A stretch of DNA of 64,000 nt from Rhodococcus sp. IEGM 1381 (lineage in GTDB: Bacteria; Actinomycetota; Actinomycetes; Mycobacteriales; Mycobacteriaceae), in assembly GCF_030056795.1 (NCBI RefSeq), contig NZ_JASHKQ010000001.1:1612001-1676000 (forward strand), given 5' to 3'. Within the stretch, counting starts at the first letter, position 1, and the number at the start of each line of letters is the position of its first letter. Under the pieces are notes generated by a model. That model was not told the origin of the DNA, ran no database searches, and saw only the letters and a program-made list of their open reading frames with translations. Made by a program: the position numbers and the translations under genes. Below, piece by piece: positions 1 through 64,000 of this stretch.

Positions 1-38
1 GATAGCCCCTTGTGAAATCAGAGGTTAAGTGTGATGTG

Positions 39-226
39 AATCATTAAGCAACGTTAAGCGTCAGCGGCTTGAAGGGCGGTTTGGGGTGCCGCGACGCGCT
101 GGACGATCGCCAGGCCAGCTTTCGGGGCATCAGCAGACAGGACCTGATGAGCCGTCGGAACGTGACTGCTACCGCCTCCCGTGGACCTCAGTGGCACATC
201 TCACAGATTAACGTTGCTTAATGATT
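39..226. promoter_or_regulatory. Pair of 19-bp inverted operator-like sites upstream of the ABC operon
   Basis: Positions 39-57 read AATCATTAAGCAACGTTAA and positions 208-226 are its exact reverse complement, TTAACGTTGCTTAATGATT. The left arm sits in a cluster of three TTAAG-type words (around 24-29, 43-48 and 53-58). The right arm ends 84 bases before the chosen start of the binding-protein gene at 311. A 19-bp perfect match is far beyond chance at this distance and fits two half-operators that a sugar-responsive repressor could bridge by looping. No regulator gene for it lies in the window. The remaining sequence up to 310 holds no convincing gene. Confidence 0.6.
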
Positions 227-310
227 GGCCGCGTTCTTACAGTTCCCTCGGTCGACCCGAGCACCGGCACCGCTGCTGGGAAAGTCGGCACGTTCACTGG
301 AAGGACAAAG

Positions 311-1438
311 ATGGACATCGGTCCTGTTCTCTCTCGACGGGCTCTGCTTCGTGGCACAGCCGGCGCGGCTGTCATGGGTCTGCTGGCGGGTTGCTCCTCG
401 GCCACAGGCCAGTCGGCCGGCACGGGCGGTTACCGCATCGGTTACTCCAACGGAGTCATCGGAAATTCATGGCGAGGACAGTTCGTCGCCAACATCGAGG
501 ACAAAGGTGCGGTTCTGCGGCAGTCCGGCGCCGTGTCCGAACTCCGCATCGTCAACAGCGCATCCGACATCACTCAACAAATCAGTCAACTCAACAATTT
601 TCTGAGCTCCGACCTCGACGCCGTCTTGATAGACCCGGTATCGGCAGGATCGGTGCAGGCCGTCATTCCTCGCTTGCAGGCAGCGGGGATGCTGGTGGTG
701 GTCTCCAACGACCCGGCACCGACACCGGATGCCCTCAACGTCATCGGCGACAACAGCACGTGGTGGCGGATGCAGACACAATGGCTCGTCGAGCAATTGG
801 GCGGTCGAGGAAAGATAGTGATGGTCACCGGTGTGCCCGGTTCCACTGCCGACGTACAGCGAGTAAAGGCCGCACAGGAGGTCCTCGCCGGAGCACCGGG
901 TATCGAGGTGATCGCATCGGTGCCAGGGTTCTGGGATCCGGCGAAGGCGCGCACGGCAATGGCCAACGTACTTGCCACACAATCGCAAATCGATGGAGTG
1001 CTGATGCAGGACGTCATGGCGGAAGGTGTCATTCGCGCATTCCAGTCCTCCGGCCGCGACCTACCGAAGGTGATGACCGGCGACTACACGGCAGGTTTCC
1101 TGCGAGCCTGGGCTTCGTTACCCGACCTGGTATCCATCGGAGTTCCGTACTCACCCACCAATGGAGCGGATTCCATCGAATTCACCGTACGTCTATTGCA
1201 GGGCAAAAAGATCAAGCAATCGATGCTCTCTCCGAATCCGGAGCGCGAGGATCTGCGGAACGCGGTATTGCTGGCTCCGTCGCTTGCCATCACCCGCGAC
1301 GGTACTGCCGGCGAGTGGACGCCGGAGGGTACCGAAGTGATCAGCCTGAGCGACGCGCTTGCCCGCGTGGAGGGCAAGCCGGACAACTACACGCTCGAGG
1401 CACCCATGCCCATCGATCGTATCGAGGAGTTCTTCTGA
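311..1438 (+). CDS. Sugar-type ABC transporter substrate-binding lipoprotein
   Basis: This is a periplasmic-binding-protein type 1 (RbsB/YtfQ-like) receptor of about 375 residues that would deliver a sugar or related small molecule to the permeases that follow. I chose the ATG at 311 over the upstream ATG at 221. It has a GGAAGG ribosome site 6 bases ahead, and the protein then opens with a twin-arginine stretch (SRRALLRG) and a lipobox (LLAGC), so it is probably a Tat-exported lipoprotein. The ATG at 221 lies inside the right arm of the operator repeat. The stop overlaps the ATPase start by one base. The ligand cannot be read from sequence. Confidence 0.88.
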   Translation: MDIGPVLSRRALLRGTAGAAVMGLLAGCSSATGQSAGTGGYRIGYSNGVIGNSWRGQFVANIEDKGAVLRQSGAVSELRIVNSASDITQQISQLNNFLSSDLDAVLIDPVSAGSVQAVIPRLQAAGMLVVVSNDPAPTPDALNVIGDNSTWWRMQTQWLVEQLGGRGKIVMVTGVPGSTADVQRVKAAQEVLAGAPGIEVIASVPGFWDPAKARTAMANVLATQSQIDGVLMQDVMAEGVIRAFQSSGRDLPKVMTGDYTAGFLRAWASLPDLVSIGVPYSPTNGADSIEFTVRLLQGKKIKQSMLSPNPEREDLRNAVLLAPSLAITRDGTAGEWTPEGTEVISLSDALARVEGKPDNYTLEAPMPIDRIEEFF

Positions 1439-2931
1439 TGACACTGCGCGTACAGAACATCGTCAAGGACTACGGCCACGTGCGTGCCCTGCAGGGTGTC
1501 GATCTCGTTCTGCAGCCCGGTGAGATTCGAGCGTTGTTGGGCGGGAACGGATCCGGGAAAAGTACCTTGACCAAAGTGCTCACCGGAGTCACCTCACCGG
1601 ACGGCGGCACCATCGGTATCGACGGCGCCGAAGCGCACGTTCGGGGTCCGAACGCATCGGCCCGGCTGGGCATCGCTGCGACGTACCAGGAAGTTGCGCT
1701 CGCCGGGGACCTCACCGTTGCCGAGAACCTCTGCGTCCGGAAGATGCCGACCCGGCTGAAGTTCTTGTCTGCCCCGGCTCGCGCGAACGAGGTCCTGGCG
1801 TCCGCGCTCGTTCGCGTCGGCCTGGCACCGTCCATTCTGAGCTCGTACGTTCGTGATCTCGATCTGGAACAACGATCGTTGGTCGAACTGGCACGAGTGC
1901 TCGCCGCACGGCCCAAGTACGTGGTCCTCGACGAACTCACGGCATCCCTGCGAGCGGAGCGAGTGGAACTGGTCGGTGAGATCATCGCCGAACTTGCTGC
2001 CGCCGGCACCGCGATCCTTTTCGTCTCGCATCGACTCGAAGAAATAGAGCGCTTCTGCACCAATGCGACGGTGCTGCGCAGCGGACGCGTCGTACTCGAC
2101 GGCTCGCTGTCCGAACTGACCATCGAGGACCTCGTCACCGCCATGACCGGTGAAACCGAAGTGGCCGATGACCGCCGTCGCGTCGTCCGGGCCACCGAGG
2201 GGGCCGGAGATGCAGTTCTGGTGGCGGATCAGCTGAAGGTGCCAGGTGCTCACGGCCCGATTTCGCTGACGCTGCGTGCCAAGACAGTGACCGGCATTGC
2301 CGGACTGAGCGGGCAGGGCCAGGGTGAGTTGCTCCGTGCGCTCGCCGGCACTGCGCCCGCCGAGGGTTCCATCACCGTCGACGGCCGTCTGGTGCCGCCG
2401 GGCAACGTGCGCGAGTTCGTTTCCCGCGGTGTTGGTTTCGTCTCCGGCGAGCGTGACCGGGAAATGGCGTTCGGCGTGCGATCGGTGGACGAGAATGCGC
2501 GATCGGTGTCGCTGTCCCGGAAGAAGTCGTTCGATGTGGGCGCTCTGCTGAGCCGATTGCAGCTTCCTTCGACACATCGGCGGGCGGCGATGGGCGGACT
2601 GTCGGGCGGGCAGCAGCAGAAAGTGATACTCGGGCGCTGGCTCGGCTCCACGCCGACCGTGCTCGTTGCCGACGACCCCACTCGTGGAATCGATATCGGT
2701 GCGCGGCGTGAGATTCACCGGCTTGTCCGAGAAGTAGCCGATTCCGGCTCTGCGGTGGTGTTGACCTCCAGTGACGATCACGAGTTGGCCGAGGTATGCG
2801 ACCGGGTCGTGGTGATCTACCGGGGCGAGAAGGTTGCAGAACTGTCCGGTACCGATGTCACCGAGCAGAAGATAGCCGATGCATCGGTCCGTAGTGGACT
2901 GCTGCGCAGCGACAGAGAGGCAACATTATGA
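1438..2931 (+). CDS. Sugar ABC transporter ATP-binding protein (two-domain, RbsA/MglA type)
   Basis: A 497-residue double nucleotide-binding protein. The first half has an intact Walker A (GGNGSGKST) but a degenerate signature (LDLEQRS). The second half has a degenerate Walker A region (GLSGQGQGE) but a canonical signature (LSGGQQQK) followed by the ADDPTRGID Walker B. This complementary pattern is usual for CUT2-family importers, where one composite site is fully active. The start overlaps the stop of the binding protein and the stop overlaps the first permease by ATGA, so the genes are translationally coupled. Confidence 0.9.
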   Translation: MTLRVQNIVKDYGHVRALQGVDLVLQPGEIRALLGGNGSGKSTLTKVLTGVTSPDGGTIGIDGAEAHVRGPNASARLGIAATYQEVALAGDLTVAENLCVRKMPTRLKFLSAPARANEVLASALVRVGLAPSILSSYVRDLDLEQRSLVELARVLAARPKYVVLDELTASLRAERVELVGEIIAELAAAGTAILFVSHRLEEIERFCTNATVLRSGRVVLDGSLSELTIEDLVTAMTGETEVADDRRRVVRATEGAGDAVLVADQLKVPGAHGPISLTLRAKTVTGIAGLSGQGQGELLRALAGTAPAEGSITVDGRLVPPGNVREFVSRGVGFVSGERDREMAFGVRSVDENARSVSLSRKKSFDVGALLSRLQLPSTHRRAAMGGLSGGQQQKVILGRWLGSTPTVLVADDPTRGIDIGARREIHRLVREVADSGSAVVLTSSDDHELAEVCDRVVVIYRGEKVAELSGTDVTEQKIADASVRSGLLRSDREATL

Positions 2932-3995
2932 CCACACTGGATTCGTCGCTGTCACGGCCGGAGCGCGAGAGACTCGACAGATCACCCACAGTGCTACACC
3001 GGGTACGAGGGTGGCCAGGCCTGTCCGTCACGGTCCTGTTCGTGGTCATCCTGGTCGTATGTACCGCGCTGCGGCCTCAATTCGTCACCGCCCCATCGTT
3101 GTCGGGCTTTCTCGCGATCTTCGCACCGTCGATCTGCCTGGCCATCGGTGTCGGATTCGTCATGTCGGTCGGCAGCATCGACCTCTCCATCGGCCCACTG
3201 ATGGGAGTGGCGAACATTCTCACTGTCCTACTCGGCTCGGTAGGGTTCTCGCTGTTCTCCGCAGGACCGAGCGGAGCGGCCGCCGCCTGCTCCGAGCCGG
3301 GGCTGTGTTCGCAGGGTCTGCCGTTCGCAGTGGCGGCTACGATTGCCATCGCGGTCACCGGACTGTTCGGTATGATCAACGGGATTCTGGTGGCCTACGT
3401 CCGCCTGCAGCCGTTACTCGCCACGCTGGCAAGCGGTTTCGTGATCACCGGTATCGGCTTGTGGTTCTTCCCCAAACCCGGTGGCAGCGTGTCCTCGACG
3501 GCAGTCGGGCAGTACGGTGCACCGGCGCTTTTCTCTCTACCGCTGCTCGCCATCGTCGTCGTCCTGACCGTGGCCGTTCTGATTGCGAAGTCCCCGCTGG
3601 GAGTGCGAATGCGCGCAGTCGGTAGTGACCGTCGACGTGCCTATTCCGCGTTGATCGACGTCTCCCGCACAACGGTTCTCGCATTCACGGCAGCCGGTAC
3701 CTTCGCAGGGGTCGCTGGGGTGCTGTTCACGTTGTCCGTCGCCTCCGCAGACCCCACGCTCGGAGTCACGTTCACGCTCAACGCCATAGCCGGAGCCGTG
3801 CTCGGCGGGGCGACGCTCAGGGGTGGCCGGCTCGACCCGGTCGGTCCACTGCTGGGTGCCGCAACGCTCGGTCTCGTCGGCGTGCTGATCGATGCGCTCG
3901 ACGTCCCCACGTACTTCCAGCAACTCGCGTCGGGAGTGATCATTGTCGCCGCACTCGCGGCGACCACCCGCGCCGCACGAGCCAGAAAGGCTTGA
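2928..3995 (+). CDS. Sugar ABC transporter permease (CUT2 family), first of two
   Basis: A 355-residue BPD_transp_2 permease with about nine or ten hydrophobic segments. The conserved loops GVGFVMSVGSIDLSIG and the glycine-rich AGAVLGGATLRGG near the C-terminus match RbsC/YtfT-type permeases. It starts at the ATGA overlap with the ATPase and is followed after two bases by a second, different permease. Two permeases imply a heterodimeric membrane channel, as in the Ytf and Lsr systems, rather than the homodimer of RbsC. Confidence 0.88.
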   Translation: MTTLDSSLSRPERERLDRSPTVLHRVRGWPGLSVTVLFVVILVVCTALRPQFVTAPSLSGFLAIFAPSICLAIGVGFVMSVGSIDLSIGPLMGVANILTVLLGSVGFSLFSAGPSGAAAACSEPGLCSQGLPFAVAATIAIAVTGLFGMINGILVAYVRLQPLLATLASGFVITGIGLWFFPKPGGSVSSTAVGQYGAPALFSLPLLAIVVVLTVAVLIAKSPLGVRMRAVGSDRRRAYSALIDVSRTTVLAFTAAGTFAGVAGVLFTLSVASADPTLGVTFTLNAIAGAVLGGATLRGGRLDPVGPLLGAATLGLVGVLIDALDVPTYFQQLASGVIIVAALAATTRAARARKA

Positions 3996-3997
3996 TC

Positions 3998-4993
3998 ATG
4001 ACCGCTCCAGCACTGACCGAACCGACAGTGACCGGTCTCGGAATGAAGGCTCGGATCCGGAAAGCGACATGGATCCCGGCCGTCGCGACCGCGGTGATCC
4101 TGTTCGTTCTCGGCGGATTTCTCTCGCCCGGCTATGCGACGTGGCAGAACCTCAACGACATCCTTGCCGTCGCCGCCATCCTCGCAATCGCAGCGGCGGG
4201 GCAGACTCTCGTCATCATCGCGGGAGATTTCGGTATCGACCTGTCCATCGGCGCGGTCATGTCGTTGACGGCCGTTCTCGCATACATGACCATGGCCGGG
4301 GGACCGTCGATGCTTCCGGTGGCGTTGCTGGTAGTAGTCGTCGTCGGGGCGATATTTGGTTTCGTCAACGGATTGATCGTGACCGTATTCGAGCTGCCCG
4401 CCCTGGTTGTCACACTCGGGACCCTGGTCATAGCCTCCGGTCTCACCTTCGCCATTGCCCAGGGAGGAACACCCGCCGGCTCGGTACCTGCGGTGTTGTT
4501 GGACCTGTCCTCGGCGAGCATCGGCGGGATCAGGCCCATCACCCTGATCGCAGTGGTACTTGTCGGACTGTTGGCGATCTATCTCCGGCGCAGCCGGTTC
4601 GGACAACAGCTACTCCTCGTCGGAAGTAGTCGAGAAGCGGCAAGGCTCAGCGGAATTCCCGTTCGACGAGTCGTGATCTCGGCGTTCGTCGGTGGTGGAG
4701 TTCTGGCCGGCATCGCAGGAATTCTGCTGCTCGGTTACGCCGGGACTGCGAACCTGTCTCTTGGTGCCGACTATCAGATCCTGACCATTTCGGCCGCGGT
4801 CATCGGTGGTGCCGCGTTGTCGGGCGGTGACGGCAACGTGCTACGCACGGCGGCCGGGGCTGTCGCGCTTCAGGTTCTCACCACCTTCCTGTTGACTGTA
4901 GGGGTCGGCAATGCCGTACGACAGATCGTGACCGGATTGATTCTGCTCGTGCTGCTGCTGGCCAATTCACGTACACCGCGCCTGCGCGCATGA
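3998..4993 (+). CDS. Sugar ABC transporter permease (CUT2 family), second of two
   Basis: A 331-residue permease paralogous to its neighbour, with the family loops ITIIAGDFGIDLSIGAV-like (about residues 70-87) and AAVIGGAALSGGDG near the end. I chose the ATG at 3998, which has GAAAGG seven bases upstream, rather than the TTG at 3992, which is too close to that ribosome site. The stop overlaps the next gene by ATGA. It is expected to pair with the permease at 2928-3995 in the inner membrane. Confidence 0.86.
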   Translation: MTAPALTEPTVTGLGMKARIRKATWIPAVATAVILFVLGGFLSPGYATWQNLNDILAVAAILAIAAAGQTLVIIAGDFGIDLSIGAVMSLTAVLAYMTMAGGPSMLPVALLVVVVVGAIFGFVNGLIVTVFELPALVVTLGTLVIASGLTFAIAQGGTPAGSVPAVLLDLSSASIGGIRPITLIAVVLVGLLAIYLRRSRFGQQLLLVGSSREAARLSGIPVRRVVISAFVGGGVLAGIAGILLLGYAGTANLSLGADYQILTISAAVIGGAALSGGDGNVLRTAAGAVALQVLTTFLLTVGVGNAVRQIVTGLILLVLLLANSRTPRLRA

Positions 4994-5862
4994 CCGAGAG
5001 AACTGTCATGAACCCTTCTGCTCGATCGACGGAATCGATCCCCGTGTACCGCGTGACGGCGCTGCGCCAGGGCTGGCTCGAGGTGGACCGAAGCTCACAG
5101 ACTTATCTGCACGGATTCGGCGACGCCATCTGGGTGCCGGTGTGGGCGTATCTGATTCAGGGTGATTCGATCCCGAACATTCTCGTCGATACGGGCATTC
5201 ACGATCCGAGCTGGGTGACCGATGCGGTCTCGCCGTGCCGACAGTCATCGGACGAAACAATCATCGGATCGCTGCGCACCCTCGGCCTCGAAGCCGAGGA
5301 CATCGAGATCGTGGTCAACACTCACCTGCACTACGATCACAGCGACAACAATCCGCTGTTCGCGCATGCCCGATTCTTCGTGTCGCGTATCGAGTGGGAC
5401 GGTGCCGCTGAGCCTTTCGAGTTGCAGACCGACATCTACACGGGCCGATGGTTGGCCGGAAAACTCACACCGTTCCACTACACGTTGATCGACAGCAAGT
5501 ATTTCGACATCGCACCTGGGATCAGAGTGATGCAGACCCCAGGGCATTGCCCCGGCATCCAAACGGTACTGGTCAACACCGCTGAGGGGGTGGCAGCTGT
5601 CTGCGGTGACGCCATGAACTCACCCGAGAACATCAGGCTGAATACGCCACCGGGAATCGTGACCGACGTTGTCGCGGCGATGAACTCGATTCACCGCATC
5701 GTCGCCAACGCAGACGTCGTTCTGACCGGCCACGACCCCGGCCTCGAACATGGTCAGTTCGAGGGATTTCCGCGGATCGCCGATTTCGAGCCATCGATCG
5801 GAGATCGACGCGGCACCCTGCACGATCAGCGCGTGGTGGCCGCGGTTGTCGGGCCCGCTTAG
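4990..5862 (+). CDS. Metallo-beta-lactamase-fold hydrolase (lactonase-like), part of the ABC operon
   Basis: A 290-residue MBL-fold enzyme. The metal-binding motif NTHLHYDHSDNN (HxHxDH) is intact, with the later ligands in TPGHCPG, CGDA and LTGHDPG. Length and motif spacing resemble the N-acyl-homoserine-lactonase-like branch of the superfamily (AttM/AiiA relatives), which opens lactone rings. It overlaps the last permease by ATGA and so is co-translated with an importer. The simplest inference is that it opens or hydrolyses the imported ligand, possibly a sugar lactone. A signal lactone is an alternative, and there is no direct evidence for either. Confidence 0.8.
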   Translation: MTERTVMNPSARSTESIPVYRVTALRQGWLEVDRSSQTYLHGFGDAIWVPVWAYLIQGDSIPNILVDTGIHDPSWVTDAVSPCRQSSDETIIGSLRTLGLEAEDIEIVVNTHLHYDHSDNNPLFAHARFFVSRIEWDGAAEPFELQTDIYTGRWLAGKLTPFHYTLIDSKYFDIAPGIRVMQTPGHCPGIQTVLVNTAEGVAAVCGDAMNSPENIRLNTPPGIVTDVVAAMNSIHRIVANADVVLTGHDPGLEHGQFEGFPRIADFEPSIGDRRGTLHDQRVVAAVVGPA

Positions 5863-6111
5863 CCGACCGACTTTCCGGCTGATCTTCGGAAGAACATCAC
5901 ATGTGAGACGCAGGTGTAGTTGCCGAGGGCAAGGCCATGGCGGCGCTGGCCGTCACGGGTGGCCGTTCCGTTCGGGTCATGACCCGCGCAGACTCCGCGA
6001 CGTCGGTGTCCGGGACATCATCGTTTCCCTGTGGATGTTATGTGCTGCGGACGAGAAGGTCTGCTGATCAGGTATTGGACGGATGGTGATGCGGTAGCCG
6101 ATAGTGGTGGC

Positions 6112-7290
6112 ATGAATTCGCTGAATCCCGATGTACCGGACGATGTTTTCGCGGACGTGTTGAAGCAGATCTCCCACTTCGTTCGGTCGCGTGTCGTGCC
6201 GCGTGAACTCGAGATCATGAACACCGATTCGATTCCCGAGGATCTGCGGAAACAGGCCGCGGAGATGGGGCTGTTCGGCTACGCGATTCCGCAGGAGTGG
6301 GGCGGGTTGGGTCTGAACCTGATCCAGGATGTGGAGTTCGCGATGGAACTCGGCTACACCTCGTTGTCGTTGCGATCGATGTTCGGCACCAACAACGGGA
6401 TCGCCGGGCAGGTGCTCGTGGGCTTCGGTACCGAGGAGCAGAAGGCGACATGGTTGCCGGGCATGGCATCCGGCGACATCGTTGCGTCCTTCGCGCTGAC
6501 CGAGGACGGGGCCGGATCCAATCCAGCGGGGCTACGGACCACCGCGAAGGTCGATGGCACCGGGTGGGTCATCAACGGCAGCAAGCGATACATCACCAAT
6601 GCTCCGATCGCGAACATGTTCGTCGTCTTCGCCAAGCTGGACCCGAAACCGCAGAGCGGCAACGGTATCGCGGTATTCCTGGTTCCTGCCGACACAGCCG
6701 GGATCGAGGTGGGCGTCAAGGACGCGAAGATGGGCCAACAGGGCTCCGGCACCGCCGATGTGAACTTCACCGATGTCCGGGTCGAGGCCGACGCCTTGGT
6801 CGGTGGCACCGGCGACATCGGGTACAAGGCGGCGATGACGTCGCTGGCGCGGGGACGGGTGCATATTGCCGCGCTGGCCGTCGGTCAGGCACAGCGGGCC
6901 TTGGACGAATCGGTGTCCTATGCCGCGGCGTCCACGCAGGGCGGAGAGCCGATCGGTAACTTTCAGCTGGTGCAGGCCATGATCGCCGATCAGCAAGTCG
7001 GGGTGATGGCCGGGCGGGCGATGGTGCGTGAGGCGGCTCGGTCGTGGGTGCAGGAGACCGATCGGCGTATAGCTCCGTCCGCTGTGAAGCTGTTCTGCAC
7101 CGAGATGGTGGGCAAGGTCGCCGATCTGGCCGTTCAGATTCACGGTGGTGCCGGGTACATGCGTGAGGTTCCGGTCGAACGTATCTACCGGGATGTGCGG
7201 CTGCTGCGGCTGTACGAGGGAACCAGCGAAATTCAGCGTCTGATCGTCGGTGGCGGCCTGATCCGAGCCGAACAGAAACGCAACTCGTGA
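6112..7290 (+). CDS. Acyl-CoA dehydrogenase
   Basis: A 392-residue FAD-dependent acyl-CoA dehydrogenase that introduces an alpha,beta double bond into an acyl-CoA. Visible family features are the FALTEDGAGSNPAG region that binds FAD and substrate, the central beta domain, and the C-terminal RLYEGTSEIQRLIV. The Glu of YEGTSE is the expected catalytic base. I used the ATG at 6112 (MNSLNPDVP) because the in-frame extension from 6031 shows no family similarity. It overlaps the VOC gene by GTGA, so the pair probably acts in one acyl-CoA degradation route. The 249 bases before it hold no clear gene. Confidence 0.9.
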   Translation: MNSLNPDVPDDVFADVLKQISHFVRSRVVPRELEIMNTDSIPEDLRKQAAEMGLFGYAIPQEWGGLGLNLIQDVEFAMELGYTSLSLRSMFGTNNGIAGQVLVGFGTEEQKATWLPGMASGDIVASFALTEDGAGSNPAGLRTTAKVDGTGWVINGSKRYITNAPIANMFVVFAKLDPKPQSGNGIAVFLVPADTAGIEVGVKDAKMGQQGSGTADVNFTDVRVEADALVGGTGDIGYKAAMTSLARGRVHIAALAVGQAQRALDESVSYAAASTQGGEPIGNFQLVQAMIADQQVGVMAGRAMVREAARSWVQETDRRIAPSAVKLFCTEMVGKVADLAVQIHGGAGYMREVPVERIYRDVRLLRLYEGTSEIQRLIVGGGLIRAEQKRNS

Positions 7291-7763
7291 ACGCATCGGG
7301 TGAAGACTTCCAGGGCCGGTCTTTTCGGCCCCGTCGCTCCGACCACGTCGGGTTCTCCGTCGGGTCCGTCGACGACGCTCTTCGGTTCTGGATCGACGGT
7401 CTCGGAGCGACCCTCGAACGCACGGGTGAGATGGGTGGCGAGTTTCTCGGCGAGGTCACCGGAGCGCACGGGGCGGCAGTCCGGATGGCGGTGGTGTCCG
7501 TTGCGGGTCAGACGATCGAGCTGTTGGAATACCGCAACGTGCAGGGGGAGCGGGGATCGTCTCGACCTTACGATCCGGGTTTCGCGCACCTTGCCTTCGA
7601 GGTCGACGACATCGACGCGGTCCTCGCGCGAATCGCGGACTTCGGTTGGACGGCGCAGGGAACTCCCCAACCGATTGCCGGCGGCGCCAAGGTGGGCACC
7701 CGCGTCATGTACGCGGTGGGTCCGGATGGCGAGACCATCGAATTCATGGAGCCGCCACACTGA
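7287..7763 (+). CDS. VOC/glyoxalase-family protein
   Basis: A 158-residue vicinal-oxygen-chelate protein with two beta-alpha-beta-beta-beta modules. Candidate metal ligands are His in RSDHVGFSV, Glu in IELLEY, His in GFAHLAFEV and Glu in GETIEFMEPP. The length matches methylmalonyl-CoA epimerase and related lyases, and translational coupling to an acyl-CoA dehydrogenase makes an acyl-CoA epimerase-like role reasonable. The family is too broad to be certain. The start is the GTG at 7287 that overlaps the previous stop. Confidence 0.75.
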   Translation: MNASGEDFQGRSFRPRRSDHVGFSVGSVDDALRFWIDGLGATLERTGEMGGEFLGEVTGAHGAAVRMAVVSVAGQTIELLEYRNVQGERGSSRPYDPGFAHLAFEVDDIDAVLARIADFGWTAQGTPQPIAGGAKVGTRVMYAVGPDGETIEFMEPPH

Positions 7764-7787
7764 CGAGAAGCCCGAGTTGCGCAGAAG

Positions 7788-9293
7788 TCATGTACCGCAG
7801 AAGGTCTGAAAACCAGCACTGAAGCTTTGGGGTGCAGGAGCGGCATACGTCGACCACTCGCCGCATCGATCGAACGGTGACGTGACGACCTCGAGCAGGC
7901 TCTCGAAAGGTTCGAGATCGCCCTCGGTCGCGGCATTCAGGGCAGCGTCGACCAGGTGGTTGCGGGGAATGTATGCCGGGTTGACTCGATCCATACCGTC
8001 GGCGACTGACGAAAGATTTTGTCCGTCAACCGAAACCGCAGTGCGCCAACGCTTGAGCCAGTTCGCGGACGCGTCCGGTGGAACGAGGGAGTCGAATGGT
8101 GACGAGTGTCCGCGCAGGTTGTCGGCGAGAGCGCGGAAGGTCAGGGTCCAATCGGTGTGGTGATCAGTGAGCAGCCGGTGGAGATCGTCGACGAGCGCCG
8201 CGTCCACGCCACTGTCTCCCAGGCCGAGCTTGAGGGCCATCGAGGCAGAGTAGTGCTGTCGATAGCGATCCCCGTAACTGTCGAGGACGGCAGTGAGGGC
8301 TGTGATGGCAGCGTCGGGCGTCGAACTGACCAGTGGCAGTAGTGTTTCGCCGAATCGGGCCAGATTCCACCCGAGAACCGCGGGCTGGTTGCCGTAGGCG
8401 TAGCGTCCGCCGTGGTCGATGGAGCTGAAGACCGTTGCAGGATCATAGGCGTCGAGAAATGCGCACGGGCCGTAGTCGATGGTCTCGCCGGAGATCGTGG
8501 TGTTGTCGGTGTTCATGACTCCGTGAACGAATCCGACCGACATCCACTGGGCTACCAGGGACGCCTGAGCTTCCACGACGGCCTCGAAGAAGGCGAGGTA
8601 GCGATCCTCGGCGGGAAGATCGGCGAAGGCAGGGTAGTGGCGGGCGATGGCATAGTCGGCGAGGGTCTGCGCGAGTCCTTCCCGCCGGGCGGCGAACTCG
8701 AAGGTGCCCACCCGAAGATGGCTCGACGCAACCCTGGCAAGCACAGCGCCGGGTTGCGGACCTCCTTCTCGCAGTACCTGCTCGCCGGTCGTGACGACAG
8801 CGAGTGAGCGCGTGGTGGGAATGTTCAGTGCATGCATCGCCTCGCTGATCAGGTATTCGCGCAGCATGGCTCCCACTACCGCGCGCCCATCACCGCCACG
8901 CGAGAACGGTGTAGCGCCGGACCCTTTGAGATGCAGATCGACTCGACGGCCCCGATCGTCGCGAAGCTCGCCGAGCAGCAGTGCGCGGCCGTCACCCAAC
9001 AACGGTACGAAATTGCCGAATTGGTGACCGGCGTACGCCATCGCGACGGTGGCGGTCTCGGCCAGCGGAATCGACCCGGACAACACGCCTGCCCCCTCCG
9101 GAGTGCGCAGCGACGCTGGGTCGAGTGCGAGTGACCGCGCCAGGTCGTCGTTGAGTATCAGCACCCGAGGGTCGGGTGCGGGGGCACCCTGCCACGGCAC
9201 CGTCACACCGTGAACCTCGTCGGCCAAGGTGGTCTCGAACCCGAATGCGGGCAGGTTCGTGATCGAAACGCGCGGCCTGGTGGATTCGCTCAT
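7788..9293 (-). CDS. selO: Protein adenylyltransferase SelO (YdiU family)
   Basis: A 501-residue pseudokinase-fold enzyme that transfers AMP to protein hydroxyl groups. Family marks seen are the N-terminal [29 protein letters not shown], the central [12 protein letters not shown] with the metal-binding DYGPCAFLD segment, and [14 protein letters not shown] near the end. The protein terminates in FQTFCGT. In animal SelO the corresponding position is selenocysteine, and bacteria normally carry cysteine as here. The start at 9293 ([10 protein letters not shown]) begins the conserved domain. It lies downstream of the iron transporter on the same strand after a 71-base gap and may read through from it. 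Confidence 0.93.
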
Positions 9294-9364
9294 AGCTCGA
9301 GGGTAGCCACGAATTGCCGGGCCCAATCCTGCACGCAGGTGCCGACCGACGTTCCGGCCGAGGA

Positions 9365-10186
9365 TCAGGGGTGCAAGACCGACCGCGTTTCCGACACTCG
9401 GCTCTCGCCGGCGACCTCGTGCCGGGCAGCCGCATCGAATCGGATGTGTACTCGCCCGTCGTTGCCGTCGACCGACACTCGCGCTCGCACCTCGTAGACC
9501 TCGGCGATCAAGTCCTCGGTCAGCACGTCCGCGGGTGTACCGCCTGCGACGACCTTGCCGTCCTTGAGTACCAGCACCTCGTCGCAGTACATCGCCGCCA
9601 GGTTCAGGTCGTGGAGTGCGACGATACTGGTGATCGGCAGGCGCGCGACAAGCGCCAACAGCTCGAGTTGGTGGTGGATATCGAGATGATTGGTGGGTTC
9701 GTCCAGCAACATCTCGCGGGGCTGCTGGGCGAGAGCACGGGCGATGTGCGTCCGCTGCTGTTCGCCGCCGGACAGTGTGCGCCACAGTCGATCCGACTTG
9801 TCCGTCAATCCTGTCTGCGAGAGTGCGTCGTCCACCGCGTCCTCGTCGGCGTCCGTGCCTCCGAACGCTCCGCGGTGCGGAATGCGGCCGAGTCGAACCA
9901 CGTCACGGACCGTCACATCGATGTCGGTGTGGGCATGCTGACCGACAACCGCGACGGCGCGGGCGATGTGTTTACGTTTGAGCGAACCGAGCTCCGCACC
10001 GTCGAGTTCGACGACACCCGAAGTCGGTGTCGCGGCCCCGGCCATCAGATGCAGCAGCGAGGACTTACCGGAACCGTTGGGGCCCAACAGCCCGACCATG
10101 CGGCCGGGCCCTGGATGCAGGGTCACCCCGTCGACCACCAGGACGCCGCCGCGTTTCCACGACACGTTAGACGCGTGCAATGTCAT
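9365..10186 (-). CDS. Iron-siderophore/heme ABC transporter ATP-binding protein (FecE/FepC type)
   Basis: A 273-residue ATPase with Walker [10 protein letters not shown], the signature [15 protein letters not shown], Walker [12 protein letters not shown] and the switch histidine in VALHDLNLA. The TNHLD ending is typical of the FecE/BtuD/HmuV group. The start at 10186 ([10 protein letters not shown]) overlaps the end of the permease by ATGA, coupling the two. It powers uptake of an iron complex through the permease encoded at 10183-11181. Confidence 0.92.
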
Positions 10187-11181
10187 CGAATTCCCCTCCT
10201 GCGAGCCATGATCGCGATGAAGGCCGGGACCCCGACCAGTGCCGTTCCGACCCCGACCGGAAGTGGGGTGGGAGCGAACGCAACCCGGGAGACGGCGTCG
10301 ACCCACACCATGAAGATTGCACCGATGATCGCGGTAGCCGGCACGAGTCGACTGTGGTTGGGTCCCACCAGCAGTCGAGCCGCATGCGGCAGGATGAGGC
10401 CGACGAATCCGATCGCACCGGCGACGCTGACCAACGTCGCGGTGATCAGGGCGGTGCCGACGAGCAAAGCCAGGCGCACCTTCTCGACGTCGAAGCCGAG
10501 CGAGGACGCGACCGAGTTGCCGAATGCGAACGCGTCGAGCACATACGCGTAGTAGCAACACACCACTGCGCCGATGCCTGCCACGGTCACACAGAGCACG
10601 ACGTCGTTCCATCGCACGCCCTCGAAAGACCCGAGCAGCCAGAACATCACTCCGCGAGTTTCGTCGGAGTCCGCGAACGCGAAAATCACGAAAGATGTCA
10701 GCGCCGAGAACAATTGAGTGGTCGCGACTCCGGCGAGGATGACGCGGTCGTTTCCACTGCCGGACATCCGCGCGAGGAACAGCACCAGGCCGAAGGCGAC
10801 GAGAGCACCGATGAACGCACCACCGGACAGGCCGAGCGCGGCCCCTCCGACACCGAGAACACCGACCACGACGGCACCCGTCGAGGCACCGGAAGAGACT
10901 CCGAGCACGAACGGATCCGCCAGCGGATTGCGCAGTAGCGACTGCATGATGACCCCGCATATGCCGAGCCCGACGCCACTGGCCGCAGCGACGAGAGCCC
11001 GGGGGAGCCGCTCCTCCCAGACGATCGCGTTCTTCGACACCTTCACCGGCACATCGGTGACGCCGAGATGATTGAGCACCACATCTCGGACGTTGACCAG
11101 TGAGATGTTCGCCGGCCCCAGGGTGATGGCGACGAGAACCGAGACCACACACAACGCGACTCCGCCGACCGCAGCCAGCAC
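10183..11181 (-). CDS. Iron-siderophore/heme ABC transporter permease (FecCD family)
   Basis: A roughly 332-residue FecCD permease with about nine or ten hydrophobic segments and the family landmarks RLPRALVAAASGVGLGICG and NPLADPFVLGVSSGAS. The start is uncertain. The GTG at 11181 places the first residues directly in a membrane segment, and no ATG, GTG or TTG lies further upstream in frame before the stop of the binding-protein gene. A CTG at 11250-11248 overlaps that stop as CTGA and would restore a charged cytoplasmic N-terminus, so a rare CTG start is possible. Confidence 0.87.
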   Translation of the reverse strand: MLAAVGGVALCVVSVLVAITLGPANISLVNVRDVVLNHLGVTDVPVKVSKNAIVWEERLPRALVAAASGVGLGICGVIMQSLLRNPLADPFVLGVSSGASTGAVVVGVLGVGGAALGLSGGAFIGALVAFGLVLFLARMSGSGNDRVILAGVATTQLFSALTSFVIFAFADSDETRGVMFWLLGSFEGVRWNDVVLCVTVAGIGAVVCCYYAYVLDAFAFGNSVASSLGFDVEKVRLALLVGTALITATLVSVAGAIGFVGLILPHAARLLVGPNHSRLVPATAIIGAIFMVWVDAVSRVAFAPTPLPVGVGTALVGVPAFIAIMARRRGIR

Positions 11182-11246
11182 CCAACGCCACAGATGACGG
11201 GAGGCAGGCGAGCGGCCGGTGGTAATCCGACGAACAGTGGTGGTGA

Positions 11247-12293
11247 TCAGGACGACAGCCCCAGATCGCGCAGGCCGGCGGAGACCTTCTCGATGCCGTC
11301 GACCGCCCGGATGGACGGGTTCATCTCGGCACCGTGCAGCGAGATGTAGCGCTTGTCGCGGACGGCCTCCATCGTGCTGGTGACGGGGTCGGATTCGAGA
11401 AACGCGATCTTGTCGGCGAGCAGGTCACCGGGGAAGCGATTGCGCGCCAGGTCGCCCAACACGAGGACGGTCGGATCCCGATCCACCATGGTCTCCCACC
11501 CGACGGCGGGCCAGTCGTCGTCGGTACCGGCGAACACGTTCGACATACCGACCGCACGAGCCAGTAGATCTGCCGATCCCCGCCCGCCGGCGATGTACGG
11601 GCTCTTGGTATCAGCGAACCAGAAAGCCACGGACACATCGGCATTCGCGGTCTGCGCCGTGGCGTCGGCCATGCGGTTCTTCAGCTCGTCCACGAACTCG
11701 ACGCCACGGGCGTTCACGTCGAAGATCGCCGCCAGTTCGGTGATTTCCTGGTACAACGAGTCCATCGTGAGGGGCGTCGTGCGCGTGTTACCGCCGTTCA
11801 CGCTGCGACCGGCGTCGCAGTCGGTGGGTGAGAGATAGGTGGCAGCACCGGTTTCGGTGAAGCGTGACCGCTCGGCGACACCGCCTTGCTCGAAATGCCG
11901 TCCGAACGACGCGGTGACGAAATCGGGTTCGGTGTCGACCACGACCTCGTAGGTGGGTGCGTTGTCGGCCAATCGAGGAACCGCGGCGTTGGCCTCGGCG
12001 AGGTTCTCGCGGATCGGGTCGGTCCACGAGGCAGTGCCCACCATGCGATCCTGCAGGCCGAGCGAGAGCAGGATTTCGGTGGAGTTCTGATCGAGCGAGA
12101 CCACTCGCTGTGGGGCGGAAGCGAAGGTCACCGACTCTCCGCAGTTCTCGATCGTCAGGGGGTAGGAGGTCCCACCAGCGGTGGTGCCCGACACTGCGTC
12201 GGGAACTTCCTCGGAGGCGCCGCACGCAACCAGCGATCCGGTCAGGGCAACCGCGGCGGCGAGAGATGCGGCACGGCGACGAACAGTGAGCAC
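11247..12293 (-). CDS. Iron-siderophore ABC transporter substrate-binding lipoprotein
   Basis: A 348-residue class III binding protein (TroA/FepB fold). After a basic N-terminus (VLTVRRRAA) there is a hydrophobic stretch and a lipobox (SLVACG), so it is anchored as a lipoprotein. The core begins with FASAPQRVVSLDQNSTEILLS, the usual opening of iron-complex receptors. I chose the GTG at 12293 because AGAAGGA lies at a good distance upstream (12303-12309). The longer frame from 12353 adds a non-signal-like extension. An IdeR-like box lies 77 bases upstream, so the operon is probably induced by iron starvation. Confidence 0.9.
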   Translation of the reverse strand: MLTVRRRAASLAAAVALTGSLVACGASEEVPDAVSGTTAGGTSYPLTIENCGESVTFASAPQRVVSLDQNSTEILLSLGLQDRMVGTASWTDPIRENLAEANAAVPRLADNAPTYEVVVDTEPDFVTASFGRHFEQGGVAERSRFTETGAATYLSPTDCDAGRSVNGGNTRTTPLTMDSLYQEITELAAIFDVNARGVEFVDELKNRMADATAQTANADVSVAFWFADTKSPYIAGGRGSADLLARAVGMSNVFAGTDDDWPAVGWETMVDRDPTVLVLGDLARNRFPGDLLADKIAFLESDPVTSTMEAVRDKRYISLHGAEMNPSIRAVDGIEKVSAGLRDLGLSS

Positions 12294-12369
12294 TTGACGA
12301 TGTCCTTCTGCTTCAGACAGCACTGAGCCGCCGGGATCTTCCCGACGGCGCAACGTGCCGAGGCACGTA

Positions 12370-12388
12370 TGAGCACAGGCTAACCTTC
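12370..12388. promoter_or_regulatory. IdeR/DtxR-type iron box
   Basis: TGAGCACAGGCTAACCTTC matches the IdeR consensus TTAGGTTAGGCTAACCTAA at 13 of 19 positions, with the core AGGCTAACCT perfect. It lies between the divergent iron-uptake operon (start 12293) and the Ddn-like gene (start 12459), in the expected promoter zone of the transporter. IdeR with ferrous iron would repress transcription. The match was counted by eye. Confidence 0.75.
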
Positions 12389-12458
12389 AGTTCGCGCCGA
12401 CGGAAATCGTCGGATGTGATCAGGTCCGAAACGACGTGATGCGCGGCATACTCGTCGT

Positions 12459-12878
12459 ATGGCCGACTTCAACCAGATGATCATCGACGAGTTCCGCAGC
12501 AACGGCGGACATGTGTCCACGGCGGGCTTCGGCGATGCGCTCGTCGTTCTGCACTCCATAGGTGCCAAGAGCGGCGAGGTTCGGTTGAACCCGTTGATGG
12601 CGATCTCGGAGGACGGAAGCTGGCTGATCGTCGGGTCGGCCGCCGGCTCACCCAAACATCCTGCCTGGGTGCACAACCTGCGTGCACACCCCGCCATCGA
12701 CGTCGAGATTCCCGGAGACGGTGCCGTCCGGACCATCGCGGTGACCGTGTCGGAAATCCCCGACGACGAGTGGGACGCGAACTGGCAGAAATTCTTGGAC
12801 GCGTCCGAGGGCTTCGCAAAGTACGTCGAGACGGCCGAGGGGCGACGGTTTCCGATCTTCCGGCTCACTCCCGCCTGA
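12459..12878 (+). CDS. Nitroreductase family deazaflavin (F420)-dependent oxidoreductase, Ddn-like
   Basis: A 139-residue split-barrel protein of the Ddn/F420H2-dependent quinone reductase family. Typical features are IGAKSGEVRLNPL, ISEDGSWLIVGSAAG, HPAWVHNLRAHPA and the C-terminal RRFPIFRLTPA. Relatives use reduced F420 to reduce quinones or nitro compounds. It is divergent from the iron transporter and shares the 165-base promoter region. A following acetyltransferase gene starts 28 bases downstream on the same strand. Confidence 0.88.
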   Translation: MADFNQMIIDEFRSNGGHVSTAGFGDALVVLHSIGAKSGEVRLNPLMAISEDGSWLIVGSAAGSPKHPAWVHNLRAHPAIDVEIPGDGAVRTIAVTVSEIPDDEWDANWQKFLDASEGFAKYVETAEGRRFPIFRLTPA

Positions 12879-12906
12879 CCGGTCGATGCCTGGCTAGTGT
12901 CGGAGC

Positions 12907-13566
12907 ATGACCGCTCCTGACGCATCGAACCTGCACCCCATTCCCGGGCAGCCGAGAGTGGTGCTGTTGAAGCCGCTGGTTTCCAGCCCACTCATCGATA
13001 TCGGGGAGTACACGTATTACGACGATCCGGAGTTCGCCGACCAATTTGCGACCCGAAACGTGCTGCATCACTACGGGCCCGACCGTTTGGTGATCGGTAA
13101 GTTCTGCGCCTTGGCAACGGGAGTCACGTTCATCATGAACGGGGCGAACCACCGAATGAGCGGTGTGTCCACGTATCCCTTTCCCATCATGGGTGGTGCC
13201 TGGGCAGAGCACTCGGATTTGGTGTCCGATCTGCCGTCGCGCGGAGATACGGTGGTGGGCAACGACGTATGGATCGGAGGCAACGTCACCGTCATGCCCG
13301 GAGTTCGCATCGGGCACGGAGCAGTGATATCCACCGAATCCGTTGTCACGAAGGATGTTCCAGACTATGCCGTCGTCGGTGGCAACCCCGCGCGTGTGCT
13401 CCGAGAACGGTTCACGGCAGACGAGGTCCGAACGCTGCTGAACATAGCGTGGTGGAACTGGCCCATCGACTCGATCACCGAACACATCCGCACGATCGCC
13501 GATGGGTCGGTATCGGACCTAGCTGCGGTCGCGGGCGCGATTCGACCGGGTGGTCACGACGGCTGA
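12907..13566 (+). CDS. Hexapeptide-repeat acetyltransferase, CatB/Vat-like
   Basis: A 219-residue left-handed beta-helix acetyltransferase. It has the xenobiotic acetyltransferase layout: YYDDPEFADQF, then VIGKFCALATGVTFIMNGANHR with the catalytic-type His of NHR, a loop, and hexapeptide repeats through GNDVWIGGNVTVMPGVRIG to VVGGNPARVLRERF. Members acetylate chloramphenicol, streptogramins or unknown small molecules. The chromosomal setting gives no substrate. Its 3' end overlaps the convergent oxidoreductase gene by 13 bases. Confidence 0.88.
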   Translation: MTAPDASNLHPIPGQPRVVLLKPLVSSPLIDIGEYTYYDDPEFADQFATRNVLHHYGPDRLVIGKFCALATGVTFIMNGANHRMSGVSTYPFPIMGGAWAEHSDLVSDLPSRGDTVVGNDVWIGGNVTVMPGVRIGHGAVISTESVVTKDVPDYAVVGGNPARVLRERFTADEVRTLLNIAWWNWPIDSITEHIRTIADGSVSDLAAVAGAIRPGGHDG

Positions 13567-14174
13567 TCGACACACGCTCGCTGATCTTGCATGCGCGCGG
13601 CAACGGCAACACCGATCTCGTCGATCTCGGTAACGAGATCCTCGCGGGTTCGGGTATCGGATTCGTACAGGATCGTCGTCGATCCTACTGTTGCCCCGCA
13701 GTATTCGACGATGCCGCGCTCGACCTGTGTGCGGAACGCGTCGTACACGCCGTGGCGCTCGAAGCTCTCGGCTTCGTCGCCGGCGATCACCACGAGGTGG
13801 ACGACGAGTCGGTCCAGCTTCTTGACGAACGCAGCTCCCGGGCTGTACTCGTACGCCCATCCGCTGACGAAGACGCGGTCGATCCACCCTTTCAGCAGGG
13901 CGGGCATCGACCACCAGTACATCGGGAAGGCAAGAACCAGATGGTCTGCGCGGTCGATGCGCTGCTGTTCGGCGAGGACATCGGTCGGCGTGGTTCCGTT
14001 GCCGCGGTACAGATTCAGATCGGCGGTCGCAAACCGGGGATCGAAGTTCTCGGCAGCAAGGTCGGCTGTCTCGACGGTCACGCCTGCGGCGCGGATCGCG
14101 TCCGAAATGGATCTGGCGACGTGGTGGGTGAGTGAGTCGGGATCGGAATGGGAGACTACGACGAGTGCGGTCAT
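13554..14174 (-). CDS. NAD(P)H dehydrogenase (quinone)/flavodoxin-fold oxidoreductase
   Basis: A 206-residue flavodoxin-like protein of the NQO1/MdaB/KefF group, expected to bind FMN or FAD and reduce quinones with NAD(P)H. Diagnostic segments are the N-terminal VVVSHSDPDSLTHHVA, the HLVLAFPMYWWSMPALLKGWIDRV region and GAAFVKKLDRL. The start at 14174 (MTALVVVSH) begins the fold and fits the divergent arrangement with the TetR gene at 14251, which is the likely regulator. Confidence 0.88.
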   Translation of the reverse strand: MTALVVVSHSDPDSLTHHVARSISDAIRAAGVTVETADLAAENFDPRFATADLNLYRGNGTTPTDVLAEQQRIDRADHLVLAFPMYWWSMPALLKGWIDRVFVSGWAYEYSPGAAFVKKLDRLVVHLVVIAGDEAESFERHGVYDAFRTQVERGIVEYCGATVGSTTILYESDTRTREDLVTEIDEIGVAVAARMQDQRACVDQPS

Positions 14175-14211
14175 GGCTGGTCCTTCGTTGAGGCTTCGGC
14201 TATGTACCAAG

Positions 14212-14222
14212 AGTAGGTTACT
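14212..14222. promoter_or_regulatory. Candidate TetR operator dyad between divergent genes
   Basis: AGTAGGTTACT is a perfect dyad (AGTA, three bases, TACT) in the 76-base gap between the oxidoreductase (start 14174) and the TetR gene (start 14251). An A/T-rich stretch (TATTCGTATATAG) follows and could supply the -10 elements. It is short and supported mainly by its position. Confidence 0.4.
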
Positions 14223-14250
14223 ATTCGTATATAGCGCAAGGAGGTCCGCG

Positions 14251-14826
14251 ATGGCTCGAACGAGGCTGTCTCGATCGGACAGGTTCGACCAATTGGTCGA
14301 GGTCTCGTGGGCTCTCGTGCGAGCGGAGGGGGCCGACGCTCTTACGCTGGGACGGCTCGCGGAACACGCCGGCGTCGCAAAGCCTGTGGTGTACAGCCAC
14401 TTCGGCTCACGTGCCGAACTCCTGGCCGCGCTGTTCACCGAATTCGACGGTAGGCAGGCCGCGATGCTCGAGGCATCTCTCGTCACCGCGCCCGCGACGT
14501 TGGACGGACGCGCGAACGCTATCGCAAATTCGTACGTGGGCTGCGCGTTGGCCCAGGGGCGTGAACTGACAGGAGTGCTTGCCGCGCTGGAAGGTTCACC
14601 CGAACTCGAGCAGGTCAAGCGCGCCGCCGAACATGCGTACTCCGAACGTTGTCGCGAACTCCTGCAGCCGTTCACTGGCCCCGCCGGACCGTCTGCGCCC
14701 TCCCTCACCGCCATCTTCGGTGCTGCGGATGGGTTGTCGCACGCGGCGGTGTCGGGCGCACTTCCTCCAGAAGAAGCAACCGGGGAGCTGGCGCAGTTGA
14801 TCGTCGCCGTCGTCGGTAAGTCATGA
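14251..14826 (+). CDS. TetR/AcrR family transcriptional regulator
   Basis: A 191-residue repressor. The N-terminal helix-turn-helix reads LTLGRLAEHAGVAKPVVYSHFGSRAEL, with the usual VVYSHF recognition segment. The C-terminal ligand domain is not diagnostic. The start at 14251 has a strong AAGGAGG at 14238-14244. It is divergent from the quinone-oxidoreductase gene and probably controls it and itself through the short shared promoter region. Confidence 0.9.
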   Translation: MARTRLSRSDRFDQLVEVSWALVRAEGADALTLGRLAEHAGVAKPVVYSHFGSRAELLAALFTEFDGRQAAMLEASLVTAPATLDGRANAIANSYVGCALAQGRELTGVLAALEGSPELEQVKRAAEHAYSERCRELLQPFTGPAGPSAPSLTAIFGAADGLSHAAVSGALPPEEATGELAQLIVAVVGKS

Positions 14827-14949
14827 CCTGACCTTTTGTCATGGGAGAGTAAAGGATTCGTCTTCCGTGGCACCGGTTGCGCTCACCCTCGTACCATCGG
14901 TCGAGGTGCCCGCACCGGGTGCTGATCCGACAACACGGGAGGTATTTCC

Positions 14950-15156
14950 ATGGCTGGAATCGCCGACAAGCTCGACAAGGCATACGAGGACAAGCCGCTC
15001 ACCGAACTGGTCGACGCCCCCGTCGATGCACTGCAGGGAGTCAGCCCGGCTCATGCGGAGCATCTGAAGGCTGCGTTCAACATCAAGACCATCGGTGATC
15101 TGGGTCGAAACAAATACTTCCTGTGGGCTCAGGCAATCACCAAGCTCGCCGAGTAG
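14950..15156 (+). CDS. Small helix-hairpin-helix protein
   Basis: A 68-residue protein. Residues about 28-50 (LQGVSPAHAEHLKAAFNIKT, then IGDLG) form a helix-hairpin-helix motif like those in DNA-binding repair proteins and in small actinobacterial proteins of unknown role. A GGGAGG ribosome site lies at a good distance. It stands alone between a TetR gene and a small gene on the other strand. DNA binding is an inference from the motif alone. Confidence 0.75.
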   Translation: MAGIADKLDKAYEDKPLTELVDAPVDALQGVSPAHAEHLKAAFNIKTIGDLGRNKYFLWAQAITKLAE

Positions 15157-15219
15157 ACAACCGACTGAACTCGTTCGGCCGGCTCGGTGGGGAAGCCCCG
15201 AGCCGGTCGCGCGGAGCCA

Positions 15220-15474
15220 CTAATCAGAACTGCTCATCTTCACAACGGGGAATCGGTTGCACAGCGCATCGAGCTGACGATGCAGCTCGTAGAGTGCTTG
15301 CTTCTGGGTCTGGGCTTCGTCGCTGTGCCACACATGGCTGCGGGAGTCGCCGACTCGAGACGCCTTGCGTGCCAGTTGCTCGGATTCCTCGATGCGAGTC
15401 GACCTGGTAGCTATCTCGGCCGCCAGCATGTCGGCGAACACTTGCGCTTGGGCCGCGTCCGAACTCCGTGTCAT
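15220..15474 (-). CDS. Small hypothetical protein
   Basis: An open frame of 84 residues, charged and probably alpha-helical, with heptad-like stretches (EESEQLARKASRVG; QKQALYELHRQLDAL). GAAGGG precedes the ATG at 15474. I do not recognise a family. It is kept because the opposite strand has no competing recognised gene and composition is protein-like, but it could be a chance frame. Confidence 0.45.
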   Translation of the reverse strand: MTRSSDAAQAQVFADMLAAEIATRSTRIEESEQLARKASRVGDSRSHVWHSDEAQTQKQALYELHRQLDALCNRFPVVKMSSSD

Positions 15475-15600
15475 GTCTTCCCTTCACGAACTCGAGCCGA
15501 AATATTCAAAGATTCGAATACCGAAAGTCAGGATAACCAATCGAAAAGAGACCGTCGGACCGGAGCGGAGAAGTTGTTTCCGGCTCTGGCGGTGCTGGCT

Positions 15601-15615
15601 ACTACTCGGTGTAGT
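15601..15615. promoter_or_regulatory. BlaI/CopY-like operator upstream of the copper-linked genes
   Basis: ACTAC-TCGGT-GTAGT is a perfect five-base dyad, with TACTAC at its left edge and a further GATAGTAGG just downstream, 20 bases before the start of the membrane-protein gene at 15635. TACTAC/GTAGTA words are typical of BlaI/MecI/CopY-family repressor sites. No such repressor is encoded in the window. Confidence 0.5.
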
Positions 15616-15634
15616 CGATAGTAGGATCCCAGTC

Positions 15635-16174
15635 ATGTCTGCGACGGATGGATTCGCGCCTGTCCGCGGCGCATCCGTTGGCACTCTGTCTGCGCTGGTC
15701 ACAGCCACTGCGCACACGTTCGGTGGCGGGATGTTTCCGTCCGACGCGGCGTTGGTGCTGCTGGTGCTCGTCTGTGCGGCGGTCGGATATGCGACAGCAG
15801 TAGCACCGAGAGCGGTGGTATCGACTGCTGTGGCACCCCGGGCGCAACTTCCGGTCGTTCTGGCCACGGCTCAGGCGATCGGGCACCTGTTGCTCACCGC
15901 CGTCGACGGTCACCATCACGGTTCGATCACCCAGCAGATGCTCGCCGCGCACGCCGTTGCGGTTCTGGTCGGCGCACTCGCCATCCGCGGAGCCGAGCAC
16001 GGAATCCGGCGTGCAGTCACCTCGCTGCGCAGGGCACTGCCACTACTGACGGCGCTCGTCGTCGACGACAATCGCATCGCTCCGCCGCTCCCGGTGTATC
16101 GGATCCCGGGATCGACGCTACTGCTCGACCTCTCGGGCTGCGGGAACCGCGGACCACCGGTTCGAACTGCCTGA
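15635..16174 (+). CDS. Hypothetical membrane protein upstream of PepSY gene
   Basis: A 179-residue protein with about four hydrophobic segments (near residues 10-25, 35-57, 65-90 and 100-120) and a soluble tail. A histidine patch (DGHHHGSITQQM) lies between two of them. I do not recognise a named family, although small membrane proteins of this kind commonly accompany PepSY and copper genes. The ATG at 15635 was chosen because the longer frame from 15365 runs across the operator and the small gene opposite. It is followed by the PepSY gene after 155 bases and likely shares its metal-related role. Confidence 0.65.
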   Translation: MSATDGFAPVRGASVGTLSALVTATAHTFGGGMFPSDAALVLLVLVCAAVGYATAVAPRAVVSTAVAPRAQLPVVLATAQAIGHLLLTAVDGHHHGSITQQMLAAHAVAVLVGALAIRGAEHGIRRAVTSLRRALPLLTALVVDDNRIAPPLPVYRIPGSTLLLDLSGCGNRGPPVRTA

Positions 16175-16329
16175 GCACAACTCAGCGTCTTCACCCGCCC
16201 TGCTCGTCAGGCGTCGGGAGATGGGTTGCTGTCGTCATCGAAACTGCATTTCGCACCCTCGGTGATTCGCGCCGCTCTCACGCGGCCAGCTCCGACGTGC
16301 GATGCCGCCTTGCACACACTCATGCCTTC

Positions 16330-17859
16330 ATGAAACGAGTCCTCGTGTCCACACCGGAAAAGGAACGCATCGCCGATCCGTCCCCGCCCACCCGTCCCAC
16401 AACCTCCCGCAGCTGGCGTCCGCTGATCCTGCGCCTGCACTTCTACGCGGGCATCCTCATTGCACCGTTCATCCTGATCGCCACCATCAGCGGCGGGCTG
16501 TACGCCGTCGCGCCGACCATCGAACAACTCGTGTACCGCGACTATCTGCATGTCGACGACACCGGCCCGGCCCTTCCGGTGACGGAGCAGATCCGAGCGG
16601 CGCAAGCCGAACGACCCGACCTCACCGTCGCCGCAGTGCGCCCCGCCGCCGACCCCGGCGACACCACCCGCGTGCTGTTCACCGACCCCAGCCTCGGAGA
16701 ATCCCAGCGGCTGGCCGTCTTCATCGATCCCGCGACTGCGACGTCCGTGGGTGAACTCCCGGTCTACGGCTCGTCCAGCGCATTGCCGGTGCGCACCTGG
16801 ATCTCCGAACTGCATCGCCATCTGCACCTGGGTGAGCCCGGGCGCCTCTACAGTGAACTCGCCGCCTCGTGGCTGTGGGTGATCGCGCTCGGTGGCCTCT
16901 ACCTGTGGTTCGAGCGCTATCGGCGCAACCGCCACAGGGCGAAACTGCTCACCTTCGATCGAAAGTCGAAGGGCCGCAATCGATCACTCAACTGGCACGG
17001 AGTGGCGGGAATCTGGATCGCCGTCGGTCTGATCTTCCTCTCCGCCACCGGACTCACGTGGTCCACCTATGCGGGTGAGAACGTCACCGAGCTGAGGTCG
17101 GCACTGAGCTGGACCACACCCGCCGTCACCACGACCATCGGATCTTCCGACGCCGCGACGACCGATCATTCCGGTCACGGCGGGCATTCGATGGAGATGC
17201 CGGCCGATGCGTCGACGATCGAAAACAACGTCGGGCGTATCGATTCGGTCCTCGATATTGCACAAGCCAACGGAATCGACGGGGCGGTGGAGGCATCGAT
17301 CCCGACGTCGGCCGACGCGGCGTTCGTCGTCGCGGAAACGCGTCAGCCCTGGGTGATGTCGAACAACTCCATCTCGATCGACGGCAGTGCCGGCACGGTG
17401 ATCGACACTCAGTACTTCTCGGACTGGCGCCTCGCAGCCAAGCTGTCGGCCTGGGGTATTCAGCTGCACATGGGCACGCTGTTCGGTGTGGCCAATCAGC
17501 TTGCCCTGCTTGCTCTCGCAGTCGCGCTGGCATCGGTCATCATCCGCGGCTACATGATGTGGTGGAAACGCCGCCCCACCAAGTCGACCGGTCTCACCGC
17601 GGGACGGCCGCCGCTGCGTGGCGGCATTCGACGCATCTCACCGATGTCCGTCGTCGTGCTCGCTGTTGTCGCAGTCGGAGTCGGCTGGTTCGTCCCGCTC
17701 CTCGGGCTGAGCCTTGTGGCCTTCCTGGCGGTCGACGTTGTGCTCGGCTCGATCCGTCGATCGCGAACCAGAGCCGCCAATTCCACTACGTATGAACGGG
17801 GCAGGGCTGGCTCGGGTGACGGCGCCGACCCGAACCGGAGTGTTCACGATCGGTTCTGA
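16330..17859 (+). CDS. PepSY-associated transmembrane protein (copper/iron-linked)
   Basis: A 509-residue protein with four or five membrane segments and periplasmic PepSY domains, in the layout of the YcnJ/PiuB-like PepSY_TM family. Conserved parts are LRLHFYAGILIAPF, ELHRHLHLGEPGRLYSELAASWLW, NWHGVAGIW and GIQLHMGTLFG. Around residues 277-295 a periplasmic loop carries DHSGHGGHSMEMPAD, a His/Met-rich cluster suited to copper(I) or copper(II). The start could be the ATG at 16330 or the GTG at 16345. The BlaI/CopY-like dyad upstream of the preceding gene supports metal control. Confidence 0.82.
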   Translation: MKRVLVSTPEKERIADPSPPTRPTTSRSWRPLILRLHFYAGILIAPFILIATISGGLYAVAPTIEQLVYRDYLHVDDTGPALPVTEQIRAAQAERPDLTVAAVRPAADPGDTTRVLFTDPSLGESQRLAVFIDPATATSVGELPVYGSSSALPVRTWISELHRHLHLGEPGRLYSELAASWLWVIALGGLYLWFERYRRNRHRAKLLTFDRKSKGRNRSLNWHGVAGIWIAVGLIFLSATGLTWSTYAGENVTELRSALSWTTPAVTTTIGSSDAATTDHSGHGGHSMEMPADASTIENNVGRIDSVLDIAQANGIDGAVEASIPTSADAAFVVAETRQPWVMSNNSISIDGSAGTVIDTQYFSDWRLAAKLSAWGIQLHMGTLFGVANQLALLALAVALASVIIRGYMMWWKRRPTKSTGLTAGRPPLRGGIRRISPMSVVVLAVVAVGVGWFVPLLGLSLVAFLAVDVVLGSIRRSRTRAANSTTYERGRAGSGDGADPNRSVHDRF

Positions 17860-17975
17860 TCCGCGGCATCCTGCAGCTGAGGTTCGATCGTGAAGAACCA
17901 GGTGCGCTCAGGCATTCTGCGATCCTCGGATGCGGCGTTGGATTGCGTTGTGCGCGGGCGGGATACACAGCAGGC

Positions 17976-18773
17976 ATGCCCGAAGGCGACACCGTGTTTG
18001 CGCTGGCCGCGAGGCTACGTCGAGCCTTGGACGGTGCCACCTTACGGGCCGGCAGATTGAACGTGCCGGCACATGCGGTGGAGAATCTGGCCGGGCGAAC
18101 CGTCGTCGCGCATCGAACCCACGGGAAGCACCTGTTCACCGATTTCGATGACGGCACAACGCTGCATACACATCTGCGGATGAGCGGTTCGTGGACGGTG
18201 GTGCGGGCCGGTCGATCGATTCCGCAGCGTGTGCGTCCGGACGTTCGCGTGCAGTTGGCTGTGGCCGACGGGCCCACTGCCTACGGAATTCTGTTGCCGG
18301 TGGTCGACTACGGTTTCACCCCCGAGATGAATGCGCTGGTCGCGCATCTGGGTCCGGATCCGCTGCAGCCGATGTTCGATACCGACACAGCGGTGGCCAA
18401 CGTGGTCGCCCAGATGGATCGCCCGATCATCGCGACTCTGCTCGATCAGAGGGTGATAGCAGGGCCCGGCAATTTATGGGCGAACGAACTGTGTTTCCTT
18501 CGCGGACTCTGGCCCTGGACTCGGTCGAATGACGTGGATGCGAAGAAGTTGGTCGCGCTGCTCGAGCGGGCGATGCGCCATTCGGTGGCCATTCCGGGAG
18601 CAATGCAGGTCACTACCGGCGACGTACGACGAGGACGCTCGCACTGGGTCGCTGGACGAGCAGGCAAGCCGTGTTTGCGGTGTGGGACGCTCGTTCGGGT
18701 GGCCGCGGAGGTTCCCGGTGACCCCGATCGGCGTCGAACATGGTGGTGTCCGAGGTGCCAACCGGAGCATTAG
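17976..18773 (+). CDS. nei2: Endonuclease VIII-like DNA glycosylase Nei2
   Basis: A 265-residue Fpg/Nei-family bifunctional DNA glycosylase/AP lyase for oxidised bases. The mature N-terminus is Pro-Glu-Gly (MPEGDTVF), where Pro2 is the nucleophile and Glu3 the acid. The helix-two-turn-helix segment is RVIAGPGNLWANELCFLRGL. The C-terminal zinc finger is CLRCGTLVRV, followed about 20 residues later by WWCPRCQ. The start at 17976 is fixed by the required N-terminal MPEG. It stands alone. Confidence 0.94.
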   Translation: MPEGDTVFALAARLRRALDGATLRAGRLNVPAHAVENLAGRTVVAHRTHGKHLFTDFDDGTTLHTHLRMSGSWTVVRAGRSIPQRVRPDVRVQLAVADGPTAYGILLPVVDYGFTPEMNALVAHLGPDPLQPMFDTDTAVANVVAQMDRPIIATLLDQRVIAGPGNLWANELCFLRGLWPWTRSNDVDAKKLVALLERAMRHSVAIPGAMQVTTGDVRRGRSHWVAGRAGKPCLRCGTLVRVAAEVPGDPDRRRTWWCPRCQPEH

Positions 18774-18890
18774 CGACGAGCGGTCGATCGCTGTTGGCTC
18801 AACGACGTAACCGCCCGCGGGTATCGCGTATTGCCTGCCGATACCACCGACAGGCTTCCTCGTGGGCGACGGATCGAAACCTGGGGTGCG

Positions 18891-19610
18891 TCAGAAGGTC
18901 GAGTTGGTCGGGTGATCGGTCTCGACCAAATCGCGAGCCACCCTGTGCAACGGCAGGTTCTGTTGTTGCGACAGCTTCGCCAGCAGCTCGAACGCCTGCA
19001 CCGCGTCGAGATCGTAGCGCTCCATGATCATCCCTTTGGCCTGGCCGATGATGTCGCGACTGGCCAAGCCCGTGCGGAACTGTTCGTTGTCGCGGGCACT
19101 GAGCATCGCGATCGCGGCGTGGGCGGCGAGCGCCTCACCGATCTCGACGGCATCGACGTCGAAGGCCCCGGGTTCGTCGCTGTAGAAGACCAATGCGCCG
19201 AGGTCATCGGCATTGCTGTAGAGCTGGAATGCGGCCAGGGACTTGAACCCTTCGCCGACGGCAAGGACGGCGAATTCCGGCCATCGCGGTTCGGACGTGA
19301 GGTCGTCCGACACGACGACGTCGAAATGACGGACCTCGGTGGGAATCGGGCCCTCGTCGAGCTCGTACTGGAGTCGACACAACTCCTCGGCGACAGGGTC
19401 GGTGGACGCCACGACGGTTCGCTCACCCTTGCTCACGGTCGTGACGCAACCGACCGTTGCTCCTGGGATGAGTCGAATCGCAGTGCGCAGAATTTCACTG
19501 ATCGTCTCGGGCATCGAACGACGGGTATCGCGCAGAGACCGCGCGAACTCGGCCAGTGACGATGCATGGGACGTACTGGCAGGGTGCCTATAGGTCGACT
19601 GTTGCGACAT
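18891..19610 (-). CDS. GAF and ANTAR domain regulator
   Basis: A 239-residue protein. A GAF sensory domain spans roughly residues 35-170 (ATVGCVTTVSKGERTVVAST; FDVVVSDDLTSEPRWPEFA). A C-terminal ANTAR RNA-binding domain follows at about 175-230 (LASRDIIGQAKGMIMERYDL). ANTAR proteins act as antiterminators by binding paired stem-loops in leader RNA. Orphan GAF-ANTAR proteins of this type are very numerous in Rhodococcus and Mycobacterium. No target leader is evident nearby. Confidence 0.9.
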   Translation of the reverse strand: MSQQSTYRHPASTSHASSLAEFARSLRDTRRSMPETISEILRTAIRLIPGATVGCVTTVSKGERTVVASTDPVAEELCRLQYELDEGPIPTEVRHFDVVVSDDLTSEPRWPEFAVLAVGEGFKSLAAFQLYSNADDLGALVFYSDEPGAFDVDAVEIGEALAAHAAIAMLSARDNEQFRTGLASRDIIGQAKGMIMERYDLDAVQAFELLAKLSQQQNLPLHRVARDLVETDHPTNSTF

Positions 19611-19733
19611 TCACACTGTCCTCTCGCACGGGACTTCTGCTGTCGTTCGCCGCAGAGATCCATGAACATGCGCCGTCTGCTGGACGCCCTGCCGGCCGCT
19701 ACAGCCGGTTATGTGCACTTTATACGCGTAGAT

Positions 19734-19777
19734 CGCAGAGGGGACCGTCGATCGTGCGATCGACGGTCCCCTCTGCG
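19734..19777. terminator. Perfect 21-bp hairpin behind the CsbD-like gene
   Basis: Positions 19734-19754 and 19757-19777 are exact reverse complements with a two-base TG spacer, giving a very stable GC-rich stem. It begins 8 bases beyond the stop of the CsbD-like gene on the minus strand. There is no U-tract, as is common for actinobacterial terminators. It may also protect the mRNA 3' end. Confidence 0.75.
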
Positions 19778-19784
19778 GAAAGAC

Positions 19785-19955
19785 TTACTTGAAGGTGTCC
19801 TTGATGTTCTCGCCGACCTTCTTCACGCCTGCCGAACCCTGATCCTTCTTGCCCTCGGCCTCGAGGTCCTTGTTGTTCGTGGCGTCGCCCACAACTTCCT
19901 TGGCCTTGCCGATGGCGTCTTCTGCCGCGTTCTTGGCCTTGTCGATGAAGCTCAT
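19785..19955 (-). CDS. CsbD family stress-response protein
   Basis: A 56-residue, highly charged small protein: MSFIDKAKNAAEDAIGKAKE, then NNKDLEAEGKKDQGSAGVKK. This matches the CsbD (Pfam PF05532) family, abundant in stationary phase and general stress in Gram-positive bacteria; molecular function is unknown. The ATG at 19955 is preceded by AGGAAAGGA. It is a single gene with its own hairpin terminator. Confidence 0.9.
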   Translation of the reverse strand: MSFIDKAKNAAEDAIGKAKEVVGDATNNKDLEAEGKKDQGSAGVKKVGENIKDTFK

Positions 19956-20095
19956 GTGAGTTCCTTTCCTCGTCCTGGGTTTGTACTGGTTACTTAGTCG
20001 AGGGCCGCCGTCCGAAGCGCACGTGTGCATGGTGAGATCTAGGTCACACATACCGCCGACGTTTCCACCACGTCGGCTGTGGATACATTCGACCG

Positions 20096-21091
20096 ATGAT
20101 GGTCGCCAAAGTGGACAGTTATCAGCGCAAACACCCGTCGGCGGGTTTCCCGCTGGCAGTGCTGTACAAGTTTCTCGACGACCGAGGCGGCTATCTCGCA
20201 GCTCTGATCGCGTACTACTCGTTCCTCTCGCTGTTTCCACTACTGCTGCTGTTCACGACGGTGCTGGGGATCGTGCTGGCCGGCGACCCGGAACTGCAGA
20301 CCCGAATCATCGATTCGGCGATGAGCCAAATCCCCGTGCTCGGTGACCAACTCGGTCAGCCCGATCGCCTGAGCGGCGGAACCACCGCCATCGTCATCGG
20401 CGTCGTCGGGTCGTTGTACGGCGGACTCGGAGTTTCTCTGGCTGCCCAGTACGCGATGAACACCGCGTGGTCGGTGCCCCGAAACGAGCAACCTGATCCG
20501 ATCAAGGGACGCCTGCGCGGGCTGCTGCTCCTGAGCACCGTCGGCACGGCAATCATCGGGTTGACCGTTGTCAACGGAGTCGCGTCCTCGGGTGTGTTCG
20601 GGTTCGCGGGCGGTGCGTTGGCGCTGATCGGTGCGGTGATCGTCAACGTCGTGGTCTTCACGGCAGCGTTTCGCATCGGAACCGCCCGTGCACTGAGTGT
20701 TCGCGAGGTGCTGCCCGGTGCGGCGATCGCCGCCGTGATTTGGCAGGCGCTCCAATCCTTCGGCGGAATCTACATTCGCTACGTCGTCGGCAACGCCAGC
20801 GCCGCCAACGGAATCTTCGCAATCGTCCTCGGTCTACTGGGCTTCCTGTACGTCGCATCGGTGCTGATCGTGCTGTGCATCGAAGTCAATGCCGTGCGAG
20901 TCGATCACCTGCACCCCCGAGCGCTGCTCACGCCGTTCACCGACAACGTCGAACTCACCGAAGGGGACAAGAACTCCTACACCGGCCAGGCAGAAGCGCA
21001 GCGTAACAAGGGATTCCAGGACATCACGGTCACCTACGACGAGCCGGACTCGGTTGCGGGTGAGGACTCGTCGAGCACGCGAGGCGACTGA
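20096..21091 (+). CDS. YihY/virulence factor BrkB family membrane protein
   Basis: A 331-residue integral membrane protein with six predicted segments. Family signatures are the N-terminal LIAYYSFLSLFPLLLLFTTV, the middle VREVLPGAAIAAVIWQALQ and GIYIRYVVGNASAANGIFA. These proteins were once called RNase BN and their real function is unsettled; transport or envelope roles are proposed. The C-terminal 50 residues are acidic and soluble. Two ATGs are adjacent at 20096 and 20099. Confidence 0.9.
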   Translation: MMVAKVDSYQRKHPSAGFPLAVLYKFLDDRGGYLAALIAYYSFLSLFPLLLLFTTVLGIVLAGDPELQTRIIDSAMSQIPVLGDQLGQPDRLSGGTTAIVIGVVGSLYGGLGVSLAAQYAMNTAWSVPRNEQPDPIKGRLRGLLLLSTVGTAIIGLTVVNGVASSGVFGFAGGALALIGAVIVNVVVFTAAFRIGTARALSVREVLPGAAIAAVIWQALQSFGGIYIRYVVGNASAANGIFAIVLGLLGFLYVASVLIVLCIEVNAVRVDHLHPRALLTPFTDNVELTEGDKNSYTGQAEAQRNKGFQDITVTYDEPDSVAGEDSSSTRGD

Positions 21092-21101
21092 GCGGCGGAT
21101 G

Positions 21102-21121
21102 GCAAACGCGCGCGCGTTTGC
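21102..21121. promoter_or_regulatory. Perfect 20-bp palindrome between YihY and the fructose-type operon
   Basis: GCAAACGCGCGCGCGTTTGC is its own reverse complement. It begins 10 bases after the YihY stop and lies about 190 bases before the binding-protein start. It may be a second site for a LacI-family repressor (central CG dyad with flanking AAACG/CGTTT) or part of a transcription terminator. The sequence does not decide between these. Confidence 0.5.
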
Positions 21122-21210
21122 GAGAACTGGTGCGGCCGACCCCGCGTGACCCCCGTCACGAACCGGTCAGCCGGTCGGTCAGAAAAGATTTCGAGTTTGT
21201 TTCGCGAAAG

Positions 21211-21234
21211 CGCATGCGCAAGCGCTTGTATGCG
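21211..21234. promoter_or_regulatory. LacI-family operator upstream of the fructose-type operon
   Basis: The ten-base palindrome CAAGCGCTTG at 21219-21228 has the central CG and AAGCGCTT core typical of LacI/CcpA/FruR-type operators. It is bracketed by CGCAT (21211-21215) and ATGCG (21230-21234). It lies 59 bases before the binding-protein start at 21293, where a repressor would block transcription. The LacI regulator encoded at 25699 in the same cluster is the obvious partner. Confidence 0.65.
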
Positions 21235-21292
21235 CCTTAAGCTCCTGCAATCGAGCGACGCGACCGCGTGGCTAGGGGACAAGGGAGTCCAC

Positions 21293-22291
21293 ATGTTCAA
21301 TCACCGTCGGAAGTCTGCGCTGACGATCGGGACCGTGCTCATGGCCGGTTCGCTCGTCTTCGGCCTGACCGCCTGCAGCAGCTCGGACTCGGACAGCGTC
21401 AAGGTCGGGCTCATCACCAAGACGGATTCCAATCCGTACTTCGTGAAGTTGCGCGAAGCAGCACAGGCGAAGGCGGATTCCAGTGGTGCCGAGTTGGTTG
21501 CTCTGGCCGGTGCATTCGACGGTGACAACGAAGGACAGGTCGCAGCCATCGAGAACCTGGTGGGACAGGGTGTCAAGGGAATCCTGATCACCCCGAACTC
21601 CTCGACCGGAGTGCTCGACGCGATCAAGAAGGCACGTGACGCCGGCGTCGTCGTCATCGCCCTCGATACCGCGACCGATCCCGAGGACGCGGTGGACGCC
21701 ACGTTCGCGACCGACAACAAGGCTGCAGGCGTCAGCCAGGGCGAATGGGTCAAGGGCACGCTCGGAACCACTGCGCCCCAGGTCATCATGCTCGACGGCA
21801 CCGCGGGCGGCACCGTGGACACATTCCGTCACGACGGCTTTCTCGAAGGAATGGGCCTGACCGACAGCTCGTCGGAGATCGTCGGCCAGGAGAACACCAA
21901 CGGCGATCAGACCAAGGCGCAGACCGCGATGGAGAACCTGCTGCAGCGTGCACCGGGCGTCAACGCGCTCTACACGATCAACGAGCCCGCCGCGGCGGGT
22001 GCGTACCAGGCAATTCAGTCTGCCGGCCGCGCCGATCAGATCACCATCGGTTCCATCGACGGCAGCTGCACCGGCATCGCGAACGTCAAGTCCGGCATCA
22101 TCGGCGCAACGGTGCTGCAGTTCCCGGCGAAGATGGCCGAGCAGGGCGTCGACGCGGTCGTGAAGTTCGCCCAGGACGGCACCAAGCCCAGCGGATTCAA
22201 CGACACCGGCTCGCAGCTCGTCACCGACAAGCCGGTAGCCGGAATCGATTCTCAGGACACCGCATGGGGCGAAGCGAATTGCTGGGGCTGA
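21293..22291 (+). CDS. Fructose-type sugar ABC transporter substrate-binding lipoprotein
   Basis: A 332-residue type 1 periplasmic binding protein. It has a basic start (MFNHRRKSAL), a hydrophobic core and a lipobox (FGLTACSS). The mature part opens with VKVGLITKTDSNPYFVK and ends in GIDSQDTAWGEANCWG, as in FrcB-like receptors. I chose the ATG at 21293 with AAGGGA ahead of it. The operon also encodes a PfkB kinase, a FrcK-like P-loop kinase and a fructose-bisphosphate aldolase, so fructose is the best-supported ligand, by inference. Confidence 0.85.
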   Translation: MFNHRRKSALTIGTVLMAGSLVFGLTACSSSDSDSVKVGLITKTDSNPYFVKLREAAQAKADSSGAELVALAGAFDGDNEGQVAAIENLVGQGVKGILITPNSSTGVLDAIKKARDAGVVVIALDTATDPEDAVDATFATDNKAAGVSQGEWVKGTLGTTAPQVIMLDGTAGGTVDTFRHDGFLEGMGLTDSSSEIVGQENTNGDQTKAQTAMENLLQRAPGVNALYTINEPAAAGAYQAIQSAGRADQITIGSIDGSCTGIANVKSGIIGATVLQFPAKMAEQGVDAVVKFAQDGTKPSGFNDTGSQLVTDKPVAGIDSQDTAWGEANCWG

Positions 22292-22325
22292 TCGCGAAAC
22301 ACCGGCGAACACAGGGATTTGATTC

Positions 22326-23315
22326 GTGAGTACCGATACCGCTGCGCCTCCCAAGGCACCGAGCCGGTTCAACGTGGGGACCATCCTGCGTGAACCGCTG
22401 CTGGGGCCACTGGCCGCGCTCGTCATTGCCATCATCGTGTTCAGCTCGATTTCGAGCTCGTTCCTCAACCCGCAGAACGTCTCTCTGATTCTGCAGCAGT
22501 CCGTGGTCGTCGGCATTCTCGCCGTCGGCCAGACCCTGATCATCCTCACGTCCGGTATCGATCTGTCGATCGGCGCGGTCGCGGTGATGGGCACCATCGT
22601 GATGGCACAGTCGGCCGGGGCGAACGGACCGGTCGTAGCGTTGGGTTCGACGCTCGCCGTGTGCGTTGCGTTCGGCGCGATCAACGGCGGATTGGTGACT
22701 GTACTGAGACTGCCGCCGTTCATCGTCACGCTCGGCACGTTCACGGCAATCCAAGCGGCCACCAGACTGCTGGCCGGATCCGAGACCTATCAGGTTCCGA
22801 GCGGACCGCTGACACTGCTCGGCACCTCGTTCAAGATCGGTAGCTTCTCCACCACCTACGGCGTGGTGGTGATGCTGCTGGTGTACGCCGTGATGTGGTA
22901 CGCCCTATCCCAAACATCCTGGGGTAGACATATTTACGCTGTCGGCGGGAGTCCGCAGGCCTCGGACCGCTCCGGCATCAAGTCCGGTCGCGTGCTGTTC
23001 TCGGTGTACATCGTCACGGGTGTCATTGCGGCGATCGCGGCATGGGCAGCGCTCGGGCGAATCCCCAACGCCGACCCGAACGCTTATCAGAACGCCAACC
23101 TCGAAACGATCACCGCGGTCGTCATCGGTGGAACCAGCCTGTTCGGTGGCCGCGGCACCGTCATCGGGACTCTCATCGGAACTCTGATAGTCGGTGTGCT
23201 GCGCAACGGGCTCACCCAGGCCGGCGTCGACAGCCTGTACCAGAACGTCGCGACCGGCATTCTCGTCATCGTCGCGGTGGCCGTCGATCAATTCGCACGT
23301 AGGAGGTCACAGTGA
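22326..23315 (+). CDS. Sugar ABC transporter permease (FrcC-like)
   Basis: A 329-residue CUT2 permease with about nine or ten membrane segments and the family loops ILTSGIDLSIGAVAVMG, RLPPFIVTLGTFT and VVIGGTSLFGGRGTVIG. A single permease gene suggests a homodimeric channel, as in RbsC and FrcC. The GTG at 22326 follows the binding-protein stop by 34 bases, and its stop overlaps the ATPase start by GTGA. Confidence 0.9.
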   Translation: MSTDTAAPPKAPSRFNVGTILREPLLGPLAALVIAIIVFSSISSSFLNPQNVSLILQQSVVVGILAVGQTLIILTSGIDLSIGAVAVMGTIVMAQSAGANGPVVALGSTLAVCVAFGAINGGLVTVLRLPPFIVTLGTFTAIQAATRLLAGSETYQVPSGPLTLLGTSFKIGSFSTTYGVVVMLLVYAVMWYALSQTSWGRHIYAVGGSPQASDRSGIKSGRVLFSVYIVTGVIAAIAAWAALGRIPNADPNAYQNANLETITAVVIGGTSLFGGRGTVIGTLIGTLIVGVLRNGLTQAGVDSLYQNVATGILVIVAVAVDQFARRRSQ

Positions 23316-24094
23316 GTACCACCCTCGCTCTGGAAGCGCGTGGTCTGGTCAAGACCTACGGCAGCGTGACGGCCATCAACGGTGCAGATTTCGAGTTGCG
23401 GGCCGGTGAGGTGTTGGCGGTGATCGGCGACAACGGTGCCGGAAAGTCCAGTCTCATCAAAGCTTTGGCCGGAGCCGTCATTCCGGATTCGGGTGAGATC
23501 CTGATGAACGGCTCGCCGGTGTCGTTCAAGAACACCCGTGACGCACGAGCGGCCGGTATCGAGACGGTCTATCAGGACCTGGCCGTCATCCCGGCGCTCG
23601 ACATCGCCTCGAACGTCTATCTGGGACGCGAGATCAAGCGTAAAGGCATCAGCGGCAGCCTCTTTCGGCGCTTGGACATGCCGAGGATGCGGGAGGAGTC
23701 GTCGAAGCATCTGCAGGATCTGAAGATCGGTATCAAGTCGGTCAATCAGGCGGTCGAGACGCTCTCCGGTGGTCAGCGTCAGGGCGTGGCGGTTGCGCGG
23801 GCAGCAGCGTTCGGACGCGGAGTGATCATCATGGACGAGCCGACGGCCGCGCTCGGCGTGCGGGAATCGGGCATGGTGATCGATCTGATCCGAACCATTC
23901 GTGACCGCGGCATTCCGGTGGTGCTCATCAGCCACGACATGCCGCACGTGTTCGAGGTTGCCGATCGGATTCATATTCACCGCCTCGGCAAGCGCGCGGG
24001 CGTCGTCGATCCGAAGAACCGCACCATGTCCGAGGTCGTCGCGCTGATGACCGGTGCGGAGGAGCCGACCGACGATGAACGCGCAGGCGTCTGA
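23312..24094 (+). CDS. Sugar ABC transporter ATP-binding protein (single-domain, FrcA-like)
   Basis: A 260-residue single nucleotide-binding domain with Walker A GDNGAGKSS, signature LSGGQRQGVAVARAAAFG, Walker B VIIMDEPTAALG and switch His in LISHDMPHV. Most CUT2 ATPases are double. A one-domain version is characteristic of FrcA-type fructose transporters, which strengthens the fructose assignment. It overlaps the permease by GTGA and the next gene by 20 bases. Confidence 0.9.
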   Translation: MSTTLALEARGLVKTYGSVTAINGADFELRAGEVLAVIGDNGAGKSSLIKALAGAVIPDSGEILMNGSPVSFKNTRDARAAGIETVYQDLAVIPALDIASNVYLGREIKRKGISGSLFRRLDMPRMREESSKHLQDLKIGIKSVNQAVETLSGGQRQGVAVARAAAFGRGVIIMDEPTAALGVRESGMVIDLIRTIRDRGIPVVLISHDMPHVFEVADRIHIHRLGKRAGVVDPKNRTMSEVVALMTGAEEPTDDERAGV

Positions 24095-25013
24095 AAGGGA
24101 TGCTCCGGTAGGAGTTTTCGTCGGGCTGGCGACATTGGACGTCATTCATCGGGTGTCGGCCGCTCCGGCACCGAACGAGAAGATCACGTCCAGTGTGCAG
24201 TTCGTCGCGGCGGGAGGGCCGGCCGCCAACGCGGCCGTCACCTTCTCGGCGCTCGGCGGCACGGCCGTGCTCGTCACCGCGCTCGGCGACGACCCGGTGG
24301 CCGAGCTGGTCAAAGCCGATCTGGCTGCGTTCGGCGTCCGAGTGCTCGACGCGGCCCTCGGCACCCGCAGGTCGGTGCCCATCTCGGCAGTGACGGTGAT
24401 CGAATCGACCGGCGACCGGTCGGTCGTCTCGGCGGACGCGGTGCATTCCGAAGTTCCACCGCCGGAGGATCTCGAGACGGTAGTGGCCGATGCCGATGTC
24501 GTCCTCGTCGACGGGCATCACCCCCTGATCGCCTGCGCCGCCGCCGAACATGCGGCGGCGCGGGTTACCACCTTGGTCGTCGATGCCGGCCGTTGGAAGC
24601 CGGTGATGAGCGAGCTGATCCCGCATGCCACGGACATGGTGTGCTCGGCGGACTTTCGCGCCCCCGGCACCTCCGACACGGCTACCACTGCAGCGGCACT
24701 CGTCGGAGCGGGCGTGCATACCGTCGTCACCACCCATGGCAGCGAGCCCGTCGAATGGTGGACCGAGGGGTCCTCGGGCTCGGTCGATGTGGAGCCGGTG
24801 ACAGCGGTGGACACAGTGGGTGCCGGAGACGCTTTCCACGGCGCGTACGCCTACTACTCGACGCAGTCGGGCTCCCTGGCCGATCGCATCGACAGGTCGG
24901 CTCGCGTTGCGGCACTGCGCTGCTCGGTGATCGGCCCCCGAGCATGGCTGCACGAACTTTCCGCTGACACACTGACCAACGACGGACTCGAAAGCGGCAA
25001 CGGTGAGCACTGA
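24075..25013 (+). CDS. PfkB family carbohydrate kinase
   Basis: A 312-residue ribokinase-fold sugar kinase. The N-terminal glycine motif is FVAAGGPAANAAVTFSALGG and the C-terminal ATP/anion-hole motif is TVGAGDAFHGAYAYY, with the catalytic Asp in GAGD. I used the ATG at 24075 (MNAQASERDA), inside the end of the ATPase gene, with GGAG upstream. In this operon it could phosphorylate incoming fructose, or a fructose phosphate to the bisphosphate used by the aldolase at 26742. Confidence 0.85.
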   Translation: MNAQASERDAPVGVFVGLATLDVIHRVSAAPAPNEKITSSVQFVAAGGPAANAAVTFSALGGTAVLVTALGDDPVAELVKADLAAFGVRVLDAALGTRRSVPISAVTVIESTGDRSVVSADAVHSEVPPPEDLETVVADADVVLVDGHHPLIACAAAEHAAARVTTLVVDAGRWKPVMSELIPHATDMVCSADFRAPGTSDTATTAAALVGAGVHTVVTTHGSEPVEWWTEGSSGSVDVEPVTAVDTVGAGDAFHGAYAYYSTQSGSLADRIDRSARVAALRCSVIGPRAWLHELSADTLTNDGLESGNGEH

Positions 25014-25653
25014 TCAGGACGTACAGAGAGCGACCCTCGGCGAGCTCGTGGAGCTGGCCGGGCGACTCGCGATCGCCGGAGAACGGCGCATACTCGGCCT
25101 GACCGGCGCGCCGGGAGCCGGAAAGTCCACGGTGGCTGGGCAACTAGTCGATGCGCTCGGGCCGGAGCGGGCGGTGCTGGTTCCGATGGACGGGTTCCAC
25201 CTGGCCAACGAGGTGTTGATCGACCTGGGTCGGCTCGACCGCAAAGGTGCACACGACACGTTCGACGACGGTGGCTACGCGAGACTGATCGCGGCGATTC
25301 ACGACCAGCGGCCCGGCGACCCCATCGTGTACGCACCGAGATTTCGGCGCGAGATCGAGGAATCCATCGGTTCGGCCATTCCGGTTCCGTCGACTGTTCC
25401 GTTGGTGGTCACCGAGGGCAACTATTTGCTGATGGAGTCCGACGCGTGGCCTGCTGCGCGGTCGATGATCGACGAGGTCTGGTTTCTGGCTCCGCACACA
25501 AGGGTTCGGCACGAGCGACTGGTAGCTCGACACGAGGCCTACGGAAAGTCGCACGAGGATGCGGAGTTCTGGGCGCTGGGCTCGGACGAACGCAACGCGG
25601 CACTGATCGGGTCGACCGCAGGCCGCGCCGATAGAATCCTGCGCCTGACGTGA
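25003..25653 (+). CDS. P-loop nucleoside/nucleotide kinase-family protein (FrcK-like)
   Basis: A 216-residue P-loop kinase of the uridine kinase/pantothenate kinase group. Walker A is GAPGAGKST, followed by LVPMDGFHLANEVL with the lid/acceptor Asp, then APRFRREIEE and VTEGNYLLMESDAW. Proteins of this family (FrcK in rhizobia) sit next to fructose ABC transporters and are presumed sugar kinases. It overlaps the PfkB gene by 11 bases. Having two kinase families in one operon suggests two successive phosphorylations. Confidence 0.8.
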   Translation: MSTDQDVQRATLGELVELAGRLAIAGERRILGLTGAPGAGKSTVAGQLVDALGPERAVLVPMDGFHLANEVLIDLGRLDRKGAHDTFDDGGYARLIAAIHDQRPGDPIVYAPRFRREIEESIGSAIPVPSTVPLVVTEGNYLLMESDAWPAARSMIDEVWFLAPHTRVRHERLVARHEAYGKSHEDAEFWALGSDERNAALIGSTAGRADRILRLT

Positions 25654-25698
25654 CGATTTCGCAGAGCGACGAGACGCGACAGCACCGGGCCGACTGAG

Positions 25699-26733
25699 AT
25701 GCCCACGATGGACGATGTCGCCCGCATCGCAGGAGTGTCGGTGTCGACTGTCTCGCACGTTCTCAACGGCACCCGTAACGTCAACCCGACCACCCGCCAA
25801 CGCGTCGACGCGGCAATTGTCGAGATCGGCTACCGCCGCAACGTCGTTGCCCGCTCGCTCGCCGCGGGCCGGACCAATACGGTAGGACTCTCGATCTCCG
25901 CATTGACCAATCCATATTTCGGAAGCCTGGTGCACGCCGTCGAGCAGCGGTTGTCCGAGGCCGGGTACGTGTTGATTCTGGGCGATTCACACGACGAGCC
26001 CACGTCGGAAAAGAGGCTGACCGGCTCGCTGCTCGACCGCCAGGTCGACGGCATGATCCTCGCGCCCGCAGCAGGATCGGAGTCGACGACCATTCCGGAG
26101 ATCGTGCGGAGTGGTACCCCTCTGGTCTTGATCGACCGGATGCTCGATCTTCCGTGCGATCAAGTGGGTCCGGAGAACGACGCCTCGGCCTACGAGCTGA
26201 CCGCCCACCTCCTCGATGCCGGCCATCGTCGCATCGCGATCGTCCGCGGAATCGAAGGAATCTCCTCCACGACCGAACGATTCGACGGTTATGCCCGCGC
26301 GCTTGCCGATCGAGGAGTAGACCTCGATCCTCGACTGATTCTCGACGGTAGGTCCAACGTCGAGGTGGCCGAGATGCACGTACGTGAACTGATGTCGAGC
26401 TCGAACCGGCCTTCGGCGCTGGTGTCGATGAACAACTCGATGACAATCGGCTCGCTCAAAGCCGTTCGTACCCTTGGCCTGTCGATTCCCGACGACCTTG
26501 CGTTCGTCTGCTACGACGATTTCGAGTGGTCCGATCTGTTCGAGCCTCGCCTGACGGCGGCAGCGCAGGACGTACAGACGATAGGAAGAACCGCAGCCGA
26601 CCTGTTGCTGAATCGCATCGAGGGGCGGGACGACAAGCCTCGGTCGATCCGAGTGCCGACCACGTTCAACCATCGCAATTCCTGCGGCTGCGCCGCTACC
26701 TCGGCCGGGATACCGGCCGCACCCGAAAGATAG
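25699..26733 (+). CDS. LacI family transcriptional regulator
   Basis: A 344-residue repressor. The N-terminal helix-turn-helix and hinge are MDDVARIAGVSVSTVSHVLN and AARSLAAGRTNTVGL-like (residues about 50-64), followed by a type 1 periplasmic-binding-like sensor ending in PTTFNHRNSCGC. The start at 25699 follows the kinase stop by 45 bases and the aldolase starts 8 bases after its stop, so it is embedded in the operon it probably controls. The CAAGCGCTTG site at 21219-21228 is the likely operator. Confidence 0.9.
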   Translation: MPTMDDVARIAGVSVSTVSHVLNGTRNVNPTTRQRVDAAIVEIGYRRNVVARSLAAGRTNTVGLSISALTNPYFGSLVHAVEQRLSEAGYVLILGDSHDEPTSEKRLTGSLLDRQVDGMILAPAAGSESTTIPEIVRSGTPLVLIDRMLDLPCDQVGPENDASAYELTAHLLDAGHRRIAIVRGIEGISSTTERFDGYARALADRGVDLDPRLILDGRSNVEVAEMHVRELMSSSNRPSALVSMNNSMTIGSLKAVRTLGLSIPDDLAFVCYDDFEWSDLFEPRLTAAAQDVQTIGRTAADLLLNRIEGRDDKPRSIRVPTTFNHRNSCGCAATSAGIPAAPER

Positions 26734-26741
26734 GACAGCTC

Positions 26742-27764
26742 ATGCCCATTGCCAGTCCGGATCAGTACGCGGCCATGCTCGACCGTGCGAAGGAAGGCGG
26801 GTTCGCCTACCCGTCTATCAATGTCACCGGCTCGCAGACGCTCAACGCGGCGCTGCAGGGCTTCGCCGAGGCCGAGAGCGATGGCATCATCCAGGTGTCG
26901 GTCGGTACGGCGCTGTACCTCTCCGGCAACGCCGTGCAGAACCGCTTCGCCGGTTCCAAGGCGCTCGCTCAGTATGCCCACGAAGTGGCGCAACACTATT
27001 CGATCTCGGTTGCGCTGCACACCGATCACTGCCCCGCAGAGAATTTGGACGATTGGGTGCGGCCACTGCTGGCCGATGCCATCGACCGACGCGGACGCGG
27101 ACTCGACCCGCTGTACCAATCGCACATGTGGGACGGTTCGGCGGTGCCGCTCGACGAGAATCTGCGTGTCGCCAGGGAACTACTCGATCTGTCGGTGCAG
27201 GCGAACACGATCCTCGAAATCGAAGTGGGCGTGATCGGCGGCGAAGAGGACGGCGTCTCCCACGAGATCAACGAACAGTTGTACTCGACCGTCGACGATG
27301 CTCGGGCCACGATCGCCGCGCTCGGCGCAGGGGAGCGCGGTCGATACATGACTGCCCTGACCTTCGGCAACGTGCACGGCGTCTACAACCCTGACTCGGT
27401 GCACCTACGCCCAGAAATTCTCGCCGAGATTCAGGCCGTCGTCGGAGCCGAGACCAGCAAGGACAATCCGTTCGATCTGGTGTTCCACGGTGGATCGGGA
27501 TCCAGCGCAGAAGATATCGCCTCCGCGGTGGCGAGCGGGGTGATCAAGATGAACATCGACACCGACACTCAATACGCCTTCACCCGATCCATCGCAGGGC
27601 ACATGTTGAGCAAGTACGACCAGGTCCTCAAGGTCGACGGCGAGTACGGCAACAAGAAGGCCTACGACCCCCGATCGTGGGGCAAGCCGGCTGAGACGGC
27701 GATGGCGGCGAGAGTGGTCGAGGCGACGCAGATGCTCGGCTCGGCGGGCCGCACGATGCGCTGA
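26742..27764 (+). CDS. Class II fructose-bisphosphate aldolase
   Basis: A 340-residue zinc-dependent aldolase of the FbaA (class IIA) type that splits fructose 1,6-bisphosphate into two triose phosphates. The metal ligands are visible in ALHTDHCPAEN, EIEVGVIGGEEDGV, TFGNVHGVY and VFHGGSGS, and the phosphate-binding NIDTDTQYAF follows. The start at 26742 has TAGGA upstream. As the last gene of the transport/kinase operon it is probably a catabolic isoform rather than the housekeeping glycolytic enzyme. A tagatose or sedoheptulose bisphosphate substrate is also possible. Confidence 0.9.
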   Translation: MPIASPDQYAAMLDRAKEGGFAYPSINVTGSQTLNAALQGFAEAESDGIIQVSVGTALYLSGNAVQNRFAGSKALAQYAHEVAQHYSISVALHTDHCPAENLDDWVRPLLADAIDRRGRGLDPLYQSHMWDGSAVPLDENLRVARELLDLSVQANTILEIEVGVIGGEEDGVSHEINEQLYSTVDDARATIAALGAGERGRYMTALTFGNVHGVYNPDSVHLRPEILAEIQAVVGAETSKDNPFDLVFHGGSGSSAEDIASAVASGVIKMNIDTDTQYAFTRSIAGHMLSKYDQVLKVDGEYGNKKAYDPRSWGKPAETAMAARVVEATQMLGSAGRTMR

Positions 27765-27860
27765 GAGAGATTTTCTCTCGAACATGTCGAATTCTGCGGA
27801 CCGGTTACGTCCCAGGGTCGAATGCAGAAAGAATGGCTGCATCCGACGCTAGGAGAGATC

Positions 27861-28268
27861 ATGGCCAAGTACCTCATGCTCAAGCATTACCGCGGAGCCC
27901 CCGAGCCTGCCGACTGGATCCCGATGGACCGGTGGACCCCGGCCGAAGTGCACGACCATATTCAGTTCATGCAAGATTTCGCCGCCGAGCTCGAGAAGAC
28001 CGGCGAGTTCGTCGACGCGCAGGCTCTGGCACCCGAGGGAACGTGGGTGCGATCGGACGGGGAAGGAAAGCCCCCGGTCACCGACGGTCCTTTCGCGGAG
28101 ACCAAGGACCTCATCGCAGGCTGGATGGTGATCGACGTCGAGTCCTACGATCGTGCGCTCGAGCTGGCCGGGCAGCTGTCGGCAGCGCCCGGTGCCGGTG
28201 GGAAGCCGATCGACGAGTGGCTCGAGCTGCGTCCGTTCATGGAGGCCCCTCCCACGATCGCCGACTGA
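27861..28268 (+). CDS. YCII-related (DGPF) domain protein, ECF42 partner
   Basis: A 135-residue protein of the YCII-related family. It contains PPVTDGPFAETKDLIAGWMV, the DGPF motif that names this group, and the C-terminal PIDEWLELRPFME. DGPF proteins are encoded beside ECF42 sigma factors, as here: the sigma gene starts 22 bases downstream. Their biochemical function is unknown. AGGAGA lies 5 bases before the ATG at 27861. Confidence 0.9.
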   Translation: MAKYLMLKHYRGAPEPADWIPMDRWTPAEVHDHIQFMQDFAAELEKTGEFVDAQALAPEGTWVRSDGEGKPPVTDGPFAETKDLIAGWMVIDVESYDRALELAGQLSAAPGAGGKPIDEWLELRPFMEAPPTIAD

Positions 28269-28290
28269 CGGTAGTCGGCTGAAGATCATC

Positions 28291-29448
28291 ATGGACCCCC
28301 GAGTGCTGCGGGCACTGACGCCCGCAGTCATCGGCGTCCTCGTCCACCGCGGAGCAGATTTCGCGGCGGCCGAGGACGCTGTGCAGGAGGCACTGGTGCA
28401 GGCGACCTCGACGTGGGCACCCTCGACCGGGGCCGGTGACGCGCCGACCGACCCGAAGGGCTGGCTGGTCACCGTCGCGTGGCGAAAGTTTCTCGATGCA
28501 CAGCGCTCGGAGAAGGCGCGTCGAGATCGGGAGGATCGGCTGGCGGCGCAGCCGGACCCGGAGATCGTGGGCGGCGTCGACGACACGTTGCAGTTGTTCT
28601 TCCTGTGTGCGCACCCTGCGCTGACTCCCGCCTCGGCGGTGGCGCTGACCCTGCGCGCCGTCGGCGGATTGACGACGCACCAGATCGCGCAGGCGTATCT
28701 GGTGCCGGAGAAGACCATGGCTCAGCGCATCAGCCGGGCCAAACGTGCTGTGCGCGATGTGCGATTCGACGCGCCCGGTGACCTGAAGACAGTACGACGG
28801 GTGCTGTATCTCGTGTTCAACGAGGGGTACACCGGCGACGTCGATCTTGCGGCCGAGGCGATGCGGTTGACTCGGCAGCTGGCGACACTGTCCGACGACG
28901 AGGAGACGGCGGGTCTGCTGGCCCTGATGGTGCTGCACCATGCGCGCCGTTCGGCGAGAACCGGATCCGACGGTCGGCTGATTCCGCTGGCCGATCAGGA
29001 CCGAACCCGTTGGGACACAGCATCGATAGCCGAGGGGGTACGGATTCTGCAAGCGGCGCTGGCCCGAGATCGGTTGGGTGAGTTCCAGGCCCAGGCGGCA
29101 ATCGCCGCCCTGCACGCCGACGCGATGCGAGTCGAGGAGACCGACTGGGTGCAGATCGTCGAGTGGTACGACGAGTTGCTCGCTCTCACCGACAGCCCTG
29201 TGGTGCAGCTCAACCGCGCAGTGGCCGTCGGGGAGGCCGACGGCCCGGCGGCCGGACTCGCGGCCCTGGCCGAGGTCGATTCCTCCGTCCCGCGGCACAC
29301 TGCGGCGGCGGCGCACCTGTACGAGAAGGCGGGTGACCTGTGGCAGGCCGCCGAGTTGTACGCCCGTGCGGCCCAGCTGGCGACCTCGTTACCCGAGCGG
29401 CATCACCTGACGCTGCAGCTGGCGCGGATCCGGGCTGTGAATCCGTGA
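28291..29448 (+). CDS. ECF sigma factor, ECF42 type with C-terminal extension
   Basis: A 385-residue sigma-70 family protein. The sigma-2 region occupies about residues 10-80 (AAEDAVQEALVQATSTW; DPKGWLVTVAWRKFLD) and sigma-4 about 105-160 (LTTHQIAQAYLVPEKTMAQR). The remaining 220 residues form a helical extension with TPR-like spacing (VQLNRAVAVGEADGPAAGL). ECF42 factors lack a cognate anti-sigma factor and depend on this extension. It is paired with the DGPF gene, which is probably part of its regulon. Confidence 0.92.
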   Translation: MDPRVLRALTPAVIGVLVHRGADFAAAEDAVQEALVQATSTWAPSTGAGDAPTDPKGWLVTVAWRKFLDAQRSEKARRDREDRLAAQPDPEIVGGVDDTLQLFFLCAHPALTPASAVALTLRAVGGLTTHQIAQAYLVPEKTMAQRISRAKRAVRDVRFDAPGDLKTVRRVLYLVFNEGYTGDVDLAAEAMRLTRQLATLSDDEETAGLLALMVLHHARRSARTGSDGRLIPLADQDRTRWDTASIAEGVRILQAALARDRLGEFQAQAAIAALHADAMRVEETDWVQIVEWYDELLALTDSPVVQLNRAVAVGEADGPAAGLAALAEVDSSVPRHTAAAAHLYEKAGDLWQAAELYARAAQLATSLPERHHLTLQLARIRAVNP

Positions 29449-29529
29449 CACCGGCGAGCGAGCGTACGAACCGATCGGTTTCGTAATCTGATCGTTAGCG
29501 GTAGAAAGCGGAAATCGTGCGACCCTCGT

Positions 29530-30552
29530 ATGGTGCTGATGTTGCCAGTGGGACTGAAGAGGAAGAAGCGCACTCGATCCGCCGCGGTGGTGACGGCCGC
29601 CGTGCTGGGATCGATGCTGCTGACCGGAACGTCGGCCCAGGCCCTGCCGGGCAACTCGGGATCGGCCGACGCGGCCGCGGGAGCCGTCGGGATCCATCAG
29701 GTGTCGGCCACCCGTGCAGTGCTGAACGTGTTCTCCCCATCCATGAATCGCGTCATCTCCAACGAGATTCTGCATTCGCCGGGGGGTGGACCTGCCCCGA
29801 GCCTGATCCTGCTCAACGGCGCGCTCGGCAACGAAGACGGTGTAGGTTGGCTCAACAACTCCGGCGTCGAACAGTTCTTCCTCGACAAGAACGTCACGGT
29901 CGTAGCGCCCATCGGAGGCCGCTTCAGCTTCTATACCGATTGGCAGACACCCGATCCGGTACTGGGCAGCAACATGTGGCAGACCTACCTGACTCGCGAA
30001 CTGCCTGCCGCCGTCGACGCCGCCTATGGATCCAACGGGCGACGTGGTGTGGCAGGACTGTCGATGAGCGGTGGGCCCGCACTGGATCTGGCGATCCAGG
30101 CACCGGATGTGTTCGATGCCGCCGCGTCGTTCAGTGGATGCCCGGCACCATCGAATCCGCTTGCCACCGCTGGTATCTCGGCGATGATCGCCGGCGGACT
30201 CAACAATCCGTTCAATATGTGGGGGCTGCCGGGAAGCCAGGGCTGGCGCGACCACGACCCTTCCCTCAACGTCGAACGACTGCGCGGAACCGCGGTGTAC
30301 GTCAGCTCGTCCCGTGGATTTCCCGGACCGGTGGACCGGATCCCCGAGGGTGCGATTCCGCCGTTCGGTGGAATGGCGGTCGAAGCGATGGTGAACTACT
30401 GCACGTCGATCTTCGTCGACGCGCTGCGCCAGGCCGATGTGCCGGCGACGGTCTCCATGCGCGACGAGGGTGCACACACATGGCCGTTGTTCGAGGATCA
30501 GCTGCGCGAAGCCTGGTTCACCACGCTGGCACCGGCTCTGGGAACCAGGTGA
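29530..30552 (+). CDS. Secreted esterase, antigen-85/mycolyltransferase-like
   Basis: A 340-residue alpha/beta hydrolase of the esterase D/antigen-85 superfamily. A signal peptide ends near TGTSAQALPG (residue about 38). The nucleophile elbow is GLSMSGG and a plausible catalytic His lies in DEGAHTWPLFEDQL, with a likely acid between them. Relatives transfer mycolic acids to trehalose or arabinogalactan, or act as esterases. Overall similarity to true Ag85 could not be tested. Start candidates are the ATGs at 29530 and 29539. Confidence 0.82.
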   Translation: MVLMLPVGLKRKKRTRSAAVVTAAVLGSMLLTGTSAQALPGNSGSADAAAGAVGIHQVSATRAVLNVFSPSMNRVISNEILHSPGGGPAPSLILLNGALGNEDGVGWLNNSGVEQFFLDKNVTVVAPIGGRFSFYTDWQTPDPVLGSNMWQTYLTRELPAAVDAAYGSNGRRGVAGLSMSGGPALDLAIQAPDVFDAAASFSGCPAPSNPLATAGISAMIAGGLNNPFNMWGLPGSQGWRDHDPSLNVERLRGTAVYVSSSRGFPGPVDRIPEGAIPPFGGMAVEAMVNYCTSIFVDALRQADVPATVSMRDEGAHTWPLFEDQLREAWFTTLAPALGTR

Positions 30553-30614
30553 TTGCGCCGAGACTCTCGCGGGTACGCGTCGATGGACATCACCGACGAA
30601 GGGACCACCCGAAC

Positions 30615-30830
30615 ATGGCGAAAGACGACTTGCACAAGGGCGACAAGGTCGAATGGCAGACCCACGGAACCACGACCGAGGGAACGGTGGTGGAGAAGAT
30701 CACCTCCGAGACCGAAGCCGCAGGCAGAACCGTGAAGGCCTCGAAGGACGAACCTCAATACCGGGTCGAGAGCGACAAGTCGGGCAAGGATGCAGTACAC
30801 AAGCCGGAATCGCTCGACAAGAAGAACTGA
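30615..30830 (+). CDS. DUF2945/hypervirulence-associated Tudor-like small protein
   Basis: A 71-residue, strongly charged protein: KGDKVEWQTHGTTTEGTVVE, then AGRTVKASKDEPQYRVESDK. This is the DUF2945 pattern, an SH3/Tudor-like small barrel common in actinobacteria and proteobacteria with no established function. The ATG at 30615 starts the motif. A perfect 17-bp hairpin lies just behind its stop. Confidence 0.85.
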   Translation: MAKDDLHKGDKVEWQTHGTTTEGTVVEKITSETEAAGRTVKASKDEPQYRVESDKSGKDAVHKPESLDKKN

Positions 30831-30840
30831 CGGCCGAATG

Positions 30841-30877
30841 GCGCTGCGCCCCGAGTCGTGGACTCGGGGCGCAGCGC
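30841..30877. terminator. Bidirectional hairpin terminator between convergent genes
   Basis: Two perfect 17-base arms (30841-30857 and 30861-30877) flank a GTG loop. The hairpin lies between the stop of the DUF2945 gene (30830, plus strand) and the stop of the 677-residue gene (30883, minus strand), so it can serve both. It has no U-tract. Confidence 0.8.
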
Positions 30878-30882
30878 ACTTC

Positions 30883-32916
30883 TCAGGCCTGGGGTACCGA
30901 TCGTTCTGCGCCCCAACTTCGTTCGATGTAGCCGCGTATCCGATCGATGTCCTCGGCGGGGATTCTCTCCGGCTCGCCGTTCTCGAGCGGATCGGTATGA
31001 AAGATGTACAAGCGCGAGGCGAACTGGTCGAACGGCAGCGAACCTTCGCCTGCGCGTTCGCCGTTGCCCGCCGTTCCCACAACGACGCCGTCTCCCCAGT
31101 CCTGCCCGCTGTCGTTGTTCGGGTTGAAGAAATAGACCCGCATGATGCCGTCGGGGTCGGTGGTCACGCGCAGTATGGTGATGGCGTGCCACCCCACATA
31201 CCGTGCAGCACTGTCGGTTACGGCCACACCGGCGGGCTGCGGGTGTATCAGCGGCTGATGCCCGTTGTACTCCGGGTGATACGCCGCGTAGAACTGCCGC
31301 AGGAAGGCGTCCAGGTCGACGATGTTTCCGGTGGCCACGTCGACGTCGATGTGGAACTCGCGCGCCGACCACCAACCGTGGAACTCCGGGTTGACCCAGC
31401 GGTGCGGATCGCCGGGGCGATCGGCGCAGCGCCTGACCATCTCGGCGTAGATGCGATCGAGGTGCGGAACCAACAGCAGTGACACCGGATCGAGATCCAC
31501 CGGATCCGATGTGGCGACGCCGCTTGCGCTCTCGGTCGAGGAGATCGATTGCCCCTCGAAGTGCATGACGATCTCCTCGTCACGCGCCGCCCACACCACC
31601 ATCTGCAGGAGGTAGTCGGGATCGTTGTAGGCCCACATCGACAATGCTCGCGCCGACTGGCACGTCGGGTTGTCGCCCTGGCCGACGCCGAGCGGTTGCC
31701 CGAGCATCGCCAACAATCCACCCAGCAAGCGCGATTCTGGTGCCGGGACCGGACCGAACGTGGTGTTCAGCTTGTCCTGCACTGCGGGTGCGAGTTTCAG
31801 CGACATCTGCCGCCACAACGACGGCACGATCGGCGGTTGATGCAGAATTCCGCGATCGAGCAGCAGTGCCAATCCATAGAGGCACTGCGCCGTTTCGGGG
31901 TACACCGTCTCCTCGATGAGGCGATGGACCAATTCCGGGTAGCGCGTCAGACACGTGCGACCGGTATCCGACAGTCCCAATGCCTCGGGGAGAACGTACG
32001 AGTAGTGATCGACGAGGAACTGCGTCAGCGTCGCGTGGTACGGCGAGACGAGTCCGGTATCGTGCATCGCTCGCGCGAATCCGCGGGCCTCGAACTGCAG
32101 CGCCTCGACGTCCATCGCCTCGAGGCGCGACCGATACACCTCCACGCCCGGATCCTCCCGGCACGCATCGGTGGTGCCGAACAAGGCCGTGATCAACCGA
32201 TCCAGTCCCTGCCCCGACGTGCCGAGGTCGACGGTCGGGTCATCGCGATAGATCGCGATGCGGGTGACCATGTCCTTGATGGTGTCCACCTGGATCGGAC
32301 GCTGCCGCAAGATCCGCCAGATCTCCTCGACCAGCTCGTCGAGCACGCTGTCGTAGCCGATCTGCCCGGCCACGTACCCGAACAGATCCCGAATCAGATG
32401 TGCGGTGCGGCCCAAGCGAACTCGCTCCGACTCCGACGGCGGTGTGAACAGAACGTCGAGATTGACCGCGAGGACCTGAGAAAGGAACCGACGGGCATCC
32501 TCGGCGGTGACCGCAGCATGCTCGTACTCGCCCGCAACGATCGCGACCATCCGCAGTTCGCTGGTCGCCTCGAGCACGAAGGTGTCGTCATTGCCGCTGC
32601 GCAGGCTGGGCCCCACGAACGCCGGGACGAGAATGTCCGGCTGAGCCCAATCGGTGCCCGCGAACAGCCCGGCATTCTCGAGCATCTCGGCGCGCTCGCG
32701 AAGTGCATGACAACCACCGGGCTGCAAGAGAACTCGATGCAGCGCGTCGAGAACTCGCCGGACCTTGGTGCTCTTGCTGAACTCGGGTGCGCCGGCCAAC
32801 GCCTCGGTGGCGTGGTCGAGTTGGGCAAGCCTCGAGACTAGGGCCCTGTCGACCGGAGCAGCGTCGTTCATCGTCTGCGTCGTGGGTTCGTGGTCGTTGC
32901 CGAGTTGCTGCTTCAC
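30883..32916 (-). CDS. Uncharacterised 677-residue protein with papain-like Gln/Cys/His/Asn pattern, partner of an ATP-grasp ligase
   Basis: I do not recognise a named family. Residues 1-400 look helical and soluble without a signal peptide. The C-terminal third carries a cysteine-peptidase-like set: Gln413 and Cys419 in VGQGDNPTCQSARALSMW, six residues apart exactly as the oxyanion Gln and nucleophile Cys of papain. His577 follows in YVGWHAITILRV and Asn598 in VYFFNPNN. The spacing (158 residues from Cys to His, 21 from His to Asn) fits a papain/transglutaminase-like fold. The GTG start overlaps the ATP-grasp stop as GTGA, so the two are co-translated. Peptidase, deamidase, transferase or catalytically altered variants are all possible. 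Confidence 0.75.
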   Translation of the reverse strand: MKQQLGNDHEPTTQTMNDAAPVDRALVSRLAQLDHATEALAGAPEFSKSTKVRRVLDALHRVLLQPGGCHALRERAEMLENAGLFAGTDWAQPDILVPAFVGPSLRSGNDDTFVLEATSELRMVAIVAGEYEHAAVTAEDARRFLSQVLAVNLDVLFTPPSESERVRLGRTAHLIRDLFGYVAGQIGYDSVLDELVEEIWRILRQRPIQVDTIKDMVTRIAIYRDDPTVDLGTSGQGLDRLITALFGTTDACREDPGVEVYRSRLEAMDVEALQFEARGFARAMHDTGLVSPYHATLTQFLVDHYSYVLPEALGLSDTGRTCLTRYPELVHRLIEETVYPETAQCLYGLALLLDRGILHQPPIVPSLWRQMSLKLAPAVQDKLNTTFGPVPAPESRLLGGLLAMLGQPLGVGQGDNPTCQSARALSMWAYNDPDYLLQMVVWAARDEEIVMHFEGQSISSTESASGVATSDPVDLDPVSLLLVPHLDRIYAEMVRRCADRPGDPHRWVNPEFHGWWSAREFHIDVDVATGNIVDLDAFLRQFYAAYHPEYNGHQPLIHPQPAGVAVTDSAARYVGWHAITILRVTTDPDGIMRVYFFNPNNDSGQDWGDGVVVGTAGNGERAGEGSLPFDQFASRLYIFHTDPLENGEPERIPAEDIDRIRGYIERSWGAERSVPQA

Positions 32917-34154
32917 ACGTAGAAGTCCAGTTCTTCCTGATGCTTCAGCAAGTCACGCATGACGTAGGAATCGTCGCCGAAAAAGTACAGCAGTCCCCAG
33001 TGGGTGCCGAATGCTGTTCTCTTGGTCACGGTTTCCTCGACCGGCGCCGACAAGTCGTTGGTCTCGTAGTAGTCGTGCCCGGTCGTCTCCTCCGGAATTT
33101 GCAGTTGGCTGACGACACGGCGTCGTGGATAGACACCGAAACATCCGGCGACGCCGGTTGCATCGACAACCTCCTTCGGGAAGAAGGCGTCGATCTCCTC
33201 CTCGGTGGTCTTCGGGTCGAACGCCAACGCCAGGCCCTGGTAGGCGTTGAATCCGTAGGCCCGCTCGAGGAGCTCGAACACCTTGAAACCCGGTGGGCGA
33301 TAAGCCACTTCACCGAAGTACATCTCGCCGTCACTGGTTACGAAGTATTCGGGGTGGATGAATCCGAACTCGATGTCGAAGGTCTTGATCAGCTTCTCGA
33401 TCTGCACCGTGATCTGCTCGCGGTACTTCTCCAGTTCCGGTGTCGCAGGAACGAATACCGAGTATCCGAGCGTGACGTACTCGGAGATGTTGAGAAACTT
33501 GATCTTGCCGTTGTGAATCCACGCCTCGACAGCGAACTCCCAGCCGTCGAGGTGCGATTCCATCAGCGCCGGAAATTCCTCGTCGGGAATGGAGTCGACC
33601 TCGTCAGGGGTACGAATGACGCGGTGTCCGAGGCAGCCGGCCTTGTCGAAGGCCTTGACGTGAATCGGGTCGTTGGGATCGCCGTCGAGCTTGAGCAGCG
33701 TCTGGTTGACACGCTTGAGGAATCGAATGACGTCCTCACGGTCGTGGGCTTCTTCGAAGATGCCCACGCGAATGCCGCCGAGCTGGGCACGACGCTTCAT
33801 CAAGGACTTGTCGCGCAACAGCATTGCCTGACCGAACAGGCGTGGGTTGCCGAGCAACACCGAGTTGATGGCACCCGCCCACTCGACCGTCTCCTCGTAG
33901 AGCGGGATCGCCACGTCGACACCTTTGGCCTGCAGGGTTTCGGCGATCTCGAGCGAGCGATCGTTGAGTCGCTCGAAGTTCCACGGAAGGTAGGGGATGT
34001 CGTGCTCTGTGCAGTACGCCTCGGCCCACTCGGGGGCGACGACGACGTAGCGTCGATCGAACTTGTCCAGTGCTTCCACTGCGGCCAGACTCCAGCCCAG
34101 AAGAGCTACGTAGCCTTTGTTCGGGTCTTTCTCCAGCCTGTCTGGCTGAGCCAT
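32913..34154 (-). CDS. ATP-grasp ligase of unknown substrate
   Basis: A 413-residue ATP-grasp enzyme, expected to form an acyl-phosphate on a carboxylate and join it to an amine or other nucleophile. The N-terminal pre-ATP-grasp domain (GYVALLGWSLAAVEALDKFD) is followed by ATP-binding segments with HVKAFDKAGCLGHRV and ESHLDGWEFAVEAWIHNGKI. The metal/phosphate end is YFGEVAYRPPGFKVFELLER, in place of the usual E-x-N-x-R-x-GG. The layout resembles carnosine-synthase-like and other peptide ligases. The ATG at 34154 has GGAAGG upstream. Coupling to the papain-like gene suggests a make-and-cleave or tag-and-process pair. Confidence 0.82.
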   Translation of the reverse strand: MAQPDRLEKDPNKGYVALLGWSLAAVEALDKFDRRYVVVAPEWAEAYCTEHDIPYLPWNFERLNDRSLEIAETLQAKGVDVAIPLYEETVEWAGAINSVLLGNPRLFGQAMLLRDKSLMKRRAQLGGIRVGIFEEAHDREDVIRFLKRVNQTLLKLDGDPNDPIHVKAFDKAGCLGHRVIRTPDEVDSIPDEEFPALMESHLDGWEFAVEAWIHNGKIKFLNISEYVTLGYSVFVPATPELEKYREQITVQIEKLIKTFDIEFGFIHPEYFVTSDGEMYFGEVAYRPPGFKVFELLERAYGFNAYQGLALAFDPKTTEEEIDAFFPKEVVDATGVAGCFGVYPRRRVVSQLQIPEETTGHDYYETNDLSAPVEETVTKRTAFGTHWGLLYFFGDDSYVMRDLLKHQEELDFYV

Positions 34155-34370
34155 GAAGTTCCTTCCCCTAGATGATTCATCGGTCGAGGTCCTTCGCTCC
34201 ACGGTACAGAGGCAGTATCGGTCGGTCGGCACCCCCGTATGCGACTGTCGATCGGGAATGCGGCGAACCGAGGTGTTCGGTACCGGCCTCAATCGACAGA
34301 AATCCGCCGATCGTGCACGATCATGAGCAACCAGGTGCGGTTCGCGCCATCGAGGAACGAGGAGCGCGAG

Positions 34371-34712
34371 ATGACGGTCGACAAAACCGGTGCCGAGGTC
34401 GAGATCGCCCAGCAATCGGATCGTTTCACCGTCTCGGTCGACGGCACACAGGTCGGCTTCACCGAGTTCGTGGACGACGAGGATGCGCGACGCATTTTCT
34501 TCCACACCGAGGTGGACGCGGCCTATGGCGGACGTGGTCTGGCAACGATTCTCGTGCAGCAGGCACTCGACGCCACCCGGGCGGACGCCAAGCGCATCGT
34601 GCCTATCTGCGAACTGGTTGCAGCCTTCGTGGGCAAGCACTCGGAATTCGACGACATCGTCGAGCAGCCCACCGACGAGATCCGGCAGTGGCTGGCCGAC
34701 CAGCAGAGTTGA
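34371..34712 (+). CDS. Small GNAT acetyltransferase, NATD1/YjdJ type
   Basis: A 113-residue minimal GNAT domain. The acetyl-CoA loop is AYGGRGLATILVQQALD and the family C-terminus is AKRIVPICELVAAFVGKHSE, very like NATD1/YjdJ proteins, whose substrate is unknown. I chose the ATG at 34371, which follows GAGGAG by about six bases. An in-frame ATG at 34323 lacks a ribosome site. It is divergent from the ATP-grasp operon. Confidence 0.85.
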   Translation: MTVDKTGAEVEIAQQSDRFTVSVDGTQVGFTEFVDDEDARRIFFHTEVDAAYGGRGLATILVQQALDATRADAKRIVPICELVAAFVGKHSEFDDIVEQPTDEIRQWLADQQS

Positions 34713-34754
34713 GGGCGGGAATACCGTAGGACGTCGGTAGGTTGAGCTCGATTA

Positions 34755-34774
34755 GTAGTTGCAGAGTCAACTAC
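34755..34774. promoter_or_regulatory. MarR-type operator upstream of the pirin gene
   Basis: GTAGTTG (34755-34761) and CAACTAC (34768-34774) form a perfect seven-base dyad with six bases between. TAGTTG-N6-CAACTA is the usual shape of a MarR-family site. It lies 18 bases before the pirin start. No MarR gene is in the window. Confidence 0.6.
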
Positions 34775-34792
34775 CCTGCCGAAAGGGAAGCC

Positions 34793-35728
34793 ATGCCCGC
34801 AGTGACGGTCGACAACATCCTCACGTTGCCCCGAATCCCCATGCCCGACGCCACCGCCGTCCCCCGGCCGGTCCGGTCCGTCACGACGGCACCGACGGGG
34901 TACGAGGGGGAGGGCTTTCCGGTTCGCCGCGCGTTTGCCGGACTGGACATGTCGTCCCTGGATCCGTTCATCCACATGGATCAGATGGGTGAGGTGAACT
35001 ACGCGCCCGGTGAACCGAAGGGCACGCCGTGGCATCCGCACCGTGGATTCGAGACCGTCACCTACATGATCGACGGCATCATGGAGCACAAGGACTCTCA
35101 CGGTGGTGGCGGCATCATCAGCGGCGGCGACACTCAATGGATGACGGCAGGTGGGGGAATTCTGCACATCGAGGCCCCGCCGGAGCATCTGGTGATGTCC
35201 GGCGGGCTGTTCCACGGTGTTCAGCTCTGGGTCAATCTGCCGCGGGAGAACAAGATGGCGCACCCGCGCTATCAGGACATCACCGGTAGCAAGGTGGCCT
35301 TGGCGTCGAGTCCGGACGGCGGTGCGCTGGTTCGCGTCATTGCGGGCAACATCGCGGGTCTGCACGGGCCGGGTTCGACGTACACTCCGATTGCGCTCTC
35401 GCACAGCACGATCGCACCGGGTGCGGCACTGACGTTGCCGTGGGAGCGCGAATTCAATGCACTCGTCTACGTTCTCGCGGGCGAGGGCACAGTGGGTGCG
35501 GAGAAGCGTCCGATCGGGATGGGGCAGACGGCGTTGTTCGGCCGCGGCGACACGATCGAGATGTCCGCGTCAGCGGTGGGGGAGTCGCTGGAGGTGTTCG
35601 TTCTCGGTGGCAAGCCGATTCGGGAGCCCGTTGCGATGGCAGGCCCGTTCGTCATGAACACCAAGTCCGAGGTGCTGCAGGCGTTCGAGGACTACCAGGC
35701 CGGCCGGCTCGGCGTGCCCACCCGATGA
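34793..35728 (+). CDS. Pirin family protein
   Basis: A 311-residue bicupin. The N-terminal cupin has the metal ligands in GTPWHPHRGFETVTYMIDG, EHKDSHGGGG and GILHIEAPPEHL (His, His, His, Glu). The C-terminal cupin is the usual metal-free copy (FNALVYVLAGEGTVG). Bacterial pirins act as quercetinases or as redox modulators of other enzymes; which applies here is unknown. GAAAGGGAAG precedes the ATG at 34793. The MarR-like site just upstream suggests induction by phenolics or oxidants. Confidence 0.92.
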   Translation: MPAVTVDNILTLPRIPMPDATAVPRPVRSVTTAPTGYEGEGFPVRRAFAGLDMSSLDPFIHMDQMGEVNYAPGEPKGTPWHPHRGFETVTYMIDGIMEHKDSHGGGGIISGGDTQWMTAGGGILHIEAPPEHLVMSGGLFHGVQLWVNLPRENKMAHPRYQDITGSKVALASSPDGGALVRVIAGNIAGLHGPGSTYTPIALSHSTIAPGAALTLPWEREFNALVYVLAGEGTVGAEKRPIGMGQTALFGRGDTIEMSASAVGESLEVFVLGGKPIREPVAMAGPFVMNTKSEVLQAFEDYQAGRLGVPTR

Positions 35729-35756
35729 TCACCCCGGACGTGCGACGATCTGCTGC

Positions 35757-36332
35757 ATGACCGACGCCGAGCCCCGTATTCGCAGAACCCGGTTGTACCG
35801 CCGGTTGGTGACCCGTGCTGACGGTCCCCTCGAGCCCGCACGGGCGGCAGCACGGCTTTCTGCCTACGTGTACGGAAATATCCTCATCCTCGCGGCGGTC
35901 GCCGCGTCCACGCCTGGCTCGATCGAACACGGAACCGCTGCGGTCTTGGTTCTGGCTACGGCAGGGACGACGTTTCTGGCGCACGTGTTCGCCGATTTCG
36001 TGGCCAGTAGTCAAATACCCGAGGCGCACGGAGATGCCACCGACGACCAACGCAAGTTCAAGGCTGTCGAAGAACTTCGCGATGCCGTCCCCATCCTGAG
36101 TTCCGGCACGGTCCCCGCGCTGTTGCTCGCCCTCGGCTGGTTGTCGGTGATTCCGGCACAGTGGTCGGAACTACTGGCCGGTGGTGTCGTCGTGGTGCGC
36201 ATCGCCACGATCCAGATGGTCACGGAGCGAATTCGTGGCAACCCGTTGACTTTCCGTGCACTTCTCGGTGGGCTGGCCATCGCTACGGTTGCTGCACTCA
36301 TCGTGTTGGCCAAGGTGTTTCTGGGGCACTAG
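35757..36332 (+). CDS. Hypothetical membrane protein
   Basis: A 191-residue protein with about five hydrophobic segments (near residues 40-58, 62-82, 110-128, 138-155 and 165-190) and a basic N-terminus. A possible polar patch inside the membrane is HVFADFVASSQIPEAHG. I do not recognise a family. It starts 28 bases after the pirin stop and may be co-transcribed. Its stop overlaps the stop of the convergent PhlG-like gene. Confidence 0.7.
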   Translation: MTDAEPRIRRTRLYRRLVTRADGPLEPARAAARLSAYVYGNILILAAVAASTPGSIEHGTAAVLVLATAGTTFLAHVFADFVASSQIPEAHGDATDDQRKFKAVEELRDAVPILSSGTVPALLLALGWLSVIPAQWSELLAGGVVVVRIATIQMVTERIRGNPLTFRALLGGLAIATVAALIVLAKVFLGH

Positions 36333-37261
36333 CCGCGGAACTCTGCGTACAGCTCCGGTAGAAAGCCGGCGAGGTGGTTCATCTCCTGTCCGCAGTGCAG
36401 CATCAGATTTCGGGCGAGATCGAGCCCGAGTACGAGGTCGGTCGGATCCACCGACGCTCCCCGGCGGACCGCGCACGCAGCCTGCTTCACGTCCGGTACG
36501 TGCAACCCGCGCAGGTTCATGTGGAATCGGCTGCGCATCTCGGCACCACCGTCGACGGGTCTGACCTGATGGGCCAGCCAACCCAGGTCCACCGGTGCGA
36601 TGGAGCTTCCCACTCGGCCGAAGACAATCGTCTGATCCGAGGGAACGTCGAAGCCGTGCGCAATAGGATCACGAAAACCGATGCCCAGTTGCTGCAGTTT
36701 CGGCCCGACGTACTCGTCCACGAACGTCGTGTTGCCGACGTACTTGGCCTTGTCGGGTATGTCGAGTGCCGTCCGATCCTCCGCAAGAGCGGCGAACAGG
36801 TGGGCATCGGGATGCCACAGCTTGTAGCGGGCGGCTTCGGTGGAATGCCATCCGAACCACCAGTCCCACATCGCCGCCGTCACCCGAGGCATCACGGTGC
36901 GGACCGCCACGAACGTCACCCCGTCGGCTCTCTGCCCGTATCCGGTCTCGACCCTGGAGTAGCCGGAGGGGGCGAGATCGGTTGTGATCGAGTCGAATCC
37001 GGGTACCGCGTCGGGTGAGAGCGGGGGGCCGGCGTAGGTATCGGTCACCACGGTCGGTGCCGGAGCCGTTCGCTCTGCCATGTAGTGGGCGTACGGCCGA
37101 TCTCGATCAATGTCCCGATAACCCTGGTAACGCTCACCGCAGTCGTCTGCAGACCCCACCGTCGGTGCCGCGACCGCCCTCGACCCAGTTCCGAGGACGG
37201 TTGCGGTCACCGCTGCTGCGGCACCCAGGACGACTTGACGCCGTGTCGGTTTCCGGTTCAT
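36329..37261 (-). CDS. PhlG-like (DAPG hydrolase family) protein with Tat signal
   Basis: A 310-residue protein of the 2,4-diacetylphloroglucinol hydrolase (PhlG) family, zinc enzymes that cleave a C-C bond in acylated phloroglucinols. Typical segments are MWDWWFGWHSTEAARYKLWH, the GNTTFVDEYVGP loop, MRSRFHMN and CGQEMNHLAGFLPELY. Likely metal ligands are His139, Glu184, His247 and Glu293 by analogy. The N-terminus RRQVVLGAAAAVTATVLG is a twin-arginine signal, so the enzyme is probably exported, which is unlike the cytoplasmic Pseudomonas enzyme. A TetR gene is divergent to it. Confidence 0.83.
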   Translation of the reverse strand: MNRKPTRRQVVLGAAAAVTATVLGTGSRAVAAPTVGSADDCGERYQGYRDIDRDRPYAHYMAERTAPAPTVVTDTYAGPPLSPDAVPGFDSITTDLAPSGYSRVETGYGQRADGVTFVAVRTVMPRVTAAMWDWWFGWHSTEAARYKLWHPDAHLFAALAEDRTALDIPDKAKYVGNTTFVDEYVGPKLQQLGIGFRDPIAHGFDVPSDQTIVFGRVGSSIAPVDLGWLAHQVRPVDGGAEMRSRFHMNLRGLHVPDVKQAACAVRRGASVDPTDLVLGLDLARNLMLHCGQEMNHLAGFLPELYAEFRG

Positions 37262-37273
37262 TTCTCCCCCATG

Positions 37274-37289
37274 CTCAACGTCTGTTGAG
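37274..37289. promoter_or_regulatory. TetR-type operator between PhlG-like and TetR genes
   Basis: CTCAAC-GTCT-GTTGAG is a perfect six-base dyad in the 80-base gap between the divergent PhlG-like gene (start 37261) and TetR gene (start 37342). Its size and place fit autoregulation with control of the hydrolase. Confidence 0.6.
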
Positions 37290-37341
37290 AGTAGGTCGTG
37301 GGCTCAGGGCATGTCAACGACCTGCCAGTAGACTGCCCGGT

Positions 37342-37956
37342 ATGAGTCCTGCCACTCCCAAGGACGACGCATCCAGAGTGCGGCGGCGCGACGAGATCGC
37401 GACAGCGGCGATCGAAGTGCTGGCCACCAAAGGCTTTCGTGGGCTGACGCATCGGGCGGTGGACGAAGCAGCAGGCCTCGGCCCGGGCTCGGTGAACTAT
37501 CACGCGCCCACGCGAAGTCGATTGCTGCACCTGGCGCTGGGGCAATTGTTCGCCCGGGACTTCGAGGTTGCCGGGGCTACGTTCGGCAGCCTGGTCGACG
37601 TCAAACCCCTGACTGCGGACGTTGTGGTGAGCCGAATCGTGGATTTCATCCAAGCGATGACCACGGGCGACGCAGCCAAGCGGGTGATCGCCCGGAGCAT
37701 CATGCTCGGCGAAGCTCAGCACGATCGCGAGGTGCGTGAGTTGTTCGATACGCAGCGCGGCGCATTCATCACCTACGCCCAATGGATCGCCGCCTCGCTG
37801 GACTCCCAGGACCCGCAGGCGGAAGCCGAGACGCTGGTCGTGATGATCGAGGGGCTGATTCAGCGCCAAGTGCTCATCGGATCGCGCCTGCCTCGGTCGC
37901 TGGTGGAGCAGATGCTGAGAACGATCATCGGATCGTCACCGCTGATCGCGGACTAG
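37342..37956 (+). CDS. TetR family transcriptional regulator
   Basis: A 204-residue repressor. The helix-turn-helix spans about residues 15-60 (FRGLTHRAVDEAAGLGPGSV, then NYHAPTRSRLL). The variant NYHAPTR in place of the common YYHFPSK is typical of one TetR subgroup. The C-terminal domain is not diagnostic. The ATG at 37342 follows the dyad at 37274-37289. It probably senses the substrate or product of the PhlG-like hydrolase. Confidence 0.88.
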   Translation: MSPATPKDDASRVRRRDEIATAAIEVLATKGFRGLTHRAVDEAAGLGPGSVNYHAPTRSRLLHLALGQLFARDFEVAGATFGSLVDVKPLTADVVVSRIVDFIQAMTTGDAAKRVIARSIMLGEAQHDREVRELFDTQRGAFITYAQWIAASLDSQDPQAEAETLVVMIEGLIQRQVLIGSRLPRSLVEQMLRTIIGSSPLIAD

Positions 37957-37970
37957 CGGCGTACGCGGCA

Positions 37971-38696
37971 TCAGCCCAACAGTGAATTTCGCTCGGTATG
38001 GGTGAACGTGAAGATCGTCGCGCCGAAGCTGATCAGTGCCGTGAGAAGCAGGACCTGCGGTCCGGTGATGACGACGCCGATGAATGCGCCCACGACCCCG
38101 CCCAGTGCGAATGACCCGAGAAGAGCTGTGTAGCAGAGCCAGTCGTAGTGCGTCCCGCCCCCGAACAGATGCCGCTCGATACCTTGGCCGAGTTTGACCA
38201 ACGTTCCGGTGACGTAGCTGAGTGGAATGTACGTCTCTTCCTTCTTCGTGAATGCGGTGTTGAGAGCGCCCAGTGCGAAGGCCACCAACAGAATCGGGTA
38301 GAAGTTCACGTTTGCGGAAGACCAACCGGAGATGGCGATATCGATCGCCCCTGCGGCGGCGAGTGCGATGGTGGTCAGCACAGTCGCTCCGTGCGGATGG
38401 TTCGACCAGTAGCGCCGCCGGCAGATCGACGAGATCACCACGCCCGCGAGAAACGACCCCATCAGGGCCAGTGCAGCCCACGGCGAAGCACCTGGTGCAA
38501 CCTCTTTGCCCTCCGGGTGTCCGAAGTGACCGACGACAGCACGTTCGGTGTTACCGGTCATGAAGGTCACGAAATAACCGGCGGAGTGCAAGAACGCCAC
38601 TGCGCCCACCATCCCCGCGAGTCCGGAAAGAATCCAGGACAGGCGAGCTTCGGCGCCGACGGCTGTTTCGCGGCTGATCGACAGGGGGGAGGTCAT
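37971..38696 (-). CDS. YoaK/DUF1275 family membrane protein at the end of the MAA operon
   Basis: A 241-residue protein with six or seven membrane segments. Family marks are FLHSAGYFVTFMTGNTERAV, ALGALNTAFTKKEETYIPLS and YVTGTLVKLGQGI. DUF1275 proteins are widespread and mostly uncharacterised; transport has been suggested. It starts 50 bases after the dioxygenase stop on the same strand, without a clear ribosome site, so it may belong to the operon. If so, MAA export or uptake of a precursor is the natural guess, not an observation. Confidence 0.8.
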   Translation of the reverse strand: MTSPLSISRETAVGAEARLSWILSGLAGMVGAVAFLHSAGYFVTFMTGNTERAVVGHFGHPEGKEVAPGASPWAALALMGSFLAGVVISSICRRRYWSNHPHGATVLTTIALAAAGAIDIAISGWSSANVNFYPILLVAFALGALNTAFTKKEETYIPLSYVTGTLVKLGQGIERHLFGGGTHYDWLCYTALLGSFALGGVVGAFIGVVITGPQVLLLTALISFGATIFTFTHTERNSLLG

Positions 38697-38746
38697 AGTT
38701 CGATTGTCCGGGCCTGAGGCGAACCGGCAACTCTTTGAGTCGTCGG

Positions 38747-39499
38747 TCACATAACCGACATGTTCTCCACATTCGAGATCATTCCGCGGTGCATCACCCT
38801 GTTTCCGACAACCCCGCTGTGGTCGGCCCGATGCATCACACATCGGTTGTCCCACATCACCAGATCGCCTTGAGCCCACGCGTGCTGCACTATGTTGTCC
38901 GCTCGAGTGGAGTGCTCGAACAGGTACCGGATGGTCTCGCGCGCCTCCTCGGAGTTCATTCCGCTGATCGCAACGCAGCGGGCGGGTGCCGAAAGTGCGA
39001 GGGCAGTGCGGCCGGACACCGGATGTACTGCGAACAAAGGATGTTCGGCAGAGGAGTCGGTGTCCGACGCCACCCCGGTCACCCGGTGTGTCACCGTGCG
39101 TCCCGCCAGGTCCTCCTTCACGGCCGCGGGCAGCGTCTCGTACGCCGCGTATTGGTCGCTGAACTGGGTGCTGCCGCCGGCTGTCGGTACGCATACGGCT
39201 CGTAAAGCGGTGTAAGCGGGAGGATTCGGCACGTACGTCGTGTCGACGTGGAACGTCGACTTCGGCGGAGTGGTGCGGCCGACGTTGCTGACGACGTTCA
39301 GGTCGGGAAAACCGGGGACAGGAGTCTCGCCTTCGGTGAACATCAGATCGCCGAACCGGCGGAGGAACTCGATGAAGCGTCGATCGTCCATCGGTTGGTC
39401 ACGCAGGACGAGTACACCGTGTTCGGCCAACTGCGTTCGCATGTCGTCGACCGAAGCCGATCCCAGATCCAGACTGCGAATCTCCATTCCCAGCGTCAT
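38747..39499 (-). CDS. TauD/TfdA-type Fe(II)/2-oxoglutarate dioxygenase in the MAA operon
   Basis: A 250-residue dioxygenase with a complete active site: His84 and Asp86 in STFHVDTTYV, distal His223 in CVMHRADHS, and Arg238 in NRVMHRGM, fifteen residues after the distal His as in TauD. The HPLFAVHPVSGRTALALS segment is also TauD-like. It overlaps the MysD stop by ATGA. In cyanobacteria a 2-oxoglutarate enzyme of the phytanoyl-CoA type (MysH) converts disubstituted MAAs to palythines. This TauD-family enzyme may do an analogous tailoring, such as hydroxylation or oxidative loss of the amino-acid side group. Confidence 0.87.
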   Translation of the reverse strand: MTLGMEIRSLDLGSASVDDMRTQLAEHGVLVLRDQPMDDRRFIEFLRRFGDLMFTEGETPVPGFPDLNVVSNVGRTTPPKSTFHVDTTYVPNPPAYTALRAVCVPTAGGSTQFSDQYAAYETLPAAVKEDLAGRTVTHRVTGVASDTDSSAEHPLFAVHPVSGRTALALSAPARCVAISGMNSEEARETIRYLFEHSTRADNIVQHAWAQGDLVMWDNRCVMHRADHSGVVGNRVMHRGMISNVENMSVM

Positions 39500-40518
39500 G
39501 ACGCCAACTCCTTCACCGACAGTTCCCGGAGCGAGTGCGCGAACAAGCGGTCGATCGTGATGTCCGCTGCCGCGGCCATCACCGCAAGCACACTCGAGGG
39601 TGAGTACGAACAGTAGAGACCGGCCTCGAGGAACCAGGGTTCCCCGTCGGGATCGATGCGAAAATCGAACAGCCCGTAGTGCCGACAGCCGAGGGACCGA
39701 TAGCACGATCGTGCTGCCGCCCAGACCTTCTCGGTGATCGGATCCGAGGTGTCGACTATCCACGCCTTGGTCTGCTGCTTCGCGACCAGGTACAGATCCC
39801 CGTCCGCGGTCCGATTCAACTTGTCGGCACTCGTCCGCACGGAGTCGACGGCGTACTCCTCCAGGGGAAGGCACACCAGCTCACCGTCCATCGCGATGAT
39901 GCCGCACCGAACCTCGCGCCCGAGCGGGATGTACGACTCCACCAGTGCGGCAGACGAATACGCCAGCGCGTCGTCGATCGCGGATGTCAACGATTCATCG
40001 TCTTCGACGAGCGTGACTCCCCTCGAGTTGTCCGAGTCGACGGGCTTGACGACGACGGGCAATTCGAGATCGACTGTCCCGCCACCGCGTACCACCACGC
40101 CGGCCGGGACGGCGACCCCGGCAGCGGAGACAACGGCGCGGGCCAATGCTTTGTCCGCCGTCATGGCCATGACGCCCGGGGTGTTCCCCACGTACGGGAC
40201 ATCCATCAGATCGAACAGGCTGCGGTAGGTCGTCATGCCGGGCAGGCAGAACATCTGCGGCACCATGACGTCGAAGTGCCACGCAGACATGACTTCCACT
40301 GCCTGAGCCAAGGACATCTGCGGTGCCGCAGCCACACTGGCGGAGTCGATACCGCCGGGAAAGCTCCACAACCCGCCGGGGGAGACGAACGCCACCTCGA
40401 GCTCGTATGCGGGATCGCCTCCGAACGCGTCGAGGAAGCCCCCCGCATACACCCGAGACAGATCGCAGTGGAAATCGTCCACCGAAGATCCGACGAGTAC
40501 CAGGACCGACAGTGCCAT
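39496..40518 (-). CDS. mysD: MysD-like D-Ala-D-Ala-ligase homologue
   Basis: A 340-residue ATP-grasp ligase of the D-alanine-D-alanine ligase family. Visible parts are NTPGVMAMTADKALARAVV, the ATP-binding LPVVVKPVDSDNSRGVTLV and ESYIPLGREVRCGIIAMDGE, and the metal end HYGLFDFRIDPDGEPWFLEAG. In MAA pathways MysD adds a second amino acid (often Ser, Thr, Gly or Ala) to mycosporine-glycine, forming the imine chromophore. The ATG at 40518 overlaps the MysC stop (TGATG). FLEAG replaces the more usual E-x-N metal motif, so metal binding may be altered. Confidence 0.85.
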   Translation of the reverse strand: MALSVLVLVGSSVDDFHCDLSRVYAGGFLDAFGGDPAYELEVAFVSPGGLWSFPGGIDSASVAAAPQMSLAQAVEVMSAWHFDVMVPQMFCLPGMTTYRSLFDLMDVPYVGNTPGVMAMTADKALARAVVSAAGVAVPAGVVVRGGGTVDLELPVVVKPVDSDNSRGVTLVEDDESLTSAIDDALAYSSAALVESYIPLGREVRCGIIAMDGELVCLPLEEYAVDSVRTSADKLNRTADGDLYLVAKQQTKAWIVDTSDPITEKVWAAARSCYRSLGCRHYGLFDFRIDPDGEPWFLEAGLYCSYSPSSVLAVMAAAADITIDRLFAHSLRELSVKELAS

Positions 40519-41804
40519 CAGTCGCCTCCGTTCTCCACGAGCTTGCCGATGTTGAAGTCGATACGAGACCAGCCGCGGCGCGCCGCGAGATTGCGCACCA
40601 GCAGGGATGGAATCTGTAGGTGGTGTACCAGCAGGTACGGCAGCGGATCCCAGCCGGTCAGGATTGCGTCTTTTCCTCGAAAAACGGTGCGGAGCCGAGA
40701 CGCTCGATTGCCCTCGGTGAGCAGACGCCACAGCTCGTGGTAGATCCAGTACGTCGGCCGGGCCGTCGGACGCGGCACGATCATCGGATGATCGTCTTCG
40801 AGGTACGCCGCAGCCAGATCGGGTTGGTCGTAGAACATCGTGATGGCCGAGTGGGTGCGCGGGTTGCATTCGATGGCGTAGACCTGGCCGTCGGCCGCGG
40901 ACTCGATGAAGTCGAACGACAGCTGCCCGGTGGTGTCGAGCGACGAGACGAATGCGTCTACCCAGCGGAGGATTTCGGGCTTGTCGACCATGGCGTAGTT
41001 GACCTGGAAGGCCGACGACACGCAGCAGCCGTACACCTGCAGGCGACCCTCGCGCACCGTGCCGTGTGTGCAGTACTCCTGGCCGGCGATGAACTCCTGC
41101 AGGATCCACGGGTCGTCCTCGGTGATGTGCAGGCTCCGCGCGAACGTGGAATTGCGCTCCGGTGTGTGCGCCGACAACCGCGTCAGATCCATTCGGCCGA
41201 CGGGGTTGTAAGAGATCCGCTTGAGGATGTACTCACGACCCGGCGGAAACTCGAACTCGTCGATCTGGGCGGGGTCGGTGATGCGCCGAAAGTCTGGGAC
41301 CAGCAGCCCCAATGATGCTGCGTGCTCGGAGAATCGGGACTTGTCGTCCACCATTCGCACGATATCGGCGTCGCCGTGGATCACCTCGCAGTGCGCATCG
41401 AGGAGCGTACGTGCGTCCGCGTCGTGAATACTCGCGGCGGGGCTTGCCACGGGCACGAAGACGTCGACCCCCTCGCGGCGAACGATGTCCAGCAGCGCCT
41501 GCGCGTATCCCGGATCTCCCGGATCCGGAATGCAATGGAAGCGGTCGACAGCGCGGGAGAAGCGATGTCCGGTCCGGCGGTACTTCGCCGACTCCACCAG
41601 GATCACCCGATGGCCGGCGAGATGGAAGGACCGTGCGAGTTGCAGGGCCTTGGTCATCTTTCCGCCACTGATCAGAATCGTTTGGGGTTTATGGGTTCGA
41701 TGGGTGGCGGGCCGGGTGCCGCGCAGCGCCGCCAACCCCACCGCCGCGAGGTCGACGGGGAGGGTGACCGTGAGGCCGATCAGTGCTGCAACGGTACGGA
41801 TCAT
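40518..41804 (-). CDS. mysC: MysC-like ATP-grasp ligase (mycosporine-glycine synthase)
   Basis: A 428-residue ATP-grasp enzyme that would activate 4-deoxygadusol and join glycine to give mycosporine-glycine. A hydrophobic N-terminal stretch (VAALIGLTVTLPVDLAAVGL) precedes the TILISGGKMTKALQLARSFH nucleotide-fold segment. The ATP-grasp core has REYILKRISYNPVGRMDLTR, LQEFIAGQEYCTHGTVREG and the metal motif VYAIECNPRTHSA. Length and features match cyanobacterial MysC. It overlaps the MysB stop by ATGA and the MysD start by one base. Confidence 0.88.
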   Translation of the reverse strand: MIRTVAALIGLTVTLPVDLAAVGLAALRGTRPATHRTHKPQTILISGGKMTKALQLARSFHLAGHRVILVESAKYRRTGHRFSRAVDRFHCIPDPGDPGYAQALLDIVRREGVDVFVPVASPAASIHDADARTLLDAHCEVIHGDADIVRMVDDKSRFSEHAASLGLLVPDFRRITDPAQIDEFEFPPGREYILKRISYNPVGRMDLTRLSAHTPERNSTFARSLHITEDDPWILQEFIAGQEYCTHGTVREGRLQVYGCCVSSAFQVNYAMVDKPEILRWVDAFVSSLDTTGQLSFDFIESAADGQVYAIECNPRTHSAITMFYDQPDLAAAYLEDDHPMIVPRPTARPTYWIYHELWRLLTEGNRASRLRTVFRGKDAILTGWDPLPYLLVHHLQIPSLLVRNLAARRGWSRIDFNIGKLVENGGD

Positions 41805-42601
41805 GTGCGCCTGATCAGCGTCACACCGTCACGCAGAGGAATCAGAACCTGTTGCACACGAGGGTCGTCGGCGACGTAGTCGTTGAATTCGGCGATGGCC
41901 CGGCCGTTGTCGCTCGGCTGCGGCGCGTAGGGCTGACCCTGCAACAGGGTGTTGTCGACGGCGATCACGGCACCGTCGGAGAGCAGATCGCTCTCGAGCA
42001 GATACTCCACGTACCCGCGATATCCGGTCTTGTCGGCGTCGATGAACACCAGGTCGAACTTCCCGTCGAGCCGGTGAAGAGTGTCGAGCGCGGGTCCCAC
42101 GTGCACCGTGATGGCAGATCCTGCAGTCGAATCCGCGAAGCAGGACTGCGCGAACTCGGCCACGTAAGGATCAACCTCGCACGCGACGACCTCCCCGCCT
42201 GCGGGCAGCGCCTCGGCCATCGCCAGCGCCGAGTAACCGGTGAACATACCGATCTCGAGCACCCGCGTCGCCCGGGTCATGTGTACGAGAAACGCCAGGA
42301 AGCGTCCCTCCACATGACCGGAGAGCATTTCCATCTCCAGGGGCCCGGAACCGGAGACCACGTCACGTGATCTCCAGTCCGCAGAGCGGGTCCGCGACGC
42401 CAACGTGGCCAGTGCCGCGGATTCGGAGGTGGTGCAGGTGTCGAGATACGGGTCGAGTCCCGCGGCGAGATCGCGGGCCCGATGAACACGAGTGGTCAGC
42501 TCATCGGTCACCCCGGCGTCGGCGTCGAGCAGTGCGGCTATCTCGCCCAGCTCGCGCGCGAGGATTGTCGTCGGGGTGACCGGTCGCGGCTGCGCAGTCA
42601 C
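41801..42601 (-). CDS. mysB: MysB-like O-methyltransferase
   Basis: A 266-residue SAM-dependent O-methyltransferase of the catechol/caffeoyl-CoA type. The SAM loop is [20 protein letters not shown], followed by [15 protein letters not shown] and [19 protein letters not shown]. In the MAA pathway it methylates demethyl-4-deoxygadusol, the MysA product, to 4-deoxygadusol. The GTG start overlaps the MysA stop as GTGA, which fixes the reading unit. Confidence 0.9.
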
Positions 42602-43809
42602 GGCGTCGGTGCGGTGAACATGTCGAGGCCTTCGCCGGCGCGCGGAAAGTCGAGGCAGATCTTCTTGTGCAAGGTCAGCACATCGGCCAGCTCGTGCGCG
42701 TCCAGATCGTTGAGGAAACGGCAGGTGCCGATCGGGTCGGGTACTGCGGCGCGCAGAATTCCGTCACGGGTCTTGAGGATCGATGCCGTTGCCTCGGAGA
42801 GCAACTCGGGTGTGAGGTAGGGGCTGTCGAGGGCCAGCCCGATGCTGCTCATGACGCCCAGCACTCGATCACGGTCTGCCGCGGACAGATGGCCTCGCTG
42901 TTCGGCGACTGTTGTCGACAGTGCCATGTCGATGTTGATCGCGTGGCCGTGGAAGAACGGAGCGGGTGGCGTCAGCTCGAGCGTCGGGCTCCAGGTGTGG
43001 CCGAAGGCGATGACGCGATCGAGGTCGATCTCGTGCAGATTGGGAGCCTCGAGCTCGAGCATCGTGGCAATAGCAGAGTAAGTCAGTCTGTCTGCGACCG
43101 AACGCAATTCCGCTGTGCCCTCGAGATGTCCGAAGCGAGTGCGCAGCAGTTCGGGACCGTACTGTTCGAGCATCTCGAAGATTTCCAGATTGCCGACGAC
43201 GGAGATCTTGATCAGCTCCGCCATCCCGTTGCGCACCTGGTCCTCGGGCAGCGTGCCGAGGAACGAGAAGTCGAGCAGCACCTTCTGCGATGCGTGGTAC
43301 GCGCCGAGGCGGTTCTTGTGCTTGCCGTAGTTCACGGCCACCTTGATCGACACGCTCGCGTCGATCAGGCCGATCAACGTAGTGGGAATGCGGATGTACG
43401 GGGTGTTGCGTCGGTAGCTGGCGCACGCGAAACCTGCTACGTCAGTAGTCAATCCACCACCGACCACCAGCACCGGCTCGGTGCGGACCAGACCGAAGGA
43501 GTCGAATTCACCGACGATGCGCTCGAAGGTTTCCAGCGACTTCGCGGTTTCCCTGATCTGTACCGGGACCACCGTCAACGCGATGTCGTGATGATCGAAG
43601 TACGCGCGGATTCGGTCCCCGTAGATCTCGTGAACCGACTCGTCGACGACCATCAGCGCGCGTCCGTACGGGCTGTAGCTGTCGGCCAATTCGGTGTTCT
43701 CGAGAGCGAAGACACCGTCGACGTAGATCAAGTCGTACTCGATACGCTCGTATCCCTCGACGCGAAAAGACCTGTCCCCGGCAACGACCTGGGCCTGAAG
43801 ATTGCTCAC
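42598..43809 (-). CDS. mysA: MysA: demethyl-4-deoxygadusol synthase-type sugar-phosphate cyclase
   Basis: A 403-residue NAD- and zinc-dependent cyclase of the dehydroquinate-synthase superfamily that acts on sedoheptulose 7-phosphate. The glycine motif is [13 protein letters not shown] (about residues 115-127). Residues 142-174 read [20 protein letters not shown] and then [13 protein letters not shown]; the IDASVSIK and RLGAYHASQ words are those of DDG synthases rather than the 2-epi-5-epi-valiolone synthases with IDAGVGIK. Likely zinc ligands are Glu198, His271 and His287. The GTG at 43809 has AGGAG upstream. The surrounding MysB-D genes confirm the MAA branch. Confidence 0.9.
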
Positions 43810-43834
43810 AATTACTCCTGGGGTGGATGAAGGG

Positions 43835-44500
43835 TCAGGCTGAGATCAGAGCGCGCACGCGCTCGGGATCGAGTGCATCGACGGTGTCGGTAGCCGAGCC
43901 GAACTCGGTGCCTGCAGTGTTCTCGTTCGGGAATGCGACGCACGTGATGCCTGCGGCCGCTGCTGCTGCCGCGCCGCCGGCGTTGTCCTCTATGGCCACA
44001 CTGTCGGATGCGTTCTCGCCCAAAGTTTTCAAAGCGAACTCGTAGGACGCGGGGTCGGGCTTGCCTGCGTCCACCGAGGATGCGTCGACGATGACGTCGA
44101 ACGAATCGGCGGTCAGTTCCGGGCTCAGGGCCGCCAGCAATGCGTCGATGTTGTCGCGGGACGTGGTGGTCACGAAGCCCACCTTCACACCGTTCGCCTT
44201 GGCGGAGTCGATGGTATCGGCAACGCCGGGGCGCGTTTTCACGTCGGATTCGCCGATCAACCGTTGGAAGATCTCCGATTTGGTGGCGTGAACCGCGGCG
44301 GCGTCGACCTCGGTGCCTGTATCGGATGCGTACTCGCTGATCCGGTCGGCACCACCGTTCGACCCGAGCATGGAGCGGTAGTCCTCACGAGACCAGTTCC
44401 AGTTCAGATCGTGGGCTGCGAAGGCCTCGTTGAACGAGCGACGTTGCAGTTCGGACGTGTCGACGAGCGTGCTGATCGAGCCGAACAGAATTGCGGACAT
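43835..44500 (-). CDS. HAD-fold (CbbY-like) protein lacking the nucleophile aspartate, first gene of the MAA operon
   Basis: A 221-residue HAD-IA protein. Where active phosphatases read FDxDGTLVDT, this protein reads [12 protein letters not shown]. The nucleophile Asp is Gly and the general acid/base Asp is Ile, confirmed by the codons TTC GGC TCG ATC AGC. The rest is intact: motif II FVTTTS, the Lys of [10 protein letters not shown] and motif [12 protein letters not shown]. It cannot use the normal phosphoaspartate mechanism. It starts the operon 25 bases ahead of MysA, so it may bind a sugar phosphate or act as a regulator or chaperone. Related FGSI-type HADs occur elsewhere, so this is probably a real subfamily. 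Confidence 0.85.
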
Positions 44501-44529
44501 GGGTGCCTTTCGGAGCGAGAGACGATGTC

Positions 44530-44585
44530 TCGCGCATGCGCGATGGGTGACTTGGTTCGGGGGGTATGCCCCATCGGCACCGAAC
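44530..44585. promoter_or_regulatory. Dyad-rich gap between the adenylate cyclase and the MAA operon
   Basis: In the 103-base gap there is a 14-base palindrome TCGCGCATGCGCGA (44530-44543) and a bulged hairpin whose outer arms are GTTCGG (44555-44560) and CCGAAC (44580-44585), with GGGG/CCCC inside. On the minus strand the hairpin follows the cyclase stop and could terminate it. The palindrome lies 30 bases before the HAD start and could be an operator. Confidence 0.4.
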
Positions 44586-44603
44586 GGGAAACCTTCGAAT
44601 TTT

Positions 44604-46127
44604 CTAGGGTGTGGCGGACTGCCGGCTGGGGTGAACGGGGGCGGCCAGAATCGTCGGTGCGGACCGTCCGCGCAGCGTCACGGACTCACGTGTTTTCCAG
44701 TGCTTCCTCTCGTCCGCGGTTGCGTGATCGAGCACGATCGACGAGGTGAGCACATCGATGTTCGGGTCGTCCTTCGCGAGATCGGTGAGCCGTGCCGCTT
44801 GATTCACGGTGTCGCCGATGACGGTGTACTCGAAGCGGGATTCGGCTCCGATGTTTCCTGCGATGACCGGCCCGTAGGTCACGCCGATGCCGATCTCGAC
44901 ACCACTGTCGGTGGCCAGGGCGGTGGCCAGAGTGCGCGCGGTCCGCAGCGCCGCGGTGGCCGGGTCCGGGTGATCGACCGGAGCGCCGAAGATCAACAGC
45001 GCGGCATCACCCTCGAACTTGTTGACGAAGCCGCCGTGTCGTTCGCCGTGCTCCACCACTACCGCGAAGAATCGATTGAGCAGATCGACCACTGTCTCCG
45101 CGGACTCTCGTTCGGCCATCGCCGTCGAACCCACGAGATCGATGAACAGCACCGCCACCGTCCGGTTCTCACCACCGAGGCGTGGAGCGCTCGCGAGCGC
45201 TCGCTGCGCCACATCCTGACCTACGTGGCGTCCGAACAGTGAGCGCAGGAGCTCGCGCTCGTCGAGGCCGACCACCATCTTGTTGAACCCGTTCTGCAGT
45301 CGGCCGATCTCGGAGGCGTCGTAGACGTCGACGCGGGTGCCGGTCGCACCGCCCTCGACGCGTTGCATGGCCGTGCTGACTTGCTGCAGCGGATCGGACA
45401 CCGATCGGCCGACCAAGAACATCCCGCCGAACCCGACAACGAGGGCGATCGCGGACAACGAGACCATCGCGGGCGACAGGTCGACGTCCGGGGGGATGAC
45501 GGTGTCGATCAGTCTCCCGAGTCCGATGAGCCCCACACCCAGGATGGGAATGGCCGTGCTCAGTACCCAGATGAGGACGACCCGCAATTTCACACCGAGA
45601 GCGACCGTATCGGTGACCTCACTGACCTCCATCACAGCTGCCGTGATCGGCCGAAGAGTTCGTTCGGCAACCAGATAACCCAGTGAGCAGGTCGCCAAGC
45701 CGCCGAAGCTGACGGCGATGGCCACGATGATCGACAGAGCGGCACCTGCCGACGCATTGACCGCCACGAACACTGCGACGCCGAGAGCCCACAGCAGAAC
45801 ATGGACGCCGAGTTGGCGAAGGGGCAGCCGGACGATGGCGATCGCGGTGTCGTCCGAAGGGGTGCCGCCGGTGTGCAGCCACCGCACCAACGGTGCCGCC
45901 ACCCGGAGTCCGAGCGCGATGCCGATACCGATCGCGACCGGTAAGTACACGAAGAACGCCAGGTAGTTGCGGTCGGACAGGATCTCCTCGGAGCCGACCG
46001 GCAACGGCAGGATGAAGCGGGCCAACACGAATACGATGACCGCCCCGATGGCGTTGGCCGACACCATGCCCGCCGCGTAGAGCCGCATCGGGGTGCGGTC
46101 GAGGGCGGACCGTAGAGCTGCGATCAC
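44604..46127 (-). CDS. Membrane adenylate/guanylate cyclase with HAMP domain
   Basis: A 507-residue class III cyclase of the mycobacterial Rv1318c/Rv3645 type. Six hydrophobic segments fill roughly residues 15-250, a HAMP domain follows (about 250-305), and the catalytic domain is C-terminal. Catalytic residues are intact: metal Asp in VLFIDLVGST and NKFEGDAALLIFG, the substrate-selecting Lys in NKFEGD and Asp in IGDTVNQAARL, and the transition-state Asn and Arg in NQAAR. The GTG at 46127 has AGAAGGAG upstream; the longer open frame to 47177 is antisense to the AurF-like gene. Confidence 0.88.
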   Translation of the reverse strand: MIAALRSALDRTPMRLYAAGMVSANAIGAVIVFVLARFILPLPVGSEEILSDRNYLAFFVYLPVAIGIGIALGLRVAAPLVRWLHTGGTPSDDTAIAIVRLPLRQLGVHVLLWALGVAVFVAVNASAGAALSIIVAIAVSFGGLATCSLGYLVAERTLRPITAAVMEVSEVTDTVALGVKLRVVLIWVLSTAIPILGVGLIGLGRLIDTVIPPDVDLSPAMVSLSAIALVVGFGGMFLVGRSVSDPLQQVSTAMQRVEGGATGTRVDVYDASEIGRLQNGFNKMVVGLDERELLRSLFGRHVGQDVAQRALASAPRLGGENRTVAVLFIDLVGSTAMAERESAETVVDLLNRFFAVVVEHGERHGGFVNKFEGDAALLIFGAPVDHPDPATAALRTARTLATALATDSGVEIGIGVTYGPVIAGNIGAESRFEYTVIGDTVNQAARLTDLAKDDPNIDVLTSSIVLDHATADERKHWKTRESVTLRGRSAPTILAAPVHPSRQSATP

Positions 46128-46280
46128 TGGTGCTCCTTCTGTCTCTGCACGCTCGAACTCTAGGTGCCCGGCGAAAAGAATCTGGGCGATTCTGCTCGAG
46201 TGACTATCTGTGTCTCCAAGTACCTGGTAATCTCCGTAACAGCTAATCACTCCTGTTCGACGATGAAAGGAACGACGGCG

Positions 46281-47186
46281 ATGACCAGCACACTCTCCAG
46301 GAACGACGTTCTCGAGCCCGAGGATGTTTCGGCGCGTTTGCTCGACTCCGCCGCCCAGCTCTCGTACGACCCGGCCGAGGAGGTCGACTGGGAGGCCGAT
46401 CTCGATCCCTCCCTCTACGGCCTCAACCCGGAGTGGAGCACCCTCTACGGCACGAAGTTGTGGGACGAGATGAGCGAGGAGCAGCGCATCACGCTCACTC
46501 GCCACGAGGTCTGCTCGATCATGAGCACCGGCATCTGGTTCGAGATGATTCTGCAGCAGATGGTTCTCCGCGATCAGTACTGCAAGGACTCCTCGAACTC
46601 TGACTTCCAGTTCGCGCTCACCGAGATCGCCGACGAATGCCGGCACTCGATCATGTTCGCCCGCGCCTGCCAGAAGATGGGCATCAAGGCGTACCTGCCG
46701 CGTCGATCGAGCATCGAGCTCGGCCGTGGCTTCAAGGCTCTCGCATCGGCCGAGGTGGCCTACGGCGGCATTCTCGTCGCCGAAGAAGTTCTCGACGTCA
46801 TGCAGCGCGACTGGATGCGCGGCGAGAACGTGTTGCCGCTTGTGCGCACCACCAGCAAGATCCATGTCGTCGAGGAATCGCGGCACATGACGTTCGCTCG
46901 TGCGCAGATGCGTGAAGACATCGCCGACAAGAGCCCGGCTCGGCGCAAGGCCAGCGCTCTCGTCGTCGCGATCGCCGCTCGCCTGATCGTGTCCAACATG
47001 GTCAACAAGGAGGTCTACGCAGCGGCGGGCCTCGATGTCGACCGCGCGATGAAGGAAGCGAAGAACAACGCTCACCATCACACGATGATGCGCACCTCGA
47101 GCGAGCATCTGATGGCGTTTCTTCTCGATTGCGGTTTGATCACCAAGCCGGCCGAGATGATCTACCGTCGTTTGCACATGCTCTGA
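46281..47186 (+). CDS. AurF-like diiron oxygenase
   Basis: A 301-residue ferritin-like non-heme diiron protein of the AurF (p-aminobenzoate N-oxygenase) family. Metal-ligand helices are visible as LTRHEVCSIMSTGIW, EIADECRHSIMFA, VAEEVLDVMQRDW and VVEESRHMTFARAQ. The ATG at 46281 has AAAGGA upstream. It is followed by FprB-like, 2Fe-2S reductase and desaturase genes on the same strand, so electrons probably reach it through these proteins. The oxidised substrate is unknown; a lipid or aryl amine is possible. Confidence 0.86.
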   Translation: MTSTLSRNDVLEPEDVSARLLDSAAQLSYDPAEEVDWEADLDPSLYGLNPEWSTLYGTKLWDEMSEEQRITLTRHEVCSIMSTGIWFEMILQQMVLRDQYCKDSSNSDFQFALTEIADECRHSIMFARACQKMGIKAYLPRRSSIELGRGFKALASAEVAYGGILVAEEVLDVMQRDWMRGENVLPLVRTTSKIHVVEESRHMTFARAQMREDIADKSPARRKASALVVAIAARLIVSNMVNKEVYAAAGLDVDRAMKEAKNNAHHHTMMRTSSEHLMAFLLDCGLITKPAEMIYRRLHML

Positions 47187-47224
47187 CCACTCTTTTCGAG
47201 GCCGTGAAGGACATCCGATAACCC

Positions 47225-48754
47225 ATGCCGTTCGCGATCACGCAGAACTGTTGCAACGACGCATCCTGCCTGTCGGTGTGCCCGGTCAATTGCATTCATC
47301 CGACGCCCGACGAGCCGGATTTCGGCAAGACCGAGCTGCTCTACATCGATCCGCGCTCGTGCATAGACTGCGGGGCGTGCGCGGACGCGTGCCCGGTGGA
47401 CGCGATCACACGCGTATCCCGCTTGACGCCGGATCAGCAGATATACGCAGACATCAATGCCGACTACTACCGCGACAAGCCTGCCGTAGCGGAGTGGGGT
47501 GAGCCCAGATTTCCGGTGTCGACGGTCAACGAACTGCCGCCCGTCAGCATCGCTATCGTCGGGACCGGACCGGCTGCCTGCTATACGGCGCAAGCCCTGT
47601 TGCGGGTGCCGGGCACCAGGATCACGTTCTACGACCGATTGCGCACTGCGGGTGGTCTCGCGCGCTACGGCGTCGCTCCCGATCACCTCGGCACCCGACG
47701 CATCAGCGAGCACTTCCGGGGGATATTCGCGCACCCTCGGGTGACGATGAAGCTCGGCGTCGAGGTCGGTAAGGACGTCGATCACGTCGAGTTGGCTCGA
47801 AAGTTCGACTCCGTCGTCTATGCCGTCGGTGCCGACAAGGACCGAGCGCTCGACATTCCCGGGATAGATCTCGACAATTCCGTCAGCGCGCGCACCCTCG
47901 TCGGCTGGTACACCGGTCATCCCGACGTCCCCGCCGACGCGATCGACCTCACCGGCGTCGACCGAGTGACCGTCATCGGAAACGGCAACGTCGCTCTCGA
48001 TGCGGCTCGCATCCTCACCGCAGACCCGGATCAGCTCGACGGGACCGAGATCGCCCCGCATGCACTGGCCGAACTGCGACGGAATCGGGTGCGCGAGGTC
48101 GTGGTCCTCGCTCGTCGTGGCCCGGAGTTCGCGGCCTTCACGCGTTCCGAGTGCAAGGCACTGGTCGATCGCCCGGGCGTGGACGTCGTGGTGGCAGGCC
48201 CGGACGGGATCGTCGACGCGATCGATCGACTCCCGCTCTCGGCATCGGCGTCTGCGCTGGCTGGAGCCCAGCGCGTCGATCTCGGCTCCAGTGCAGGAGT
48301 GGAGCCTGCGGAACGACCCGATAAAAACGATGGGCGTCGCATCGTCTTCGCGTTCGGGCGGGCACCATCTGCCCTGCACGGCAGCGGCTCGGTGGAGTCC
48401 ATCGAGGTGGGGGTGGGCGAACATGCGGTCCTTCTGTCGACGGAGCTGGTTCTGCTCGCAATCGGCTATCGCGGAACTCCGTCGCCGGGCGTCCCGTTCG
48501 ACGACATCACCGGCACCATTCGCAACGACGGCGGACGGATCACCGCTGCCGACGGCACTCCGGTTCCGGGCAGCTATGTGGTCGGATGGGCCAAACGGGG
48601 TGCCACGGGCGGTATCGGCGACAACAAGATCGACGCAGAGGAAACTGCCGAAGCCTTGCTCGCTGACGTCCCCACACGGGGCCCGGCGCGTCCGCTCGGC
48701 TGGTACGGCAAAGTGAGCGCCGCTCTCGGAGATCGCGTCTCGCGAGCGCGCTGA
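47225..48754 (+). CDS. fprB: Ferredoxin-fused NADP+ reductase, FprB-like
   Basis: A 509-residue fusion. Residues 1-65 are a bacterial ferredoxin with two cysteine clusters, CCNDASCLSVCPVNCIH and SCIDCGACADACPVDAI. The rest is an adrenodoxin-reductase-like FAD/NADP protein (SIAIVGTGPAACYTAQALL; RVTVIGNGNVALDAARIL; GYVVGWAKRGATGGIG-like end near residue 455). It passes electrons between NADPH and an iron-sulphur centre, as in mycobacterial FprB. It starts 38 bases after the AurF-like gene and probably supplies it. Confidence 0.9.
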   Translation: MPFAITQNCCNDASCLSVCPVNCIHPTPDEPDFGKTELLYIDPRSCIDCGACADACPVDAITRVSRLTPDQQIYADINADYYRDKPAVAEWGEPRFPVSTVNELPPVSIAIVGTGPAACYTAQALLRVPGTRITFYDRLRTAGGLARYGVAPDHLGTRRISEHFRGIFAHPRVTMKLGVEVGKDVDHVELARKFDSVVYAVGADKDRALDIPGIDLDNSVSARTLVGWYTGHPDVPADAIDLTGVDRVTVIGNGNVALDAARILTADPDQLDGTEIAPHALAELRRNRVREVVVLARRGPEFAAFTRSECKALVDRPGVDVVVAGPDGIVDAIDRLPLSASASALAGAQRVDLGSSAGVEPAERPDKNDGRRIVFAFGRAPSALHGSGSVESIEVGVGEHAVLLSTELVLLAIGYRGTPSPGVPFDDITGTIRNDGGRITAADGTPVPGSYVVGWAKRGATGGIGDNKIDAEETAEALLADVPTRGPARPLGWYGKVSAALGDRVSRAR

Positions 48755-48846
48755 CCGGCGCTAACTCCCTGTTCTGTTCACTTTGTGTAGCAGTCTGATT
48801 CGAGTCTGCGCGATTCGTACGCACGGCGAGCTTCTTGGAGTTACCG

Positions 48847-49950
48847 TTGAGTATGGCTGAACGGGGGGCCAAGCCCCAGGTTTCTTTTGTAAGACGGACG
48901 ATGCTGCGTGCAGTCCGATCATTGTTCAATCCGCTCCGTCCTGACGACTACCTGTCGATGATCAATCCGCTGTGGACAACCCAGGAACTTCGGGGCAAGG
49001 TCGAGCGGGTGACTCCGGAGGGATCGGAGGCCGTCTCGGTCTACATTCGCCCCGGGTTCGAGTGGGCCGGTCACACACCCGGGCAATATGTGCGACTCGG
49101 TGTGCTGATCGACGGCCGCTACCACTGGCGGGCGTATTCGCTCACCTCCGATCCCGATCCGGTGGACGGGTTGGTGAGTGTCAGTCCCAAGCTGGTGCCC
49201 TCGGGAACGGTCTCGCCCTATCTGGTGGGGTCCATCCGGACGGGTGACATCGTCCGGCTCAGCGAGGTGGAGGGCGAGTTCACAATTCCCAGCCCGGTTC
49301 CGGACAAAATGGTCTTCATCAGCGCCGGGAGTGGCATCACGCCCATCATCAGCATGTTGCGCGCGCTCGACCACCACGATCAGGTGCGCGACGCGGTCGT
49401 GGTGCACTCGGTGCACAACCGTGAACAGTTGATGTTCGCGGACACGCTCGAGGAATTGGAAGCCAAGCACGACGGGCTGACGGTGAAGCTACGCATCACC
49501 AGTGACGAAGGTCGGATGAAGGCGTCGGAACTGGACGAATTGGTACCGGATTGGCGTGATCGCGAAGCGTTCTGCTCCGGCCCGGGCGAACATCTGGACG
49601 ATCTGCGTTCGTACTGGAAAGACCAGGGCGACTACGGCAAGTTTCACCACGAGAGTTTCCAGCCCGTCATCGGCGGCGGAGACGATGCAGGTGAAGGCGG
49701 CGTCGTCAAGTTCCTGAACAGCAAGAAGGACGTCGAATGCGACGGTGGCACAACGATTCTCGCAGCAGGTGAGGATGCCGGACTTGACCTGACGTTCGGT
49801 TGTCGCATCGGCATCTGTCATACCTGTGTAGGTACTCTGAAAAAGGGGCGTTTACGTGACCTACGTAACGGGGATATCTCCGAACCTACGGGGCAAGCAG
49901 TGAGAATCTGTGTCAACACCGCTGAGGGCGACATCGAAATCGAACTCTGA
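48847..49950 (+). CDS. FAD/2Fe-2S oxidoreductase, electron donor for the desaturase (Rv3230c-like)
   Basis: A 367-residue ferredoxin reductase with an FAD domain (HWRAYSLTSDP), a nicotinamide domain (MVFISAGSGITPIISMLRAL) and a C-terminal plant-type 2Fe-2S domain (FGCRIGICHTCVGTLKKG, then RICVN). This is the layout of the mycobacterial Rv3230c protein that serves DesA3. I chose the TTG at 48847 because TTGGAG lies six bases ahead; an ATG at 48853 is the alternative. It is separated from the desaturase by 26 bases. Confidence 0.9.
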   Translation: MSMAERGAKPQVSFVRRTMLRAVRSLFNPLRPDDYLSMINPLWTTQELRGKVERVTPEGSEAVSVYIRPGFEWAGHTPGQYVRLGVLIDGRYHWRAYSLTSDPDPVDGLVSVSPKLVPSGTVSPYLVGSIRTGDIVRLSEVEGEFTIPSPVPDKMVFISAGSGITPIISMLRALDHHDQVRDAVVVHSVHNREQLMFADTLEELEAKHDGLTVKLRITSDEGRMKASELDELVPDWRDREAFCSGPGEHLDDLRSYWKDQGDYGKFHHESFQPVIGGGDDAGEGGVVKFLNSKKDVECDGGTTILAAGEDAGLDLTFGCRIGICHTCVGTLKKGRLRDLRNGDISEPTGQAVRICVNTAEGDIEIEL

Positions 49951-49976
49951 TCAACAGGATCGAACAGGGGAATTCT

Positions 49977-51419
49977 ATGACGATCGACGAAACGACCAGG
50001 CACGCAACCGACACTGGGGAGCCGGTGAATCCACTGGCACACCTCAGCGAAGAGACCATCGCCGAACTCGCGAAGGAGTTCGACGCCATTCACGACGAGG
50101 TGTACGCCAGCCTCGGTGAAAAGGACCGCAAGTACATCACTTCGGTGATCGCCGCCCAGCGCCAACTGCTGGTCGCGGGACGAGTGCTGTTGCTCGGATC
50201 CACCAGCAAGCCCGCTTGGCTGGCCGGCACCGCCTGCCTCGGAATCGCGAAGATTCTCGAGAACATGGAAATCGGCCACAACGTCATGCACGGGCAGTGG
50301 GACTGGATGAACGATCCGGAGATCCACTCGTCGGTGTGGGATTGGGATACGGCCTCCACCGCGCAATCGTGGAAGCACTCGCACAACTACGTGCACCACA
50401 CGTACACCAATATCCGCGGTGTCGACAAGGACCTCGGCTACGAGATCATGCGCATCGACCCACGTCAGAAGTGGAGCCCCGTCTACCTGGCCCAGCCGGT
50501 GTACAACCTGCTGCTGATGGCCTTCTTCGAGTGGGGCGTGGCCCTGCACGATCTCGACATCGATGCTATCCGTCGCGGCGAGAAGCCGGTCAAGGATCTC
50601 GTCGAGGACCTCAAGGGCATCGGCGTCAAGGCACGCAAGCAGTTCGTCAAGGACTACGTCGGCTGGCCCCTGATCAGTGCCGGTGCGTTCGCGTTGGCAC
50701 AGCTGGCGTCGGGTGGTCGTTTGCCGGAAAGCAAGAGGTCTCGTCTGGCGTCCAAGCTGCGTGGGTCGGCTCGGTTCGGCAAGAACCGTAAGACCGCAGC
50801 GTTGATGGATTCACGCCTCAGTGGTGTCGAGAGCACGTTCCTCTCGACGGTGGCCGCCAACTTCACCGCGAACATCATTCGCAACGTCTGGTCGAACGCA
50901 ATCATCTTCTGCGGTCACTTCCCGGATCAGGCATACACGTTCAGCCAGAAAGAGGTGGAGAACGAGACCCGTGGCGGTTGGTACGTGCGTCAGCTGGTCG
51001 GTGCCGCCAACATCGACGGCGGACCGTTGTTCCACCTGATGAGCGGCAACCTGAGCTACCAGGTGGAACACCACCTGTACCCGGATATGCCCAGCACTCG
51101 GTACTCGGACGTCGCGCCGAAGATCAAGGACATCTGCGAGCGCTACGAATTGCCGTACAACACCGGACCGTTCTTTCAGCAGTGGGGCATGGTCCAGCGG
51201 ACCATCGCAAGGCTGGCGTTCCCGGGCGGCAAGATTCGGCCGAAGCCGGGCCCCTACCGTCCCGAGGAGAGCTGGCGTCGCAAGTTCGCCGAGGGTGCCA
51301 CCAAGGACAGCGAGGCCGCGAAGACGCGTGGTCGCGTCCCCGCCGGCCACCCTGCGGCTGGACCGGAGCACAACTCCGGTGGCGTCGATGTTCAGCCGCC
51401 GCCCCGTGGCGACGACTGA
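49977..51419 (+). CDS. Membrane fatty acyl desaturase, DesA3-like
   Basis: A 480-residue membrane desaturase with the three histidine boxes: GHNVMHGQWDW, HSHNYVHHTYTN and YQVEHHLYPD. In mycobacteria DesA3 makes oleoyl-CoA from stearoyl-CoA with its reductase partner, and the same gene pair is present here. The last 90 residues form a charged, soluble tail (RPEESWRRKFAEGATKDSE) that makes it longer than the mycobacterial protein. AGGGGA precedes the ATG. A strong hairpin ends the unit. Confidence 0.91.
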   Translation: MTIDETTRHATDTGEPVNPLAHLSEETIAELAKEFDAIHDEVYASLGEKDRKYITSVIAAQRQLLVAGRVLLLGSTSKPAWLAGTACLGIAKILENMEIGHNVMHGQWDWMNDPEIHSSVWDWDTASTAQSWKHSHNYVHHTYTNIRGVDKDLGYEIMRIDPRQKWSPVYLAQPVYNLLLMAFFEWGVALHDLDIDAIRRGEKPVKDLVEDLKGIGVKARKQFVKDYVGWPLISAGAFALAQLASGGRLPESKRSRLASKLRGSARFGKNRKTAALMDSRLSGVESTFLSTVAANFTANIIRNVWSNAIIFCGHFPDQAYTFSQKEVENETRGGWYVRQLVGAANIDGGPLFHLMSGNLSYQVEHHLYPDMPSTRYSDVAPKIKDICERYELPYNTGPFFQQWGMVQRTIARLAFPGGKIRPKPGPYRPEESWRRKFAEGATKDSEAAKTRGRVPAGHPAAGPEHNSGGVDVQPPPRGDD

Positions 51420-51443
51420 GTTCTACCCCGCACACAGCTGACA

Positions 51444-51482
51444 AGAACCGCGGCCACCCGACTTCCGGGTGGCCGCGGTTCT
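51444..51482. terminator. Bidirectional hairpin terminator
   Basis: Perfect 17-base arms (51444-51460 and 51466-51482) flank the loop ACTTC. It lies between the desaturase stop (51419) and the 3' end of the minus-strand transporter pseudogene (51494), serving both directions. Confidence 0.85.
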
Positions 51483-51493
51483 GTGTGTCCGGT

Positions 51494-52845
51494 TCACGTC
51501 ATGTCGACATCCTTGGTTTCGATCAGTCTCTTGGTGCAGACCAGACTCAGTACCGACAGCAGGGCCAGCATGACGCCGATCGAGATGCTGCCGAACGCGG
51601 CCGTGAGCGGTGCGGCAAGCATCGGCGGAATCGCGCCACCGAGAACTCCGGCGAGGTTATAACCCAAACCTGCTCCGGTGTAACGGAAACGAGTCTGGAA
51701 CAGCTCCGAGAGGAGAGCGCCGGTCGGTCCGTAGGCAACGCCGAAGATCGCCAGCGTCACGCACATACCGATCACGAATGCTTCCGGTGAGCCCGTGTCG
51801 AGCAACGGGAACAGTGCTATCGATCATGGCACCGCGACGATGCACGCCGCCATGATCACTCGCCGCCGGCCGACGCGGTCGGAGTAGGTCGCCGAGACCG
51901 CGATCGCGATTCCGAAGATCACCGCAGCGCCTATCCCGGCGACCAAAACGAACGGGCGGTCGAACCCGAGGGTCTTGGTGCCGTAGCTCGTCAGGTACGC
52001 GGTCCCATGTAGAAGAAGGCGAAGAGGGACGCCAATGCGCCTGCAGCGGTGATGATTTCGCGTCTCTGGATACGCCACGCGTCGAAGATCGGCAGCTTGG
52101 TCGGTGCCGAGTTGGCCGGAGCTTGCTCCTCGGCGAGCTTGTTGGCCCGAAAGACCGGGGTCTCCTCGATGGCCAGCCGCATGTACAGGCCGATGAGGAC
52201 CAGGACGGCGCTGAGCAGGAACGGGATTCGCCAACCGTAGTTCAGAAATGTCTCGTTGGTATCGCCCAGCAGCAGTCCCGTCGCCAGGAACGTTGCGCTC
52301 GAGAAGATGAAGGCCGCGGACGGACCCAGCTGGGGGAACATCGCATAGAAGCCGCGTTTACCGCGAGGTGCGTACTCGGCCGTGAGCAGCGTCGCGCCGG
52401 CCCACTCGCCGCCGACGGCAAACCCTTGCCCGAACCTGAGCAGCACCAGGATGATCGGAGCAGCCACGCCGATGGTTTCGGCACCAGGCAGCAGACCGAT
52501 GGCGAACGTGGATACTCCCATCAGCAGCAGCGTCGAGATCAACGTCTTCTTACGACCGATGCGGTCGCCGAAGTGTCCGAACAGCACCGCACCGACGGGC
52601 CTGGCGATGAACGCGACGGCGAACGTCGCGAACGAGGCCACGGTGCCGGCCGTGTTGCCGAGCGCTGGGAAGAAGATGGTCGGAAAGACCAACGCGGCAG
52701 CGGTTCCGTAGATGAAGAAGTCGTAGAACTCGATCGTCGTACCGATGCCACTGGCGACGGCGACCCGTCGAACACTGGTCTTGGCCTGCACCGGCGGCCG
52801 CGTCGATGCGGACACACCCGGGTCGTCGGGTGAGACAGTGGTCAT
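51494..52845 (-). pseudogene. MFS transporter (metabolite:H+ symporter type), broken by frameshift and stop
   Basis: The sequence encodes a 450-residue MHS-type major facilitator in three pieces. The first frame from 52845 (MTTVSPDDPG...) carries GHFGDRIGRKKTLISTLLLM and runs to LFAFFYMGPRT, then stops near 51991. Coding resumes in the next frame as TAYLTSYGTKTLGF, which a one-base deletion near 52000 explains; 1352 bases plus one divides exactly into 451 codons. The second piece ends at an in-frame TGA (51826-51824) where a C-to-T change on the plus strand would turn TGG into TGA. The same frame then continues as LFPLLDTGSPEAFVIGM to the end. Sequencing error could explain one lesion, less easily both. 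Confidence 0.82.
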
Positions 52846-52955
52846 GGTTCCTCCGTCTTGTCGGGTATCGGGCGAATGTGCGATACCGAATGCGACGAAC
52901 GGTAGTGACCCGGGTCACTCCACGAATACCCCCGAATGGGGGAGTGGTCGAGGGG

Positions 52956-53259
52956 CTACTCCCAGTGGGCGATCTCTGCGGCCGCACGGTGGGTTTGTTC
53001 GAGGAAGGCCCGCAACAGCGCATCGGGATCCTCGGCACCACGCACCGCGGCACAGGTCAGGACGTCTCCCCGAGAAGCGCGTGACGGCGAGATCGAAGGC
53101 GCCCCAAAAGAAATGGACCGGGCTGGACTTGCCGCGAAACTCGGAGAACACGCGATGTGCGCTGACGAGGGCACGCCAGAACGTCTCGATCGCGTCCGCG
53201 TCGCAGGAGGCGCGCGGGGTGATGATGCACGCATCCCCCGGTGGAAGACCATAGCTCTG
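52956..53259 (-). pseudogene. DUF5996 remnant
   Basis: A fragment of a roughly 300-residue DUF5996 gene. One frame reads DAIETFWRALVSAHRVFSEF and then SPVHFFWGAFDLAVTRFSGR, the family's most conserved stretch. It then jumps, with a frame change, straight to the usual C-terminus DPDALLRAFLEQTHRAAAEI ending in HWE and a TAG at 52958-52956. About 80-90 residues between are missing, and a TAG at 53262-53260 cuts the upstream end. Both the N-terminal half and an internal block are gone, so no function is expected. Confidence 0.75.
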
Positions 53260-53349
53260 CTAGCTCAGGCGCGCCTCAGGGTTCGCCGGTACCGTGACCC
53301 CAGGGGCGAGACGCGTGTGGCAGCGGTCAGGGAAGAAGAGGTGATCGGC

Positions 53350-54171
53350 GTGTCTACAGACCACAATCGGGATGTGTTCGACAGTGTCCGGGTGGCCGCG
53401 GCCTACGTGGAGTACGCCGGCCCCACCGATGGATTTCTCGACCGCGGGGAAGCAGCAGCGCTGGTCGCTGCGGCCGCGGTAGCGCGCGGAACGCCGGTGC
53501 TGGACGTCGGAGTGGGCAGTGGGCGAACCACGGCTCTGCTCCGACTCATGAGCGATCGCTATGTAGCGATCGACTACGCGCCCAACATGATCGATGCGTT
53601 CCGTCGGAATTTTCCGGACCTGCAGGCGCATGTGGCCGATGCGCGCAGTCTGACAGCTTTCGCCGACGGTGAGTTCGGCCTGATCGTGTTCAGCAACAAC
53701 GGAATAGACACCGTGACCCACGAGGAGCGCGGTCGGGTACTCGCAGAATTCAGACGACTTCTGGCGGATCCCGGAGTGTTGGTGTTTTCCACCCTCAACC
53801 GCAACGGACCGTCGTTCGGGGAGAAGCCGTTTCAACTGAGTAGGCCCACGCAGCGGTTCAGATTCTCGCCGAAACGGGCAGTGACGGTTATCGGGCGGAG
53901 GCTGCTCGATCCTGCCGGTGCTGTTCGCAGCGTGCGTAATTGGTGGTCGGCCAAATCCCGCGTCGACGATCGCGGATCATGGGCCATCGCTCCACTCGCT
54001 GCACACGATTTCGCGCCGTTCATGCACTTCACCACCGTGTCGGACGTGCGGTCGCTGGTGACGGGTGCCGGGTTCACGATCGTGGAGATCTTCGCCGACG
54101 ACGGTTCGATCGTGTCGGCCGATGCCGAGACGAGTTCGGCCGACAACTTCACGATCGTCGCGCACAAGTAA
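53350..54171 (+). CDS. Class I SAM-dependent methyltransferase
   Basis: A 273-residue methyltransferase. The SAM motif is VLDVGVGSGRTTALL, followed by YVAIDYAPNMIDAFRRNFPD and EFGLIVFSNNGIDTV. The segment after the core (WWSAKSRVDDRGSW...HFTTVSDVRSLVTGAGF) is the lid that sets substrate. Specificity is unknown. The GTG at 53350 with GAAGAGG upstream begins the domain; the open frame extends far upstream across the DUF5996 remnant and is not likely translated. Its stop lies 4 bases from the convergent SRPBCC gene. Confidence 0.82.
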   Translation: MSTDHNRDVFDSVRVAAAYVEYAGPTDGFLDRGEAAALVAAAAVARGTPVLDVGVGSGRTTALLRLMSDRYVAIDYAPNMIDAFRRNFPDLQAHVADARSLTAFADGEFGLIVFSNNGIDTVTHEERGRVLAEFRRLLADPGVLVFSTLNRNGPSFGEKPFQLSRPTQRFRFSPKRAVTVIGRRLLDPAGAVRSVRNWWSAKSRVDDRGSWAIAPLAAHDFAPFMHFTTVSDVRSLVTGAGFTIVEIFADDGSIVSADAETSSADNFTIVAHK

Positions 54172-54175
54172 GCCG

Positions 54176-54616
54176 TCAGTTCAACCGCTCGAGTGCTTCG
54201 GTCATCTTCTCCACGGTGTCCGGTGCCACTTTCGCCTCGAAACCCGCCTTCAGGAACGGACCGGCAACCTTTGCGGCACCGTTGAACTCGACCTGCGCGT
54301 GGTAGTCGATCCGCGTCGATCGGTCACCTTCCGCCGTCAGCGTGATGTCGTCGACGCTGGTGGCCGTCTTGTTCTTCCCTTCGAGCACGATGTGATTCGG
54401 CTCGTCCGTGACCAAGGTGTAGGTCAACTCCGTGGTGATACCGAACAGATTCGAGACGTTGTGCCACTGCGTTCCGACGTCGACCGGCCCGTCCGAAATC
54501 TGTGTGCAGCTCTGGGTTCCGGGATCCCACGACGGCGCGTTGGAAAAGTCGCGAAGGAAGGCGGCCGCCTTCTCGATCGGAACAGCGGCGGTGAAGGTGC
54601 GGGTGACGTCGACCAT
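54176..54616 (-). CDS. SRPBCC family protein (polyketide cyclase/START-like)
   Basis: A 146-residue helix-grip protein. Features are the opening VTRTFTAAVPIEKAAAFLRD, the strand pair ELTYTLVTDEPNHIVLEGKN and the long C-terminal helix TVEKMTEALERLN. The family binds hydrophobic ligands or acts in cyclisation and stress responses. It follows a second SRPBCC gene by 26 bases, so the two form a small operon with an undetermined lipid or aromatic ligand. Confidence 0.85.
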   Translation of the reverse strand: MVDVTRTFTAAVPIEKAAAFLRDFSNAPSWDPGTQSCTQISDGPVDVGTQWHNVSNLFGITTELTYTLVTDEPNHIVLEGKNKTATSVDDITLTAEGDRSTRIDYHAQVEFNGAAKVAGPFLKAGFEAKVAPDTVEKMTEALERLN

Positions 54617-54642
54617 GAGGGTTCTTTCCTGTCGTTGGGGGA

Positions 54643-55110
54643 TCAGTCTTCGGGCGGGACGCCGAGATGTTCGGCGAGACGGCGCATGGCGCCGACGATC
54701 TGGTCCTCGGTCACTCGGGGAAACCCGGCCATCTTGCGGAACTCGGGGTCGGTGACGCGCGACCAGTCGTACACCTGTGTCAGCGCTGTCCGGTCGTCGG
54801 CGACCTCCTCGAGTTCCCAGGACCACCGCGTGCCGCGAGGTTCCATGCCCTGGCGATTGGGAATCCAACCGATGTGTCGGTCCTGCTCGAACACGAACAC
54901 GGTGTTCTCCATGACGTATTCGCCCAGTTCCGGCTGGTACATATCCATCGCGAAGGTGTCGCCCACCGTCCGAAGCGGGGTCGGGTCGATTGCGCCACGC
55001 AGCATTTCCGAACCGTCGACCGCAGCCTGGACCTCGGGATTGGCGAGGGCGGTGAACACGGAGGCAGGGGGAGCGTCGATCACGCGCTGGACGGTCAACT
55101 CGTCGGTCAT
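54643..55110 (-). CDS. SRPBCC family protein
   Basis: A 155-residue helix-grip protein, different from its downstream neighbour. It opens with [20 protein letters not shown], has [20 protein letters not shown] in the sheet, and ends in a helix ([13 protein letters not shown]). Proteins like this are common and uncharacterised in actinobacteria. The ATG at 55110 follows AAAGG. The 191 bases to the divergent glutamine synthetase gene hold both promoters. Confidence 0.85.
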
Positions 55111-55301
55111 GGAACACGCCTTTCAATTGTTCATGCTGGCTACGGAGTTACCCCCGTCGACGTGGAAGGAAACTCCGATCGCCGTTTTTGCCTCGCAGTG
55201 GACACAACGACGAAACACGACCGCCACGTCGCATTCGTACAGTCGCCGGGTCGGACTCCGCAAAATCCAGCTGTGGAGCAGCACCTTGTCAAGGGGTAGC
55301 C

Positions 55302-57482
55302 ATGAGTGGAAATACCGTACGCCTGCAGGCGATCAAAGACGTCGAGGCGTATGTGCCGCCTGCGGTCAGCTTCGTCGGAGACGAAAAGCCGGGTGAGATC
55401 TTCGGTGAGAACGTCTTCAGCAAGGTCGTGATGCAGAAGCGTCTGCCCAAATCGGTCTTCAAGTCCGTGATGGCGACGATCGACAAGGGCAAGAAGCTCG
55501 ATCCCATGGTCGCCGACGCTGTCGCGTCGGCGATGAAGGACTGGGCCCTGGAGAAGGGTGCGACCCATTACGCGCACGTCTTCTACCCGCTCACCGGGTT
55601 GACGGCCGAGAAGCACGACAGCTTCTTCGACCCCGTCGGTGACGGCAGTGCGCTAGCCGAGTTCGCAGGCAAGACGCTGATCCAGGGCGAGCCCGACGCG
55701 TCGAGCTTCCCCAACGGCGGTCTGCGCAACACGTTCGAGGCTCGCGGATACACCGGCTGGGACGTCACCAGCCCGGCGTACGTTCTCGAGAACCCGAACG
55801 GCAATACCCTGTGCATCCCGACGGTGTTCGTCTCGATGACCGGTGAGGCGCTCGACCACAAGACGCCGTTGCTGCGTTCGCAGCAGGCCATGGGCGGTCA
55901 CGCCGAGCGCATCCTGAAGTTGTTCGGGCACGAGAACATCGAGAACATCGTCTCCTTCTGCGGTCCTGAGCAGGAGTACTTCCTCGTCGACCGGCACTTC
56001 TTCCTGGCCCGTCCGGACCTGCTCAACGCCGGTCGCACCCTGTTCGGATCGAAGCCGCCCAAGGGCCAGGAATTCGACGATCATTACTTCGGAGCCATCC
56101 CCGAGCGCGTACTCGGCTTCATGATGGACACCGAGCGTGAGCTGTTCAAGCTCGGTATCCCGGCCAAGACTCGGCACAACGAAGTCGCCCCCGGACAGTT
56201 CGAGATCGCGCCGATGTTCGAGCGCGGCAACATCGCAGCCGATCACCAGCAGCTGTTGATGACGACGTTCAAGACGATCGCCAAGAAGCACGGGATGGAG
56301 TGTCTGTTCCACGAGAAGCCGTTCGAGGGCGTCAACGGCTCGGGCAAGCACGTCAACTTCTCGCTCGGCAACTCCGAGCTCGGTTCGCTGCTCGTTCCCG
56401 GCGACAACCCACACGACAACGCGCAGTTCCTGGTCTTCTGCGCCGCCGTCATCCGCGCGGTACACAAGTACGGTGGTTTGCTGCGCGCCTCGGTGGCGTC
56501 GGCGACCAACGATCATCGTCTCGGAGCCAACGAGGCTCCGCCCGCGATCATCTCGATCTTCCTCGGTGATCAGCTGGCAGACGTGTTCGATCAGATCGCC
56601 AAGGGTGCAGCCACGTCCTCGAAGGACAAGGGCACCATGATGATCGGTGCCGATACCCTGCCGATCCTGCCGACCGACCCGGGCGATCGAAACCGCACGT
56701 CGCCGTTCGCGTTCACCGGCAACCGGTTCGAGTTCCGTGCCCCCGGCTCGATGCAGACCGTCAACGGCCCGATGGTCACGATCAACACGATCATGGCCGA
56801 GGCGCTCGATTACATGGCGACCAACCTCGAGGCCGCCGTCGCCGACGGCACCGATTTCGACACTGTCGTGCAGAACCTGCTGACGGAGATCATCACCGAA
56901 CACGGTGCAGTGGTGTTCAACGGTGATGGTTACTCGGACAACTGGCAGGTCGAGGCCGAGGCACGCGGACTACCGAATCTGCGTACCACCCTCGACGCGT
57001 TGCCGGAGTTGATCTCCGAGTCGGCAATGGAACTGTTCGAGAAGTACAAGGTGTTCAATCACCGAGAGATGCACTCGCGCTACGAGATCGGGCTCGAGCA
57101 GTACGCGCTGACGGTGTTCGTCGAAGCTCGCCTGACGCTGGAGATGGGCCAGACGTCCATCCTGCCCGCGGCGGTGCGCTATCAGACGGAACTGGCGCAG
57201 AACGTCAGCGCGCTCAAGGGTGCAGGCGTCGACGACGTGGACATGACTGCGCTGCAAGCAGTCTCGGCACCACTGTCGGAGCTGCGCGCAGCGTTGGCGA
57301 CGTTGAAGGGGGCGCTGGAGGCCGACCCGGGCGGCGACGCACTGGCCGAGGCCATGCATGCCAAGGACGAACTGCTGCCCGCCATGGCGGCGGTCCGCTC
57401 GGCGGCAGACACACTCGAGGCCATGGTGGCCGACGATCTCTGGCCGCTGCCGACGTACCAGGAGATGCTGTACATCCTGTGA
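55302..57482 (+). CDS. glnN: Type III glutamine synthetase (GlnN)
   Basis: A 726-residue ligase that makes glutamine from glutamate, ammonia and ATP. The length, the domain order and the segments [12 protein letters not shown] and [20 protein letters not shown] are specific to type III enzymes, which are much larger than the usual type I. The [13 protein letters not shown] and [15 protein letters not shown] regions hold metal and substrate ligands. The start at 55302 has AAGGGG upstream. Type III enzymes are often induced by nitrogen limitation; no obvious GlnR box was identified by eye. A hairpin element directly follows the stop. Confidence 0.94.
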
Positions 57483-57493
57483 GTGCGCTCCGC

Positions 57494-57542
57494 GCAGTGG
57501 TGCGGCTCAATGCCCTCTGGGGGACTTGGCCACACCACTGCG
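57494..57542. repeat. Hairpin repeat element, copy A (after glnN)
   Basis: A 49-base imperfect palindrome starting at GCAGTGGTG and ending CACCACTGCG, with a loop region containing GCCCTCTGGGG. It matches copy B (58721-58769) at about 37 of 49 positions with no gaps, and most differences keep the stem paired. It starts 12 bases after the glnN stop and probably works as a terminator. Confidence 0.7.
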
Positions 57543-57637
57543 TGAGCAATGTCTCGGATCGGAATAGCTTCGTAGATCTCGATCGTTCGAGTGATGAGTG
57601 GCAAAGACTGTGCACGCACTCGTGAGGAGAGAGATCC

Positions 57638-58711
57638 ATGAAGTTGTTTTCCCCGTTGGCGCTCGGCGACCTGAAGCTCGACAACCGGTTGGTTATGGCT
57701 CCGCTCACGCGGACGCGTTCCGGCCAGGACGGCGTGCCGGGTCCGCTGGTGGTCGAGCACTACAAGCAGCGCGCTTCCCTGGGTCTGATCGTCAGTGAAG
57801 GCACCTACCCGAGCCACGCGGGCCAGGGCTTCCCAGGTCAGCCCGGTTTGGTGACCGATGAGCAGATCGAGGGTTGGCGCAACGTCGCCGACGCAGTGCA
57901 CGCCGACGGCGGACTGATCGTCGCTCAGGTGATGCATGCCGGTCGGGTTACCCACGAGGCGACGACGGGTGGCCGCGAGGTCGTCGGGCCCAGCGCCATC
58001 GCTATCGACGGCGAGACTCACACGTACGAGGGCAAGAAGGCCTACCCCACCCCGCGCGCCCTGCGGGAGGACGAACTGCCCTCGGTGATCGCCGATTTCG
58101 TACAGGCATCGAAGAACGCAATTGCCGCCGGAATGGACGGCGTCGAGATTCATGGCGCCAACGGGTACCTGCTGCACGAGTTCCTCTCGCCCGCATCGAA
58201 CCAGCGGGACGACGCATACGGCGGCTCGCCGGAGAACCGTGCGCGCTTCGTTGCCGAGGTGGTCGAGGCAGTGGTCGCCGCCCTGGGAGCAGGCAAGGTG
58301 GGAATTCGTATCTCACCAGCGCACAACATTCAGGATGCCCTCGAGACGGACGCCGACGACGTGCGTGCCACCTACCGCGCGTTGGTCGACCGAATCGCAC
58401 CGTTGGGCCTGGCGTATCTCAGTGTGCTGCACAAGGATCCGGCCGGTGAGCTGGTTCAGGATCTGCGGCAGGCGTTCGGCGGGTCTGTGCTGGTCAACAG
58501 CGGCTTCGGTGAGATCACCAGCCGCGACGAGGCGCTCTCGCTCCTGGACAACGGAATCGGTGACGCCATCGTCGTCGGCCGCCCGGCGATCGCCAACCCC
58601 GACCTCGCCTACCGCTGGCGCGAGGATCTACCGCTGAACGAGCCCGATCAGAGCACCTTCTACACCGATGGTGCCAAGGGCTACACGGATTACCCGGCCC
58701 TGCAGCACTGA
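57638..58711 (+). CDS. Old Yellow Enzyme family oxidoreductase (NemA-like)
   Basis: A 357-residue FMN-dependent ene-reductase. The barrel begins with LFSPLALGDLKLDNRLVMAP, the substrate His-x-x-Asn pair lies in VEIHGANGYLLHEFLSPASN, and QRDDAYGGSPENRARF follows, with FMN-phosphate contacts in NSGFGEI and VVGRPAIANPDL. It reduces activated C=C bonds with NAD(P)H; relatives act on maleimides, nitrate esters and enones. GAGGAGAG precedes the ATG. It is probably a separate unit between two copies of the hairpin element. Confidence 0.92.
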   Translation: MKLFSPLALGDLKLDNRLVMAPLTRTRSGQDGVPGPLVVEHYKQRASLGLIVSEGTYPSHAGQGFPGQPGLVTDEQIEGWRNVADAVHADGGLIVAQVMHAGRVTHEATTGGREVVGPSAIAIDGETHTYEGKKAYPTPRALREDELPSVIADFVQASKNAIAAGMDGVEIHGANGYLLHEFLSPASNQRDDAYGGSPENRARFVAEVVEAVVAALGAGKVGIRISPAHNIQDALETDADDVRATYRALVDRIAPLGLAYLSVLHKDPAGELVQDLRQAFGGSVLVNSGFGEITSRDEALSLLDNGIGDAIVVGRPAIANPDLAYRWREDLPLNEPDQSTFYTDGAKGYTDYPALQH

Positions 58712-58720
58712 GTGCCTGCG

Positions 58721-58769
58721 GCAGTGGTGTGCTCGAGTGCCTTCTGGGGCGCCTGAGCACACCACTGCG
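58721..58769. repeat. Hairpin repeat element, copy B (after the OYE gene)
   Basis: A 49-base palindromic element with perfect 14-base arms (58721-58734 and 58755-58768), the same length as copy A and starting 10 bases after the OYE stop. It lies between convergent genes (the OYE stop at 58711 and the TctA stop at 58780), so it can terminate both. Confidence 0.75.
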
Positions 58770-58779
58770 CGGGGCGCAC

Positions 58780-60285
58780 TCAGAAGTCTGCGGTTTTACG
58801 GGCCCGGATCTTGCTGACGATCGAGAACACCACGGCGATGACCATCAGTGCGTACAGCACGATGGTGATGCCGCTGCTGACGAGGATCGACGGGTCGCCC
58901 TCGCTGACGGCCAACGCGCGTCGGAGCGATTCCTCGGCGAGCGGGCCCAGGATCACCGCGATCAACACCGGTGCGAGTGGAATCTCGTAGCGCCGCATCA
59001 TGAATCCGACGATGCCGAGTCCGAGCATGAAGATCAGATCCACGATCGCCGCACTCGACGCGTAGACGCCGAGGGCGGCGAACACCGAGATTCCGGCGTA
59101 GAGGTAGTTCTTCGGGATCTTCAGCAGCTGCGCCCACAGCGGTGCGAACGGCAAGTTGAGGATCAGCAGGACGATCATCGCCACGAACAGGCTGGCCAGC
59201 AGAGCCCAGACGATGTCGCCGCTGCGCTCGAACAGCAGGGGTCCGGGCTGCATGCCGTACTGCTGGAAGGCCGCCAACATGATCGCGGCCGTCGCCGACG
59301 TCGGCAGCCCCAGAGCCAATAGCGCACCCATTGCTGTTCCGGCCGTAGAGTTTCCCGCTGCCTCGGGCCCGGCCACGCCACGGATGGCACCCTTGCCGAA
59401 CATCGGCTTCGCGCGCTTGCGGTCCAGCCTGCGCTCGGTGCCGTAGGCCAGGAAGCTCGGTACCTCGGCACCGCCTGCGGGGATCACGCCGAACGGCACA
59501 CCGAATGCCGTGCCGCGCAGCCAGGCCGGCAACGCGTCGCGGAATTCAGCCTTGCTCAACCAGGGGCGGCCCTGCGATTTGATCAGGGTGCGGTCCTCGG
59601 GACGCCCGATCTTCGACGCGATGTGGATGACCTCGCCGAGAGCGAGCATCGCCACGGTGATGACGACGATGTGGATGCCGTCGAACAGGGCCGGTACTTC
59701 GAAGGTGAATCGGGAAGCGCCCGAGGGGCCGTCGATACCGATCACGGCCAAGGTGAGGCCGATCAGCAGTGCGGTCAGACCCTTGAGGGCGGAGTCCGAG
59801 ACCACCGCCGACGTCGCGATGAACGCGAACACCGCCAGCGCGAGATATTCGGCGGGTCCGAAGTTGGTCGCCAGCGCGGCAAGCGTCGGGGCGAAGAACA
59901 CGACCAGGGTTGTCGCGACGATGCCGCCGATGAATGCACCGATGGCCGAGGTGGCCAAAGCCTGTGGCGCGCGGCCGTTCTTGGCCATGCGATGACCCTC
60001 GAACGTACCTGCAATGGCCGTGCTGTTGCCTGGGGTGTTCATCAGGATGCCGGAGATCGAATCGCCGAACAGGCCGCCGAAATACACGCCGGCGAACATG
60101 ATCAATGCGGCAGTGGGGTCGAGGGTGAAGGTGACCGGCAGCAGCAGGGCCACCGCCATGGCAGAGCCGAGACCGGGTAGGACGCCCACGGCGGTGCCCA
60201 GCAACGCGCCGACGAACACCCACACCAGGTTCATCGGAGTCAGCGCGGTGCCGAACCCGTCGAGAAGATTGCTCAATGAATCCAT
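58780..60285 (-). CDS. tctA: Tripartite tricarboxylate transporter large membrane subunit TctA
   Basis: A 501-residue membrane protein with about eleven or twelve segments. TctA signatures are GVLPGLGSAMAVALLLPVTF, the GVYFGGLFGDSISGILMNTP stretch and LALGLPTSATAAIMLAAF. Together with TctB and the extracytoplasmic TctC it forms a secondary, ion-driven importer for tricarboxylates or other carboxylic acids. It starts 16 bases after TctB. The usual TctDE two-component regulator is absent from the window. Confidence 0.93.
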   Translation of the reverse strand: MDSLSNLLDGFGTALTPMNLVWVFVGALLGTAVGVLPGLGSAMAVALLLPVTFTLDPTAALIMFAGVYFGGLFGDSISGILMNTPGNSTAIAGTFEGHRMAKNGRAPQALATSAIGAFIGGIVATTLVVFFAPTLAALATNFGPAEYLALAVFAFIATSAVVSDSALKGLTALLIGLTLAVIGIDGPSGASRFTFEVPALFDGIHIVVITVAMLALGEVIHIASKIGRPEDRTLIKSQGRPWLSKAEFRDALPAWLRGTAFGVPFGVIPAGGAEVPSFLAYGTERRLDRKRAKPMFGKGAIRGVAGPEAAGNSTAGTAMGALLALGLPTSATAAIMLAAFQQYGMQPGPLLFERSGDIVWALLASLFVAMIVLLILNLPFAPLWAQLLKIPKNYLYAGISVFAALGVYASSAAIVDLIFMLGLGIVGFMMRRYEIPLAPVLIAVILGPLAEESLRRALAVSEGDPSILVSSGITIVLYALMVIAVVFSIVSKIRARKTADF

Positions 60286-60301
60286 CGAAAATTCAGCTCC
60301 G

Positions 60302-60832
60302 TCAGAAGATCTGGGCGAGGACGCCGCCGGGCAAGGTCAGGCCGAGGCCCGCGGAGAATGCAATCTGAACGGCGCTCGAGACCAGCAGCGCCACGGCCGC
60401 GTCGAACACGTACCGGCGACCACCCAACCCGATCGAGACGCCCCAGAACAGCAACGCTCCGGCGAGAACCCAGCCGAGTGGGTCGAGGAGGGCGATGAAC
60501 AAGGCCACCGATCCGACGGTGATCGACAGGGTGCGCCAATTGCTCACGGTGCCGGTGTGCGGATTACCGTCGGCGTCGACTCCGCGGTCGATCACGTCGG
60601 GCTTGACCATCAGTTGGATGGTGATCAACAGCGCGACCACGAAGCAGCCGCCGGCGACGATGGCCGGAAAGACCTGTGGGCCAGGGGAGGTGGCGGTGGG
60701 TGGAACCTCCATGGTGACGGTTCCGTAGACCAGAAATGCTCCGAGTGCGACGAGCAGCGTCGGAACGACCAGCCCACTGCGGCCCGTCCAGAAGGATCGG
60801 GACGTGTCCGTGTCGGTAGTCGTCGTTGTCAT
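60302..60832 (-). CDS. tctB: Tripartite tricarboxylate transporter small membrane subunit TctB
   Basis: A 176-residue membrane protein with four hydrophobic segments, the normal size for TctB. Features are the TSPGPQVFPAIVAGGCFVVA segment and LDPLGWVLAGALLFWGVSIG. The ATG at 60832 overlaps the TctC stop by ATGA. TctB is poorly conserved, and the assignment rests mainly on topology and its place between tctC and tctA. Confidence 0.88.
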   Translation of the reverse strand: MTTTTTDTDTSRSFWTGRSGLVVPTLLVALGAFLVYGTVTMEVPPTATSPGPQVFPAIVAGGCFVVALLITIQLMVKPDVIDRGVDADGNPHTGTVSNWRTLSITVGSVALFIALLDPLGWVLAGALLFWGVSIGLGGRRYVFDAAVALLVSSAVQIAFSAGLGLTLPGGVLAQIF

Positions 60833-61818
60833 ACCAGCCCCAGTTCTTCGAGAATTGCGGTGATGCGTGCCTGCTCGATCTCGAGGAAGTCTCGGAATTC
60901 GTCTCCCGTTACAACCGATTCCTTCCAACGGTTGCGTTCTACGGCCGTCGCCCATTGCTCGGTCTCGACCATCTCGGCGACAATGTCGACGAGAGTCTGC
61001 CGGTCCTCGTCCGAGATCCCCGGGGGCGCAACGATTCCACGCCAGTTCACCAGGTCGACGTTGTAGCCCTGTTCGATGAACGTATCCACGTCGAATCCCT
61101 CGAGCGGCTCGGGTGAGGCCACGGCGAGGGCACGCACGTTGCCGGCCTCGATCTGATCGCGGAAGTCGTTGAAGCCACTGACCGCTACGCCGACGGTGTT
61201 GGACAGCAGTGACGTCAGTACCTCACCGCCACCGGAGTAGGCGATGTAATTGATTGCGGCAGGGTCGATGTCGGCTTCCTGTGCCAACTGGCCCGCGACG
61301 ATGTGATCGATGCCGCCGAGGGAGCCGCCGCCGATGGGGAGGCCACCGGGGTTGGCTCGCCAGGCGTCGATCATATCCTCGAGATTCTGGATCGGTGAAT
61401 CCTTGGGGACGACGAACACCTCGAAGTCCTCGGCGAGTTTGGCGATCGGCACCGTGTCGGCCAAGGTGGTATCGGAGTTGTTGATCGCGATGCCGCCGAG
61501 CATGACGGTGCCGGTGATCATGACGGTTGTCGCTTGGCCGCTGAGGTTGTCGAGTTGGCTCAGGCCGATGGTGCCGCCTGCCCCTGGAACGTTGACGACC
61601 TGTGCGTTGTTGACGATGCTGTCGCTGCGCAGCGCCTGCTGTGCTTCGCGGGCGACAAGGTCCCAGCCTCCGCCCGCGGCGGCCGGGGCGATCAGTGTCA
61701 GCTTGGCGCGGGCGTCGGAGCCGCTGGCGCTGCTAGCGGCATCGATGCCCGCTACGGTCACCGCTCCCACCACCGCCAGCGCACCGAACGTTCGTAGCAG
61801 TGTGGGCGATAACGCCAT
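60829..61818 (-). CDS. tctC: Tripartite tricarboxylate transporter substrate-binding protein TctC
   Basis: A 329-residue extracytoplasmic receptor of the Bug/TctC family. A signal-like N-terminus (LLRTFGALAVVGAVTVAG) is followed by LTLIAPAAAGGGWDLVAREA and the NVPGAGGTIGLSQL loop that binds the ligand carboxylate in family members. No lipobox cysteine is present, so it is secreted or membrane-anchored by an uncleaved signal. The ligand is probably a carboxylic acid such as citrate. Confidence 0.9.
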   Translation of the reverse strand: MALSPTLLRTFGALAVVGAVTVAGIDAASSASGSDARAKLTLIAPAAAGGGWDLVAREAQQALRSDSIVNNAQVVNVPGAGGTIGLSQLDNLSGQATTVMITGTVMLGGIAINNSDTTLADTVPIAKLAEDFEVFVVPKDSPIQNLEDMIDAWRANPGGLPIGGGSLGGIDHIVAGQLAQEADIDPAAINYIAYSGGGEVLTSLLSNTVGVAVSGFNDFRDQIEAGNVRALAVASPEPLEGFDVDTFIEQGYNVDLVNWRGIVAPPGISDEDRQTLVDIVAEMVETEQWATAVERNRWKESVVTGDEFRDFLEIEQARITAILEELGLV

Positions 61819-61934
61819 CAGAAGCCTCTCGTGTGGTGTGTCACAGCGACAGGTTAGATACAGTTTGTCCGATTAGTCCAGTTCACAAATCTCCGAGGGT
61901 TGTCCTCGGTTGACTCGAGCAAACGGGAGACACC

Positions 61935-62327
61935 GTGTCGGAAGCAAGCGCAGTGGCAGTGGCGATGAGCAATACTCCAGAAGGGCAAGAAGCGTTGCGG
62001 CGCGGTGCCGCCGAGGCCGAGCTGCGTCAGGCCCCGCTGGTCGTATTGTCTGTGCTGGAACGAGATTCGGTGTCGGCAGAGGATCGAACCGCGGCGCAGG
62101 CCGAGGTGGAGCGGACGCTGCCGGGAGCGGCGACGACCGTGCGCGTCGAACCGGACGGCGGTGACCCGGCCGGCGCATTGGTCGATCTCGTTGCCGACGT
62201 CGGTGCGGGCATGGTCGTCATCGGCTCCAAGCGTCGATCCGCAGTAGGCAAGTTTCTGATGGGCAGCACCGTTCAGCGAGTGTTGCTGGACTGCCCGGTT
62301 CCCGTCCTCGTCGTGAAGGCGCCATGA
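61935..62327 (+). CDS. Universal stress protein (UspA family)
   Basis: A 130-residue single Usp domain. The ATP-binding signature is complete: VVIGSKRRSAVGKFLMGSTV, then CPVPVLVV. The usual N-terminal strand (VAVAMSNTPEGQEALRRG) is present. Such proteins bind ATP and accumulate in stress. The GTG at 61935 starts the domain. It is divergent from the tct operon and 120 bases upstream of the CNNM gene. Confidence 0.88.
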   Translation: MSEASAVAVAMSNTPEGQEALRRGAAEAELRQAPLVVLSVLERDSVSAEDRTAAQAEVERTLPGAATTVRVEPDGGDPAGALVDLVADVGAGMVVIGSKRRSAVGKFLMGSTVQRVLLDCPVPVLVVKAP

Positions 62328-62373
62328 CCCGGTAGGATCGGACAAACTTCCCATCACACGACCCCGAGGAATC

Positions 62374-62451
62374 ATGGACAGCGATAGACCCGGGCCGGAC
62401 ACGGCTCCCCGCACCACAGCTACTACGTGCGAGGCGGTGTCCGGCGAATGA
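62374..62451 (+). CDS. Possible 25-residue leader peptide coupled to the CNNM gene
   Basis: An ATG at 62374 with GAGGA just upstream opens a 25-codon frame (MDSDRPGPDTAPRTTATTCE, then AVSGE). Its stop overlaps the ATG of the next gene as ATGA. The peptide has no recognisable domain. Since the CNNM start has only a weak ribosome site at long spacing, this short frame could feed it ribosomes by coupling. Confidence 0.35.
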   Translation: MDSDRPGPDTAPRTTATTCEAVSGE

Positions 62452-63854
62452 GCGTTCTGCTCACTCTTCTGCTCGGCCTGCTCGTCGTTTTTCTCATCAC
62501 CGTCGCAACCGGCTACTTCGTAGCTCAAGAATTCGCATACATGACCGTGGACCGGTCCCGGCTCAAGGCGCGTGCCGAGGCCGGCGACGCCGTCGCAGCT
62601 CGTACGTTGACCGTCACCAAGCGAACGTCGTTCATGCTCTCGGGTGCACAGCTGGGCATCACGGTCACCGGCCTGCTGGTCGGCTACGTCGCCGAACCGC
62701 TGATCGGGCAGTCGTTCGGCGCGATACTCGGCGGCGTCGGTGTTCCGACGGCAGTCGGTGTCGGGCTCGGTGCCGTTCTGGCAATCACGTTCGCGACGTT
62801 CGTGCAGATGCTCTTCGGCGAACTGTTCCCGAAGAACTTCGCCATCGCGCGCCCGGAGCCGGTGGCCCGATGGCTCTCGCTCTCGACGACCATCTACCTC
62901 AAGCTTTTCGGCTGGTTGATCACCATCTTCGACCAGTCGTCGAACCTGCTGCTCAAGGCGCTGAAGATCGAACCCGTCCACGACGTGGAGCATTCGGCGA
63001 GTCCGCGCGACCTCGAACACATCGTCTCGGACTCCCGCGAAACCGGCGATCTGCCCGACGAGCTGTCGACTCTTCTCGATCGCATTCTCGACTTCCCCAC
63101 GCGCAACGTGGAACACGCGATGATCCCGCGGTCACGTGCCGCGACGGTGCGCGATACCGACACCCTCGGTGAGGTGAAAGCGCTGATGGGACAGGAGCAT
63201 TCCCGGTATCCGGTGCTCGACGAGGACGACGGAATTGTCGGCGTCGTGCACCTGCACGACGTGCTGGGCTCCACCGAGCCCGATTCGACGCCGATCTCCG
63301 GACTCACCCGCGATGCGCTGATTCTGCCCGAGATGCAGAGCCTGCCCGACGCGATGCGCGAACTGCGGGCGACACGGAACCAAATGGCCTGTGTCATCGA
63401 CGAATACGGCGGCCTCACCGGCGTCATCACCATCGAGGACCTGGCCGAGGAACTCGTCGGTGAAATCACCGACGAGCACGACGACGGTGTACTCGACCCG
63501 AGCCCGGTCAGCGCCGACGACGGCAGCTGGACGATGGCAGGCGAGGTGCATGTCGACGAGGTCGAGCGTGCGATCGGGGTGGATCTGCCCGACGGTGACT
63601 ACGAGACCATCGCCGGATTCGCCATCGCGCACCACGGTTCGCTGCCCGACGTCGGTACCCGCATAGAGGTGGATCTACCGCCGGACAACGCAGATCTGGC
63701 CAACGACGACGAGACCCCTGTTCGTTTCGTCACGATCGAGGTGCAGGAGATCGACAGTCACGTGCCGTCACTACTCACCCTCACCATCGACGAGCGTGCG
63801 ACCGAGCACGACGAGAATTCGGCCGAGTCCGACATTGCAGGAGCACACCGATGA
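62448..63854 (+). CDS. CNNM/HlyC-CorC family membrane protein with CBS domains
   Basis: A 468-residue protein. A DUF21/CNNM transmembrane domain occupies about residues 1-190 (ATGYFVAQEFAYMTVDRSRL; FGELFPKNFAIARPEPVA). A CBS pair follows (VEHAMIPRSRAATVRDTDTL; MACVIDEYGGLTGVITIEDL), then a CorC-associated C-terminal domain (DGDYETIAGFAIAHHG). The family is linked to magnesium export and homeostasis. The ATG at 62448 was chosen over an upstream start that would cross the leader frame. It overlaps a second CNNM gene by ATGA, the paired arrangement common in actinobacteria. Confidence 0.88.
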   Translation: MSVLLTLLLGLLVVFLITVATGYFVAQEFAYMTVDRSRLKARAEAGDAVAARTLTVTKRTSFMLSGAQLGITVTGLLVGYVAEPLIGQSFGAILGGVGVPTAVGVGLGAVLAITFATFVQMLFGELFPKNFAIARPEPVARWLSLSTTIYLKLFGWLITIFDQSSNLLLKALKIEPVHDVEHSASPRDLEHIVSDSRETGDLPDELSTLLDRILDFPTRNVEHAMIPRSRAATVRDTDTLGEVKALMGQEHSRYPVLDEDDGIVGVVHLHDVLGSTEPDSTPISGLTRDALILPEMQSLPDAMRELRATRNQMACVIDEYGGLTGVITIEDLAEELVGEITDEHDDGVLDPSPVSADDGSWTMAGEVHVDEVERAIGVDLPDGDYETIAGFAIAHHGSLPDVGTRIEVDLPPDNADLANDDETPVRFVTIEVQEIDSHVPSLLTLTIDERATEHDENSAESDIAGAHR

Positions 63855-64000
63855 GCAACCTCTGGGTCTTTCTGGCCGTCACCATCGGTCTCATCGCTGC
63901 AAGCGCCTTCTTCGTCGCTGTCGAGTTCGCTCTGCTCGCGGCCAAGCGGCATCGCCTCGAAGATGCTGCACCGAACTCGCGATCCGCTCGGGCCGCGCTG
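63851..64000 (+). CDS. Second CNNM/HlyC-type membrane protein, truncated by the window edge
   Basis: The first 50 residues are visible: MSNLWVFLAVTIGLIAASAF and then FVAVEFALLAAKRHRLE. This is the start of a DUF21/CNNM membrane domain, paralogous to the gene before it and translationally coupled by ATGA. The two probably act as partners in divalent cation handling. The rest lies beyond the window. Confidence 0.8.
   Translation, partial: MSNLWVFLAVTIGLIAASAFFVAVEFALLAAKRHRLEDAAPNSRSARAAL

Follow-up and report, generated by a model that had tools for sequence, protein, structure and literature searches.

Gene arrangement of the locus

The window, i.e., the whole stretch of 64,000 nucleotides that was analyzed, carries on its - strand seven genes between 44500 and 37971, in the order HAD-MysA-MysB-MysC-MysD-TauD, followed by DUF1275 (Table 1). 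The preliminary description had proposed an operon MysA-MysB-MysC-MysD for mycosporine-like amino acids (MAAs) with overlapping start and stop codons, and the coordinates bear this out: all frames are open, and the overlaps amount to 4 bases for MysA/MysB, 4 for MysB/MysC, 1 for MysC/MysD, and also 4 for MysD/TauD. HAD and MysA are separated by 25 bases, and TauD and DUF1275 by 50 bases, with the start of DUF1275 (38696) being a choice made within a longer open frame. Pfam matches over the cut-off were HAD, DHQ_synthase, Methyltransf_3, Dala_Dala_lig_C, TauD, and DUF1275. A scan of 37800-45000 found no promoter or terminator, and such a scan is uninformative in actinobacteria. A gene similar to that of the HAMP and guanylate-cyclase-domain protein also precedes HAD in another locus (L042).

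Table 1. Features of the MAA locus in window coordinates.
Feature	Position	Strand	Basis
HAMP + guanylate-cyclase-domain protein	44604 to about 46200	-	Pfam; ends 103 bases before HAD, co-directional
HAD, CbbY-derived, both motif I aspartates replaced	43835..44500	-	Pfam HAD, structure match, alignment
HAD motif I codons Gly7-Ser8-Ile9-Ser10 (CbbY: Asp-x-Asp-Gly)	44471..44482	-	alignment
MysA, predicted desmethyl-4-deoxygadusol synthase	42598..43809	-	scores, sequence blocks, tree
MysB, O-methyltransferase	41801..42601	-	Pfam Methyltransf_3; place in operon
MysC, ATP-grasp-type ligase	40518..41804	-	NCBIfam NF005315 over cut-off
MysD, D-Ala-D-Ala-ligase-like	39496..40518	-	Pfam Dala_Dala_lig_C; omega-loop pair L-A
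TauD/TfdA-family dioxygenase	38747..39499	-	Pfam TauD; H84, D86, H223, R234
DUF1275 membrane protein	37971..38696	-	Pfam DUF1275; neighbor in close clade only
TetR-family regulator, convergent to operon	37342..37956	+	Pfam

Three genes had initially been counted as additions to the core. HAD and TauD indeed belong to the conserved cluster, but DUF1275 adjoins the operon in only 8 of the 100 loci compared (1/20 and 7/80), all from close relatives, which ruled it out as a core component; the TetR-family regulator occurs in the same 8 loci. That DUF1275 is an exporter is a guess. Gene order is unchanged in the locus of the R. fascians type strain (L122), where HAD and MysA are 95% identical to those of the window; for these two together with MysB, MysC, and DUF1275, the range is 92-95%. 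In the comparison of L122 with window positions 37342-40518, identity was 75% for MysD, 76% for TauD, and 77% for TetR, and this lower likeness is possibly due to allele exchange.

The cyclase and the predicted route

MysA aligned over residues 1-398 with 5tpr (560 bits), which we take to be the A. variabilis desmethyl-4-deoxygadusol (DDG) synthase, and scored 275 bits against 4p53, presumably the EEVS ValA, and 120 bits against 3qbd, presumably a mycobacterial DHQS. All four sequence blocks compared were of the 5tpr kind. MysA also contains the sequences IDASVSIK and RLGAYHASQ. In a tree with DDGS, EEVS, and DHQS references, MysA grouped with 5tpr and the cyanobacterial MysA proteins, away from ValA and AroB (92/99 for the 20-row side, several inner forks being unsettled); the cyanobacterial MysA rows were four retrieved by a regular expression out of seven loci asked and three from HAD loci. 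The earlier assignment to DDG rather than valiolone synthases was thereby upheld by blocks, scores, and tree alike, which identify MysA, at the level of sequence, as a DDG synthase and not an EEVS or DHQS. EEVS and DHQS are related enzymes that likewise start from sugar phosphates, but a cyclase of one of these kinds, directing the cluster to a valiolone-type compound, was ruled out by the same three lines of evidence and is extremely improbable. The genome of the window contains two genes of the DHQ-synthase family, AroB and MysA.

Other cyclases were encountered alongside. Two loci with HAD, MysB, MysC, MysD, and TauD carry a divergent cyclase that is 38-39% identical to MysA (L032:7789-9039 and L033:8487-9779, in G168 and G306), in which DAGPSPRTCCDG replaces the corresponding MysA sequence block. 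Six of the 37 genus genomes (G004, G014, G021, G022, G024, and G028), but not the window's own, have a further cyclase that is EEVS-like and 42-44% identical to MysA (L035-L038); the L035 copy overlaps with a gene for ketosynthase III.

The O-methyltransferase, the MysC-type ATP-grasp ligase, and the D-Ala-D-Ala-ligase-like MysD all adjoin the cyclase. MysC gave no Pfam match over the cut-off and passed NF005315 with 410.3 bits at a cut-off of 406, so that its name rests on one NCBIfam model of unnamed function and on its position; phmmer found no solved relative of MysC. In MysD, two omega-loop positions are L and A, the columns having been located on an alignment through the residue patterns that PMC11983340 names, matched on 13 cyanobacterial rows, with two or three MysD rows (L194, L195, L209) misfitting these patterns. 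According to the accessible part of that work, L and A at these positions favor shinorine (PMC11983340), and the sequence of MysD accordingly reads as that of an enzyme predicted to form this product. The TauD protein has Pfam TauD as its sole match, and its metal and 2-oxoglutarate residues H84, D86, H223, and R234, assigned by eye, are in place. It had no match to the phytanoyl-CoA dioxygenase family, to which cyanobacterial MysH, a dioxygenase of palythine formation, belongs; cyanobacterial MysI is also of the TauD/TfdA family and was proposed to free a palythine-type amine (both as given in the accessible part of PMC10510106). Close orthology to MysI of Nostoc sp. UHCC 0926 is disfavored by the match of the window TauD, at 1e-30, to just 1 of 292 cyanobacteria.

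In the route that we propose, MysA would cyclize sedoheptulose 7-phosphate to desmethyl-4-deoxygadusol, MysB would methylate this compound, MysC would add glycine to give mycosporine-glycine, and MysD would add serine, which is a prediction, to give shinorine. The TauD-family dioxygenase would then oxidize an amino-acid arm, which would fall off, and thus probably trims shinorine to palythine types. The first three steps are based on the proteins of R. fascians D188 studied by others, as D188 MysABC led in S. albidoflavus to mycosporine-glycine, a product that absorbs at about 310-335 nm as expected of mysABCD clusters (as described in PMC11284840), and the MysD and TauD steps are based on others' unpublished work together with sequence. 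In this unpublished work, as cited in a 2025 preprint (PMC11888242), the D188 operon, HAD and TauD included, was placed in S. coelicolor and yielded shinorine, palythine, and palythine-serine. The preliminary description had seen a full route to a disubstituted MAA; the mysABCD set is complete as stated, but the end product is probably palythine-type and not only a plain disubstituted MAA because the TauD-family dioxygenase is intact.

As far as the papers describe it (PMC11284840, PMC11888242), the D188 operon matches the window in its enzymes, HAD and TauD among them, and our sequence comparison was made with the type-strain locus L122 instead. MysA was found at an identity of at least 82% in 31 of the 37 genus genomes, with the G012 copy split over two contigs. 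The idea of a rare or new find did not stand in view of this frequency and of the mycosporine-glycine already made with D188 MysABC (as described in PMC11284840). The MAA operon is of an already known kind, common and partly characterized in the clade, and within this group of Rhodococcus, MAA sunscreens belong to the standard traits.

A CbbY-derived HAD protein with an altered motif I

What is new is a conserved HAD component that, judged from its alignments, lacks the catalytic aspartates and is under strong constraint. The nearest solved relatives of HAD are CbbY proteins (1e-39), and its AlphaFold2 model (mean pLDDT 95.3) gave CbbY as the best Foldseek match (TM 0.85, 38% identity). CbbY is a xylulose-1,5-bisphosphate phosphatase by its PDB title (4uar, 4uat), and with respect to substrate preference beyond this title, we take it to be a sugar-bisphosphate phosphatase. 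HAD is like CbbY in fold and has kept the WxW and GGxxR motifs and the motif II-IV residues, whereas motif I reads FGSISTL in HAD and FDVDGTL in CbbY. The DxDG sequence with its nucleophile and acid/base aspartates is thus replaced by GS(I/L)(S/G), and the exchanges E16S, H19Q, and S173N come in addition. By sequence and fold, HAD derives from CbbY, and it appears to be a relative, but not a functional member, of the CbbY phosphatases.

Both motif I aspartates were absent in all 95 HAD rows aligned, which comprised the window, the best 80 of 192 relatives, and 14 rows found via MysA, with some genomes reached twice. G7 and S8 were fixed and position 9 was I or L; S16, Q19, and N173 (E, H, and mostly S in CbbY) were also fixed, and T111, K147, E171, D172, R53 of the cap, and K74 were kept. 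The scan behind the best 80 of 192 accepted a locus with either of two peptide patterns, and because SELQR is part of one of them, the invariance of S16 and Q19 in those 80 rows is to some extent a product of the search. Neither pattern covers motif I (G7 to S10), which is likewise seen in the 14 rows reached via MysA. Of 29 loci, L135 alone escaped the motif regular expression; it has a GSI-type HAD. Control matches to the HAD family in two genome samples had kept DxDG in 64 of 73 cases (53/55 cyanobacterial and 11/18 actinobacterial), and the nine without it were those of seven MAA genomes, G458 with a HAD adjoining TauD, and an unlinked gene of G518.

HAD cannot act as a HAD phosphatase because both motif I aspartates are replaced, and the alignment of motif I in the 95 rows rules out an ordinary phosphatase. 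An active phosphatase that uses another residue on, for instance, a sugar bisphosphate precursor would fit the CbbY ancestry and the kept motif II-IV residues, but as both motif I positions are devoid of aspartate in every row, and E16 and H19 of CbbY are replaced as well, we regard such an activity as improbable.

The loss of catalytic residues could also be taken as a sign that HAD is a decaying relic or a hitch-hiker. However, among nine close relatives (36 pairs), the dN/dS value of HAD was 0.069, which ruled out a relic, in comparison to 0.030 for MysA, 0.138 for MysB, 0.120 for MysC, 0.155 for MysD, 0.162 for TauD, and 0.052 for DUF1275. HAD was, moreover, intact in all 31 MysA-bearing genus genomes, with none in the six without MysA, and an MAA-type cyclase at 1e-60 was found in 7 of 396 actinobacterial genomes, two of them with the divergent kind, and the same seven carry HAD (at least 53% identical). 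Decay is therefore very improbable. HAD is under strong purifying selection and is kept, but not for HAD-type hydrolysis.

The accessible part of the GATOR-GC report describes MAA clusters of Actinomycetota in which, as in the window, the core genes are accompanied by a conserved HAD and TauD; HAD is listed there as a conserved enzyme that awaits validation, and the loss of HAD catalytic residues is not mentioned in that part (PMC11888242). We found no published explanation of the MAA-cluster HAD in the open-licence literature. With the nucleophile lost, experiments should look for a ligand or a partner and no longer for a substrate to be hydrolyzed, and the finding may matter for rebuilding MAA pathways for sunscreen production.

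Distribution and possible role of HAD

With the rest of the pocket kept, HAD would most likely take part in MAA synthesis without hydrolysis, either by binding a ligand or as a partner of other proteins. The GS(I/L)(S/G) motif is shared by every one of the best 80 of 192 relatives, which come from named genomes, and the gene after HAD is MysA in 71, TauD in 5, and a contig end or partial gene in 4, two of which show the start of MysA. An accessory role in MAA synthesis is in line with the presence of HAD exactly where the cyclase is present among the 396 actinobacteria and with an intact HAD where TauD is missing or broken.

In peptide amidation, a lyase acts after the hydroxylase, and by analogy, HAD could serve TauD only by helping the hydroxylated side arm to fall off. 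Cyanobacteria provide the arguments for such a restricted role and against a general one. Five cyanobacterial loci, four of which are metagenome assemblies, carry the MAA-type HAD, and it is followed by TauD in four and lies at a contig end in the fifth. Among 292 cyanobacteria, the window TauD was matched at 1e-30 in one only (G458), which also has HAD, and neither the MAA-type HAD nor the window-type TauD occurs in the 19 genomes that have MysA; MAA synthesis hence does not need HAD everywhere. The five cyanobacterial loci with HAD, four of them with TauD, differ from the account in the accessible part of PMC11888242, by which Cyanobacteriota lack both genes. In the HAD tree, the cyanobacterial proteins are united in one clade (100/100), the closest neighbors of which are two actinobacterial rows (96/78, 89/91); in the TauD tree, the bootstrap of which was unsettled, they likewise make up a single clade (100/100), nested within the others. 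MysA of three of the cyanobacterial HAD loci (L059, L121, L126), in contrast, groups with the cyanobacterial MysA. As HAD and TauD each form one clade among actinobacterial rows next to a MysA of the cyanobacterial kind, these trees suggest a transfer of a HAD-TauD module.

Against a function for TauD only, five genomes (G273, G454, G455, G456, and G461) kept HAD without a TauD match at 1e-20, although a TauD-family gene of 28% identity lies at a distance of about 6 kb in G455, and G461 is a partial assembly with HAD at the contig end. Within the genus, 30 of the 31 MysA-bearing genomes gave TauD matches; G031 has only a deletion remnant and G032, counted among the 30, a frameshifted gene, and HAD was kept beside both broken copies. 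The constraint on HAD also exceeds that on TauD, as judged from the above dN/dS values. HAD is not tied exclusively to TauD, and we consider a function restricted to TauD unlikely, though it retains some weight.

Returning to HAD as a ligand-binding or partner protein, actinobacterial MAA synthesis may rely on a phosphatase-dead CbbY-derived protein, the pocket of which was rebuilt (DxDG to GSIS, E16S, H19Q, and S173N) to bind a pathway compound or to hold enzymes without hydrolysis, and which, together with TauD, would be a module that moved from actinobacteria to some cyanobacteria. In this detailed form, the proposal is tentative, its chances being slightly below even. The locus as a whole is best explained as a complete actinobacterial MAA operon that includes a non-hydrolytic CbbY-derived HAD, which we hold to be quite probable.

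In three loci (L083, L091, and L107), HAD and TauD occur without an adjoining MysA. In the case of L091, MysA is located elsewhere in the genome; the genomes of L083 and L107 had no MysA at 1e-60, and MysC is present in both. L107, from Microlunatus flavus, has a HAD-TauD-MysC-MysD unit without an adjoining MysA or MysB, for which an outside precursor or an unseen cyclase are candidate explanations.

A scan of viral contigs found no HAD relative. Two GSI-type HADs sit away from MAA genes, and the family is therefore wider than MAA synthesis. One is the 35% identical gene of G518 (L238:7352-8053), a cyanobacterium without MysA at 1e-100, and its adjoining genes are presumably glgC and rsgA. The other one, 45% identical, is located on plasmid pROLI81 of Roseobacter litoralis (L218:5992-6663), where it adjoins trkA, trkH, and an L,D-transpeptidase gene.
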